Shown: piece by piece, positions 1 through 50,322 of the stretch
Layout of the letters: each line of letters begins with the position of its first letter
How positions within the stretch are numbered: position 1 is the stretch's first letter
NCBI GenBank assembly: GCA_020431405.1
Contig: JAGQIK010000357.1
Coordinates: 1-50,322 of the forward strand
From: Myxococcales bacterium
GTDB lineage: Bacteria; Myxococcota_A; Polyangia; GCA-2747355
DNA: 50,322 nt
Direction: 5' to 3'
Notes under the pieces: model-generated
What the model was told of the DNA's origin: nothing
The model's database searches: none
The model's input: the letters and a program-made list of their open reading frames with translations, nothing else
Translations under genes and position numbers: made by a program

Positions 1-894
1 AGAGAGCGTCCACGAGTTGTGCTGCCGACCAGGGTGCGTGTCGGTGCGGTGCACGGCGCCGCTGAGCAGGTTGACCTTGTTGCCATCGCCGCCCGCGAGC
101 CCGATGCCGAGCCAGCGGTCCGGCCCGAAGCAGACCTCGCCCACCACGCGCGCGTAGGCGTACTCGGCGGCGACCTTGCCGCTGGCGAGCGACACCACGG
201 TGGCCACGTGGTGGCCAGCGCGTACGGCCGCGAGCGCGCCGTCGTTGCTCGCGCACACCGAGCCGAGCGCCTCGCCCGACGGATGGCGCAGCACCAGCGA
301 GGCCGCGCCGGCGCTGTCTATGCGCCACATCGCCGGGCCCACGGTCGCGAGCCAGCCTCCGGTCGACCAACACAGCGACGTCACCGCGCCGGGCAGCGAG
401 ATCTGCTGGTGCACCGCGCCGTCATAGAGCCCGACCACCACCATGCCCTGATCGAGCCCGATGGCCACCAGGCTGTCGTCTGGCGCGATGGCGACGCAGT
501 GCGCGTTGCCGAGATAGAGCGTGCGCGAGCCGGCGCCGGTGTCCTGCCAGCTGAAGGCGAGCACACCCTCGTCGGCGATGGCGACCGCCGCGCTCGCGCG
601 GTTGGCCTGCGCCAGCGCGCGCCCCGAGCTGGCCACCGCGCGCTGGTGCACGGGCATCCCAGCGGGCGTGACCGAGCCAGGCGATCCGTCGCCGTTGACC
701 CAGTAGGCGAAGTGGCCCAGCTCGTCGAGCGCGACGACGAAGGTCGGCGTGGCGGCCACGTCGACGACGCGCCCCGGCATGCTGTGACGCCACAGCGGGC
801 GCTCGTCACCACCGTCGTGCACCAGAACCTCGCGGTCGTCGCTGCAGACGATCACCGCGCCGTTTCTTTCGTATGCGAAGGGGTTTGGGGGCAT
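1..894 (-). CDS. WD40-like beta-propeller protein, C-terminus cut by window edge
   Basis: The minus-strand frame is open from an ATG at 894 to base 1 (298 codons, no stop), so the C-terminus is missing. A GGGAG ribosome site lies about 7 nt before the ATG. The protein begins MPPNPFAYERNG, with no signal peptide. It shows repeated beta-strand blades of WD40/YVTN type, such as VVDVAATPTFVVALDELG and AIAPDDSLVAIGLDQG, roughly every 40 residues. This is typical of cytoplasmic propeller scaffolds; the partner is unknown. It is divergent from the di-haem lipoprotein gene at 1063, with 168 bp between them. The fold assignment is fair and the function is not assigned. Confidence 0.7.
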   Translation of the reverse strand, partial: MPPNPFAYERNGAVIVCSDDREVLVHDGGDERPLWRHSMPGRVVDVAATPTFVVALDELGHFAYWVNGDGSPGSVTPAGMPVHQRAVASSGRALAQANRASAAVAIADEGVLAFSWQDTGAGSRTLYLGNAHCVAIAPDDSLVAIGLDQGMVVVGLYDGAVHQQISLPGAVTSLCWSTGGWLATVGPAMWRIDSAGAASLVLRHPSGEALGSVCASNDGALAAVRAGHHVATVVSLASGKVAAEYAYARVVGEVCFGPDRWLGIGLAGGDGNKVNLLSGAVHRTDTHPGRQHNSWTLS

Positions 895-993
895 CGGAGT
901 CTCCCTTTGATCTCGCGCCTTAGGCCGTGTGTACGGATGCCGCGAGGCGGCCTTCCCATGCACCTGTGATCTTGGTGCACTCTCGGAGCTTTA

Positions 994-1014
994 AGACCGA
1001 TTAAGCCGCGGTCT
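994..1014. promoter_or_regulatory. short inverted repeat in divergent intergenic region
   Basis: AGACCG (994-999) and CGGTCT (1009-1014) form a 6-bp inverted repeat in the 168-bp gap between the divergent genes starting at 894 and 1063. TTAAG also occurs twice, 10 bp apart (991 and 1001). It could be an operator, but the stem is short and chance is possible. Confidence 0.25.
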
Positions 1015-1062
1015 CGGGCGGGCGCAGCTACACCCTCCTCACAACCGAGGAAAGGTGAGCGC

Positions 1063-3744
1063 ATGAGTCAGAGGCTTAAAATCCGAGTGCTGCTTCCGCT
1101 GAGCTACCTGGTAGCCGTCGCGATCACGAGCGGGTCGGTCTCGCTGATGGTCCTCGGCGGCTGCGGAGGCGACAACAACACCAACCCGCCGCCCGCCGAC
1201 GGCACCAAACCTAACCCCGATCTCGGCTACGACGACGGCGGTGGCGGCGGCGACAGCGCCGTCAAGCCGCTCGACGCGCGCTTCGTCCGCAAGTCCGGCA
1301 CCACCGCGCTCGCGCCCGACCAGAGCTGGCTCGCCGTAGCCAACCGCGACTCGGGCAGCCTCACGGTGCTGCTGCTCGACGCCACGCTCAACGTGGCGTC
1401 GTCGGGCCGCTTCACCGTCAAGCTCGGCGACAAGTCCTCGGAGGTCTCGTCGATCGTCGCCGGCCATGACGGCACGTACGTGCTCGCCACGCTGCAGTAC
1501 GACCAGAAGCTCTGTCGCATCGACATCTCCGCGGGCGCGACGCAGACCGCCAAATGCGTCGCCACCGGCTCCGAGCCCACGGGCGTCGTCGTCAACGCCG
1601 ACGGCTCGCGCATCTACGTCGCCAACCACGTCGACGGCAGCGTCGGCGTGCACGACGCCTCGCTCGCGCGCGTCGCCGGGCTCGACTTCTCGCAGTCCAC
1701 CGGCGAGACGAGCGTGCATCCCTTCGCGCTGCTCTTCGTGCAGGAAAAGGGCGCCACCAAGGGCGCTCTCTACGTGAGCGACTTCTTCGCCGAAAAGATC
1801 GCCGGCAAGCAGGAAGGCGACGACGACAGCCGCCAGGGCGTCGTCTACAAGCTCGCCTCCGACGCCAATGACGTCAAAGACGCGGTCAAGATCGTGCTCG
1901 CGCCGCTCGCCGAGACGGGCTTTCGCATCCCCGACGACCAGGGCGACTGCGCCGCCGACGCCACCAAGACCAAGGCCGGCTGCAGCAAGGATCCCAAGGG
2001 CTCGGGCGCCTTTCCCAACCAGCTGGCGAGCCTGACCTATCACGACGGCAAGATCTTCGTCACCAGCACCTGCGCCTCGCCGCGCGGCGACGTGCGCTTC
2101 AACATGAACGTGCACAGCTGCGTGCACGTCATCGACGTCGCTACCGACAAAGAGATCCCGGCGCTGCGCCTCAACATCCAAGAGCGCATCAAGCAGCAGG
2201 CCGGCGAGAAGCTCTTCTGCACCGTGCCGCGCGACTTCGCCTGCGTCGAGGAGACGGCGTTCTGCTACGTCGCCTGCGCCTCGAGCGACATCGTGATCCG
2301 CCTCGACTACAAAGACTTCAGCGCGGCCGACAAGGTCGTCGCCGGCGTGCAAACCGCCAACAACCTGCCCACCGGCAAGTTCCCCACGGGCCTGTCCATC
2401 GCCAAGAACGACGACAAGACGCTCGGCTTCACCATCAACGAGAACAGCCGCGACATCACGATCATCGACCTGCGCGCGCAGGCGTCGCAGGGTGAGATCT
2501 CGGCCGCTGATATGCCTACCGACGCCAAAGAGCTCGCAGTGCTCGAGGGCAAAGACTTCTTCTACACGGCGCGCGGGCGCTGGTCTTCGGGCCGCTGGAG
2601 CGCCTGCGTGGCCTGCCACCCGCGCGGCCTCACCGACAACGTGACCTGGCACTTCCCGACCGGTCCGCGTCAGACGGTGAGCATGGATGGCTCGTTCTCC
2701 AAGGGCAACGTCGACGCTGACAGCGTGGGCAACAAGCACGCCTTCGCCAACGTAGTCGCCGCGCTCGGCGCCGGCCGCAAGTTCGACCAGCGCGTCTTCA
2801 ACTGGACCGCCGTGCGCGACGAGGTCGCCGACTTCGAGCTCAACACGCGCGGCATCTCCGGCGGCAAGGGCGCGATCGTCGACAGCAGCGACAACCCGGT
2901 GGACCTCGCGACCTTCGGCGGCAACAACAACGCCAACAACAACGGCTCGACCTTCGCGCTCGTCGAGGCGCTGCTCACCCAGGGCGGCCGCGACGATTGG
3001 AAGGCGATCACCGAGTGGGCGAAGACGATCCGCTCGCCGCGCGCCAAGGGCAACCTCCCCGGCGACGCCGCGCGCGGCCGCACGCTCTACGAGAAGACGT
3101 ACTCGTGCGCACGTTGTCACGGCGGCGCCAGCTGGACGGCCTCGCAGCGCTACTACGAGCCCACCCTCGGCGCGAGCGCCATCTCGGCGACGCTCAAGGC
3201 GACGTTCCTCGACACGTTCACCAAGAACGCCACCGCCGACATGCTCGCCTTCGTGATGCTCGCCGACCCAGGCACCACCTGCAGCACCGACGCTGACTGC
3301 AAGGGCGTGGCCGGCGCGTGCGACGCCACGAGCAAGAAGTGCCGCACGGTCGCGCTCGGCAACGAGCTATTGTTTTCGGCCAATCGCCCCATCGACCAGC
3401 ACGCCTGCGTGCTGCGCGATGTCGGCAGCTACGAGGCCACCGACAGCGCCAAGGGCGGTCTCGAGCTGCGCAAGAACATGGCCGCGCAGGCCCAGGGCCA
3501 GACCGGCTTCAACATCCCGTCGCTGCTCGGCCAGCAGCTGGGCGCGCCGTACATGCACAACGGCCAGTACGAGACGCTGGCGGCGCTGCTGCAGAGCGAC
3601 GTCAAGCACCGCACGCTGCTCAACAAGGTCGCGAGCATGAACGACAAGGACCTCGCCGACCTGCTCGCCTTCGTGCTCTCCATCGACGGCGCCACGCCGG
3701 CCTTCACCATCGAGCCGAAGGACCAGCTCTGCCAGAGCCAGTAG
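1063..3744 (+). CDS. lipoprotein with YVTN propeller and di-haem cytochrome c (MauG-like) domain
   Basis: 893 residues. The start ATG follows a GGAAAGGTGAG ribosome site. An N-terminal hydrophobic stretch ends in a lipobox (VLGGC, Cys34), followed by a Gly/Asp/Pro linker. Residues about 65-480 form a YVTN/beta-propeller-like region (for example GVVVNADGSRIYVANHVDG). Two haem c sites follow: CVACH at 515-519 and CARCH at 682-686. A late PYMHNGQYETL motif resembles the C-terminal haem region of the di-haem peroxidase/MauG family. A Cys-rich insertion (about residues 740-765) lies between the second haem site and that motif. Known relatives carry out periplasmic electron transfer or oxidation of protein or small-molecule substrates; the substrate here cannot be read. 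It probably faces the periplasm or the outer-membrane surface. Confidence 0.82.
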   Translation: MSQRLKIRVLLPLSYLVAVAITSGSVSLMVLGGCGGDNNTNPPPADGTKPNPDLGYDDGGGGGDSAVKPLDARFVRKSGTTALAPDQSWLAVANRDSGSLTVLLLDATLNVASSGRFTVKLGDKSSEVSSIVAGHDGTYVLATLQYDQKLCRIDISAGATQTAKCVATGSEPTGVVVNADGSRIYVANHVDGSVGVHDASLARVAGLDFSQSTGETSVHPFALLFVQEKGATKGALYVSDFFAEKIAGKQEGDDDSRQGVVYKLASDANDVKDAVKIVLAPLAETGFRIPDDQGDCAADATKTKAGCSKDPKGSGAFPNQLASLTYHDGKIFVTSTCASPRGDVRFNMNVHSCVHVIDVATDKEIPALRLNIQERIKQQAGEKLFCTVPRDFACVEETAFCYVACASSDIVIRLDYKDFSAADKVVAGVQTANNLPTGKFPTGLSIAKNDDKTLGFTINENSRDITIIDLRAQASQGEISAADMPTDAKELAVLEGKDFFYTARGRWSSGRWSACVACHPRGLTDNVTWHFPTGPRQTVSMDGSFSKGNVDADSVGNKHAFANVVAALGAGRKFDQRVFNWTAVRDEVADFELNTRGISGGKGAIVDSSDNPVDLATFGGNNNANNNGSTFALVEALLTQGGRDDWKAITEWAKTIRSPRAKGNLPGDAARGRTLYEKTYSCARCHGGASWTASQRYYEPTLGASAISATLKATFLDTFTKNATADMLAFVMLADPGTTCSTDADCKGVAGACDATSKKCRTVALGNELLFSANRPIDQHACVLRDVGSYEATDSAKGGLELRKNMAAQAQGQTGFNIPSLLGQQLGAPYMHNGQYETLAALLQSDVKHRTLLNKVASMNDKDLADLLAFVLSIDGATPAFTIEPKDQLCQSQ

Positions 3745-3765
3745 CTGCCCGACGCACGCGTGGCG

Positions 3766-3771
3766 TATGCT
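3766..3771 (+). promoter_or_regulatory. -10-like hexamer TATGCT before the small lipoprotein gene
   Basis: TATGCT lies just after the stop of the di-haem gene. A start site about 7 nt downstream would give a leader of about 16 nt containing the GAGGGGAAG ribosome site of the gene at 3794. No clear -35 element is visible. Confidence 0.35.
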
Positions 3772-3793
3772 GGTGACGAGGGGAAGCACCAGC

Positions 3794-4237
3794 ATGCGCC
3801 ACGCCATCCGTTCGATGCTCGTCTGCAGCCTGCTTCTTGCCGCCAGCGCCTGCGGCGGGCGCGAGATCGCCACCGAAGGCGGCGGCCAGTTCTCCGGCGC
3901 CGCCTATCGCGTCAAACGCCCGAGCGGCGTGGGCTATCTGATCGTCTACTCCGAGCAGAACGCCGCGTGGGAGAGCTCGAACGACGGCGGCGCCACCTGG
4001 TGCCGCGAGCACCTGGCCGGCATCTCTTTCGACAAGCTCGCTCCCAGACAGTTTCTGTGGGTCACCACGCAGACGGGCGACGCGTGCAGCGGGTCCTCGT
4101 CCGCCGAGACGCGCTACACGCTCGAGCGCCTCGACTACGCCGGATCGATCTGGAGCGCGCAGGTCGACGGCACGACGCTAACCTTCGAGCGCTTCTGCGA
4201 CGCCGAGACGTACTCGTTCGGCACCTGCCCGCACTGA
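3794..4237 (+). CDS. small putative lipoprotein, unknown function
   Basis: 147 residues. I choose the ATG at 3794 because GAGGGGAAG lies 8 nt upstream and the protein then opens with a compact signal peptide and lipobox (LLLAASAC, Cys20). An upstream start at 3767 would add nine residues without a ribosome site. The mature part is about 125 residues and includes YLIVYSEQNAAWESSNDGG, WCREHLAGISF and a Cys near the C-terminus, suggesting a small beta-rich extracytoplasmic domain. I do not recognise a family. The gene ends 3 bp before the convergent NRPS-like gene. Confidence 0.68.
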   Translation: MRHAIRSMLVCSLLLAASACGGREIATEGGGQFSGAAYRVKRPSGVGYLIVYSEQNAAWESSNDGGATWCREHLAGISFDKLAPRQFLWVTTQTGDACSGSSSAETRYTLERLDYAGSIWSAQVDGTTLTFERFCDAETYSFGTCPH

Positions 4238-4240
4238 CCC

Positions 4241-7200
4241 CTAGGGCTCGAAGTCGTCGATCTTGTCGATGACGTCCTGCAGGGTGTCGTCCGCGTCATC
4301 GACGATGGCCTCGACCGTCTGCAGAAACTGCTCGACCAGCGACTCGACCTGCGGCGGTGAGAACCTCAGCGCGTCGTAGGCCACGACGAAGTTCATCCCG
4401 ATGCCGGAAAACCACACCGAGAGGTTGATCGGCGCCGCCGGCCAGCGCGGGTGGTTGGTGAAGAACCACGAGATGGTGGGCGGGATCTCCGTCACGAGCT
4501 TCTTTTCGATCGGCTGCATGTGCTGCAGGTTCATACCGATATCAAACGGCAGATGGCCCGCGTCCACGCCCCACCACGCTTGCAGCCGCTCGCGCGACAG
4601 CAAGTGTTCGTGCGCCTGCATGTCGGCGATCTGCAGCTGAATCCCGCGCAGCCAGGCGCGCAGCGACTCGCTCTTGTTCGACATGTCGAGCCGCAGCGGC
4701 AGCCGATGCGAAAACGAGCCGACCATCTCGGTGATCCCGTCGACCGGCGCGTTGCGGCCCGAGTCCATCAGCGCGACGACGAGGTCGTCCTTGCCGCAGT
4801 GACGCCCATAACAGAGCCCCCACGCACCGAGCATCACCAGCGCCGACGGCACCTGAAGCTCGCGCGCGTGGGCGGCGATGATCGCCTCGGCCTCGGCCGG
4901 GTAGTCGCACTGGTAGTCGCCAGCGCGCGGCCGGTCGACGGGCGACGCCACCGTGACGCCGGCACCGTGACGCTGCCAGTAGCGCTTGGCCGGCTCGATA
5001 TCCTGCGCGTGAAGCCAGTCGACAAAACCGCTGACGGGCGCGCGCGGCGCGACGGTCTTCGGCCGGCTCGCCAGCACGTTGGCGTATTCGGTGAAGAGGT
5101 CGATGCGCAGCTCGCGCAGGGCGAAGCCGTCGACGAGCGACATGTGATAGTCGCAGGCCTGTAGATAGCCCTCGTCGGAGACGCGCACGAGCTGCACGTC
5201 GATCCACGGCGCGGTCGATGCCTGGCAGCGCCCACGCAGCGCGCGATAGGTCGCCGCGCGCTCTGCTTGCTCGAGCTCGCGCGCGTCGATCACATCGAAA
5301 GGCAGCGGCGCGCCTTTGTAGACGACCTGCACCGGATGCGGCAGATCGCCCCACACGACGATCGAGCGCAGCGCGTCGTGCGTCTCGAGCACGCGCCGCC
5401 ACGCCTCTCGCCAGGCGTCGAGATCGAGCTCTCCGCTGATGGTCATGTGCATGCGCATCAGCGAGTCGCGCAGCGCCTCGTCGGTCACGCGGTGATGCGC
5501 GTCGACGAGATGCGGCACGGCGTCGAGCTGTCCGACGGTCAGTCGCTGCACGCGCACGACGCCGTCGAGCGTGCCGAGCTGACGCGCGAGCTGCTCGACC
5601 TGTGATTCGTCGAGGCCGCTGTGGGCGAAGCGTACGTCATCGCCAGCTGTCTGCAGTGCGGGCTGCTCGCCCGACGCGGCCGCGCTCGCGCCAGCGAGGT
5701 GCTCGAGCAGCTCGACGGGCGACGGCGCCTCGAAGAAGGTGCGCAGCTGCAGCGAAGGATCGAACTGCGCGCGCACCAGGCCGAGCAGGCGCGTGGACTG
5801 CAGCGACGTGCCGCCGAGCTCGAAGAAGTTGTCGTCGGGCTCCACGCGCTCGCACTCGAGCGCTTCGGCGAACGCGGCGCAGAGGCGCTCGAGGCGCGTA
5901 TCGGCCGCGTCGTCGGTCCTCGCCGCGCTTACCGCGGCCAGCTCGCCGCGGCGGACTGCGTCGTCGCGTAGCGCGCGTTTGTCGATCTTGCCCAGATCGG
6001 TCAGCGGAAGCTCGTCGACCACGAAGATCGCCTCCGGCACCTTGTAGGGCGCGAGCTGCGTGGCGCAGCCCGTTCTCAGCGCAGCCTCGTCGAGCGGCGC
6101 GCCAGCCACCGCCGTGACGAATGCGACGACGACCTCGCCGACGAGCTCGTCCGGGCGGCCGACGACGGCCGCCTGCGCCACGCCCGACTGCCGCGCGAGG
6201 CACAGCTCGACCTCGGCGGGGTAGACATTGAGCCCGCCCTGGATGATCAGGTCCTTGACGCGGCCGACAACAAACAGCTCGCCGTCGGCGTCGATGCGGC
6301 CGAGATCGCCGGTGTGAAGCCAGCCATCGCCGAACACGCGCGCCGTCTCCTCGGGCATGTCGAGGTAGCCGGGGCTGATGTTGTCGCCGCGCGCGCAGAT
6401 CTCGCCGACCTCACCGGGCGTGACCTCGGCGCCGCTGCTGGGATCGCAGATGCGCACGACGACGCCCGGCACGACGCGTCCGTTGGAGCCCGGCTTGTAC
6501 GACTGCCCTTCCACTTGCCGCGCGATGGTGGGACAGGCCTCGGTCAAACCGTAGCCGCGCTGGACCTCGCCCGGAAAGCGCGCGGCGAAGCGTGCTGCCT
6601 GCGCTTCGTCGAAGGGCGCGCCGCCGATGCCCCAGATCTTCATCGAGGAGACGTCGATGCGATCGGCAGCGGGGTGCTCGAGCATCGCGACCAACATCGA
6701 GGGCACCGCGACCATGCGATCGACACGGTGGCGTTCGATGAGGCGCAGCGCGCGCTCCGGCTCGAATCCGCCGGGCATCAGCACCGCGCAGCCATCGAAC
6801 ATGTAGTTGCCGAGCCACACGCCGACGCCAAACGTATGGGCCATCGGCAAGACCATCAGATCGACATGGGCGACGTTGAGCGGCGTATTGTTGCGCACGT
6901 TGGCCAGCAGGTTGCCGTGCGTCTGCATGACGCCCTTGGCCGCCGACGATGTCGCGCCGGTGTAGAGGATGAACGCCAGATCCGACAGGGCGCGCGGCCG
7001 CACCTCGTCGAGCGGCGCGTGCTTTTCAGCCAGCTGCTCGAGCTGCTCGGCGTAGAGCGTGCGTGCGACCGACTCGAGCGCGCCGACGTCGAGCGCTGCA
7101 TCGAGCGCGGCCGTCGTGATCAGCATCGACGCGCGACAGTGCGACAAGCGCACGTGAACTTCGTCCGGACGCAGCGACGACATCAGCGGTACGATCGTCG

Positions 7201-7447
7201 CGCCGACGCTGCTCAGCGCTTGGTAGACCCACAGCAGCTCGACGCGGTTGTCGAGGTAGACGCCTACTCTGTCGTCGGCGTCGAGCTTTAGCTCGAGCAG
7301 CGCGCTGGCGAGGCGGCGCGCTGTCTGGTGCATCTGCAGATTGGTGAACGTGCGCTCGCCAACGATCAGCGCCGGTCGCTCGCCGAAGCGCGCGAGGTTC
7401 AGGTCCGACAGCGATGCGATGTTGGTTAGCTCAGGGGGAAGGCACAC
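4241..7447 (-). CDS. single-module NRPS-like protein: adenylation, carrier, condensation
   Basis: 1068 residues from a GTG start. The N-terminal AMP-binding enzyme (about 1-510) has YGLTEACP, WLHTGDLGRIDADGE, VGRVKDLIIQGGLNVYPAEVE and the A10 Lys in LTDLGKIDKRAL. The A3 phosphate loop is unusual: TGATSSAAKG (near residue 164) replaces the usual TSGTTGxPKG. A carrier domain (about 525-590) carries the phosphopantetheine Ser in FFELGGTSLQS (near 546). A condensation-like domain (about 620-1060) has YHMSLVDG near 767, keeping the second, catalytic His and the DG of HHxxxDG but with Tyr for the first His. There is no thioesterase or reductase, and no other NRPS/PKS gene or phosphopantetheinyl transferase is in the window. 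It probably activates an acyl or amino acid and condenses it with an unknown acceptor. The ribosome site is weak, so the start could be slightly downstream. Confidence 0.88.
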   Translation of the reverse strand: MCLPPELTNIASLSDLNLARFGERPALIVGERTFTNLQMHQTARRLASALLELKLDADDRVGVYLDNRVELLWVYQALSSVGATIVPLMSSLRPDEVHVRLSHCRASMLITTAALDAALDVGALESVARTLYAEQLEQLAEKHAPLDEVRPRALSDLAFILYTGATSSAAKGVMQTHGNLLANVRNNTPLNVAHVDLMVLPMAHTFGVGVWLGNYMFDGCAVLMPGGFEPERALRLIERHRVDRMVAVPSMLVAMLEHPAADRIDVSSMKIWGIGGAPFDEAQAARFAARFPGEVQRGYGLTEACPTIARQVEGQSYKPGSNGRVVPGVVVRICDPSSGAEVTPGEVGEICARGDNISPGYLDMPEETARVFGDGWLHTGDLGRIDADGELFVVGRVKDLIIQGGLNVYPAEVELCLARQSGVAQAAVVGRPDELVGEVVVAFVTAVAGAPLDEAALRTGCATQLAPYKVPEAIFVVDELPLTDLGKIDKRALRDDAVRRGELAAVSAARTDDAADTRLERLCAAFAEALECERVEPDDNFFELGGTSLQSTRLLGLVRAQFDPSLQLRTFFEAPSPVELLEHLAGASAAASGEQPALQTAGDDVRFAHSGLDESQVEQLARQLGTLDGVVRVQRLTVGQLDAVPHLVDAHHRVTDEALRDSLMRMHMTISGELDLDAWREAWRRVLETHDALRSIVVWGDLPHPVQVVYKGAPLPFDVIDARELEQAERAATYRALRGRCQASTAPWIDVQLVRVSDEGYLQACDYHMSLVDGFALRELRIDLFTEYANVLASRPKTVAPRAPVSGFVDWLHAQDIEPAKRYWQRHGAGVTVASPVDRPRAGDYQCDYPAEAEAIIAAHARELQVPSALVMLGAWGLCYGRHCGKDDLVVALMDSGRNAPVDGITEMVGSFSHRLPLRLDMSNKSESLRAWLRGIQLQIADMQAHEHLLSRERLQAWWGVDAGHLPFDIGMNLQHMQPIEKKLVTEIPPTISWFFTNHPRWPAAPINLSVWFSGIGMNFVVAYDALRFSPPQVESLVEQFLQTVEAIVDDADDTLQDVIDKIDDFEP

Positions 7448-7555
7448 AGAGCTGCGCCACTCGGTAGCAGGCTAGCCGTGGAGGGGATCGGATGTGGTGT
7501 GGAAATGCGCAGGTGACCGCGCACGGCCAAGATCCGTGCGCGGTCGGGTTGGAGA

Positions 7556-7705
7556 TCAACCGCCTGGAGGCTTCGGCCCTCCCTCGCCCGCCGTGCCATC
7601 CATCCGCGACATCAGCGGTGCCATGCGCTCTTCCAGCATGTTCACCTTGGCCAGGCTCGCTCCCAGCTTCTTCTTCTTCTTACCGGTCTTGCTCTTCTTC
7701 TTCAT
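7556..7705 (-). CDS. 49-residue Lys-rich small protein
   Basis: The ATG at 7705 is chosen because GAGGGAG lies immediately upstream; the longer frame to 7831 has no ribosome site. The protein starts MKKKSKTGKKKKKLGASL and continues with a Met-rich amphipathic stretch (MLEERMAPLMSRMDG) and a Gly/Pro tail. It has no signal peptide. The first 13 residues are nearly all Lys, suggesting nucleic acid or membrane-surface binding, but this is inference. An unusually AT-rich stretch upstream (about 7777-7840) may hold its promoter. I do not recognise a family. Confidence 0.5.
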   Translation of the reverse strand: MKKKSKTGKKKKKLGASLAKVNMLEERMAPLMSRMDGTAGEGGPKPPGG

Positions 7706-7776
7706 GGCTCCCTCGAGGTGTCGCGCGTCCATATCGAGGTCTTCGACGTAGGATTCGCGACCAACAGAGTGCACTT

Positions 7777-7840
7777 TCGTACACCAGGAATATTTAATGT
7801 CGATCTGCTTACAAAAAAGATCAAGTGACATTTCTCAGGC
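7777..7840 (-). promoter_or_regulatory. AT-rich putative promoter region of the Lys-rich small protein
   Basis: In this strongly GC-rich window the stretch stands out by A/T runs (TATTTAATG, ACAAAAAAGATCAAG). On the minus strand it includes TTGATC followed by TAAATA, in the right order for -35/-10 but with a spacer of about 22 nt, which is too long. It sits 70-130 nt before the small gene starting at 7705. The promoter role is inferred from composition. Confidence 0.3.
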
Positions 7841-7880
7841 GGGTGCGAATTGTCGGCTCGCCATGTAAGAGTTCCGCGCA

Positions 7881-8327
7881 ATGGGTCGCCCCTATGCATA
7901 CCTGGTGACGTTGGTGCTCGTCGGCGCGACGGCGATGCCCCTGTTTCGCGCCGACGTCAACCGCGACGGCTTTCCCGTATCGACCTACCCGATGTTTTCC
8001 GACAGGCGCCCCACGGCGATGAGCGTGGGCAGCCTCTTCGCCGTGCTCGACGACGGCTCGCGCGAGATCGTCGCACCGCAGCTGATCGCCAACTCCGAGG
8101 TGCTGCAGGCCAACGCGACGATCCAGCGCGCGATCCATAGCGGACCGCGCGCCGCGCTGGCGTTGTGCAAGAAGGTCATCAAGCGGCTGCCCAGCTACGC
8201 GCCGCGTGCGCTGATCTCGCTCGAGATCGTCACCGGGACCTATGACGCGGTGAAGTACTTCGAGGGCCACACGGAGCCGACACGTACGGTGACCCACGCG
8301 CGCTGCTGGCCGGAGGCCAAGCCGTGA
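7881..8327 (+). CDS. small exported or membrane-anchored protein, partner of HTTM protein
   Basis: 148 residues, first gene of a five-gene operon. The N-terminus (MGRPYAYLVTLVLVGATAMP) looks like a signal anchor. It is followed by FPVSTYPMFSDRRP and a compact domain ending in HARCWPEAKP. I do not recognise a named domain. Its stop overlaps the start of the HTTM gene by GTGA, which implies translational coupling. A working link with that membrane protein is therefore likely, for example as a periplasmic accessory subunit. The ribosome site is weak (AAGAG about 9 nt upstream). Confidence 0.68.
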   Translation: MGRPYAYLVTLVLVGATAMPLFRADVNRDGFPVSTYPMFSDRRPTAMSVGSLFAVLDDGSREIVAPQLIANSEVLQANATIQRAIHSGPRAALALCKKVIKRLPSYAPRALISLEIVTGTYDAVKYFEGHTEPTRTVTHARCWPEAKP

Positions 8328-9319
8328 GCGAAGCGACGCGAGGCGGCGGCGCAGCAGCGTTCGACCGCTGGCTGCGCCCCGTGACCCCGGCCGAGCGGCT
8401 CGCCGCCGTACGCGTGCTGGTGGGGCTCTTCGCGCTCGGCTACACGCTCGTGCGCTGCGTGCACCTATGGGGCTACGCCGACTTCGGCGCGCATTTGTTT
8501 CGCCCGGTGGGGCCGGTGAGCCTGCTGTCGCACCCGCCGCCGGGGTGGTTCACGCACGCGATGGTGCCGCTGACGCTGCTGCTCGGCGCGGCGTTCCTTT
8601 GCGGCTGGCGCTACCGCATCACCGGCCCGGCGTTCGCGTTCGCGCTGCTGTGGGTGATGAGCTACCGCAACTCCTTCGGCATGATCTTTCACACCGAGAA
8701 CCTGCTGGTGCTGCATGTCATCGCGCTCGGGCTCTCGCCAGACGCCGCCGACGCGTTCGCCTACGACTCGCGCCGCCTCGCGCAGCTGCCCGACGACGAT
8801 GGCCGCTACGGCTGGCCGCTTCGCGCGGCGTCGCTGGTGACGCTCGTCGTGTACGTCATCGCGGGGGTGGCCAAGATTCGAAACAGCGGCACGTCGTGGA
8901 TCTGGAGCGACATCCTGCGCAACCAGGTGGCCTTCGACAACCTGCGCAAGCTCAAGCTGGGCTCGATCTGGTCGCCCATCGGGGGCTGGTTGATCCGCGT
9001 ACGCTGGATCTGGCCGCCGCTGGCGGCGCTCTCGGTGGTTGTCGAGCTCGGCTCGCCGATCGCGCTCTTGGGCGGCAAGGTCACGTTGCTGTGGGCCATC
9101 GGCGCCTGGGGCTTTCACATGGGCGTGCTGCTGTTGATGATGATCGCCTTCCCCTATCAGATGTCGGGCATCGCCTACGCCTCGTTGTTTCGCGTCGAGC
9201 GCCCGCGGCTGCTGCGCAAGATCTACACGCGGCTGCCATCGCCGCCGCCGCCGCCGCCGCCGCCGCGCGATGACGACGACGACGACGACCACGACGACCA
9301 CGACGACGACGCGCAGTGA
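8324..9319 (+). CDS. HTTM-domain membrane protein (vitamin K carboxylase-like superfamily)
   Basis: 331 residues from a GTG that overlaps the previous stop by 4 bp. Several hydrophobic helices are visible (AAVRVLVGLFALGYTLVRC, VPLTLLLGAAFLCGW, the ALLWVMSYRNSFGMIFHTEN region, SLVTLVVYVIAGVAKI, LWAIGAWGFHMGVLLLMMI). The spacing and the conserved Arg/His/Asn signature fit the HTTM (horizontally transferred transmembrane) family, which includes gamma-glutamyl carboxylases and many bacterial proteins of unknown role. Whether this copy is a carboxylase cannot be told. The C-terminus is odd: eight Pro followed by an Asp/His-only tail, encoded by trinucleotide runs. That tail could bind divalent metal ions. 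Confidence 0.8.
   Translation: MSEATRGGGAAAFDRWLRPVTPAERLAAVRVLVGLFALGYTLVRCVHLWGYADFGAHLFRPVGPVSLLSHPPPGWFTHAMVPLTLLLGAAFLCGWRYRITGPAFAFALLWVMSYRNSFGMIFHTENLLVLHVIALGLSPDAADAFAYDSRRLAQLPDDDGRYGWPLRAASLVTLVVYVIAGVAKIRNSGTSWIWSDILRNQVAFDNLRKLKLGSIWSPIGGWLIRVRWIWPPLAALSVVVELGSPIALLGGKVTLLWAIGAWGFHMGVLLLMMIAFPYQMSGIAYASLFRVERPRLLRKIYTRLPSPPPPPPPPRDDDDDDDHDDHDDDAQ
9241..9311 (+). repeat. trinucleotide runs (GCC)8 and interrupted (GAC)n
   Basis: Eight GCC units (9241-9264) are followed within a few bases by GAC-type triplets interrupted by CAC. They encode the poly-Pro and Asp/His tail of the HTTM protein. The runs are in frame, so slippage by whole units would change only the tail length. Confidence 0.8.
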
Positions 9320-10209
9320 TGATCGCCCGGGCACGAGAGGCGGCCCGCGCGGCGCTTCAAAAGCTGTCCAAGCAGATGGCGCGCACGCTGCGCGTCGACC
9401 CGGCCTTCTACGATCTCGAGTTCGAGCCGCTCACGCTGCGCGCGCGCGACGGCGTCTCGCTCGACGCGTGGTTCGTGCCGGCGCGGGGCGCCGCGCGCGG
9501 CGCGGTGCTGATGCACCACCACTACGGCGGCCAGAAGGCGGCGATGCTGCCGTGGATCGAGCTCTTCGTCGACGCAGGGCTCGACGCGCTGGCCTTCGAC
9601 GGGCGTGGACACGCCGGCTCGCCCTGCAGCGCAGAACAGGATGGCTACGAAGCGCGCTTTGGTGACGTGCACGCCGCCGCCGAGGCGCTGCGCGCGCGCG
9701 GCGCACGGCAGATCTTCGGCTACGGTCAGTCGCAGGGCGCCGCCGTCGTGATCGGCGCGCTGGCGGCCGAGCGCGCCGCGGGCGCACGCGACATCGCCGG
9801 CGTGATCGTCGACTCCGGCCCGGCGCCGCTTGCCGGTCCGTCGCTCTACTGGCTGGCGCGCACGCTCTTCGACGACGCCCTGCCGCGCCCCGAACGCGCG
9901 CTGGCCACGCTGTTCGCGACGGCAACGCTCTATCGCCGCACGGGCCCCGGTCTCTACGCGCTGACGCTGTGGCGCGCGCTGGTCGGCCTGCGTCAAACGC
10001 CCCTGCTGTGGCTGCACGGCGACAGCGACGTGGTGATCCCGCACGCCGCGGCGCGCGTGTGGTTCGAAGCCTGCGCGCCGCTGTCGCGCGGGCGCTGGCA
10101 CAAGCTGCTGGTCGAAGGGGCGGCGCACGTCGAGTGTTTGCAGACCGACGAAGCGCGCGTCGCGGCGGCGGTGCACCAACTGCTCGCCGCGTGCGCCGCA
10201 TGTCCATGA
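9316..10209 (+). CDS. alpha/beta hydrolase
   Basis: 297 residues if GTG 9316 is used; ATG 9319 overlaps the upstream stop as TGATG and is equally plausible. It has the alpha/beta-hydrolase fold: an oxyanion-side strand with HHHYGGQKAAMLPW, LAFDGRGHAGS, the nucleophile elbow GYGQSQG, the acid in LHGDSDVVIP and the base His in EGAAHVECL. The Ser-Asp-His triad is thus complete. Family members hydrolyse esters, amides or peptides; the substrate is unknown. No signal peptide is seen, so it is probably cytoplasmic. It is coupled to the HTTM gene before it and, by ATGA, to the GNAT gene after it. Confidence 0.85.
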   Translation: MMIARAREAARAALQKLSKQMARTLRVDPAFYDLEFEPLTLRARDGVSLDAWFVPARGAARGAVLMHHHYGGQKAAMLPWIELFVDAGLDALAFDGRGHAGSPCSAEQDGYEARFGDVHAAAEALRARGARQIFGYGQSQGAAVVIGALAAERAAGARDIAGVIVDSGPAPLAGPSLYWLARTLFDDALPRPERALATLFATATLYRRTGPGLYALTLWRALVGLRQTPLLWLHGDSDVVIPHAAARVWFEACAPLSRGRWHKLLVEGAAHVECLQTDEARVAAAVHQLLAACAACP

Positions 10210-10997
10210 CGCCCGACGAGATCCTCGAGCGCTCGCAGTGGGACACATTCTGGGTGCCACTCGACGTCACCATCGTCGACCGTCCCGAGCTGCTCTATCT
10301 CGCCAGCACGCGCGACGTGACCTACCTCAACAACGTGCTGCGTCTGCGCGCTGCCGACGACGCGCTGCCTGCGCTGCTCGGTGAAGTGCAGCGGGCGCAT
10401 GCGGGTCGCGACTCGCACGTGATGGTGCCGCCCACGGTGGCGCGCCCTGCCCTCGAACGCGCGCTGCGCGACGCGGGCTACGGCATCGAGACACGCTCGC
10501 GCGTGGCCGTGATCTCGCCTGCGGCCTATATTCCGCGCGCGACGGCCGCGGCCGTGACCGTCGAGCGCGTGCTCGATGAAAGCGCGCTGCGCAGCTGCTA
10601 CGCCGTGGCCAGCGCTGCCTTCGAGACCAACCTCGGCGGCGACGACGAGCAGCTCGCCGCCGACATGGCGCAGCTCGGCCGCGCCGATCCGCGCGTCTAC
10701 CGCTACCTCGCGCGCGAGGCGCGCAGCGGCACGCCGATCTCGTGCGGCGGGCTGACGATCTATCGTGACCTGAGCTTCGGCCTGCTGTGGGGCGGAAGCA
10801 CCATCGCCGCGGCGCGCGGCCGGGGCGCCTACTCGGCGGTGCTCGCGGCTCGCCTATCGCTTTGCGCGCAGCTCGGCATCGCGCGCGCGGGCCTCTACGC
10901 GCAGCGCAAAACCTCGGCGCCGATCGTCGAGCGCCAGGGCTTCGAGCTCTTCGGCACCATGTGCTGGTGGGTCAACAAGGAGAGTGCATCAACATGA
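10206..10997 (+). CDS. GNAT-family N-acetyltransferase
   Basis: 263 residues. The ATG at 10206 overlaps the hydrolase stop as ATGA; a second in-frame ATG at 10200 is possible. The C-terminal half carries the acetyl-CoA binding motif A (STIAAARGRGAYSAVLAARL, with RGRGAY as the pyrophosphate loop), then a strand and GFELFGTMCWWVN, typical of GNAT motif B. The N-terminal half (about 1-110) resembles the extra domain of two-lobed GNAT proteins. It transfers an acetyl group from acetyl-CoA to an unknown amine. It is the fourth gene of the overlapped operon. Confidence 0.82.
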   Translation: MTPDEILERSQWDTFWVPLDVTIVDRPELLYLASTRDVTYLNNVLRLRAADDALPALLGEVQRAHAGRDSHVMVPPTVARPALERALRDAGYGIETRSRVAVISPAAYIPRATAAAVTVERVLDESALRSCYAVASAAFETNLGGDDEQLAADMAQLGRADPRVYRYLAREARSGTPISCGGLTIYRDLSFGLLWGGSTIAAARGRGAYSAVLAARLSLCAQLGIARAGLYAQRKTSAPIVERQGFELFGTMCWWVNKESAST

Positions 10998-11419
10998 CGA
11001 GCATCATGCCGCCCTTTCATCTCGCCTTCCCCGTGCGTGACATCGACAGCACGCGCGCGTTCTACGTCGACGTGCTCGGCTGCCGCGTTGGCCGCAGCGC
11101 CGAGCGCTGGATCGACTTCGACTTCTACGGCCACCAGATCTCGGCGCACGTCAGTGAAGAGCTGTCGGACGCGTCCACCAACGCCGTCGACGGCGACGAC
11201 GTCCCCGTACGTCACTTCGGGTTGGTGCTCACCGTCGAAGCCTGGCGCGCGCTCGTCGCGCGCCTCGAGGAAGCCGGCGTCGCGTTTCTCATCGCACCAC
11301 GCGTGCGCTTCGCGGGCGAGCCCGGCGAGCAACACACGGCCTTCGTGCGCGATCCGTCGGGCAACGCCATCGAGCTCAAGGCGTTCGCCGACCCGGCGCG
11401 CATCTTCGCGTCCGAGTAG
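10994..11419 (+). CDS. VOC/glyoxalase-family protein
   Basis: 141 residues. The ATG overlaps the GNAT stop as ATGA, with AAGGAGAG about 10 nt upstream. It shows the two beta-alpha-beta-beta-beta modules of the vicinal oxygen chelate fold. Candidate metal ligands are His in PPFHLAFPVRD, His in VPVRHFGLVL and Glu in GNAIELKAF. The sequence FVRDPSGNAIELK is characteristic. VOC proteins include glyoxalase I, dioxygenases and drug-binding resistance proteins; which applies here is unknown. It is the last gene of the operon and is convergent with the gene at 11478. Confidence 0.85.
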   Translation: MTSIMPPFHLAFPVRDIDSTRAFYVDVLGCRVGRSAERWIDFDFYGHQISAHVSEELSDASTNAVDGDDVPVRHFGLVLTVEAWRALVARLEEAGVAFLIAPRVRFAGEPGEQHTAFVRDPSGNAIELKAFADPARIFASE

Positions 11420-11477
11420 CGACGCGTCCGAGCAGCGAGTAGCTGGTTCGAGTTGTGGAGGGGAGTGTGGTCGCGGC

Positions 11478-11672
11478 CTAGGCGGCTTGGCGTTGCACGT
11501 AGAAGAGGGTGACGGTCAGGCAGTGAAACTCCTGGTCGGAGCTCTGCGTCACGATCTTGTCGACGATCTCGAGGTGGGGGTTCTCACGCAGCCATCCCGT
11601 CACTTTCTCCCCGAGCTCGGCACGGTCACGTGCCTTGGTCGCCGAGAAGACTTTCAATCCATCGAGTGCCAT
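11478..11672 (-). CDS. small conserved-looking protein, 64 residues, unknown function
   Basis: The ATG at 11672 is chosen because GGAGG lies 6 nt upstream; an ATG four codons earlier would swallow that ribosome site. The protein, MALDGLKVFSATKARDRAELG and on, ends LTVTLFYVQRQAA and alternates charged helix and beta-strand. It has no signal peptide. It looks like a compact alpha/beta domain (one amphipathic helix GEKVTGWLRENP, then strands). I cannot name the family. The upstream region (11690-11790) is AT-rich, hinting at a strong promoter. Confidence 0.6.
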   Translation of the reverse strand: MALDGLKVFSATKARDRAELGEKVTGWLRENPHLEIVDKIVTQSSDQEFHCLTVTLFYVQRQAA

Positions 11673-11741
11673 GGTCGCCTCCATCCGTTGCTTCCATGAA
11701 TAGCAAAGCGCAGCGAGCAGCGCACTATTTAGATCGGCTCG

Positions 11742-11763
11742 AAACCCCTGTTTAGAAGGGTTT
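11742..11763. terminator. weak hairpin AAACCC/GGGTTT
   Basis: AAACCC (11742-11747) and GGGTTT (11758-11763) can pair around a 10-nt loop. On the plus strand the repeat is followed by TTATCC. It lies upstream of the small minus-strand gene and downstream of the interrupted lipoprotein gene, so it may be a terminator for the latter or part of the promoter region of the former. The stem is short and support is weak. Confidence 0.2.
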
Positions 11764-11874
11764 TATCCAAAAATCAGAGATTCTCTGAGGCGCGTGTCAG
11801 CGGCTTTTGGCCCGCGATGGAAGGTGATCGGAGTGACGCTTAGCGGCGGTCCTGATCGACCGCGACCTCGAGCG

Positions 11875-12639
11875 CTACTTGGACGCCTTCTTGACGCGGT
11901 CGGCGGGCGTCTTGGCCGGCGCCACCTTGGGCTCGGCCTTCTTCTTCACAGGCAGCCGCAGTGTCGAGAGCATCGCGTCGAAGGCGGCGCGGTGCTTCTC
12001 GAGCGTCTTCTGCGGGCCGACGGCCTTGAAGAACTAAGGACCGCTGGGGGTCGCGACGACGGCGCCGAGGATCGCCCAGCCTTCGCGCTTGATCTTGGGG
12101 CCGCCCAGCTGCATCGCCTTCTTGGGCTGCATGTACGAGCCTACGGCGAAGGTCGTGACGACCTCGAGGCCGTTGACCTTGCGCGTCTTGGCGCCCGGCG
12201 TCGGCGCGCCGGCAGCCGGCTCGATCTGCTGGTGCCAGCGCTTGATGTTGTCGGCCGTGCTGCCGCCCATGCCTGGGAAGTGCGAGACGACGAGCATCGC
12301 CTCGGCCTCCTTGCCAGCTCCCGCGAGGCGGTACTGCGCGATGCGGAAACGATTGGCCGGCGCTTCGGACTTGAAGCTCGGCGGCGCCTTCCAGACCAGC
12401 CCGCCCTTCTTCGGCATGCGCGGGTGACCCGACGGCATGCCGCCCATCGGCGGATGGCCTTTGGGCATCTTGCCCAGCGGAGGGTGGCCCTTGGGCAGCT
12501 GTCCCGCGGTTGCGCCGCCGCTCGGCTGCGAAGCCGCCGGCAGCAGCGATTTGCCGGCCGGCCGCTGCCCATCGGCCATGTTCTTGTTGCAGCCTAGAAG
12601 GGCGAAGCACGCGACGACGGCGGTGATCCGAACAAACAT
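11875..12639 (-). pseudogene. lipoprotein gene interrupted by one in-frame amber codon
   Basis: From the ATG at 12639 the frame gives a signal peptide and lipobox (ACFALLGC, Cys17). Next comes a Pro/Gly/His repeat with units such as KGHPPLGKMP and KGHPPMGGMP, then a globular domain (FRIAQYRLAGAGKEAEAMLV, GMGGSTADNIKRW). A TAG at 12034-12036 (codon 202) falls in GP-stop-FFKAVGPQ. The same frame then stays open for 52 more codons, which read as the natural end of the domain (KTLEKHRAAFDAMLSTLRL, then a Lys/Ala tail) before a TAG at 11875. From memory, related proteins have an aromatic residue before FFK; TGG, TAC or TAT is one base from TAG. It may be a recent nonsense mutation, a sequencing error, or readthrough. 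Function unknown. Confidence 0.75.
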
Positions 12640-12712
12640 GCACGGCTTATATCGTGCCGCTGCCCACCCAGCAAGGCGCCCAGGCCGTGGCGACAGCGCG
12701 CGCGGCTGTGTT

Positions 12713-13750
12713 ATGCGATCGCCTGCCGTGACTTGGAGCAAGCCAAAGGCGCGGGTGCCAAACGCCGCGGCGCTCGCGCTGCTGCTGGCGAGCCTGCTCG
12801 GTGCGCGCGCCGCAGCGACCCCCGACCTCGACGATCTCTATCCCGTGCGCGCCGACGGCAAGGTCGGCTACATCAACGCGCACGGGCGCATGATCATCGC
12901 GCCGCAGTGGCCCGCGGGCGAGAAGTTCTACCTCGGGCGCGCCGTGGTGCGGATCAAGGGGCTCGACGGCTACATCGACACGCGCGGCCGCGTCGTCATC
13001 GCGGCCAAGTACATCTGGGCCGACCCGTTCTCCGAAGGGCTGGCGCGCGTCAAGTACCGCGGACGCGTGGGCTACATCGATCGCAAGGGGCGGCTGTCGA
13101 TCTATCCGCGCTACGACGAGCTGTCGCGCTCGTTTTCACAGGGCCTCGCCGCCGTGCGCGTGAAGCGGCGCTACGGCTATATCGATCGCCAAGGACGGCG
13201 CGTCATCGCGCCGCGCTATAGCGGCGCCAAGAGCTTCAGCGAGGGGCGGGCCGCGGTGGAGCGGCGGCGCCGCTGGGGCTACATCGATCGCAAGGGCCGC
13301 GTGGCGATCCCGTTTCGCTTCGCCCGCGCCGAGCCCTTCTCGCAGGGGCTCGCCGCCGTGCGCTGGCGCCGCGGCCGCAGCGGTCGATCGCTGTTCGGCT
13401 TCATCGACATTCGGGGGCGGATGGTGATCCGCCCCACCTGGGTGCAGGCCGGCACGTTTCACCAGGACCGCGCGTCGATCAAAGTGCAGGGCCGCTTCGG
13501 CTTCATCGATCGCAACGGCGCGATCGTGATCAAGCCGCGCTTCCTCGCCGTGGGCCCGTTTTCGGCGGGGCTCGCCGCCGTGCAGGACGGGCCGCGCTGG
13601 GGCTTCATCGACCGCGACGGACGTTTGGTGATCAAGCCGCGCTTCGACAAGGCCTATGCCTTTCGCGGCAAGCTGGCGGTGGTGCAGCTTGCCAGCAAGC
13701 GCTCGGCCTACATCGATCGCCGCGGCAAGATCGTCTGGCGCGAACGCTAG
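12713..13750 (+). CDS. exported WG-repeat protein
   Basis: 345 residues from ATG 12713; GTG at 12728 is an alternative and gives a tighter signal peptide. The N-terminus has a signal sequence (AAALALLLASLLGARAAA). The rest is nine tandem WG/KWG-like repeats of about 37 residues, each built on GYIDxxGRxVIxPRY (units GYINAHGR, GYIDTRGR, GYIDRKGR, GFIDRDGR and so on), with the intervening FSEGLAAV strand. WG repeats form beta-sheet arrays in secreted or surface proteins and probably mediate binding. The gene is divergent from the interrupted lipoprotein gene, with 73 bp between them. Confidence 0.83.
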   Translation: MRSPAVTWSKPKARVPNAAALALLLASLLGARAAATPDLDDLYPVRADGKVGYINAHGRMIIAPQWPAGEKFYLGRAVVRIKGLDGYIDTRGRVVIAAKYIWADPFSEGLARVKYRGRVGYIDRKGRLSIYPRYDELSRSFSQGLAAVRVKRRYGYIDRQGRRVIAPRYSGAKSFSEGRAAVERRRRWGYIDRKGRVAIPFRFARAEPFSQGLAAVRWRRGRSGRSLFGFIDIRGRMVIRPTWVQAGTFHQDRASIKVQGRFGFIDRNGAIVIKPRFLAVGPFSAGLAAVQDGPRWGFIDRDGRLVIKPRFDKAYAFRGKLAVVQLASKRSAYIDRRGKIVWRER

Positions 13751-14895
13751 CTGCCTATCGGCCTGGGCGCTTGCCCGCTGTAGGGCACCGGCGGGTGCTC
13801 GACGAGGCGGGCCACGATCTCGTCGACGTCATCGCTGATGAACAGCAGGTCGGCGTACTGCTTGCCGCGCGCGAGATTCTCGAGCAGCGGATAGACCGGC
13901 TTGGTCTCGGTCCAGTACTTCACGCCGTAGAAGATCATCGGGCTGACCAGCTCGAAGGTGCCGTAGTGGTTTTGCGCGGCATCCATGAAGACCTCCTGGA
14001 TCGTGCCCGCGCTGCCGGGCGCGTAGATCACGCCGTGGGTCGCGATGCCGAGCAGGCCGTCTTCGCGCAGCGAGTTGGAGAAGTACTTGGCGATGTGCGT
14101 GGCGAAGACGTTGGGCGGCTCGTGGCCGTAGAACCAGGTCGGGATGCCGAGGCTGTCTGCCGCGCAGTCAGGCCAGCGTTCGCGCACCTCGAAGGCCGCG
14201 TCGAGCCAGCCCGTGTGCGCGAGGTCAGGCGCCGGCGCGAGCAACGCCAGCGCCTCGTCGAGCGCGTTGTCGGGCGCGCCCGCGAGCCACGCCCCGAGGT
14301 GTGTTGCCTCCATCGCGCCCGGCCCGCCGCCGCTCGTCATCAAATAGTGTGCGTCGCGGCGCGCCACGGCGCGTGCGATGCGCGCCACGTCGGCGTATGC
14401 GGCCTCGCCGCGCCGCATGGCGTGCCCGCCCATGATCGCGATGACCTTGCGTGCCTCGCCGCGGCCGAGGAAGTCGGCCAGCGCGTCGTCGATGGCGTGG
14501 TCGTGCAGGCGCTGAGCGAGCGTGTCGAGCACCGCGGGCGGGCGCTTGCGGCGGCTGGCGACGTAGTGCTGGTAGATGCGCTGATCGAGCGTGCGCGCGT
14601 AGCTCTCGTGCTCGCCGCGACGATAGCCGCTCATCAGCTCGGCGGCGTGATAGAGCCGCGGCCTGTAGGGGTTGTAGGGCAGCTGCGGCAGCGCCGGGAA
14701 GAGCAGCGCGCCGCGTGCGAGCAGCTCGACCGCGACGCTGTCGCGCAGCCGGCAGCCGAGCAGCACTGCGCCTGCCACCTCGACGTGCGACAGATCGACG
14801 TCGGAGAGGTCGAGCCCTTGCACCACCACGTGCGCCAAGCTGCCGCTGGCGAGCTGCGATGCGAGCTGCTGTCGGTCGTGGATCTCGATGTACAC
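13747..14895 (-). CDS. LOG-family Rossmann-fold protein
   Basis: 382 residues from GTG 14895; AGGAG lies about 13 nt upstream, so the start is only fairly sure. The first 60 residues have pentapeptide-like hydrophobic spacing (QGLDLSDVDLSHVEVAGAVL). The core has the nucleotide-binding signature of the LOG/TIGR00730 group: IAIMGGHAMRRGEAAY, YLMTSGGGPGAMEATHLGAW, and PGSAGTIQEVFMDAAQNHYG, a variant of PGGxGTxxE in which the second Gly is Ser. Classical LOG proteins remove ribose phosphate from nucleotide cytokinins; members with long extra regions like this one have no known substrate. It overlaps the WG-repeat gene by 4 bp, convergently. Confidence 0.82.
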   Translation of the reverse strand: MYIEIHDRQQLASQLASGSLAHVVVQGLDLSDVDLSHVEVAGAVLLGCRLRDSVAVELLARGALLFPALPQLPYNPYRPRLYHAAELMSGYRRGEHESYARTLDQRIYQHYVASRRKRPPAVLDTLAQRLHDHAIDDALADFLGRGEARKVIAIMGGHAMRRGEAAYADVARIARAVARRDAHYLMTSGGGPGAMEATHLGAWLAGAPDNALDEALALLAPAPDLAHTGWLDAAFEVRERWPDCAADSLGIPTWFYGHEPPNVFATHIAKYFSNSLREDGLLGIATHGVIYAPGSAGTIQEVFMDAAQNHYGTFELVSPMIFYGVKYWTETKPVYPLLENLARGKQYADLLFISDDVDEIVARLVEHPPVPYSGQAPRPIGS

Positions 14896-14970
14896 GCTGC
14901 GCTCTCGCTCCTGCTGTGGGCTGCGGGTTTCCCTGGTTGACCGCCGCGCGGCGAGCACGAAGAATACGGC

Positions 14971-15780
14971 GTGCGCAAGCCGGCTCACCTTCTTACTTGT
15001 ATCATCTGCGTGGCAGCGCTCGCCGCGTGCAGCCGAGCGCCGACACGAGGCGGCGACGCGAGCCCCGACGCGGAAGCCGGCCTGCTCTCCGACATCGCGC
15101 AGCTTCCCGACACGCTGCCGGGCGACCAGGGCGTGGCGACGATCGGCGAGAGCTGCCGCGCGGGATGTCTCGACGGCCTGCAGTGCGAGAGCGCGCTGCC
15201 CGAAGGCGGCATGTGCACCAAGGCGTGCACCAAGGACGCCGATTGCGGCGGGCTCGGTCGCTGCATCGGCGCGGACGGCAGCGAGCAGCCGCCACCTGGG
15301 CAGAGCAGCGGCAGCGGCACGTGCCATCTGCGCTGCAACGTTCGTTCGATCGTCGAGTCGTGCCGCGAGAGCTATGTCTGCCGCGTGGCCGGCAAGAGCG
15401 GCTACTGCGCGCCCGACTGCCGCGTCAAACCATGCGACGGGGCCAAGACCTGCGACGCGGCGAGCGGCTTGTGCGTCGACAGCGCGTCGGGCTCCATCGG
15501 CGAGCGCTGCGGCAAGGACGTCGGCACCTGCGACGGCACGCCCAACGGCGTGTGTCTCGCGCTGGGCACGTTCTTCGAGCCGTTCTGCACGATCCCCTGC
15601 GCGCCGTTTACCAAGCCCTGCCCCACCGCGCTGGCGGGCGCTGCCTGCGTGCTGGGCGGCGGCACCGACGCCTACTGCGCCTTCATCTGCGATCCCGACG
15701 ACCCCAAGTGCCCTTCACCGGACCTGACGTGCCAGAGCTTCAGCAACGACCTGGCGATCTGCACGCCGAAGAAGCAGTAG
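14971..15780 (+). CDS. Cys-rich putative lipoprotein
   Basis: 269 residues from a GTG start. The signal peptide ends in a lipobox (VAALAAC, Cys20), followed by an Asp/Gly/Pro linker. The mature part has about 28 cysteines in short blocks such as CRAGCLDGLQC, CTKACTKDADCGGLGRC and CGKDVGTCDG, like the disulfide-rich tandem modules of secreted myxobacterial proteins. No enzyme motif is visible. It is followed after 4 bp by the subtilisin-like gene, so the two are probably co-transcribed, perhaps as inhibitor or partner and protease; that pairing is inference. Confidence 0.72.
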   Translation: MRKPAHLLTCIICVAALAACSRAPTRGGDASPDAEAGLLSDIAQLPDTLPGDQGVATIGESCRAGCLDGLQCESALPEGGMCTKACTKDADCGGLGRCIGADGSEQPPPGQSSGSGTCHLRCNVRSIVESCRESYVCRVAGKSGYCAPDCRVKPCDGAKTCDAASGLCVDSASGSIGERCGKDVGTCDGTPNGVCLALGTFFEPFCTIPCAPFTKPCPTALAGAACVLGGGTDAYCAFICDPDDPKCPSPDLTCQSFSNDLAICTPKKQ

Positions 15781-15784
15781 CACC

Positions 15785-18571
15785 ATGACGCATCGTTTTT
15801 CCTGGCTCCTCGGCTGGTCCCGCCTCGGCATGTCGCTGCTCGCCGGGGCCCTCGTCGCCGTCGCCGGCTGCAGCGCCGAGCCCATCGACGCGCGGCGCGC
15901 GGCGCTCGCCTCGTCGTGTTTGGCGGGCGAGGTGCACCGCGAGATCCGTCTCGGTGCGCTGCTGACCGCCGAGCGACGCGCCGGGCTGGCGGCGCTCGGC
16001 GTGCACGTCATCGCGCTGCGCGGCGAGGGCTGGTTCTCGGCGCGCGCGCCGCTGCGCGTTTTTCAGGATCTTGTCGGCCAGCACGGTGTCATCGCGGTGC
16101 GCGAGCTCGACGCCGAGGCCAAGATCGCCGCTGACTTCGCGCGCACGCTGCGCGGCGGCGCGCGCGCCAGCGCGTGGGTGTTGTTTGCCAGCGACAGCGA
16201 CGACGAGCAGGCGCGCTGTGCGCTGCGCAGTCGTGGCTTCGTCGCGGCCAAGCGCGTCGGCGTGGCCCCGATCTATCGCGTGGCGCTCGACGAGCGCTCG
16301 GCGCGCAGCGTGGCGTCGCTCGACGCCGTGCGCGCCATCGCCGCCACGCCGCGCTGGCGGCCGCTGCTCGACGAGAGCCGCAAGTCGATCAAGGTCGAGG
16401 CGCTGCACGCTATCGACACCAGCGTCGATCCGCCCAAGTACGTGCTCGGCGGTCAAGGCACGGTCGGCGGCGTGTGGGATCCCGACGGCGTCGACATCGA
16501 CCACCCCGACCTCAAGCCAAAGGCGCTGCGCCTGCCTTTGCCCGCCAACGCGCCGAGCATCTTCCACGGCACGGCGGTCTCGGGCTGCATGCTCGGCTCG
16601 GGCGCGCAGTCGACGGTTGTCGGCTGGGACCCCTATCAGGTGCGCGGCATGGCGCCCGAGGCCAAGCTGGTGGCCTACCTGACCAGCGGCGACAAAGACG
16701 CCCAAGGCGTCGAGCGCACGTTCCCCGAGCAGTACGTCGAGGCGCGCGATCGCTTCGACATCGACGTGCTGAGCTTCTCCTTCTCGCACTCGAGCAAGGC
16801 GATCTACGGCCCGTCGGCGGCCAACCTAGACTTCGTGCTGTCGCGCTGGTCGAGCAAGCTGCCGCAGCCGGTGCCCATCGCCATCGCCTCGAGCAACGAC
16901 GGCTGGCGCGACGGCTACGGCTCGGTCTCGAGCCTGGCCTCGTCGAAGAACGCGATCACCGTCGGCGGCACCGACTGGGCCGACGGCACGCTGTGGAACG
17001 CGTCGGGCTTCGGCCCGACCGGCGACGGACGCGTCAAGCCCGAGGTGCTCGCGCCCGGCTGCGCCTCGCACGGCAAGGTGCGCTTCGCGCTCAGCGCCGT
17101 GCGCGTGATACCTGACGCTGGCAGCAGCGCGCCGGTGATCTCGTGGACCTTCGACACCGACGGCGACGCCGAGGGCTGGCACGTAGTGCGCCATCTCGAT
17201 ACGCCGGTGGTCGCCGGCGGCGAGATCTCGGCGCGCACCACCGGCGGCGACCCCGGCTTTCGCAGCCCCGACGGGCTGTCCATCGACACCAGCGTCTACA
17301 AGACCATCGAGGTCGACATGAGCCTCGAGCGCCACCACCGCGGCGAGATCTTCTGGAAGACCGACAAGAACGACTGGAGCGGGCGCCTGCGTCGCGGCTT
17401 CATCGTGCGCAACGACGGCAAGATCGCCACCTACAAGATCGACGTCGGCGCCGACGACGACTGGAAAGACACCGTCGTGCAGATCCGCGTCGACGCGGTG
17501 GTCAGCGGCATCGCGCTGACCACGCCCGGCGGCGGTTACACCACCAGCTGCGGCACCTCGTTCAGCACGCCGATGATCGCCGGCAGCGTGCTGCTGATGA
17601 CGCAGGCCTACCGCGCGCGCCCCGATGTCGCCGCGCAGGGCGCCACCGCGGAGCGACCGCCGCCGGCGCTGTACCGCGCGCTGCTCGTCGCCACCGCCAA
17701 CGACCTGGTGGGTGAAGGCCCGGGCACCAACCCCGACACGGGCAAGCTGACGGTCTACCCCGAGGGGCCGGACCACGCGTCGGGCTACGGCGAAGCCGAC
17801 ATCGCGCGCGCGGTGTCGGTGATCAGCAGCAGCAGCCAGGGCTTCGCCGTCGGGCGCGTCGCCGAGACCGGCAGCGAGGTGCGCTACCGACTGCGCGTGG
17901 CGAAGAAGCCGGCGCGCGATCTGTCGGTGACGCTGGCCTGGGACGATCCGCCGGGCGAGCCCGGCGCGCTGAAGATCCTGCAGAACGACCTCGACCTGAC
18001 GGTCACGCACCCCGACGGCAAGAAGGTCGAAGAGCCGTGGCACCTCGCGCCGCCCGGCGCGGCGCCCACAGGTCAGTCGACGCGCACGGCCGACCATCAC
18101 AACAACATCGAGAAGGTGCCGCTCGGCACGCCCGAGCCGGGCGACTACATCGTGACCGTGCGCGCGCACCAGCTGACACACGCGCAGCAGTCGTTCGCGC
18201 TGGCGCTGTCGGAGGCCGACGACGTGGCGAGCCTCACCGCCGACGCCGACGGCGACGGCAGCTTCGCCGATGTCGACTGCGACGACAGCGATCCTGCCGT
18301 CCATCCAGGCGCGAGCGAAGTGCCAGGCAACGGCAAGGACGACGACTGCAACGCGTCGACGCCCGACACGCTGCCCGCCGACGCGACGCCGAGCACGCAG
18401 GACGGCGGCGCATCAGCCGACATCGCCACACCACCCGCGCCTGTCAACCCGCCGGGGCGCGGCTGCAGCGCGGCGCCGGGTGACGCCGGGGCGACGACGA
18501 CGGCCACCCTGCTGCTGCTGCTGCTGCTGGCAGCGGTGGCGGCGCTCGTGTCGCGCAGGCGGCAGCGGTGA
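15785..18571 (+). CDS. subtilisin-like (S8) serine protease with MYXO-CTERM tail
   Basis: 928 residues. The signal peptide has a lipobox-like end (AVAGCS, Cys29), then a propeptide-like region. Catalytic residues: Asp in GGVWDPDGVDIDHPDL (Asp232, with one extra residue compared with the usual DxG), His261 in FHGTAVSG, and Ser592 in SCGTSFSTPMIAG. His and Ser are about 330 residues apart because a beta-rich insertion (about 450-585, FDTDGDAEGWHVV onward, carbohydrate-binding-like) sits between them. A jelly-roll-like domain follows (700-815), then a MopE-like Asp-rich motif (819-857, DADGDGSFADVDCDDSD). The C-terminus is a MYXO-CTERM signal: GRGCSAAPG with Cys894, a Leu/Ala helix and RRRQR. 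It should be surface-anchored after processing. Its stop overlaps the next gene by GTGA. Confidence 0.88.
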   Translation: MTHRFSWLLGWSRLGMSLLAGALVAVAGCSAEPIDARRAALASSCLAGEVHREIRLGALLTAERRAGLAALGVHVIALRGEGWFSARAPLRVFQDLVGQHGVIAVRELDAEAKIAADFARTLRGGARASAWVLFASDSDDEQARCALRSRGFVAAKRVGVAPIYRVALDERSARSVASLDAVRAIAATPRWRPLLDESRKSIKVEALHAIDTSVDPPKYVLGGQGTVGGVWDPDGVDIDHPDLKPKALRLPLPANAPSIFHGTAVSGCMLGSGAQSTVVGWDPYQVRGMAPEAKLVAYLTSGDKDAQGVERTFPEQYVEARDRFDIDVLSFSFSHSSKAIYGPSAANLDFVLSRWSSKLPQPVPIAIASSNDGWRDGYGSVSSLASSKNAITVGGTDWADGTLWNASGFGPTGDGRVKPEVLAPGCASHGKVRFALSAVRVIPDAGSSAPVISWTFDTDGDAEGWHVVRHLDTPVVAGGEISARTTGGDPGFRSPDGLSIDTSVYKTIEVDMSLERHHRGEIFWKTDKNDWSGRLRRGFIVRNDGKIATYKIDVGADDDWKDTVVQIRVDAVVSGIALTTPGGGYTTSCGTSFSTPMIAGSVLLMTQAYRARPDVAAQGATAERPPPALYRALLVATANDLVGEGPGTNPDTGKLTVYPEGPDHASGYGEADIARAVSVISSSSQGFAVGRVAETGSEVRYRLRVAKKPARDLSVTLAWDDPPGEPGALKILQNDLDLTVTHPDGKKVEEPWHLAPPGAAPTGQSTRTADHHNNIEKVPLGTPEPGDYIVTVRAHQLTHAQQSFALALSEADDVASLTADADGDGSFADVDCDDSDPAVHPGASEVPGNGKDDDCNASTPDTLPADATPSTQDGGASADIATPPAPVNPPGRGCSAAPGDAGATTTATLLLLLLLAAVAALVSRRRQR

Positions 18572-20520
18572 GCGTCCGTATCGACGCGCGCGGGCTGCGC
18601 CGCAGTCTCGCCGAGCTGGACTTTCTCGACGACACCAGCGACGAGCGCTTCGAGCGGCTGGCGGCGCTGCTCGGGCAGAGCCCCGGCGTCGACCGGGTCG
18701 AGCTCGAGAGCCACGCGGTGGGTGCCACCGCGCGGCACTTCGACTGGACCTTCGAGCCCTCGCCGCAGCCGCGCAGCGCCGAGCTCTACCTCGTGCGCAG
18801 CGACGGCAGCGAGGAGCTGCTCGCCGCGGGCGACGGCGCGCTGGAAGGGTTGATCGGCAGCCTGCGCTCGACCGATCCAGGCGGCGAGGTGTTCGAGGTC
18901 GTCGACGTCGGCGCCGGCACGCACGCCGGCGACTACCAGCGCGTGCGCAAGTTCGGCGAGCGCGTAGTCTTCGCCTGGGGCCACCGCCCGCGCGCGGTCG
19001 TTCACGAAGCGCTCGCGGTGCGCGGCGCCGCGGGGCTGTTGCTCGGGCCGCGCCCCGAGACAGCCGAGCTGAGCGCGCCGCGCGACGCGCTGTTCGCCGC
19101 GCAGCTCGGCGCGCCGTCGACGTTCGGCGGCAAGCGACCGTTCGCCTTTCAGCTCGGGCCGCGCAGCGCGGAGCGGCTGCGCGCGGCGCTCGCCAGCGAA
19201 GAGACCACGCGCGTGCGCGCCTGCGTCGGCGTTCAGATGCCGCCGCGCGAGCTGCCGCTGCTCAGCGCATGCATGGCTGGCAGCGATCTCGCGGGTGAGG
19301 AGTTGCTGCTCGCTTGCGACCTGTCGCGCCCGCAGTCAGCGCTGGGCATCGCCGCGCTGCTCGAGGTGATGCGCGCCATCGGCCGCGCCGTAGTGGCGGG
19401 TGAGTCGCCGCCGCCGCGCCGCACGCTGCGCTTCGTGATCACGTCGGGGCTGCCGGCCACCGTGGCCTGGCTCGCCAGCGACAAGGCGCCGCGACCGATC
19501 GCCGCGCTGCAGCTGAGCATCGCGCAGACGCGCCGTCAGCCGCGGCTGCTGGTGCAGGACGCGCCGCCCTCGGCGCCGACGTTTCTGCCCGACCTCGTCG
19601 AGCGGCTCGTCGCCGAGCAGGCGCCGCCGCAGGCCTGCCTGCGTGTTCCTTATCGTGCCGGCAGCTCGGTGCTGCCCTTCGTCGACCCGAGCGTCGCTGT
19701 CCCCGCGGTGCTGCTCGCCGCGCCGGGCAGCGCGCGCCCGGGCGAGCGGCGCAGCAACGTGCCACTGCAGCTCGCGGTGACGCTGGCGCACGGCGTCGCC
19801 CGCTGCGCTGAAACGCTGGCAAGCCTCGGCGAGCGCGACCTACCACGACTGCTGGCCGCCAGCGAGCTCGCCGCCGCCTCGCGCATCGCCGCACGCGCAC
19901 GCAGGCTCGGCGAGACGCTTCACGAGCGCGAGATGAGCAGCGCCGACGCCGCCGCCGCGCTAGCCGATGTCGAAGAGGACCTTCACCGCGCGCTCGACGA
20001 CGAGGCACGCGTGCTCGACAGCGTCGCGCGCTACCTCGGCGCCGGCGCGCGCGCGGCGGTGCCCATCGCCGACGCCACGGGCGAGCTTCGCCAGCTCGCG
20101 CGAGCCGCTGTGCGGGCGCTTCACGCGCAGATCCTCGCGCCCTTCGAGGGCGAAAACGTCACCGCGCGCGCGCGGCCGGTGACACCGCTCGAGCGACGAG
20201 CCAGCCTGCTGCGCGTGCGAAGAACATTCGTCGGGCCGCCGCCGCTGCACTCGCTGGCGCGCGAGCTCGACGACGACGGGCGCGCGTGGCTGCTGCATCA
20301 CGCCGACGCGCTGCAGGCGCAACCCGCCGCGGAGCTTCTGCTCGGCTTCGTGCGCGCCGACGAGCCGCGCAGCTTCTACGAGGTGGCGCGCGATCTCGAG
20401 CACGCCCACGGCCCCGTCGACCTCAAGCTGCTGTGGCGCTACCTCGAGCTGCTCGAGCGCGCTGGGTTGGTCGAGCTCGCCGAGGAGCAGTCGCTCGGCA
20501 CGCCGCAGGAAATTGGCTAG
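18568..20520 (+). CDS. M28/DUF4910-like protein with degenerate metal site
   Basis: 650 residues from a GTG overlapping the protease stop. The N-terminal 240 residues contain a PA-like segment (ALAVRGAAGLLLGPRPE). The region near residue 251 (ELLLACDLSRPQSALGIAALLEVMRAI) follows the M28/DUF4910 pattern of a HxCHP-ANDNASGxAxLxE motif. The metal-binding His and Asp are absent: CDL replaces the His-containing segment and QSALG replaces DNASG. It is therefore probably a pseudo-peptidase. The C-terminal part (about 570-640) is helical and resembles a winged-helix segment. No signal peptide is seen, which is odd next to an exported protease. The family call is tentative. Confidence 0.55.
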   Translation: MSVRIDARGLRRSLAELDFLDDTSDERFERLAALLGQSPGVDRVELESHAVGATARHFDWTFEPSPQPRSAELYLVRSDGSEELLAAGDGALEGLIGSLRSTDPGGEVFEVVDVGAGTHAGDYQRVRKFGERVVFAWGHRPRAVVHEALAVRGAAGLLLGPRPETAELSAPRDALFAAQLGAPSTFGGKRPFAFQLGPRSAERLRAALASEETTRVRACVGVQMPPRELPLLSACMAGSDLAGEELLLACDLSRPQSALGIAALLEVMRAIGRAVVAGESPPPRRTLRFVITSGLPATVAWLASDKAPRPIAALQLSIAQTRRQPRLLVQDAPPSAPTFLPDLVERLVAEQAPPQACLRVPYRAGSSVLPFVDPSVAVPAVLLAAPGSARPGERRSNVPLQLAVTLAHGVARCAETLASLGERDLPRLLAASELAAASRIAARARRLGETLHEREMSSADAAAALADVEEDLHRALDDEARVLDSVARYLGAGARAAVPIADATGELRQLARAAVRALHAQILAPFEGENVTARARPVTPLERRASLLRVRRTFVGPPPLHSLARELDDDGRAWLLHHADALQAQPAAELLLGFVRADEPRSFYEVARDLEHAHGPVDLKLLWRYLELLERAGLVELAEEQSLGTPQEIG

Positions 20521-20550
20521 CCCGCGTGGCTTGGGAACGCACATTTGCCG

Positions 20551-20556
20551 TAGAAT
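20551..20556 (+). promoter_or_regulatory. -10-like TAGAAT, 7 nt before an ATG
   Basis: TAGAAT is followed by 7 nt and then the ATG at 20564. With a typical -10 to +1 distance, transcription would begin at or next to the start codon. No good -35 and no ribosome site are visible. This fits a leaderless mRNA, as at six other starts in this window. Confidence 0.5.
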
Positions 20557-20563
20557 CGTCGCC

Positions 20564-21667
20564 ATGACGAACGTAGGGAAGCTCGGGGGCATCGCGCTGC
20601 TGGCGATCGCGGCGCTGAGCTGTGGCAAGAAAGGCGAGTGGCTCGTCGGCAAGTGGCTGCTCGTCGACGACGGCAAGCCCAGCGCGTGTCACGAGTTCAA
20701 GAAGGACCGCACCTTCACGGTCTACCGCGGGCCGCACTGCGCAGGCTCTCCGGACGCGCTGCTCGGCGGCAAGTGGAAGATGAAGACCAAGACCAAGCTG
20801 CTGCTGCAGCGAGGCAAAGAAGAGGGGGCGCACGCCGCGATCATCGGCGAGCGCAAAGACGACCAGTTCGTCTCGTCGGGCAACCTCTCCGGCACGATGT
20901 ACAAGGTCGGCAAAGACGGCACCAAAGGCTTGATGGACAAGCTCACGCAGAAAGGCGTGATCACCATGCGCGAGCTGAGCGGCCCGCTCGGCTGCGACGC
21001 CCTGCGCGTCTCGGTGGGCGACATTCGCAAGCTGCCGGTGGAGAAGAAGCCGCGCATGCTGCGCTCCGCCGACCAGAGCCTGCAGTTCTACGCCAACACC
21101 AAGACCGGCAACCCGCATATCGAGAAGATCGTCTACGGCCTCAACCAGGACCAGCTCGACTGGATCTCCTTTCAACTGACCAAGGACGCCTACTCGGCCC
21201 CTGGGCCCGGCGGCCGGCTCGCGGCCGAGATCGGCAAGCCCAAAGACGAAGCGGCCACCGGCAAGGGCGACAAGCGCCAGCAGATCAGCATGTGGAAGGC
21301 CTACTGCACCAAGGTGCGTGGCTCGGCGCTCAAAGAGATCGACGTCACGCTGTTTTCGATTCCTGGCAAGAAGCAAGGCTACTACTACATCTCGGAGAAC
21401 GTCGTCTCGTCGACCTGGGGCGAGCTCAAGGCGGCCGCTGGCGATCCGTCGCAGCAGGCTGACGATGACGATGACTCGGGCAGCGGCAGCGGCACCGGCA
21501 GCGCGGCTGCCGCCAAGAAGCCTGACGCCCCAAAGAAAAAGAAAGCTGCACCCGAGCCCAAAGCCAAGAAGGCCGCGCCCGAGCCGAAGAAGGCCAGCGC
21601 GCCGAAGAAGGGCCGCGCCACCAAAAAGGGCGGCATCGCCGTCCCCGGCGGCGCCGACGAGATCTAG
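20564..21667 (+). CDS. putative lipoprotein with Lys/Ala/Pro tail
   Basis: 367 residues. ATG 20564 is chosen because it begins the signal peptide and lipobox (LLAIAALSC, Cys20) and follows a -10-like element. The first mature domain (GEWLVGKWLLVDDGKPSACHEF, RTFTVYRG, LLGGKWKM) looks like a lipocalin/META-type beta-barrel test of added mass, as seen in small extracytoplasmic lipoproteins. A second domain (about 140-295) includes YGLNQDQLDWISFQLTKDAY. The tail from about 300 is acidic, then Lys/Ala/Pro repeats (AAPEPKAKKAAPEPKKAS), which could cross or bind the peptidoglycan. Function unknown. Confidence 0.68.
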   Translation: MTNVGKLGGIALLAIAALSCGKKGEWLVGKWLLVDDGKPSACHEFKKDRTFTVYRGPHCAGSPDALLGGKWKMKTKTKLLLQRGKEEGAHAAIIGERKDDQFVSSGNLSGTMYKVGKDGTKGLMDKLTQKGVITMRELSGPLGCDALRVSVGDIRKLPVEKKPRMLRSADQSLQFYANTKTGNPHIEKIVYGLNQDQLDWISFQLTKDAYSAPGPGGRLAAEIGKPKDEAATGKGDKRQQISMWKAYCTKVRGSALKEIDVTLFSIPGKKQGYYYISENVVSSTWGELKAAAGDPSQQADDDDDSGSGSGTGSAAAAKKPDAPKKKKAAPEPKAKKAAPEPKKASAPKKGRATKKGGIAVPGGADEI

Positions 21668-21689
21668 CCGCGCTGCCAGATCCAGAAAC

Positions 21690-21719
21690 GTGCCCGTGCC
21701 TGTGCCCGTGCCCGTGCCC
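21690..21719 (+). repeat. five GTGCCY hexamers covering the start of the next gene
   Basis: Five tandem hexamers (GTGCCC, one GTGCCT) encode a Val-Pro repeat. Each GTG is in frame and could be the start codon of the metallopeptidase gene, so slippage would only shift the N-terminal length. Confidence 0.75.
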
Positions 21720-22778
21720 GCCCGCCCGCGCCGTATCGCCTTCGCGCTGCTGCTAGCTGCGACCAGCAGCTGCACCACGGTCGGCTACATCGCGCGGCAA
21801 GCGCGCGGCCAGCTGCGCGTGCTGCGCGGGCGCGTGCCGATCACGCGCGTCCTCGCGCGGCGCGACCTGCCCGCGGGATGGCGCGAAAAGCTGCGGCTGG
21901 TGCTGCTCGCGCGCCGCTGGGCGCACGACAACATCGGGCTCGTACGCACGGCGGCCTACACCACGTTCTACGACACGCGCGGCGACGAGGTGGCGTGGAA
22001 CGTATCGGCAGCGCCGAAGACCGCGCTGCGCCCCAAGCTGTGGCGCTTCCCCATCGTCGGCGCCGTGCCCTACCTCGGCTTCTTTCGCAAAGCCGACGCC
22101 GTCGCTCGCGAGCGCGGGCTGCGCGAGCGCGGCTACGACACGCTGATGCGTCCCGTGGCGGCCTACAGCAGCCTCGGCTTCTTCGCCGACCCGCTCTTCT
22201 CGGCGATGCTCGACCACTCGCGCTGGCGGCTCGTCGAGACGGTGATCCACGAGATGACGCACACGACGATCTTCTTGCGCGGCCGAGTCGCGTTCAACGA
22301 GAGCCTCGCTACGTTCATCGGCCAGCGCGGCACGCTCGCGCTGATGGTGCAGCTGCTCGGGCCGCTGCACCCAGACGTGGCGCGCGTGCGGCGCAGCTTC
22401 CGGCGCGGTCGCCGGCAGGCGCGCATCGTCACCGACCTCTTTGCGAAGCTGCGCGCGCTCTACGCCAGCAAGGTCTCGCGCGCGGCCAAGCTCGCGGGAC
22501 GCGAGAAGCTCTTCGCCGCGGCGCAGGCGCGCTATCGGCGCGAGATACCGCGTCAGCAGTGGGGCAGCTTCGCCACGCGCGAGCTAAACAACGCGATCTT
22601 GCTTAGCTACGGACGCTACAACCGTGGCGTCGAGTTTCATCAGCGCGTCTATCAGCGCCTCGGGCGGCGCCTCGACGCGCTGGTGAGCGTCTACCGGCGC
22701 GCCCAGCACTTCGACGATCCCATCGCCACGGTGGCCCGCAAGCTGCGCCTGAAACCACCTGATGGGCCTAGAAACTAG
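21690..22778 (+). CDS. HExxH metallopeptidase, putative lipoprotein (Aminopep/PF10023-like)
   Basis: 362 residues if the first GTG of the repeat is used; any of five in-frame GTGs (21690-21714) is possible. A short hydrophobic stretch ends in a lipobox-like sequence (LLLAATSSC). The zinc site is HEMTH in VETVIHEMTHTTIFLRG (near residue 186), with a downstream Glu in FNESLATFIGQRG as third ligand. RDLPAGWREKLRLVLLARRWA and the terminal DALVSVYRRAQHFDDP match the predicted aminopeptidase family PF10023, whose natural substrates are unknown. The active site is intact. It is probably anchored to a membrane and faces the periplasm. Confidence 0.8.
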   Translation: MPVPVPVPVPARPRRIAFALLLAATSSCTTVGYIARQARGQLRVLRGRVPITRVLARRDLPAGWREKLRLVLLARRWAHDNIGLVRTAAYTTFYDTRGDEVAWNVSAAPKTALRPKLWRFPIVGAVPYLGFFRKADAVARERGLRERGYDTLMRPVAAYSSLGFFADPLFSAMLDHSRWRLVETVIHEMTHTTIFLRGRVAFNESLATFIGQRGTLALMVQLLGPLHPDVARVRRSFRRGRRQARIVTDLFAKLRALYASKVSRAAKLAGREKLFAAAQARYRREIPRQQWGSFATRELNNAILLSYGRYNRGVEFHQRVYQRLGRRLDALVSVYRRAQHFDDPIATVARKLRLKPPDGPRN

Positions 22779-22829
22779 TGATTTCAGGCGATCCCACGGC
22801 GCCTATGTTACGATCATCTACCTCGCGTC

Positions 22830-25340
22830 GTGGGCAACACTACAGCGAAAATACAGATCCGTTGCCAGCAGTGCGGGCACGCCTTCAACGTGCCGTCGAG
22901 CGCAGCGTGGGTGATCTGTCCAAAGTGCGGCCACAGCGATGACGATGTCGAGCTGACCAACGCGGACCCGCAGCCCGACGGCACCGCCGCGACGTCACCA
23001 CCGCCACCTCCGCCCCCCGCAGGCCCAGGTGGACGCAGCACGCTCTACGGCATGGGCTCCGTCGGTCCGGTGGGCACGCCGCCGTCGTCGCTGGCGCGCA
23101 TCGCGCTGAGAAAGGTCCGCACCCTCGACGGCGAGAGTCCGGCGCAGGCACCCGCCAATCGACGGCGCAGCGCCGCGGCCACCGCGGCCGCTGCCGCCGA
23201 CGCCGATCCATTCGCAGGCACCGATGACGAGTTCGTCGGTGCGCTGATCGGCGGCGAGAGCGGCGACCCCGAGACGATCATCAACACCGAGAGCGCCGAC
23301 GCCGAGGCGCAGCCGGACCGCACGTCGGTGGGCGTCGAAGAAACCAACGTCGAGCAATCCACCGCCGTGGGCGCGCTGCGAACGGAGATCACCGGCGTGC
23401 GGCTGCCATCGCTCGAGCTCGACGCGACTTCGGCGACGTCCAACGCGCTCGATGGCACCGGCATCGATCTGCCGCCGCGCCCGCTGTCGCCGTCGCGCAC
23501 GATGCAGCGCCCACCCGCAGCCGATGACGACGACGCGCGCACGGGCGTCGATCTGCCGCCCAAGCCGCCAGCGCGCAACCCTCTGGCGCCGCGCTCCGCC
23601 GGGCCAGGCGCCGCGATCGACGCCAACGCCGACGAGGGCTACACCGGCGTCGATCTGCCGCCACGCCCGGCGGCCTCGCGCAGCTTCTCGTCGGCTGCGC
23701 CGATCCAGCGCGAGTCCACGGGCATCGACCTGCCCGCGCGACCAGCGGCACGCGAGCCGGGCATGATGTTCGTGCCGGCGGGCGGTCCGAGCGGTTACGA
23801 CGATGACCCGGCGACGGGCGTCGATCTCCCGCCGCGGCCCGGCATGCCGATGCAGCTCGACAGCTCGACGGGCTCGGACCTCCCCGAACGCCCCGTCGGG
23901 CGTCCCATCGGGATGGACTACTTCCAGACCGCGCGCAACGAGCCGCCGGCGGAGAGCACGCTGCCCGATCTCCCCGAGGCGCCGCGCGGCTTCGCGCCGA
24001 TCTCGGGCGAGGTGCCGATCGAGACCGACTTCGGCATCAGGCGTCACGAAGACGAGGTCATCGAAGACGACGATGACGACTTCAGCGACGACGACGATCC
24101 GATCTCGCTGGCTGTGCAGGTCACGGGCGATGCGTCCGCGTCGCCGGTGGGACGCGGCGCGCTCGTGCCGCCGCCACCACCACCGCCCGCGGCTGGCCGC
24201 CAGGCGCTGGTGCCGCCTCCTCCCGGCGGCAGCGCACAGCGGGCGGCGCTCGTACCACCGCCGCCGCCGCCTGGAGGCGGCGCGACGCCAGGCCGGGCCG
24301 CGCTCGTGCCGCCGCCGCCACCGCCAGGATCGGCCCCTTTGCGTTCGACGCTCCCGAGCGGCTCGCCGCTCGCAGACATGCCCACGGTGGGCGGCAACGG
24401 CGTGGAGCAGCTGCTGCGCGGAGCACCCGCGTCCTCGCCCGACGACCGACCGCTGCTGACGACCAACACTGACGAGCTGCGCCACGCGATGTCGCTCAAC
24501 GAGATTCGCCACACCGGCGCCCTCGACATCAGCGAGCTCGAGGCGTCGATGATCGGCGCGCAGTCGATGAAGCTGACCGCGCTCGGTGACGACATCGACG
24601 ACGATGACGAGGCCACCGGTCTGCCCGGGCTGCGCGCCACCGACAGCGCCGAGCACGCGCTGCGCCCCGAGATGCCAGGCCTCGGCGGCCCCGTTGTCGA
24701 CCTCGGCATGCCCAGCCCCGAGACGCCGCACCACGAGCTGACGCTCAACCGAGAGCGCCAGTCGGCGCCGCTGCCGCCTTCGGGCTCTGCACCCGGCTCG
24801 ATCAGCCTCGACGAAGACGACGATGACGAGCCGACGCGTGCCGCCGGCCTCGGCAACCACCCCACCGTGCTTGGCGGTGGGCGTGACGAAGCGCTCGACG
24901 ATGACCCCGTGCTGCCCACGGTGACGCGCGACCGGCGCCCGACGCACGATGCGCCTATCGAGCGCTTGCCTTCGAACATGGGCGCTGGACCGGCGCCCGC
25001 GGTGCTGCCGCAGGAAGGCATCATGGTCTTCGTGCCCGACGCCCCCATCGTCGAGCGGCAGGAGAGCATCCGCAGCACCCCCGCATCGCGAAAAGCCGCT
25101 GCTGCCGCGGCTGCCGCCGCCGCCGCCGCCGAAGCCGAAGCGCAGGCCGCGGCGGAGCTCGCCGACGTGGAGCCCGCCAACGTCGGACGCCGCCGCGAAG
25201 CGGCCGGCCATGGTCTGGCCATTCGCGCCGGCGCGCGAGAGAAGGAACGTCGCACCTGGGTCATCGTGCTCGCAGCGTCGCTCGGCGCCGCCGTGCTGCT
25301 GGTGCTGGTGCTCGTGTTGATCAATCACCTCAACAGCTGA
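22830..25340 (+). CDS. zinc-ribbon / repeat / tail-anchored protein next to a Ser/Thr kinase
   Basis: 836 residues from a GTG. An N-terminal zinc ribbon has CQQCG and CPKCG pairs (about residues 12-35), the type found at the start of many myxobacterial kinase-associated and motility proteins. A low-complexity middle follows. Seven copies of a short motif, mostly TG(V/I)DLPPRP, span about residues 210-390 (bases 23455-23990). Acidic runs and four ALVPPPPP units come next. A single hydrophobic helix (VIVLAASLGAAVLLVLVLVLI) ends the protein, so it is tail-anchored with the rest in the cytoplasm. The kinase gene starts 6 bp downstream. I infer that it is a kinase target or scaffold. Confidence 0.7.
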   Translation: MGNTTAKIQIRCQQCGHAFNVPSSAAWVICPKCGHSDDDVELTNADPQPDGTAATSPPPPPPPAGPGGRSTLYGMGSVGPVGTPPSSLARIALRKVRTLDGESPAQAPANRRRSAAATAAAAADADPFAGTDDEFVGALIGGESGDPETIINTESADAEAQPDRTSVGVEETNVEQSTAVGALRTEITGVRLPSLELDATSATSNALDGTGIDLPPRPLSPSRTMQRPPAADDDDARTGVDLPPKPPARNPLAPRSAGPGAAIDANADEGYTGVDLPPRPAASRSFSSAAPIQRESTGIDLPARPAAREPGMMFVPAGGPSGYDDDPATGVDLPPRPGMPMQLDSSTGSDLPERPVGRPIGMDYFQTARNEPPAESTLPDLPEAPRGFAPISGEVPIETDFGIRRHEDEVIEDDDDDFSDDDDPISLAVQVTGDASASPVGRGALVPPPPPPPAAGRQALVPPPPGGSAQRAALVPPPPPPGGGATPGRAALVPPPPPPGSAPLRSTLPSGSPLADMPTVGGNGVEQLLRGAPASSPDDRPLLTTNTDELRHAMSLNEIRHTGALDISELEASMIGAQSMKLTALGDDIDDDDEATGLPGLRATDSAEHALRPEMPGLGGPVVDLGMPSPETPHHELTLNRERQSAPLPPSGSAPGSISLDEDDDDEPTRAAGLGNHPTVLGGGRDEALDDDPVLPTVTRDRRPTHDAPIERLPSNMGAGPAPAVLPQEGIMVFVPDAPIVERQESIRSTPASRKAAAAAAAAAAAAEAEAQAAAELADVEPANVGRRREAAGHGLAIRAGAREKERRTWVIVLAASLGAAVLLVLVLVLINHLNS

Positions 25341-25345
25341 CGCCG

Positions 25346-26239
25346 ATGAAGACGATCGCTCTGCGCGAGGGCATGCGCATCGGCGGTGGCCGATACGAGC
25401 TCGAGTCGCGGCTCGGCCGCGGCTCGATGGCCGAGGTGTGGTGCGCGCGCGATGACAAGATCGGCCGCCCCGTGGCGATCAAGGTCGTCTCCGAGGTGCT
25501 GGCACCGAGCGAGCTAGCCCATCGACGCTTCGCCGTCGAGGTGGCCGCCATCGGGCGCATTCACCACCCCAACGTCGTCTCGCTGTTCGGCTCGGGCACG
25601 CTCGCCGACGAGCGACCGTTCCTCGTAATGGAGTACGTCGGCGGCGAGGTGCTCTCGACGTATCTCGAGCGTAAAGGACGCGTCGGCGCCTACACGGCGT
25701 GGATGATCGGCCGCCAGCTGCTCGCCGGGCTCGGCGCCGCGCACGCCGAGCACATCATCCACCGCGACCTCAAACCGGCCAACGTGCTCATCGCGCAGCT
25801 CCCCAGCGGACACCGCCGCATCAAGATCCTCGACTTCGGCGTGGCGCGCATCATCGAGCGCTCGGTCACCGTGGAGAAGACGCGCCTCACGCAGTCCGGC
25901 ACGATGCTCGGCAGCCCGCGCTACATGTGCCTCGAGGTAGCGCGCGGCGCGACGGACGTCGACGAGCGCGCCGACATCTTCGCTGTCGGCGCCGTGCTCT
26001 ACGACGCGCTCGCCGGCAGGCCGCCGTTTACCGGCACCGCCATCGGCGAGGTGATCCAAAAGATCATCCATCACGACTTTCCGCCGCTGATCGAGCTGCG
26101 GCCCGACCTGCCCGAGTCGCTGCTGCAGGCGATCAACCGCGCGATGGCCCACGACAAGCAGGACCGCTTCCAGAGCGCCGAGGAAATGCAGGCCGAGCTC
26201 GACGCACATCCGATCGAGCCTCAACGGCGTGAATCTTAG
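25346..26239 (+). CDS. Hanks-type serine/threonine protein kinase
   Basis: 297 residues, essentially only a kinase domain. Visible motifs: Gly loop LGRGSMAEV (23-31), Lys46 in VAIK, HRDLKPAN with catalytic Asp141, DFG with Asp163, an activation segment rich in Thr/Ser (TRLTQSGTMLGS), and DERADIFAVGAVLYDALAG. The APE-like motif is altered: YMCLEVARG replaces YMAPE/YMSPE, keeping the Glu. It lacks the transmembrane segment and PASTA or sensor domain common in this family, so it is probably cytoplasmic and directed by a partner, such as the tail-anchored protein encoded 6 bp upstream. Substrates are unknown. Confidence 0.9.
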   Translation: MKTIALREGMRIGGGRYELESRLGRGSMAEVWCARDDKIGRPVAIKVVSEVLAPSELAHRRFAVEVAAIGRIHHPNVVSLFGSGTLADERPFLVMEYVGGEVLSTYLERKGRVGAYTAWMIGRQLLAGLGAAHAEHIIHRDLKPANVLIAQLPSGHRRIKILDFGVARIIERSVTVEKTRLTQSGTMLGSPRYMCLEVARGATDVDERADIFAVGAVLYDALAGRPPFTGTAIGEVIQKIIHHDFPPLIELRPDLPESLLQAINRAMAHDKQDRFQSAEEMQAELDAHPIEPQRRES

Positions 26240-26253
26240 CGCGCGCGGTCTGC

Positions 26254-26259
26254 TACGCT
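26254..26259 (+). promoter_or_regulatory. -10-like TACGCT, 6 nt before GTG
   Basis: TACGCT, then six bases, then the GTG at 26266. No ribosome site is visible. It is consistent with a leaderless transcript and supports the GTG at 26266 over the one at 26260. Confidence 0.4.
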
Positions 26260-26265
26260 GTGGGC

Positions 26266-26526
26266 GTGGCGGACAAGGAAAAGCCCAAGAGCAAGACGCA
26301 GCGCGCCAAGGACGTGGTCGAGATCGCGCAGCAGGTGGCGAGCGGCAACTCGGCGCTGACCAGCGCGCTGCTGTTGCACGGGCTGCCGCTGCTCGCTCAC
26401 GTGCTGCCGCACACGCCGCAGCTGTTGGCGCGTTTCCTTCTGATGCTCACCGAGCGCGACAAGAAGCGTCGCGACGACGAAGCGACGGGGCGTGATGGTG
26501 ACGACGACGACGTCGCCCCAGCGTGA
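26266..26526 (+). CDS. small protein of 86 residues, unknown
   Basis: The GTG at 26266 is preferred over 26260 because of the -10-like element 6 nt before it. The protein is Lys-rich at the start (KEKPKSKTQRAKD). A helical middle (LTSALLLHGLPLLAHVLPHTPQLLARFLLML) could be an amphipathic or membrane-touching segment, and the tail is Asp-rich. The family is not recognised. The last 80 bases overlap the tail of the convergent VanY-like gene. Confidence 0.55.
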   Translation: MADKEKPKSKTQRAKDVVEIAQQVASGNSALTSALLLHGLPLLAHVLPHTPQLLARFLLMLTERDKKRRDDEATGRDGDDDDVAPA

Positions 26527-27748
26527 GCAGCGCCGCCAGCAGTAGCCCCAGCAGCAGCGGTTGCGCCGAAAGCTCGGCGCCTGCGACCTGACATCCGCTG
26601 CCCTGCAAGCTCGCGCCGTTCGCGCCGCCTGGGCCCGCGTCTTCGCCCGCGCCAACACCAACGCTGCTGCCGCTGTCGGAGCCCACGCCGAAGCCGTTGT
26701 CCGGCGCCGGCGTCTGGTCGAAGTCCGGCGCGAGCGCGCCGCCGTCGTCGGTCGAGTCCGCGCTCGCGCCGCTGTCGGCGGGCACCTTGCTGGGATCGAC
26801 GCACACCGCCAGCCCATCCTCCACGGCGCACTTTTCGCTCTTGCTGCAGGTCACCACCGACGTGAGCGCACCGGCGTTGTCGCAGTGCGCCGCCTTGTTG
26901 TCGGGGATGCAGACGTCGTGCGCCTTGGGTACCGCCTTTTCGTCTTTGACGCAGAACACCGAGACGCAGCGCGCCTTGGTCACGCCGGCGGTGGAGCAGT
27001 AGGCGCCGAACGCGCCGCAGTCACCGGTGCTGAGGTGGCCATTGTCGCAGGTTCCGATCTTCGACTTGTCGATGCAGATCGTCGTCTTGCCGCTGGCCGG
27101 ACAGAGGGGCGACTTGCCGCAGGGGCCGCCGCCAGGGCCGCCACCCCACCACTCCCAGTGCCAGTTTTCGCTCGGCACAGTGCGCTTGAATCCGAACTTG
27201 GCGCCGTTGGCGCTCAGCCAGTTGTAGACGCCCGAGGCGGAGGCGTTGAGGTCGAGCGCGTGGCCCGACTGGTGGTTGCTGTAGCCGGGCTTCGCGGCGA
27301 GGTTGCAGTTGTTGCAGTTGCAGTTCTTGTAGCAGTTGTAGAGATAGGTCTGCTCGGCGTTGGTGCGAAAGCCGCTGACGACCTTGAGGTTGACGCCCGC
27401 CTTGGCCGCCGCCTGCGCCATCACGTAGTAGGCGTTGGCCGTGTCGCGCTCGACCTTCTTGCCATCGACGGTCACCACGGTGATCGAAAACGACTTGCCG
27501 CTGGTATAGCCCGTGTCCTTGCTCTCGCTGCACGAGATGCTCGACAGCTCGAAGCTCGCCTGCGCGACGCGCTGCGGCGGCGTCTCGCTCTCGATGTCGG
27601 CGCCCTGGCAGCTGGCCAGCGCGAGGAGCGCGCCCCCCAGCAGTGATTGGGACAGTTTGCAGTAGCGCCGCGCTCGGGTGCGCCTCGCCCTCTCGCAAAA
27701 GCCTACAACCAATAGCGATCCGCTCTTCTTCGGTGCGTGGGGCGGCAT
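26447..27748 (-). CDS. VanY-like D,D-carboxypeptidase (M15B) with MYXO-CTERM tail
   Basis: 433 residues. An N-terminal Arg-rich stretch leads into a hydrophobic segment with a lipobox (LLALASC, Cys47); the true start may lie inside this stretch. The M15 peptidase domain (about 75-205) has VSGFRTNAEQTYL, the zinc motif SNHQSGHALD (His159, Asp166) and ENWHWEW (His197), so the metal site is complete. A Cys-rich region follows (about 205-330), then an Asp/Gly/Ser linker and a MYXO-CTERM-type end: GSGCQVAGA, a Leu-rich helix and five Arg. It probably trims peptidoglycan stem peptides outside the inner membrane. The tail (HHHAPSLRRRD) is longer than usual for this signal and overlaps the convergent gene ending at 26526. 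Confidence 0.83.
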   Translation of the reverse strand: MPPHAPKKSGSLLVVGFCERARRTRARRYCKLSQSLLGGALLALASCQGADIESETPPQRVAQASFELSSISCSESKDTGYTSGKSFSITVVTVDGKKVERDTANAYYVMAQAAAKAGVNLKVVSGFRTNAEQTYLYNCYKNCNCNNCNLAAKPGYSNHQSGHALDLNASASGVYNWLSANGAKFGFKRTVPSENWHWEWWGGGPGGGPCGKSPLCPASGKTTICIDKSKIGTCDNGHLSTGDCGAFGAYCSTAGVTKARCVSVFCVKDEKAVPKAHDVCIPDNKAAHCDNAGALTSVVTCSKSEKCAVEDGLAVCVDPSKVPADSGASADSTDDGGALAPDFDQTPAPDNGFGVGSDSGSSVGVGAGEDAGPGGANGASLQGSGCQVAGAELSAQPLLLGLLLAALLTLGRRRRRHHHAPSLRRRDASCRAR

Positions 27749-27803
27749 GGTTGCCGAACAGGAGCAACATGCGATCCAAGCCCCGCCGAGGCGGCGCCTA
27801 CGC

Positions 27804-28307
27804 TCAGGCGCGCGCCCCGCAGACGAGCAGCACGTCGAGCTGCTGCTGGCGCGCCGAAGCGAGAACGCGCGCCAGCGCGTCGGCGGCGTGCTGCACGGCG
27901 TCGACCGCCGCGGCTCGCCCCTCGAGATAGGGCGCCACGCGCGCGAGCATCGAGTCGCGACCGCCGCTGCGCTCGAGCAGCCGCAGCCACGCCTCCTCGA
28001 GCCGCTCGCGTCGCTCTGCGGGCAGCCAGGCCACCGGCCGCCCCTCGAGCAGGCCTACGCCTGCGGGCAGCGCGAAGTAGCGATCGATGGCCGAGAGCGC
28101 CGCGAGCCCATCGCTGGCGGCAACCTCGCACACGACGGCCTCGGCCTCGAGCGCCGTCAGCACATCGACGTCGAGCGCTAGCGCCGCGCCGCCAAAGCGG
28201 TCGTCGGCGTCGTCGCCATTAATGGCGCGCGCACGCTCGAAGCGCTCGAGAAAGCGACGGGCCGCGCTAGAGCGCAACGCAGCAACAATGCTCCAAAATT
28301 CCAGCAC
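27804..28307 (-). CDS. protein of unknown function, 167 residues
   Basis: The longer open frame reaches far into the VWA gene and is antisense there, so I choose GTG 28307, which is downstream of a TATACT element. The protein, VLEFWSIVAALRSSAARRFLE and on, is Ala/Leu/Arg-rich and helical. Segments such as RLEEAWLRLLERSGGRDSMLARVAPYLEGR and a C-terminal LDVLLVCGARA strand suggest a folded alpha/beta domain. No motif is recognised. The start and the existence of the gene are moderately supported: it is the only frame here with no gene on either strand and sensible composition. Confidence 0.45.
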   Translation of the reverse strand: MLEFWSIVAALRSSAARRFLERFERARAINGDDADDRFGGAALALDVDVLTALEAEAVVCEVAASDGLAALSAIDRYFALPAGVGLLEGRPVAWLPAERRERLEEAWLRLLERSGGRDSMLARVAPYLEGRAAAVDAVQHAADALARVLASARQQQLDVLLVCGARA

Positions 28308-28327
28308 GAGAGATCCAAAGGTGCCGG

Positions 28328-28333
28328 AGTATA
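28328..28333 (-). promoter_or_regulatory. -10-like TATACT upstream of the 167-residue gene
   Basis: TATACT on the minus strand lies 20 nt before the GTG at 28307. It is one base from the consensus TATAAT and stands out in GC-rich surroundings. No clear -35 element is seen. Confidence 0.4.
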
Positions 28334-28393
28334 CGGAGCCGCCGCGACGGTATTCCCGCGTGCGGGCCGATTTTGCTGCCACTGCCGCGGCGT

Positions 28394-29566
28394 TTAGAGC
28401 ACGCGCTCGGTCTTGCAGCCGACCTCGATCGTGACGCCAGCCTTCGCCTCGGCTGTGACGGCGTCGCATACGCCGCCGTAGAGGCGCACGCTGTTGCCGC
28501 CGTCCTCGTAGTCCCAGCCGTTCTTGCGCGCGGCGTCGCGCGGCACGACGATGCGCTTGCCGTCGCGCTCGAAGACGACGTTGACCTTGTCGGGGTCGCT
28601 GTTGGCGCCGCTCGGGACCTTGAAGACGCAGCCGAGCGAGCGGCCTGCCACGTCGCGCAGCGCCTTCTCCATGTCCTTGCGGAAGTTGGCGTCGCTGATG
28701 TGGTAGCTGCACGAGGTCGTCGCGTCGGGCGAGCCGGGATCACAGTTGTCGGCGCGCTTGCCGCCGCCGGCCGCGGCGATGCGCGAGCCGTTGATGTTGC
28801 GCGGCGCAGCGAACAGCGACGTGGTGTCCACCGACATCACGTAGGTGCGGATCTGATGCTGTTTGAAGCCCGCCTCGGCGGTGGCGATGATGTCGCCGAC
28901 GGTGTTGGGTGCGCAGCCCACCGGCTCGCCGTCGCTGACGAGCACGATCACGCGCGCCCCGGCGCTCTGTTCCTTGCTCATGCGCTCGGCGGCGCCGCGC
29001 AGCGCGGCGTTGATCGGAGTGCCGAGGATCAGCTCTACCGGCGAGATGCCCGAGCAGCCGACCGCGGTGCCGACGTGGCAGGCGATGGGCTGGCGCGTCT
29101 GCTTGCGCGGTCCGATGTCGACCTGCAGCTGCTCGTAGCTCGGCGCCTGGCACTTGGTGCCGCCGATGCCGCGCGCCGAGGGGAACGTGCGCAGGCCGAA
29201 GCGATACTCGTCGGGGCTCTCGTCGAGGATCGACGTGATCGCCTTGGCGGCCGCCGTCCAGCGCGAGTCTCCGCCGGGCAGGCCGAAGCCCATCGACGCC
29301 GACGCGTCGACCAGCAGCAAGATCGTCGGAGGCTGGCGCTCGGCGACGTGGCTCGCGGTCGCGCACGTGGGCAACCCGCTGACCCCCGTATTGCCGCCGC
29401 CGCCATAGCTGCTGCCGTTGCCGTTGCCGTTGCCGCCGCCGCCGCCCCCACTGCCGTTGCCGCCGCCGCCGCCACCACCACCGCCGCCGCTCGGCATCAC
29501 GGCACCGCCGCAGCCAACGCTCGCAGCGAGTACGAAAACGAGCCCCCAGATCGATCGTCGTGCCAT
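28394..29566 (-). CDS. lipoprotein with von Willebrand factor A domain
   Basis: 390 residues from ATG 29566; the open frame extends another 2 kb upstream but that part is antisense to other genes. The signal peptide ends in a lipobox (VLAASVGC, Cys19). A long Gly/Asn/Ser linker (about 20-60) follows. The VWA domain (about 80-300) has the metal-ion-dependent adhesion site DASAS (Asp87, Ser89, Ser91) in TILLLVDASASMGFG, and VIVLVSDGEPVG as the later Asp strand. The last 90 residues form a small Cys-containing domain (SLGCVFKVPSG, GGVCDAVTAEAKAG). VWA proteins bind ligands through Mg; the ligand is unknown. It is probably displayed on the outer side of a membrane. Confidence 0.82.
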   Translation of the reverse strand: MARRSIWGLVFVLAASVGCGGAVMPSGGGGGGGGGGNGSGGGGGGNGNGNGSSYGGGGNTGVSGLPTCATASHVAERQPPTILLLVDASASMGFGLPGGDSRWTAAAKAITSILDESPDEYRFGLRTFPSARGIGGTKCQAPSYEQLQVDIGPRKQTRQPIACHVGTAVGCSGISPVELILGTPINAALRGAAERMSKEQSAGARVIVLVSDGEPVGCAPNTVGDIIATAEAGFKQHQIRTYVMSVDTTSLFAAPRNINGSRIAAAGGGKRADNCDPGSPDATTSCSYHISDANFRKDMEKALRDVAGRSLGCVFKVPSGANSDPDKVNVVFERDGKRIVVPRDAARKNGWDYEDGGNSVRLYGGVCDAVTAEAKAGVTIEVGCKTERVL

Positions 29567-29697
29567 GCGGCGAGGACTGTGCAAGGCCAGCGCCAAGCGC
29601 GACGACCAGATCTCCAGCAGTTGGCGCGCCAAAGCCGAGGCCCAGCACCCCAGCGCGGGAAAAAGATTTCGCTTCCGAGAGCCGCCTCGCTGCGAGG

Positions 29698-30144
29698 CTA
29701 GGCGAACTCGCCCGAGACCAGCGCCAGCATCGCGACGAACGGATCGTCGAGGCGCGCCACGTTGCTGCCCTCCAGCCAGATGCCGCGGCAGCGCACGCAG
29801 TGGGCGTAGATCATCCACGGCACGCCTTCGCTGCGCACCAACACCATCGACCCGCGGCAGCGCAGACACGAAGCCTGCGCCGGGCCAACGCGATCGAGGC
29901 GCCGCGTGGGCTCGATCTCGTCGACGCTGGTCCCGCCGGTTGGTTTCTGCCGCAGGAAGCGCGACAGCTCGCCCGCGTCGAACCAGATGCCGCCGCAGCC
30001 GTGGCAGCGATCGATCTCCACCGCGTTGATGTCGTGAAACTTGCTCAGCGACGCCGTTCGGTACGGCCCGTCGTCGCGCGCGGCGTCCTCGCCGGCGATC
30101 TCGGTGCGCAGCAGCTCGCGGCAATCGGGGCACGTCAGCGCCAT
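29698..30144 (-). CDS. TFIIB-type zinc-ribbon protein with two ribbons
   Basis: 148 residues from ATG 30144, 6 nt after a TACACT element; the longer frame to 30462 is antisense to the divergent lipoprotein gene. It has two ribbons of the zf-TFIIB type: CPDC with CHGCGGIWFDAGEL (about 5-65), and CLRCRGS with CVRCRGIWLEGS (about 90-130). GCGGIWFDAGEL is the family hallmark. Such small proteins occur in many bacteria; their role is unknown, possibly nucleic acid or metal binding. It has no signal peptide. It is divergent from the lipoprotein gene at 30173, sharing a very short promoter region. Confidence 0.82.
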   Translation of the reverse strand: MALTCPDCRELLRTEIAGEDAARDDGPYRTASLSKFHDINAVEIDRCHGCGGIWFDAGELSRFLRQKPTGGTSVDEIEPTRRLDRVGPAQASCLRCRGSMVLVRSEGVPWMIYAHCVRCRGIWLEGSNVARLDDPFVAMLALVSGEFA

Positions 30145-30150
30145 CAGGCG

Positions 30151-30156
30151 AGTGTA
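30151..30156 (-). promoter_or_regulatory. -10-like TACACT for the zinc-ribbon gene
   Basis: Minus-strand TACACT, then six bases, then ATG at 30144. The same hexamer and spacing occur before 36444. There is no ribosome site, so a leaderless mRNA is likely. Confidence 0.5.
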
Positions 30157-30159
30157 AGG

Positions 30160-30165
30160 TATGAT
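30160..30165 (+). promoter_or_regulatory. -10-like TATGAT for the small lipoprotein gene
   Basis: TATGAT, then seven bases, then ATG at 30173. It lies back to back with the minus-strand TACACT, so two divergent core promoters fit in less than 30 bp. Confidence 0.5.
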
Positions 30166-30172
30166 CGTGGTC

Positions 30173-30661
30173 ATGATGCGCGTCGTGATCGGGGGGCTTT
30201 GGCTGCTGGCGCTGGTCGGGTGCAACTCGGGCGAGGTCGCGCCAACCGCCGACACGTTTGTCGACATCACCTCCACCGTCCCGGACGGCGCCGCGGACGC
30301 GCCCGCCGACGGGCAACCCGGCGATGGCCCTGCCCCCGGCGACGGCCCCGCGCCAGGCGACGGGCCGCCGCTCGGCGACGGCACGCCGCCCCCCGCCGAC
30401 GGTCCTGCCGGCGAGAGCAAGCCCGCCGATCCGTGCTCGTCGTGGTCCAACTGGACGTGCACCGATCAGGACCCGACCTTCCTGTGCAAGGCCACCTGCA
30501 ACGCCGGCGCGCTGCCGCAGGCGCTCAACTGCGTCAACAGCGGCGACTGCATCTGCGGCATCGGGCTCGGCTCGTGCGGCAAGTTCGGCGACCCGTCGAG
30601 CGGCTGCGACGCCTGCCGCAAAGCCGTCGAAGCCGACTGCTGCAAGCTCAAAGGGCCGTAG
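30173..30661 (+). CDS. small Cys-rich lipoprotein
   Basis: 162 residues. ATG 30173 is preferred over 30161 because it is 7 nt after TATGAT. The signal peptide has a lipobox (WLLALVGC, Cys17). A long Asp/Gly/Pro linker follows, with GDGPAPGDGPAPGDG repeats. A C-terminal domain of about 75 residues carries ten cysteines (CSSWSNWTC, CKATC, CVNSGDCICG, CDACRKAVEADCC). Such linkers can span the surface layers, with the disulfide-rich head outside. Function is unknown. The acyltransferase gene starts 9 bp after it. Confidence 0.68.
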   Translation: MMRVVIGGLWLLALVGCNSGEVAPTADTFVDITSTVPDGAADAPADGQPGDGPAPGDGPAPGDGPPLGDGTPPPADGPAGESKPADPCSSWSNWTCTDQDPTFLCKATCNAGALPQALNCVNSGDCICGIGLGSCGKFGDPSSGCDACRKAVEADCCKLKGP

Positions 30662-30670
30662 GCGCTGCCG

Positions 30671-32038
30671 ATGCTGGCCTATCGCGTAATGCGCGCCTTC
30701 CTGCGGTTGGTCATTCGCGTCTTCTATCGCCAGGTGGAAGTGGTCGGCGCCGAGCACATCCCGCAGGACGGTCCGGTGATCTTCGCCGGCAACCACCCCA
30801 ACTCGCTGATCGACCCGGTGATGATCGTCGCTACCGCCGGGCGCTTCGTGCACTTCGCCGCCAAGGACGTGCTCTTTCGCAGCCGACTGCTGCGCGTCTT
30901 TCTCGACGCCCTCGGCGCGGTGCCGATCAAACGGCGCCAAGACCACGGCGCCGACGACGCCGGCGGCCAGGTCGACAACAGCGCCGCCTTCGACGCGCTC
31001 TTCGAGGTGCTCGCGCGCGGCGGCACCATGGGCATCTTCCCCGAGGGCATCAGCCACGACGCCTCGCAGCTGTCGCGCCTCAAGACCGGCGCGGCGCGCA
31101 TCGCGCTCGCCATGGCCAAGCGCCACCCCGAGCTGCCCGTGCGCATCGTGCCCTGCGGGCTCAACTTCATCCACCGGCGCCACTTTCGCAGCCGCGTGCT
31201 CGTGCAGTACGGGCCGCCCATCGAGATCGACGCCGAGCGCATCGCCGCCCATGACGCCGACGAGCGCGCCGCCGCGCGCGCCCTCACCGACGACATCGAT
31301 CAGGCCATCCGCGCGCTGACCGTCAACGCACCCGACTGGTCGACGCTGCGCGTGCTCGACGGCGTGCGCCGCCTCTATCAGCCGCCGCGCATCCCGCTCG
31401 CCCATCGCGTCGAGCTGGCGCGCCGCTTCGCCACGGTCTACGAGCGCGTGCGCGACGAGCCCGAGGTGGTGGGGCTGTTCGGGCGCGTGAAGAGCTACCT
31501 CGAGCGCCTCACCGATCTCGGCATCAGCGACGGCGACCTCAGCCGCCCGCCCCGCCCCGGCGCCGCGCTGCTCGGCGGGCTGCGCCAGCTGTGGTGGCTC
31601 TTCGTGTGGCTGCCGCTGGCTGCGCCGGGCGTGATCCTTCACGCCCCCATCGGCATCCTCGTCGGCTGGAGCAGCCAACGCTTCACGCCGCGCAAGGACG
31701 TCATCGGCACGACCAAGCTGCTGGTGGGCGTGCTGATGGTGCTGCTGATCTACGCCGGTCTGATCACCACGGCCGCGCTCACGTGGGGCCTCGCGGTCGC
31801 GCTCGCGACGGCGGCTGCGCTGCCGCTCTCGGGCTTCGCAACGATTCGCGTGCTCGAGCGCACCGCCTCGCTGCGCCGTTTGCTAACGCGCGTCGTGCGC
31901 GCGTTCTCGCTGCGCCGCGAGATGGCCGAGCTCAAGAGCGAGCGCGCCGCGCTCGAAGAGGCCGTGCTCGACGCCGTCGAGCGACACATCCCAGACGACA
32001 TGCAGCCGCTCTACCCCGAGCGGCTCGCGGCCCGCTAG
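30671..32038 (+). CDS. PlsC-like glycerophosphate acyltransferase
   Basis: 455 residues. The N-terminal acyltransferase domain (about 1-230) has NHPNSLIDP, the block I variant with five residues between His and Asp seen in one subgroup of the family. It also has FPEGISHDASQL with KTGAARIAL (block III) and IVPCGLNF (block IV). The C-terminal half (about 300-410) has hydrophobic helices (LWWLFVWLPLAAPGVILHAPIG, LLVGVLMVLLIYAGLITTAALTWG) and a coiled tail (EMAELKSERAALEEAVLDAV). It should transfer acyl chains to a glycerophosphate or lysophosphatidate at the cytoplasmic membrane. Substrate order is not known. It ends 3 bp from the convergent gene. Confidence 0.85.
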   Translation: MLAYRVMRAFLRLVIRVFYRQVEVVGAEHIPQDGPVIFAGNHPNSLIDPVMIVATAGRFVHFAAKDVLFRSRLLRVFLDALGAVPIKRRQDHGADDAGGQVDNSAAFDALFEVLARGGTMGIFPEGISHDASQLSRLKTGAARIALAMAKRHPELPVRIVPCGLNFIHRRHFRSRVLVQYGPPIEIDAERIAAHDADERAAARALTDDIDQAIRALTVNAPDWSTLRVLDGVRRLYQPPRIPLAHRVELARRFATVYERVRDEPEVVGLFGRVKSYLERLTDLGISDGDLSRPPRPGAALLGGLRQLWWLFVWLPLAAPGVILHAPIGILVGWSSQRFTPRKDVIGTTKLLVGVLMVLLIYAGLITTAALTWGLAVALATAAALPLSGFATIRVLERTASLRRLLTRVVRAFSLRREMAELKSERAALEEAVLDAVERHIPDDMQPLYPERLAAR

Positions 32039-32040
32039 CG

Positions 32041-33762
32041 CTAGCTGTCGCCGTAGCTGAGCGTGTAGGGCGTGCAGCTGATGCCGCCCGACGAGTAGAC
32101 GTGAATGCTGATCGTGCCCGACTCGTTGCCGGTGCCGAGGAACGAGCACTCGGGGTTGAGCCGCACCTGCTCGGCGAGCGAGCCCGCGTTGGTCGAGCAG
32201 CAGCCGGCGGTGCCCGTGGTGGCGCCCGGCACCCAGGCGCCCTCGGCGCAGCTGAGGTTGACCGAGTTGTTGTTGTCGCACTTGAAGTAGACGCACAGCT
32301 GGTAGTTGACGCCGTTGGGCATCACCAGGCGCACCTTGGGCTGCACGTCGCAGCCGGTGTTGTCGTTGACGTGGTAATAGAACCAGTCGCGGTCACCCGA
32401 GCCGTAGATCGTGGCGTTGATCGTGAAGTCGAGGCCCGCGCAGTCGCTGATCGAGCCGAGGTTGCGGCCCGGCTCGCTGTTGTTGGGCTCGTAGTTGTCG
32501 ACGATCGGCGTGCCCATACACACGCCCCCCGAGCAGGTGTCGTTGGTCGTGCACACGTTGTTGTCGTTGCAGGGACCGGTCTTGGGGTTGGGGAAGCAGG
32601 TGCCGGCGAAGCAGGCGCCCGTGTTGCATTGGTTGTCGAAGCTCGAGCAGTCCTTGGCCACACCCGCGCAAGCGCCGCCGCTGCACACGTCGTTGTCGGT
32701 GCAGAGGTTGTTGTCGTTGCAGGTGCCGCTCTTGGGCAGCGCCTGGCAGGTGCCGCTCACACAGACGCCGTTGTTGCACTGATCGCCGAAGCTCGAGCAG
32801 TCCTTCTGCGTGCCGACGCAGCTGCCGTTCTGGCAGGTGTCGTTGTCGGTGCACGGGTTGTTGTCGCTGCAGCTGCCGCTGGCCTTGGGTGCCTTGACGC
32901 ACGCGCCGCCCTGGCAGACGCCGTCGTTGCACTGGTCGGCGGCGGCTGTGCAGTCGCGCGGCGTGCCCACGCAGCTTCCGTTGAGGCAAACGTCGTTGTC
33001 GGTACAGGCGTTGTTGTCGTCGCAGGGATCGGTGGACGGCTGCTTGACGCAGGTGTCGTCGTTCTGAACGATGCCGCCGTTGCACTGGTCGTTGAGGTAC
33101 GAGCAGTCGATGATCACCGACAGGTCGAAGTTGCCGGCGTCGGAGGGGTTGATGCTGTCGACGCCGATGATGAAGTCGGCGTCGACAGTCGGCTTGAAGA
33201 TGATGCTCTCGGTCAAGTTGGCGCCCACCGGCTTGCTCAGCGCGCCGTCGCTGCCGCCGCTCGCGCAGTCGGCTTCGATGTCGGTCTGCACGCAGAGGGC
33301 GTCGGCGCCGAAGACGTAGAAGAAGCCGTCGAACTTCGGCTGCAGCCGGATCTCGTAGGTCTGTCCGGCCTTGAGCCGGATGCGGTAGTAGGCCTGCGGG
33401 CCGTCGAGCGCGAAGCTGCCGCCGCACTTGAGCGTGGCGAACTCGTCGACGAGGCCCGCCGTGGTCGACGACACCTTGGCCACGCCGCCGCTGAACGTCA
33501 TGCGTGTGGCGTTCTGGCACTTGTCGTTGAGACCGGTCGCCCCATCGACCGTGCTGTCGGGAGGCGGCGCGTCGACCGTGCCATCGGGTGAGCCCTGCTC
33601 GGGCCAGGCGTAGTCGTCGGTGGTGTCGGGTGTGGGCGTGATCTTCTGGTCGACGGCGCCGTCTGTGGTGCTGTCGCGAAGGCCAGCGTCGGTGGTGCCG
33701 CTCGAGCAGGCCGAGCTAGCGAGGGCGACGATCAGTGCGAGAACGCTAAGTCGTTTGAGCAC
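32041..33762 (-). CDS. Cys-rich repeat lipoprotein
   Basis: 573 residues from a GTG. The signal peptide has a lipobox (LASSACSS, Cys19) and an Asp/Pro/Thr linker. A beta-rich domain (about 80-225) precedes four to five tandem Cys-rich units of about 45-50 residues, each built as C-DNN-CT-ND-C-GxCxG then DC-DQCN-G-C-G-C (bases about 32510-33040). A pre-peptidase-C-like domain (DNYEPNNSEPGRNLGSISDC, YGSGDRDWFYYHV) forms the C-terminus, a type common in secreted myxobacterial proteins and thought to bind surfaces. It is probably displayed on the cell surface. The function is unknown. Confidence 0.75.
   Translation of the reverse strand: MLKRLSVLALIVALASSACSSGTTDAGLRDSTTDGAVDQKITPTPDTTDDYAWPEQGSPDGTVDAPPPDSTVDGATGLNDKCQNATRMTFSGGVAKVSSTTAGLVDEFATLKCGGSFALDGPQAYYRIRLKAGQTYEIRLQPKFDGFFYVFGADALCVQTDIEADCASGGSDGALSKPVGANLTESIIFKPTVDADFIIGVDSINPSDAGNFDLSVIIDCSYLNDQCNGGIVQNDDTCVKQPSTDPCDDNNACTDNDVCLNGSCVGTPRDCTAAADQCNDGVCQGGACVKAPKASGSCSDNNPCTDNDTCQNGSCVGTQKDCSSFGDQCNNGVCVSGTCQALPKSGTCNDNNLCTDNDVCSGGACAGVAKDCSSFDNQCNTGACFAGTCFPNPKTGPCNDNNVCTTNDTCSGGVCMGTPIVDNYEPNNSEPGRNLGSISDCAGLDFTINATIYGSGDRDWFYYHVNDNTGCDVQPKVRLVMPNGVNYQLCVYFKCDNNNSVNLSCAEGAWVPGATTGTAGCCSTNAGSLAEQVRLNPECSFLGTGNESGTISIHVYSSGGISCTPYTLSYGDS
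32510..33040 (-). repeat. tandem Cys-rich coding repeats
   Basis: Four to five units of about 130-150 bp encode the disulfide-rich modules of the lipoprotein starting at 33762. Sequence identity is high at short cores such as GTTGTTGTCGTTGCA (plus strand), so recombination could change the number of units. Confidence 0.65.
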
Positions 33763-33816
33763 AGCACCGTTCAGTATCCCAGATGACCGCCCGAGGAGAA
33801 AGGACGGCGCTCACAA

Positions 33817-36384
<2,568 letters not shown>

Positions 36385-36431
36385 GGCCACCGAGCATGGC
36401 CGAGGCGGGACCTAGACGCCAGTGGTCGCGC

Positions 36432-36437
36432 TACACT
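36432..36437 (+). promoter_or_regulatory. -10-like TACACT, 6 nt before GTG
   Basis: TACACT, then six bases, then the GTG at 36444. No ribosome site or clear -35 element is seen. It identifies GTG 36444 as the start of the kinase gene and suggests a leaderless transcript. Confidence 0.5.
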
Positions 36438-36443
36438 GCCCGC

Positions 36444-37550
36444 GTGACCAAGCTGCGCGAAGGCTACGAGATCGACCGAGCCGCCGTGCGCCGCTACGTG
36501 CGCCGTCTGTTCGGTGAGGACGACGCCGAGCTGCTCGAGCTGCGCGAGCTGGCCGCCAGCACGCAGGAGTCGCTCAAGGACTACGGATACGGCAAGCCAT
36601 TGCTGGCGCGCGTCGCGCGCGCGGGCGGCAGCGAGACAAACGTCGTGATCCGGACGATGAGCCCCGACCCCTTCGGCCACGACCGGCGCGCCGATCGCGT
36701 TGGCGCGCTGGTGCTCGACTACGACACCTTTGGCCAGATGCCGCGCCACATCCAGCCGCTCGACATCGGCCTCTTCGACGACGACGGCGAGATGCGCAGC
36801 ATCGCGAGCGGCGAGCCGTTCCTCGTCACGACCTACGTCGAGGGCGAGCTCTACGCCCACGACCTCAAGGCGCTGCAGGGCGCAGACCGCGCCGACGCCC
36901 GCGACGTCGAGCGCGCCGAGGCGCTGGCCGACTATCTGGCGGCGCTGCACGCGACGACCGAGGATGGGACACGCGGGCTGCGCGCCATGCGCGACACGGT
37001 GGGCAGCGGCGAGGGGATTTTCGGCCTCTGCGACAGCTACCCGCGCGGGCACGCCATCGCCAGCGCCGAGCGCCTCGAAGGCATCGAGCGCGCCTGCGTG
37101 AGCTGGCGCTGGAAGCTGCGCGATCGCGTCGAGCGGCGCGCGCGCCGCACCCACGGCGACTTTCACCCCTTCAACATCCTCTTTCGCGACGGCAGCGACT
37201 TCACGGTGCTCGACTGCAGCCGCGGCGGCGCCGGCGAGCCCGCCGACGACGTCACCTGCCTTTCGATCAACTACCTTTTCTTCGCGTTGGCGGGCGGCGC
37301 CGAGCGCTTCGAGGGCGCGCTGCGTACGCTGTGGGACACGTTCTTCGCGCGCTACCTGGCACGCAGCGGTGACGCCGAGGTGCTCGAGATGGTGGCGCCG
37401 TTCTTCGCCTGGCGCGGCCTCGTGGTCGCTTCTCCGGTGTGGTACCCCAACGTCAGCGACACGGTACGCGAGCGGCTGCTGTGCTTCATCGAGCGCCTGC
37501 TCGCCGGCGAAGCGTTCGACCCGGCACGCGTCGACGAGCTGCTGCGATGA
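36444..37550 (+). CDS. aminoglycoside-phosphotransferase-like small-molecule kinase
   Basis: 368 residues from GTG 36444, 6 nt after TACACT; the 36378 start would overlap the SecA gene. The APH/choline-kinase fold shows in THGDFHPFNILFRDG (catalytic Asp239, Asn244) and TVLDCSRGGAGEPADDVTCLS, where the metal-binding Asp is in LDC. ETNVVIRTMS and FLVTTYVEGELYAHDL are in the N-lobe. It should phosphorylate a small hydroxyl compound; an aminoglycoside is not implied. Its stop overlaps the next gene by ATGA. Fused proteins joining an APH-like and a P-loop kinase domain are known in bacteria, so this may be a split form. Confidence 0.8.
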   Translation: MTKLREGYEIDRAAVRRYVRRLFGEDDAELLELRELAASTQESLKDYGYGKPLLARVARAGGSETNVVIRTMSPDPFGHDRRADRVGALVLDYDTFGQMPRHIQPLDIGLFDDDGEMRSIASGEPFLVTTYVEGELYAHDLKALQGADRADARDVERAEALADYLAALHATTEDGTRGLRAMRDTVGSGEGIFGLCDSYPRGHAIASAERLEGIERACVSWRWKLRDRVERRARRTHGDFHPFNILFRDGSDFTVLDCSRGGAGEPADDVTCLSINYLFFALAGGAERFEGALRTLWDTFFARYLARSGDAEVLEMVAPFFAWRGLVVASPVWYPNVSDTVRERLLCFIERLLAGEAFDPARVDELLR

Positions 37551-38095
37551 GCGGCGCCGTGGTGTGGATCACCGGCGTGCCCGCCAGCGGCAAGACCACG
37601 CTGGCTCGCGGGCTGGTCGCCGAGCTGCAGCGCCGCGGCGTGGTCACGCTGTGGCTCGACAGCGACGACCTCCGCGGCGTGATCCCTGCCGACTACAGCG
37701 AGAGCGGGCGCGACGCGTTCTACGGCGCGCTCGGTCACATCGCGCGGCTCGGCGCCGAAGGCGGCAGCCTCGTGATCGTCTCGGCGACCGCTTCGAGACG
37801 ACGCTACCGCGATCAAGCTCGCGCGCAGGTGATGCGCTTCTTCGAGATCTATCTGCGCTGCGACCCGGCTGCGCTGCGCGGCGAGCGCGACATCAAGGGC
37901 CTCTACGCGCGCGCCGACGCCGGCGAGCTCGACGCGCTGCCCGGCGCGAGCGCCCCTTTCGAGCCGCCCGAAGACGCGCAGCTGACGCTCGACACCGAAG
38001 CGCTCGACGCGCGGGCAGCCCTCGCGCAGGCAACGCGCTGGCTCGAGCTTCAAGTGCTCGCCACTTGCAAAACCGGCGAAACGCACGGTACATAG
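37547..38095 (+). CDS. APS-kinase-like P-loop kinase
   Basis: 182 residues starting at the ATGA overlap. Walker A is GVPASGKTT. The CysC-like order continues with WLDSDDLRGVIPADYSESGRD, where APS kinases have LDGDNxR; IVSATASRRRYRDQAR; and CDPAALRGERDIKGLYARA followed by ASAPFEPPEDAQLTLDTE, which is characteristic of adenylylsulfate kinase. Because the D-N-x-R motif is changed to D-D-L-R and there is no sulfurylase gene here, the substrate may not be APS. Coupling to the APH-like kinase suggests that the two act on the same or successive substrates. Confidence 0.8.
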   Translation: MSGAVVWITGVPASGKTTLARGLVAELQRRGVVTLWLDSDDLRGVIPADYSESGRDAFYGALGHIARLGAEGGSLVIVSATASRRRYRDQARAQVMRFFEIYLRCDPAALRGERDIKGLYARADAGELDALPGASAPFEPPEDAQLTLDTEALDARAALAQATRWLELQVLATCKTGETHGT

Positions 38096-38124
38096 CGGTC
38101 GTCGGGAGCAAGGCTAAGGCCCAC

Positions 38125-39222
38125 ATGACACCTGTCGGCCCGATCGTACACGTCCCGGTGTTCGCGCCGTCCGAAGTCAGCCAGCACACCATCGAGTACA
38201 TGGTCGAGCTGGCGAGCGCGTCGCTGCACACCTACTACGAGCACGGACACGACCTGCCCGTGATCGTCTCGACCAACGACACGCGAGTCGTTGAAGGCCT
38301 CGACGTGTTCAAGCGTCTCGCCGGCCACGACTTCGAGCTGCTCGTCGTCTCGCGCGACGACCTCGTCGCGCAGTTTCCGCGCGCGACGTGGCATCTAGAA
38401 AAGCGCGGCCTGGTGGCGATGCTGTTCTCCAAGTTCTACGGGTTGCTCGAGCCGTTCGCCGAGCGAATGATCCACATCGACTTCGACGTGCTGTACACGC
38501 GGCGCGCCAACCTGCAGGCGCTGCTGGCCGACGGACGCGACGTCACGCTGGTCAGCGTCACGGCGCTCGGCGAGACGCACCGCTGGCAGGTATCGCCGCA
38601 GGTCGCCGACACGTTCGGCATCGGGCAAGCGGCACGCGACCAGTCGCACGAGTGGCTCAACACCGGCGTCATCGGCATGCAGGGCGCCGGGCGCGACGCC
38701 TGCGCCCGCGCGGTCGACACCTACCTCGACCACGCCGAGCCGGAGCGCGAGTACATGTTCCCCGACGAGGCGCTGCTCAACGCGCTCGCACTCGCCGATC
38801 GGTCGCCCATCTCGCTGCTCGACGATCACACGCTCAACTTCCGCGCCTACGATCTGCAGCGCGATCCCGCGTGGATCGACTCCTGCCAGCTGCTGCATTT
38901 TCACGGCTTCAAGCCGCACCGCTATCGCCACGCGAGCAGCGACAACGCGCTGCCTTGCGGCTACGAGCGCATCAGCGAGCGCCTCTGCGTCGAGCTGCCG
39001 CAGGCCGAGCACGGCGGCGTTGGCACCCGGGACGCGCTGCGCAAAAACGGCGCGCTGCACATGGCGGCGATGCTCTGGGTGCGCAAGCTGCACGCCGCCT
39101 GGCGCGGAGCTAACGAGCTTCTGCCGATGCAGGCCGCCGTGCCGCTAGACGTGGCAGAGAGCGAGTACTTCCGGCTCGGCGACGAGCTCGGCATCGCCCG
39201 CGAGGCTGCAGCCCAGCTCTAG
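38125..39222 (+). CDS. glycosyltransferase-like protein with DxD motif
   Basis: 365 residues from ATG 38125; GGGAG and AAGG sequences lie upstream. MTPVGPIVHVPVFAPSEVSQHTIEYM begins a GT-A-like fold. The DxD-type motif is IDFDVL (Asp119 and Asp121) in ERMIHIDFDVLYTRRANL. EWLNTGVIGMQGAG and YMFPDEALLNALA follow, and then LLHFHGFKPHRY, the His-rich end that binds metal in the GT8 type. It probably moves a sugar from a nucleotide-sugar to an unknown acceptor in the cytoplasm. Distance (29 bp) and direction suggest co-transcription with the two kinases. Confidence 0.72.
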   Translation: MTPVGPIVHVPVFAPSEVSQHTIEYMVELASASLHTYYEHGHDLPVIVSTNDTRVVEGLDVFKRLAGHDFELLVVSRDDLVAQFPRATWHLEKRGLVAMLFSKFYGLLEPFAERMIHIDFDVLYTRRANLQALLADGRDVTLVSVTALGETHRWQVSPQVADTFGIGQAARDQSHEWLNTGVIGMQGAGRDACARAVDTYLDHAEPEREYMFPDEALLNALALADRSPISLLDDHTLNFRAYDLQRDPAWIDSCQLLHFHGFKPHRYRHASSDNALPCGYERISERLCVELPQAEHGGVGTRDALRKNGALHMAAMLWVRKLHAAWRGANELLPMQAAVPLDVAESEYFRLGDELGIAREAAAQL

Positions 39223-39234
39223 CTAGCCGACGCC

Positions 39235-40839
39235 TTAACGCGATCCGCTCTGCTGCTCGCGCTGCGGATCGACGCCCGTCTCGGCGAGCGCCTTGGCCGC
39301 CGCCGAGAGTGCATCGCGCTTCCACTGGCGCATCTTGCGCGTGCTGACGCCGTAGGCCTTGCTCGCCTCGCCCTCGGTGAGCTCGCCGGACAGCAGGTCG
39401 AGCACCAGCTGGCGCTTCTGCTTGCGTCCCCAGCGCTGATCGCGCGCCAACGCGGCGTTGGGCGTGGTGTGATCACTGAGCCGACCACCCTCGATCTTGG
39501 CCATCACCGTCTCGGGCACGGCCCAGCGCGGCACGACGACGCTGGTGACGTACTCGCGGAAGTAGTCGCCGTACATGTGAAGGTGACCCTTGTCGCCGGC
39601 GTCGACGCCCCAGCTGTTGTCGATCTTCCACTTGCGCACGCCGTTTCCGCGCGCGGCGCGGTCGTAGGCGGTGATCGCCATCAGGTGATTGGTCGGCGAC
39701 ACGCCGCCACGCAGCCGCGTCTTCTTGCTCAACCGCGGCGCCTCGATGAACGGCTTGTAGTTGAAGGCCGAGACGCTGAGGATGCCTTGGCCCTCTTTGG
39801 GCAGATTGTCGCCCTCGACGCGGTGGCGGTTGTCCTTGCTGACGTTGGTCGAAAAGGCCACCGCCTCGCCGCCGTCGATGGTGCGACGCACGACGTCTTC
39901 GAGCACCTGCAACGGCACGTAGCTGGCCTGGTGCACCAGCGCGCCGCCTTTGGAGCGCCAGCGCGACGTGTGGTAGTCGCTGATGCGCGGATCGTGGTTG
40001 AGGCGCACGTAGCTCAGGTCGTTATCGGTAAGTCCGAGGTGCTGGCGCAGGTACTGCTGCGGCGTCAGCTGCGACCGCCCGACGGCGACCTGCGCCGGCG
40101 GCTTGCCGAGCGTCGTGTCGAGCAGCTGGATGATCTTCTGCTCGTAGCGCGCGGCGATGGCGCTGCGTTTCTGCTGTGCCTGCTCGCTGCGGCCCTGCAC
40201 CTTGATCATCGCGCCCTGCGCGTTGGCGACCAGCGTGGTCAGCCTGCGCAGCAGCACGCCGCTCTTGTTGGCGTCGAAGCTCGAGGGCATCGCGCTCTCG
40301 GGCACGATGCCGTGCTGCTTGATGATCTTGTTGGCGTAGGCGTACCAGCCACCCTCGCCCAGCGAGTCGCTGGCGTAGTCGGGATCGGGCGTACGGCCGT
40401 GGGAAAGCTCGCTCGCGATGTGGCCGAGCATCGCGGTGGCCTGCATGCGCAGGGCGTGATGATTGACGAAGCTGACGCTCAAGTGCTCGGCCGCGCGCCC
40501 GCTGCGCTGCAGCGACTTGCTGCGCATCACCAGCTCGCTGCCGAAGATCCAGCAGCGCCCGCTCTGCTTCTGATCACGCGCCACGTGCGGCAGCCGCTCG
40601 AGGGGGATCGCGTTGCTGTAGCTGGTGTTGTGGCGGCGCAAGAACGAGCGCCGGAAGGCCATCGCCTTGAGGCCGACCTTTTGAATCGCCTTGAGCTTGA
40701 CCTGCGCGGGCAACGCGAAGCGCTGCCTATCGGTGAGCTGGCTCAGGCGAACGCGCTGCTGCCCGCTCGGCGGCGTGGCCTGCGCGCGCGCGCCCAGCGC
40801 GAACAGCAACGCGAGGATCAAAACCAGCTGCGCTCTCAT
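39235..40839 (-). CDS. exported bleomycin-hydrolase-like cysteine protease with HTH-like tail
   Basis: 534 residues; its ATG overlaps the upstream stop as ATGA (40839-40836). The signal peptide is MRAQLVLILALLFALGARA. The C1B papain-like domain keeps all catalytic residues: Cys96 in QKQSGRCWIFG, His385 in SPTNHLMAITAYD and Asn408 in KIDNSWGVDAGDKGHLHMY. EYVTSVVVPR marks the usual end of the bleomycin hydrolase fold. The last 72 residues (from about 463, bases 39453-39238) are extra: RWGRKQKRQLVLDLLSGEL, then EGEASKAYGVSTRKMRQWKR, a pattern of a helix-turn-helix as in transposase or SciP/DUF1153 proteins. Cytoplasmic bleomycin hydrolases lack a signal peptide and this tail. The upstream gene is its paralogue. 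Confidence 0.88.
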   Translation of the reverse strand: MRAQLVLILALLFALGARAQATPPSGQQRVRLSQLTDRQRFALPAQVKLKAIQKVGLKAMAFRRSFLRRHNTSYSNAIPLERLPHVARDQKQSGRCWIFGSELVMRSKSLQRSGRAAEHLSVSFVNHHALRMQATAMLGHIASELSHGRTPDPDYASDSLGEGGWYAYANKIIKQHGIVPESAMPSSFDANKSGVLLRRLTTLVANAQGAMIKVQGRSEQAQQKRSAIAARYEQKIIQLLDTTLGKPPAQVAVGRSQLTPQQYLRQHLGLTDNDLSYVRLNHDPRISDYHTSRWRSKGGALVHQASYVPLQVLEDVVRRTIDGGEAVAFSTNVSKDNRHRVEGDNLPKEGQGILSVSAFNYKPFIEAPRLSKKTRLRGGVSPTNHLMAITAYDRAARGNGVRKWKIDNSWGVDAGDKGHLHMYGDYFREYVTSVVVPRWAVPETVMAKIEGGRLSDHTTPNAALARDQRWGRKQKRQLVLDLLSGELTEGEASKAYGVSTRKMRQWKRDALSAAAKALAETGVDPQREQQSGSR

Positions 40840-42389
40840 CGCTGTGGCACCTTGTCGGCAGGGCGCACGTGGTCGCTGTCGTCGAGCGCGCGCCACATGG
40901 CGTTGAGCGCAGTCTTGCGCAGTGACTTGATCTGCTGCACCGATAGCTCGCTGTGCCGCGCCGCCTGGCGCTCCGAGACTTTGCCCGAGGCGACGTCGAA
41001 GACGAGGTTCTGCAGGCCGCGCTGGCCCGAGTAGCGCTCCTTGAGGCTCGGCTCCCAGGGCAGCAGCTTGGTCTTGTCGATGCGCTGCAGCAGCTTGCTC
41101 GAGACCACGTCGCGCGAGACCACCGCGGAGTCGATGTAGCGGCCGAGGTAGTCGTCGTACATGTGCAGCACGCCCTTGTCGCCCATCTTCTCGGTGAGCG
41201 CGCCCTCCACGCGCCACTTGACGACCTTGCCGCCCTTGGCGTCGTAGCCGGTGATCGCGAGCGTGTGGTCGGCGGCGGCGGTGTTGGCGCGCCGCATCTG
41301 CGCCTTGTCGGTGTTGGACTCGCCGACCAGCGGCGAGTAGTCGAAGGCGGCGAGGCTCAAGACGCCCACCGCCTGCTGCGGCGCCTCGCCAGAGACCAGC
41401 TGATAGGCGTTGCGAGCGCTGAGGTCGGTGGTCATCGGCACGGCCTCGCCGACCTTGAGCGACGCCACCACCGCGCGCCGGATCAACGCCAGCGGCACGT
41501 TGTAGTGCACCACGCCGTCGCGCTTGAAGCGGCGATACATCGGCCGGTTGGGATCGTTGGTCAGCACCACACGCTCGGGCTTGCTCGGCTGACCGAGCAC
41601 CTCCTGCGCGTAGCTCTTCGGCGTGTATCGCGTCTCGCCGATGCGAAACGCCTTGGGCGGCTTGCCGAGGGTCTTGTCGAGCAGCGCGTCGACACGCTTC
41701 TTGTAGCGCGCGACGATCTCCGTGCGCTGGGTCTTGGCCGCCGCGCTGTCGGGCTTCTTGTGGTCGTGAACGTGCTCGATGGCCTTGACGAACTCGGCCA
41801 TGGTGGCGTCGAGCTGCGCCTGCAAGTCGTTGCGTTTGCCGCGCGTGATGCGCGCCTCGTAGGCTTCGGGCATCGCGCCCTCGGGAACGATGCCGTGTTT
41901 GTCGATGAGGCTAAGACCCGCGCTCACCGGCGGCGTCTCGGCGAGCTCGCCCTTGGGGAAGGCGACGTTGAAGCGGCGGTGCTCGAGCTTGACGTAGCTG
42001 TTCAGCACCTCGTGCGCGCGCTCGCGCAGGTAGTGATAGACAAGAAACGTCACGCTCGGACGATGCAGCTTCTTGGGGGCACTGCCGGCCTGCGCCTTGG
42101 AGTACACGCTGCGCAGCGCGGCATAGATGAAGTCGTGCTGGCTGCCGTTGGCCGGGCAGACTTCCTTGTCGCGCGGCCGCGCCTCGAAGCCCTTGAGCGC
42201 CACCGAGTAACGGTTGGGTGCGTGCTGGCCGAGGAACGAGGTTCGCAACGCAGCGCGCCGTAGACCCTGGCGCCGTACCGAGACGCGTCCGCGATGCGGC
42301 TGCTCGGCGCGAGCGCTAGGGGCGGCAAACAACAGTACAGCGACGAGCAGCGACGAAGCTGCGCGCCCGCGCGAGCATAGCTTGAGCAC
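40836..42389 (-). CDS. exported bleomycin-hydrolase-like pseudoprotease with HTH-like tail
   Basis: 517 residues if GTG 42389 is used, which begins the signal peptide LKLCSRGRAASSLLVAVLLFAAPSARA; the open frame runs to a TTG at 42473. It aligns with the downstream protein along its length (IDKHGIVPEGAMP, LDKTLGKPPKAF, VLSLAAFDYSPLV, MGDKGVLHMYDDYL). The catalytic Cys is replaced: QHDFIYAA stands where the partner has RCWIFGS, so Asp86 is at the Cys position. His375 (DHTLAITGYD) is kept. Asn is lost (RVEGALTEK, Gly396). It therefore should not be a cysteine protease. LLPWEPS resembles the end of bleomycin hydrolase. A 68-residue HTH-like tail follows (SGQRGLQNLVFDVASGKVS, then ERQAARHSELSVQQIKSLRK). 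Coupled translation suggests a stoichiometric partner of the active enzyme. Confidence 0.83.
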   Translation of the reverse strand: MLKLCSRGRAASSLLVAVLLFAAPSARAEQPHRGRVSVRRQGLRRAALRTSFLGQHAPNRYSVALKGFEARPRDKEVCPANGSQHDFIYAALRSVYSKAQAGSAPKKLHRPSVTFLVYHYLRERAHEVLNSYVKLEHRRFNVAFPKGELAETPPVSAGLSLIDKHGIVPEGAMPEAYEARITRGKRNDLQAQLDATMAEFVKAIEHVHDHKKPDSAAAKTQRTEIVARYKKRVDALLDKTLGKPPKAFRIGETRYTPKSYAQEVLGQPSKPERVVLTNDPNRPMYRRFKRDGVVHYNVPLALIRRAVVASLKVGEAVPMTTDLSARNAYQLVSGEAPQQAVGVLSLAAFDYSPLVGESNTDKAQMRRANTAAADHTLAITGYDAKGGKVVKWRVEGALTEKMGDKGVLHMYDDYLGRYIDSAVVSRDVVSSKLLQRIDKTKLLPWEPSLKERYSGQRGLQNLVFDVASGKVSERQAARHSELSVQQIKSLRKTALNAMWRALDDSDHVRPADKVPQR

Positions 42390-42525
42390 GAAGATCCGAC
42401 TTTGCACCGCGCGTGCCGCGGCGATCTGGCTGGAATCACACGAGAGGCGGCGACCGGATTTCGGGCAGCTCAACCGAGCTAGCCAGCGAATTTCGGACGC
42501 GTCCGCCGCGAGGTGCGGCCGACGG

Positions 42526-43140
42526 TTACTGAAGCGGATACGGCGTGCGGAAGTAGTCCTTGCCGCTCGAGTGGCAGCCGACGCAGGTGCCCGCGCCGGT
42601 GGACGACGCCACGGGCGACGACCCGTCGGTCGTGCTCAGGATCTCGTACCAGTAGATGCCGTTGCCCTGTCCGCCGGCGTCGCTGCTGGCGTCGACCTTG
42701 ACCCACACGGCCCAACCCGAGATGTTGGCGCCGCTGAAAAGCTCTTTGACGCTGGCGGCGCCCACCGCGTGGTCGGTGTTGCCGGAGAGCGAGGTGTTCA
42801 GCGCGTCGTTGATATACGTCTGGACCTGCCCGTGCGGGCCGGTCGACGAGTGCGGCGCGCTCTCCTTGTTGGTCCACGACTTGTAGCTGCCGCCTTGCAG
42901 CCAGGTGAAGAGCTTGTCCTTGTCGGTGGGCACGCCGCTGGCGCCGCCGCTGTCACCGCCGCCGCCGGTGTCGCCGCCGCCGCCGGTGTCGCTGCCGCCG
43001 CCCGTGTCGCTGCCGGCGCCCGTGTCGGCCTTGCCCGCGTCGGGCTTGGCTCCGCTGTCGTCACTGCACGCGGCAGCGCCCAAAGTCAACGCGCCGATCG
43101 CGGCCAGTCGAACAGTCCATCTGAACATCGAAGAGATCAT
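42526..43140 (-). CDS. cytochrome P460-like lipoprotein with one haem c site
   Basis: 204 residues from ATG 43140, with AAGGAG about 10 nt upstream. The signal peptide has a lipobox (LTLGAAAC, Cys25), then Gly/Asp/Thr/Ser repeats (DTGGGSDTGGGGDTGGG). The domain from about 70 onward includes WLQGGSYKSWTNKE, WAVWVKVDAS and GNGIYWYEIL, and ends with the haem site CVGCHSSG (186-193) near the C-terminus. This order fits the cytochrome P460-type fold. P460 proteins bind a modified haem and some oxidise hydroxylamine; the activity here is unknown. It is the last gene of the minus-strand cluster beginning at 46282. Confidence 0.73.
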   Translation of the reverse strand: MISSMFRWTVRLAAIGALTLGAAACSDDSGAKPDAGKADTGAGSDTGGGSDTGGGGDTGGGGDSGGASGVPTDKDKLFTWLQGGSYKSWTNKESAPHSSTGPHGQVQTYINDALNTSLSGNTDHAVGAASVKELFSGANISGWAVWVKVDASSDAGGQGNGIYWYEILSTTDGSSPVASSTGAGTCVGCHSSGKDYFRTPYPLQ

Positions 43141-43173
43141 CTAAGCGTTGCTCCTTGCAGGTTCCCAGGGGCG

Positions 43174-44235
43174 TCACGATACCACCGGCGGATAGCTGCG
43201 GCGCGCGCGATAGCGCGTGACCACCGGGCAGCGCTCGCAGACCACGCCCCCTTCGGGACGCGGCGCTTGCTGCTGCGGCGAGAACAGCGAGCGCGCGTAG
43301 CGATAGCGCGCCCCGTTCCAGATCGCCTCGAGGGACTCGGCGCGCAGGTCGCCGATGTCGCTCTCGGCGCGGCTGACGTAGCAGCAGGGCGCGACCTTGA
43401 GATCGGCGTGCACCACGGGGCGCCACCACAGGTGTGGGCAGCGCAGGCGATCACCAAACGCGAGCTCTGGCGGCGGGCGTTCGAGCCGCGTCGCGTCGTG
43501 CCACGCTTCGGGCGGCTCGTAGTTGGGCCCGTGCAGGTAGTCGACCGTGGCTGCCACGTCGATGGGTTTGGAGAAAAACGTCACACCGAGCCGCTCGCAG
43601 TAGGCGCGCGCCAGCGCCAGCTCGTGCGAGTTGTGGCGCGTGACCAGGTATTGCCACGTGACGTGCGGTCGCTCGCGCCGCAGCTCGCGGCGCAGCGCGA
43701 TCACGCGCTCGGTGTTGCGTTTGACCAGCGCGATGTCGCCCCGCACCCGATAGTGCTCGTAGACCGGCTGCGTGAAGCCATCCGCCGACACCGACAGGTA
43801 GTCGAGCCCCGAGAGCACGAGCTCGCGCAGCGCGTCGTCGGACAGCTCGAGGCTGAAGTTGCTGTGCAGGTTGACGCTGATGCCGCTTTCGGCGGCGAGG
43901 CGGATCATCTGCGTCGCAGACTTGTTGAGCAGCGGCTCGCCCCAGTCGAAGAGGTTGACCTGCAAGAGGCCCGGCGCTGAATCGAGCACGCGCCGAAACT
44001 CGTCGACCGTCATCATGCGGCCGCTGCGACCCATCTCGTCGCGGCCGCGCACGCACAGCGGGCAGCGCAGGTTGCAGTGGCTGCACACGTCGATGACCAG
44101 CGTGGTGGGCAACGGCAGCCGCGCATCGCGGCGCGGCCAGATGAAGTCGAGCGCCAGACGCAAGGCCCGCGGCGACAGTGCGCGCGCGACCTTGCGCAGG
44201 TCGTAGTGACGAAAGAAGCGCGGCAGCAGGCTCAT
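43174..44235 (-). CDS. radical SAM enzyme with SPASM-like C-terminus
   Basis: 353 residues from ATG 44235, overlapping the DUF354 stop as ATGA. The [4Fe-4S]-SAM motif is CNLRCPLC (Cys54, Cys58, Cys61) in VIDVCSHCNLRCPLCVRG, followed by VNLFDWGEPLLNK (the SAM-binding GEP). At the C-terminus CPHLWWRPVV, APCCYVS and CERCPVV supply further Cys for auxiliary clusters, as in SPASM/twitch proteins. Relatives act on peptides, sugars or lipid-linked substrates. Its place after a glycosyltransferase-like gene suggests surface-glycan or lipid modification, but the substrate is unknown. Confidence 0.86.
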   Translation of the reverse strand: MSLLPRFFRHYDLRKVARALSPRALRLALDFIWPRRDARLPLPTTLVIDVCSHCNLRCPLCVRGRDEMGRSGRMMTVDEFRRVLDSAPGLLQVNLFDWGEPLLNKSATQMIRLAAESGISVNLHSNFSLELSDDALRELVLSGLDYLSVSADGFTQPVYEHYRVRGDIALVKRNTERVIALRRELRRERPHVTWQYLVTRHNSHELALARAYCERLGVTFFSKPIDVAATVDYLHGPNYEPPEAWHDATRLERPPPELAFGDRLRCPHLWWRPVVHADLKVAPCCYVSRAESDIGDLRAESLEAIWNGARYRYARSLFSPQQQAPRPEGGVVCERCPVVTRYRARRSYPPVVS

Positions 44236-45320
44236 CGCTGCGCCGTCGACCCGCTGCGCTCGGCCACGTGCTGCTCGACGAAGTCGCGCGCGAATGACGC
44301 CACGTCGATGACGTCCTCGAGCATGCGCGCCCGCGAGGCGCGCCACTCGGCACGCACCGCCTCGCGCTCGAGCTCGAGGCGATAGAGCATGTCCGCGACG
44401 AGCGGCAGCGCTTCTTGGTAGTTGCGCGCGCTGGTGCAAAGCGCGTAGCGGTCGCGCTGCTCGTCGAGATAGCAGCGCGAGGTGGGATTGATGAAGATCG
44501 TCGGCACGCCGAGCACCGCCGCCTCGGATGCCACCGTCGCGCCCTCGCTCACGCAAAGCTCCGCGGCGGCGATCAGGTGATGCAGCCGCTCCACCGGCCC
44601 CTTGTAGCAGAGCGCGCGCAGCGCTTCGTCCGGCTCGCCTTCGAACGAGATCACCACGTCGCACACGTTCCGCAGCCGCCGCACGAGGTCGCGCCGCTCG
44701 TCTTCGCCCAGCCCGCGCAGCAGCATGTCGTGCGAGGTGTTGAAGTCCGAAAAACGCACCACGCACAGCGGCCGCCGCCCGTCGAGGCCAGCCTCGGCGA
44801 GCGCGCGCTCGGGGCGCGCTGAAAAGCGCCGCGGGTGCAGATAGGCCAGCTCGTGGTAGCCGTCGTAACGCACGTGCTTCTTGCCCTCGTCGAGCCGATA
44901 GCAGCGCGGTGTGACCACCGCGGTGGCGAACGGATGCGCGATGCGGTGCGCGAAGCGTTGAAACTCCGAGTCGGTGAAGACGACGTTGGGTTTGCGCAGC
45001 AGCCACGCTGTCTGGGCGTAGACGCCAAAGAGGCTGACCACCGCGTCGGCGTGCCGCGTCAGCATCGCGCGCGTCACGGCCGTATGGCGCCGCGCCGCCT
45101 CCAACAGCGGCAGCCGATTCGAGCGCGCGATGCGGCTAGCCGTGCGCACCTGAAAGCTCGCGCCGTCGGGCGGCGGATAGAGCGCCTCCACCAGCTGCTT
45201 CATCGGGCCGCGGTCGCGGTTGATCAACGTCACCTGGTGGCCGTGCACCAGCCACTCGGCCACCGGGTGCTGAAAGAAGAGCGGATCGCCCGGGTGGTGC
45301 AGCTCGACGATGATGTTCAC
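44232..45320 (-). CDS. DUF354 family protein, glycosyltransferase-like
   Basis: 362 residues from GTG 45320, overlapping the upstream stop as GTGA. The sequence NIIVELHHPGDPLFFQHPVAEWL is the hallmark start of DUF354. It has a Rossmann-like C-terminal half with ELCVSEGATVASEAAVLGVPTIFINP, the donor-binding region of GT-B enzymes such as the UDP-GlcNAc epimerase/MurG type. DUF354 genes are often found in polysaccharide clusters of bacteria and archaea; no reaction is established. It sits between a membrane flippase-like gene and a radical SAM gene. Confidence 0.82.
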   Translation of the reverse strand: MNIIVELHHPGDPLFFQHPVAEWLVHGHQVTLINRDRGPMKQLVEALYPPPDGASFQVRTASRIARSNRLPLLEAARRHTAVTRAMLTRHADAVVSLFGVYAQTAWLLRKPNVVFTDSEFQRFAHRIAHPFATAVVTPRCYRLDEGKKHVRYDGYHELAYLHPRRFSARPERALAEAGLDGRRPLCVVRFSDFNTSHDMLLRGLGEDERRDLVRRLRNVCDVVISFEGEPDEALRALCYKGPVERLHHLIAAAELCVSEGATVASEAAVLGVPTIFINPTSRCYLDEQRDRYALCTSARNYQEALPLVADMLYRLELEREAVRAEWRASRARMLEDVIDVASFARDFVEQHVAERSGSTAQR

Positions 45321-46282
45321 GCCGGCTTCTCCCCGCCGCCGCGCCCCAACGGCAGCACCAGCGCGCCGCCGCAGAGCGCCGCCAGCGCGCCGGCCACGCG
45401 AAACAGCGCCGCGGTCAACAAACACAGCATCAGCGACAGCCGCGCGCTGCCTCCGACGGCGCCGACGAGCCACTCGTAGCTGCCGAAGTTGCCCGGCGTG
45501 AACGCCACCAGGTAGCCGATGCTGGTGATCGCCTGCACGGCGCCGCCGAGCACCCATGCCTTGGCCCACGAGCGCGCGCCCGCCGCGCCGCCGCCGGCGA
45601 GCGCCGCGAAGATCACGCCGAAGGAGGCGAAGCCGCCCGCGCCGTAGAGCAGGCTCGCGACGAGCACGCCCAACAGCACGCGCCCCGATCCGACGAGCTG
45701 CGCGAAGCTCTCGCCGAAGGTCGCGAGCCGCGCGACGCGCCGCGAGATCGCTGCCGCCAGACGCGGCCCGGCGACCAGCGCCGCGACGCCTGCAGCGCTG
45801 ACAAGCGCCGCGCCGACCCACAGCGACCGCACACCTGCGCGGCCGTCCGCGGCGAGCCACATCACGGCGCCTACGGCGAAGGCGCCGCTGGTGGCGAGGC
45901 TCGCCGCGACCCACGTCGCGCTCGCGCCGAGCACCTGCCCGGGCGCCACGTCATGGCGCCGCTTGAGATAGACCATACGCACGGCGATGGCGCCGAAACC
46001 CGGCAGCACCTGCTTGGCGAAGAACCCACCGCTGGAGACGAGGCACAGCTCGGCAAAGCCGAGCCGCGGCGCGAAGCGGCGCAGCGCCAGCAGCAGCGCC
46101 CCGTTATGGGCGAAGTACGCGACCACGCGCGCGCCGACCGCGGCGAGCCCGACGCCCCACGAGAGCGACGCCAGGCGCGCCAGCTGGTCGCGATGAAAGT
46201 AGCCGTAGGCCAGCGCAGCGAAGACAAACGCGCCGGAGACGAGCACGGCGAGCGCTTTCCGCCTACGGTCGTTTGTTGTCAC
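45317..46282 (-). CDS. YbhN/LPG-synthase-like integral membrane protein
   Basis: 321 residues from GTG 46282, 7 nt after TAGTGT; GTG 46288 is the alternative. At least six hydrophobic helices are visible (KALAVLVSGAFVFAALAYGY, WGVGLAAVGARVVAYFAHNG, ATWVAASLATSGAFAVGAVMW, LLGVLVASLLYGAGGFASFG and so on). The pattern FAKQVLPGFGAIAVRMVYLKRR matches the flippase domain of MprF/lysylphosphatidylglycerol synthase and the YbhN family. It lacks the aminoacyl-transferase domain, so a lipid- or polyprenyl-linked-sugar transport role is likely. It is the first gene of the minus-strand operon. Confidence 0.8.
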   Translation of the reverse strand: MTTNDRRRKALAVLVSGAFVFAALAYGYFHRDQLARLASLSWGVGLAAVGARVVAYFAHNGALLLALRRFAPRLGFAELCLVSSGGFFAKQVLPGFGAIAVRMVYLKRRHDVAPGQVLGASATWVAASLATSGAFAVGAVMWLAADGRAGVRSLWVGAALVSAAGVAALVAGPRLAAAISRRVARLATFGESFAQLVGSGRVLLGVLVASLLYGAGGFASFGVIFAALAGGGAAGARSWAKAWVLGGAVQAITSIGYLVAFTPGNFGSYEWLVGAVGGSARLSLMLCLLTAALFRVAGALAALCGGALVLPLGRGGGEKPA

Positions 46283-46288
46283 ATCCAC

Positions 46289-46294
46289 TACACT
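46289..46294 (+). promoter_or_regulatory. -10-like TACACT, 7 nt before GTG (plus strand)
   Basis: TACACT, then seven bases, then GTG at 46302. It overlaps the minus-strand hexamer of the divergent gene by five bases. Confidence 0.5.
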
Positions 46295-46295
46295 A
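46290..46295 (-). promoter_or_regulatory. -10-like TAGTGT, 7 nt before GTG (minus strand)
   Basis: Minus-strand TAGTGT, then seven bases, then GTG at 46282. It shares bases with the plus-strand TACACT, so the two polymerases would compete for the same site. Confidence 0.4.
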
Positions 46296-46301
46296 CTGGC
46301 T

Positions 46302-47555
46302 GTGAAGCTGCGGGACTACATTACGACCGTGCTGCCGCGCGCGGCGAGCTACGAGCTGGCGCGCCGCGGGGTGGCGCCGGCGCCGCGCCCGCTGACGCTC
46401 ACGTTCTCGGTCACCGCCGCCTGCCAGTCGCGCTGTCTGACCTGCAACATCGGCAACGTCTATCTCGACAACCCTGCGCTGGCGCGCCAGAACCTCTCGT
46501 TGGCCGAGATCGAGCAGGTGTTCCGCTCGATGGGGCGCACCTACTTCTTCAACATCTCGGGCGGCGAGCCGTTCATGCGCGGCGACATCGCCGAGATCGT
46601 CCGCCTCGCCTGCCTACACCTGCGACCGAGCCTGATCCACATCCCGACCAACGCCCTCGCCCCGCGTTACATCGAGCGCGCCGCGCGAGAGATGCTGGCG
46701 CACATGGACGCGCTGCTGCCCGCGGCGGTGCCGCTCACGATCAAACCGTCGGTGGACGGCATCGGCGCCGAGCACGATCGCGTGCGCGGCGCGCCGGGCA
46801 ACTTCCGCAAGCTCGAGCAGACCATCGATCTCCTGCTCGCATTGCGCCGCGAGAACCCGCGCCTGCACGTCGACCTCGGCACCGTGATCTCCAACTTCAA
46901 CCTCGAGCACCTCGACGCCATCGAAGACTGGGTGCACGCGCGCGGCGTCGAGTCCTACCGCCACGAGATCGCCGAGCAGCGCGCCGAGTTTCACAACATC
47001 GGCGATCCGATCACGCCGGCGCCGGCGGTCTATCGACGCCTTACCGAGCGCTTCGCGGCCAAGATCCGCGAGAACATCGCCAGCAAGGCCCCGCTGACGC
47101 GCATGACCGAGGCCGTGCGCCTGGTCTACTACCAGGTGGCCTGCGAGATCCTCGAGCAGCGCCGCCAGGTCACGCCCTGCTACGGTGGGCTGTCCAACAT
47201 CCACATGAACTTCGACGGCGAGATCTGGCCCTGCTGCGTGCTGGGCGGCGAACAGGCGCTCGGACGCGCGCGCGAGTGGGGCTACAACATCCCGGCCCTG
47301 CTGCGCTCGGCGCAGTCGCGACGCGCGCGCGCCTACATCGCCGCTGGCAACTGTGCCTGTCCGCTGGCCAACCAGTGGCTCTCGAACATGCTGCTGACAC
47401 CGCGACACATGCTCTCGGTCGCGCGAAACTACCTCGAGCTCGAGCTGAGCGCGCGCCGCTACCGCCGCGGCCGCGGAGAAGTGCTTGGCGAACGACCGCA
47501 CCGCGGCCAGGAAGACGAAAACGAGACGCGATGGCAGACCCCAGCAAGAAACTGA
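46302..47555 (+). CDS. radical SAM enzyme with SPASM-like C-terminus
   Basis: 417 residues from GTG 46302. The SAM motif is CQSRCLTC (Cys41, Cys45, Cys48) in SVTAACQSRCLTCNIGN, with NISGGEPFMRGDI next. HMNFDGEIWPCCVLGGEQAL and GNCACPLANQWLS supply C-terminal Cys as in SPASM proteins, and CYGGLSNI precedes them. It is divergent from the cluster with the other radical SAM gene and probably belongs to the same pathway. Its last 25 bases overlap the next gene; the tail beyond about residue 380 is Arg-rich and may be unstructured. Confidence 0.86.
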   Translation: MKLRDYITTVLPRAASYELARRGVAPAPRPLTLTFSVTAACQSRCLTCNIGNVYLDNPALARQNLSLAEIEQVFRSMGRTYFFNISGGEPFMRGDIAEIVRLACLHLRPSLIHIPTNALAPRYIERAAREMLAHMDALLPAAVPLTIKPSVDGIGAEHDRVRGAPGNFRKLEQTIDLLLALRRENPRLHVDLGTVISNFNLEHLDAIEDWVHARGVESYRHEIAEQRAEFHNIGDPITPAPAVYRRLTERFAAKIRENIASKAPLTRMTEAVRLVYYQVACEILEQRRQVTPCYGGLSNIHMNFDGEIWPCCVLGGEQALGRAREWGYNIPALLRSAQSRRARAYIAAGNCACPLANQWLSNMLLTPRHMLSVARNYLELELSARRYRRGRGEVLGERPHRGQEDENETRWQTPARN

Positions 47556-49342
47556 TCGACAAGGCGCGCGCCGCGCTGGGCAAGGGCAAATACAAGGACG
47601 CGGCCAAGCTCTACGGCCGTCTCTCCGAGCTCGATGGCGACAGCGCGCGCTGGCCGCACAAGGCGGCCGAGGCGCTGCATCGCGCGGGCGACGCTGCGGG
47701 CGCGATCCAGCGCTTCGAGCAGGCCATCGAGCGTTACGCCGCCAGCGGCCACCTGCTCAAGGCGATCGCGCTGTGCAAGATGATCCTCACCATCGACCCC
47801 GACCGCGTTAGCGCGCGCGACATGCTCGGCGACCTCTACGCGCGTCGCAACGTCGACGCCACGGCGCTCAAGAACGCCGCGATCCGCGTCGGCGGCAAGC
47901 CGCGCCAGGCGGCAACGGGCGTGCACGAGGCGGTCAAGGTGCAGCCGCCGCCAAAACAGCGCGCGCGCAAGGTCGGCGTCGACGCGGTGGCCGCGGCGCT
48001 GCGTGCAGCGCAAGCCGACGTCGAGGTGGAGCGCGCCGCCGAACGCGCCGCCGAGGCGCTGATCGAAAAACGCGAGGAGCGCGCTGACGCCATCGCCGCC
48101 GCCGAGGCCGAGATCGAGGCGCTGCGCCTGGCGCGCGAGCGGGAAGCCGAGATGCGCGCCGAGCGGGCGCGCGCGATGGCCGCCGCCCAGGCCGAGATCG
48201 AAGCCCTGCGCGGCAACGCGCGCGCGCGGCGCAGCAAGCGCCCGACCCTCGCACCGGGCGACTCGCTCGACGCCGTGCAGCTGTCGCAGGTGGTGCCGCA
48301 GGCACGCGAGCATCGCAGCGAAACGGGCAACCAGGCGGTGATCGGCACCGGGTCGTTGTTCGAGATCCCGCTCGACGACGAGATGCTCGACGAGCTGTTG
48401 GTGCACGACGACGAAGACGTGATCGAGCTCGAGGGCGAAGGCGACGTGCTCGAGCTCGATGACCTCGCGCTCGAAGTGCTCGCCGATGGCGGCTCGCCGG
48501 CTCCCCCCGCCGAGGAGGACGATCTCGCAGTACGCCACATCCTCGATACGCTGCCGCCCACGCCGCTGTTTTCGTCGCTCGACGGCGACGCGCTCAAGGC
48601 GCTGATCGAACGCGTGGAGGTAGCGCTCGTCGACGAAGGCCAAGACATCATCGTCGAGGGCGACGCTGGCGACGCGCTGTTTGTCGTCGTCGAGGGCGAG
48701 GTGCGCTTGTCGCGCGAGGGCGCGGAGCTCGGCCGGTTGGGCGAGTCGGCGTTTTTTGGCGAGGTCGCGCTGCTCACCGAGGTCGAGCACACCGCCACCG
48801 CGACGGCCGCGACAGAGTGCACGCTGCTTCGCATCTCGCGCGAGGTGGTCAGCGATCTGATCGAGGACTATCCCGACGTGCTCAAGACGCTGCTGCGTTT
48901 TCTGCGCCAGCGGCTGCTCGGCGTGCTCGTCTCGACATCGAAGATCTTCGCGCCCTTCGCCGACGACGAGCGCGAGGCGCTCAGCGAGCGCTTCACCTTC
49001 TACGAGGCAGAGCCCAACTGCACGGTGCTGCAGCGCGGGCTGCCCGCCGACGCGCTCTACGTGCTGCTCAGCGGACGCGCGATGCTCGCCGCCGACGGGC
49101 AGGCGCCGGCGTCGCTCAAGATGGGCGACATCTTCGGCGCCGCGTCGCTGCTCTCCAACGCCCCCTGCGACGCCAGCGTGCGCACGCGCAGCAAGTGCTG
49201 GCTGCTGCGCCTCGAGCGCAGCACCTTCCGCGAGATCATCATGACGCACCCGCAGGTGCTCGAAGCGCTCTCGGACAGCATCGCCGCCGGCTACACCGCC
49301 GAGGCCTCGGAGCTCGAAACGATCTCGCTCGAGCTCTTTTGA
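47531..49342 (+). CDS. TPR / coiled-coil / double cyclic-nucleotide-binding protein
   Basis: 603 residues from ATG 47531, overlapping the radical SAM gene by 25 bases. The N-terminal part (about 1-120) has TPR-like helices (GKYKDAAKLYGRLSELDGD, GDAAGAIQRFEQAIERYAA). A Glu/Ala/Arg coiled coil follows (about 160-240), then an acidic linker (DDEDVIELEGEGDVLELDD). Two cNMP-binding folds come next: about 340-460 (IIVEGDAGDALFVVVEGEVRLS, GESAFFGEVALLTEVEHTATATA) and about 470-595 (TVLQRGLPADALYVLLSGRAML, MGDIFGAASLLSNAP). In the first, FFGEVALL with a following TATATA is close to the phosphate-binding cassette but lacks its Arg, and the second lacks it also, so nucleotide binding is uncertain. No enzymatic or DNA-binding domain is seen. 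Confidence 0.82.
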   Translation: MADPSKKLIDKARAALGKGKYKDAAKLYGRLSELDGDSARWPHKAAEALHRAGDAAGAIQRFEQAIERYAASGHLLKAIALCKMILTIDPDRVSARDMLGDLYARRNVDATALKNAAIRVGGKPRQAATGVHEAVKVQPPPKQRARKVGVDAVAAALRAAQADVEVERAAERAAEALIEKREERADAIAAAEAEIEALRLAREREAEMRAERARAMAAAQAEIEALRGNARARRSKRPTLAPGDSLDAVQLSQVVPQAREHRSETGNQAVIGTGSLFEIPLDDEMLDELLVHDDEDVIELEGEGDVLELDDLALEVLADGGSPAPPAEEDDLAVRHILDTLPPTPLFSSLDGDALKALIERVEVALVDEGQDIIVEGDAGDALFVVVEGEVRLSREGAELGRLGESAFFGEVALLTEVEHTATATAATECTLLRISREVVSDLIEDYPDVLKTLLRFLRQRLLGVLVSTSKIFAPFADDEREALSERFTFYEAEPNCTVLQRGLPADALYVLLSGRAMLAADGQAPASLKMGDIFGAASLLSNAPCDASVRTRSKCWLLRLERSTFREIIMTHPQVLEALSDSIAAGYTAEASELETISLELF

Positions 49343-49378
49343 TCGCACCTTGTGCGATCCGATCGCACATGTGCGATC
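49341..49378. promoter_or_regulatory. two stacked palindromes built from GATCGCAC
   Basis: Bases 49341-49359 read GATCGCAC, CTT, GTGCGATC (perfect 8-bp arms). After one base, 49361-49378 is a perfect 18-bp palindrome (GATCGCACATGTGCGATC). The first overlaps the stop of the preceding gene. There is no T-run behind them, so a terminator is less likely than an operator or a processing site. Confidence 0.5.
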
Positions 49379-49469
49379 TAGCGCAGATTGTACGTACGCA
49401 TCAAAAATCGGCGTTTTCTTGCCCGCACGGATCCCTGGCCTTTAACTGATTGCGAGGACCAAAGGGACC

Positions 49470-49829
49470 ATGCGACTGCTGATCACCGAAACCGACCCCT
49501 TCGTTCGCAGCTGGATCGCCGCCGAGGCCGCGCGCCGCGGCATCGAGCTGGTCTTCGTCGACGCCGACGACGCCCTCGACCGCATCGACTGCGAGCGGCC
49601 CGACTGCATCGCCCTCGACGCGAGCAGCAGCGCCAGCCGCGAGCAGCCGCTGTGGCAATCGCTGGCGCGCGACCCGCGCCTGGCCAAGATCCCGGTGCTG
49701 CTCTACGCCTCGTCCATGCGCTGGCGCGCCGTCGCCCAGCTGGCCGCCAACGAAGTCACGCGCAGCCTGCAGCAGCCGTTTACGCCCGCCGATCTTGTCG
49801 ACGCCGCCTTCGAGGCGTGCGCCGCCTGA
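49470..49829 (+). CDS. receiver-like domain protein lacking the conserved Lys
   Basis: 119 residues; AAAGGG lies about 4 nt before the ATG. The CheY-like fold is seen in MRLLITETDPFVRSWIAAEA (acidic pocket reduced to Glu/Asp, Asp9), the phospho-acceptor strand CIALDASSS (Asp50), and VLLYASSM (Ser81 at the Thr/Ser position). The last motif is SLQQPFTPADL where receivers have L-x-K-P-F, so the invariant Lys is Gln. Signalling through phosphorylation is therefore uncertain; it may act as a pseudo-receiver. It stands alone, with no kinase next to it. The two palindromes lie in its upstream region. Confidence 0.68.
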   Translation: MRLLITETDPFVRSWIAAEAARRGIELVFVDADDALDRIDCERPDCIALDASSSASREQPLWQSLARDPRLAKIPVLLYASSMRWRAVAQLAANEVTRSLQQPFTPADLVDAAFEACAA

Positions 49830-49859
49830 GCCGCGCCCGGGCGAGCACGACCTCGCGGC

Positions 49860-50322
49860 CTACATGAACGCGTCGGAGATCCCGGCGCACAGCTCCGACC
49901 AAAACGCCCGCGCAGCGCCCACGCGGTCACGCTCGAAGCGCGACAGCCAAGCGTCGGCGTAGCCTGCCGAGAGCCCGTCGTGCTCGGCGCTCCACAGCCC
50001 GCGATGCAGCACGTCGATGGCCCGCTCGCTGGCCCAGTAGCTCGGCGAGAGCTCCTTGGTCCAGCGCTCGAGCAGCGTGCGGTAGCGCGCGCGCCAGTCG
50101 ATCTGAACGCCGTAGCAGCGGTTGACCAGATCGCCGAAGCCCGCCCGCGCCCAGCTCGCCTGAGCCGGCGAGACGCCGAGGTCCGCCAGCATCAGCGCCG
50201 AGACCGCGTAGCGCGCCGCACGAAGACCGAGCTCGCGCGGCGAAGCGCTCGCGCGCGCGCCGTAGGACCAGCCAGGGATCGGCGGCAGCGGCGCCAGCGC
50301 CGCCGGTGACCACCACGGCTCG
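49860..50322 (-). CDS. protein of unknown function, N-terminus cut by window edge
   Basis: The minus-strand frame is open from 50321 to a TAG at 49860 (154 codons) with no start in view before the edge, so the gene is partial at its 5' end. Internal ATG/CTG codons near 50192 are not needed as starts. The sequence includes PPIPGWSYGARASASPRELGL, LADLGVSPAQASWARAGFGDLVNRCYG, WTKELSPSYWASERAIDVLHRGLW and ends ELCAGISDAFM. It is rich in Trp/Tyr/Arg and mostly helical. The family is not recognised. Confidence 0.5.
   Translation of the reverse strand, partial: EPWWSPAALAPLPPIPGWSYGARASASPRELGLRAARYAVSALMLADLGVSPAQASWARAGFGDLVNRCYGVQIDWRARYRTLLERWTKELSPSYWASERAIDVLHRGLWSAEHDGLSAGYADAWLSRFERDRVGAARAFWSELCAGISDAFM

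Follow-up and report, generated by a model that had tools for sequence, protein, structure and literature searches.

Why should a bacterium make, from one coupled pair of genes, two homologous peptidases of which one has lost catalytic residues? This question is raised by a locus in the window, as we call the whole stretch of 50,322 nucleotides of Myxococcales DNA analysed here. Bleomycin hydrolases, the C1B peptidases, are known as rings of one subunit kind and, to our knowledge, the known C1B enzymes are encoded singly and without fusion to a helix-turn-helix tail. The pair spans positions 39235-42389 on the minus strand. Its upstream gene (40836..42389, minus strand; GTG start, 517 aa) encodes a putative exported C1B pseudoprotease, and its downstream gene (39235..40839, minus strand; ATG start, 534 aa) a putative exported C1B protease with an intact Cys/His/Asn set; we refer to the two products as the dead and the live protein. 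As a preliminary description of the locus had stated, both C1B-like frames are present and overlap at 40839-40836: they share 4 nt, an ATGA that contains the start of the live gene and the stop of the dead gene (40836..40839, minus strand). Both products are full-length C1B (bleomycin hydrolase-like, PF03051) proteins, with 150.3 bits for the live protein (E 1e-43) and 90.2 bits for the dead one (E 1.7e-25) against a curated cut-off of 22. The two proteins share 30% identity over 489 aa, a stretch that takes in their C-terminal extension.

In the live protein the catalytic Cys96 (codon at 40552..40554), His385 (39685..39687) and Asn408 (39616..39618, all on the minus strand), together with the oxyanion Gln90, align with all active relatives, and this protein is predicted to be the catalytic cysteine peptidase of the pair. 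Alignment places Asp86 of the dead protein (42132..42134) at the position of the catalytic Cys and Gly396 (41202..41204) at that of the Asn, while the catalytic His is kept as His375 (41265..41267; all minus strand). The residue numbers given in the preliminary description are correct for both proteins. AlphaFold models, built for the two window proteins from 25-sequence alignments, reached a pLDDT of 86 and a pTM of 0.86 for the dead protein, and 89 and 0.84 for the live one. Cys96 is the first residue of the active-site helix in the live model, and Asp86 is the first in the dead model. Because of this placement, the Cys and Asn of the dead protein are not merely shifted along the chain, the case that the preliminary description had named as fatal to its proposal; the alignments and the model rule it out. 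The mature dead protein contains a single Cys, Cys78; it precedes Asp86 by 8 residues, in a loop modelled with low confidence, and is not matched in either of the two related dead proteins described below.

Structural comparison of the dead model with VIA-align gave a Z of 36 to both 4k7c (PepW) and 1cb5 (human bleomycin hydrolase), with an rmsd of 2.5-2.6 over 388-389 residues, far above the next papain-like structures, which reached only Z 14. For the live model, Z was about 39-40 to human bleomycin hydrolase. The upstream protein thus has the complete fold of the family but lacks its active site.

The preliminary description had proposed looking for the same ordered pair in other genomes. 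Among 96 related genomes, two further dead/live pairs were found, both in one genome of the same order and another family (G003, contigs C67 and C3). In all three pairs, from two genomes, the dead gene comes first, the live gene second, and the two overlap by a 4-nt ATGA (L027 8804-8807 and L028 7137-7134 at the further loci). The positions of Cys, His and Asn are occupied by Ser/Asp/Gly and Ser/Arg/Ala in the two G003 dead proteins, and the set is intact in both downstream partners. Relatives in which the two genes are unlinked, which had been put forward as counter-evidence, did not turn up: every dead copy found (3/3) lies directly upstream of a live copy. Live copies can occur alone. One with the C-terminal tail is present in the genome of the window itself (G000, contig C119), and solitary live relatives without the tail occur in G001 (C473) and G003 (C43).

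The pair is lineage-restricted. Searches of the class (318 genomes) and of the phylum (379 genomes) did not add any member to this clade and showed, among the matches listed, no other adjacent PF03051 pairs. The C1B genes returned by a scan of genome contigs were all distant, and those of them that were checked included no dead copy; in a plasmid search, too, the C1B matches were all distant, and each covered less than 80% of the query. Thus, the pair is a feature of one small order, in which two of the four genomes examined have it. Gene neighbourhoods, compared for the three pairs and for the single copies, showed no conserved neighbours.

In the full maximum-likelihood tree the three dead proteins form one clade (support 98/94), and they stay together (95/97) in a tree built without the three catalytic segments. 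Support is lower for the grouping of their three live partners (91/87 and 79/82), and the branching among the dead proteins is the same as that among these partners. The two G003 copies are sisters in both the dead and the live group, which probably reflects a duplication of the whole pair in that lineage; owing to this common descent, the two G003 pairs are only partly independent of each other. A tree in which the dead and live proteins of the window were constrained to be recent duplicates was mildly rejected (p-AU 0.043). The dead frames are open despite about 31% identity between the families, and the fold is kept over 389 residues. These trees and frames indicate that the dead clade is old and has been kept, and that it predates the split of the two families. 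By the NG86 method, dN was 0.53 and dS 0.81 between the G003 dead copies, and 0.37 and 0.84 between their live partners, dS being near saturation in both comparisons. The dead copies thus evolve faster than the live ones and are still constrained, although less than the live pair. As the catalytic residues were lost in three different ways (D/H/G, S/D/G and S/R/A), no alternative triad is conserved, and this candidate explanation of the dead proteins was ruled out.

Both window proteins begin with a signal-peptide-like segment, as the preliminary description had noted, and both look exported, to the periplasm or outside. The signal peptides were called by eye and by hydrophobicity. That of the dead protein would comprise residues 1-28, ending ARA|EQP (42306..42389, minus strand; mean Kyte-Doolittle value of the hydrophobic 12-mer 2.5), and that of the live protein residues 1-19, ending ARA|QAT (40783..40839, minus strand; 3.1). 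Export in itself is not new, since exported C1B peptidases are known: the earlier statement that known bleomycin hydrolases are cytoplasmic was too strong in view of the secreted C1B enzyme of Parabacteroides distasonis, Pd_dinase (structures 5wdk/5wdl/6w4n). Signal-peptide-like starts are also present on many Bacteroidota C1B proteins.

The preliminary description overlooked a probable C-terminal helix-turn-helix domain on both proteins. In the live protein, this domain covers approximately residues 466-521 (39277..39444, minus strand), with three predicted helices and matches to HTH_Tnp_1 (E 1.1e-4) and DUF1153 (E 3e-4). In the dead protein a helix-turn-helix-like domain covers approximately residues 455-505 (40875..41027, minus strand), as judged from the aligned tail, its three predicted helices and the matches of the tail alignment to helix-turn-helix families. 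A tail of this kind, about 55 residues long, ends all six paired proteins and the solitary live C119 protein. The tails match HTH_28, HTH_Tnp_1 and DUF1153 (SciP-like), the best single tail having an E of 5.5e-6 to HTH_28, and the tail profile matches the structures 2jrt (E 1.2e-5) and 2oa4 (E 3.7e-5). Since the window tails fall under the curated cut-offs (22.7 bits for the live tail against HTH_Tnp_1, cut-off 24.1), their assignment to the transposase/SciP-type family is likely, not certain. The net charge of the tails as a group, +3 to +7 in live and +1 to +4 in dead proteins, is compatible with DNA binding and is not proof of it.

The live chain extends about 80 residues beyond the classical C-terminus, into this domain. 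Classical C1B chains end with the LPxWDP motif of the terminal arm, whereas the live proteins lack the motif and the window live protein has the helix-turn-helix tail instead; conversely, the tail is missing from all four classical phylum members in the tail alignment. For proteins with signal peptides, a domain of DNA-binding type is unusual. To see whether the tail is an adaptor shared with further exported proteins, four genomes of the order were searched; apart from two weak matches to 104-aa open frames, it occurred only on this C1B family.

What, then, does the dead protein do? We propose, with a probability of roughly 60%, that it is a structural or regulatory subunit of a mixed oligomer with the live protein, which would best explain the sequence data. 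A bicistronic message would be translated with coupling, so that both paralogues are made; both would be exported to the periplasm or outside and would then assemble into one mixed oligomer, in which the downstream live subunit would cut as a cysteine peptidase. The upstream dead subunit, having kept the C1B fold and the helix-turn-helix tail, could shape, limit or target the live one. Coupled production from one message is the sole step with direct sequence evidence, and translational coupling is no proof of binding. The recurrence of the same ordered pair, twice in a related genome, makes it most likely that the dead copy has been kept as a working partner of the live one. Moreover, since all three dead copies adjoin a live one and live copies can stand alone, the dead protein would appear to serve the live one. 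The live enzyme is not strictly dependent on such a partner, as the C119 protein, a close live relative with the tail, lacks one.

The dead protein could instead act as a soluble inhibitor, decoy or timing factor that competes for substrate or binds transiently, with no fixed mixed oligomer. We regard this as unlikely, though it is the strongest of the rival explanations. The dead protein is made first and its production is coupled to that of the protease, and the cleft elements of the dead proteins have decayed (in segment 136-170, identity is 54% among live and 21% among dead proteins). In addition, C1B enzymes are said to be synthesized without a proregion (PMC10707025), so other means of control would be useful, and there is a parallel in Plasmodium SERA5, an exported papain-like pseudoprotease with Ser for Cys that has been proposed as a regulator of the active SERA6 (PMC4671257). 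SERA5 and SERA6 differ from the window pair in being C1A-like and eukaryotic, in the nearly normal cleft of SERA5, and in having neither a C1B fold nor coupled translation. However, outside the cleft the dead proteins have kept the fold, and they have kept the tail as well, which fits co-assembly at least equally well.

Less probable still is a non-proteolytic job of its own for the dead protein, such as binding peptides or DNA by means of its retained fold and helix-turn-helix tail, with co-expression but no contact with the protease. Because the window dead protein keeps its His and evolves fast, a different function is conceivable, and the long branches of the dead proteins, the net positive charge of the tails and the remaining constraint on the dead copies would all suit it. 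Against this, all three dead copies were found paired with a live homologue, and no conserved neighbour genes hint at another pathway. Finally, that the upstream copy is a decaying tandem duplicate, functionless today after loss of its catalytic residues by drift, is hard to believe: the faster evolution of the dead copies and the different catalytic substitutions in each are what decay would produce, but this explanation was already weakened by the intact frames in two families, and it sits badly with a dead clade that is older than the split of those families and whose three members are all intact, full-length and signal-peptide-bearing, with the ATGA overlap kept.

If the mixed oligomer is accepted, its form can be guessed at. 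An alternating dead/live ring of the bleomycin hydrolase type is one candidate, in which the helix-turn-helix tails would bind DNA and might tether proteolysis to extracellular DNA or gate the ring instead of the C-terminal arm; we consider this detailed version improbable. The tail on exported peptidases is a second question raised by the pair. DNA binding by yeast Gal6 is an old observation, and the tail may bear on it.

As for known systems, the window proteins share the fold of the bleomycin hydrolase/Gal6/PepC-PepW group (MEROPS C1B, PF03051; Z 36 for the dead and about 39 for the live model to 4k7c, 1cb5 and 1gcb), and the live protein also shares its Cys/His/Asn set, whereas the upstream protein is catalytically dead. 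The paper on the structure of human bleomycin hydrolase (O'Farrell 1999, as cited in PMC4671257) has the word "self-compartmentalizing" for this enzyme in its title. Pd_dinase, a secreted dipeptidyl aminopeptidase (5wdk/5wdl/6w4n/3pw3; Z 34 to the live model), is likewise an exported bacterial C1B enzyme but, unlike the window pair, it is a single active enzyme, shorter, and without a dead partner or a helix-turn-helix tail. A parallel to the working principle that we propose comes from M16B heterodimers (MPP alpha/beta, TTHA1264/TTHA1265, SPH2681/SPH2682 and AlbF/AlbE): their two subunits are homologous and both needed, one of them lacks the catalytic motif, and the bacterial ones are encoded by neighbouring genes (PMC12731061). 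M16B enzymes are metallopeptidases of an unrelated family and fold, and their complex is proven, whereas that of the window pair is a proposal.

The claim that no system of this form had been described therefore holds in part. The literature on bleomycin hydrolase and pseudoproteases, as covered here with most subscription journals outside the coverage, yielded no dead/live pair within C1B; outside C1B, the M16B neighbouring-gene pairs are precedents for the form (PMC12731061). What appears new here is the conserved dead/live peptidase pair within C1B, dead/live peptidase pairs as such being already known. If the proposed assembly is true, this translation-coupled pair would mean that mixed subunits have arisen in this family too, as in M16B and other compartment-forming peptidases, and control of a live subunit by a dead one becomes testable with two small soluble proteins.

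Several neighbours and distant relatives of the pair deserve mention. Directly upstream of it and on the same strand (42526-43140, minus strand) lies a gene for a putative lipoprotein of 204 aa without a Pfam match; it contains a haem-type CxxCH motif (GTCVGCHSS) and a linker rich in Gly and Asp. Two genes upstream of one G003 pair (L027:4653-6269) is an exported protein that matches C39-like peptidases twice. The solitary live gene on C119 (L029:7081-8658) is followed after 29 bases by a gene for a 1291-aa protein (L029:8688-12563) that has a CCEQ motif besides matches of the TPR and alpha-2-macroglobulin-like kinds, possibly a protease trap. In the class there are distant C1B-like proteins (L007, L008, L009, L012, L062 and L064) that keep Cys and His and in which Asp replaces the catalytic Asn (motif KDSGRS). 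A Bacteroidales genome has two close C1B genes (L047:7788-8948 and 10228-11442), with Cys/His/Asn intact in both.
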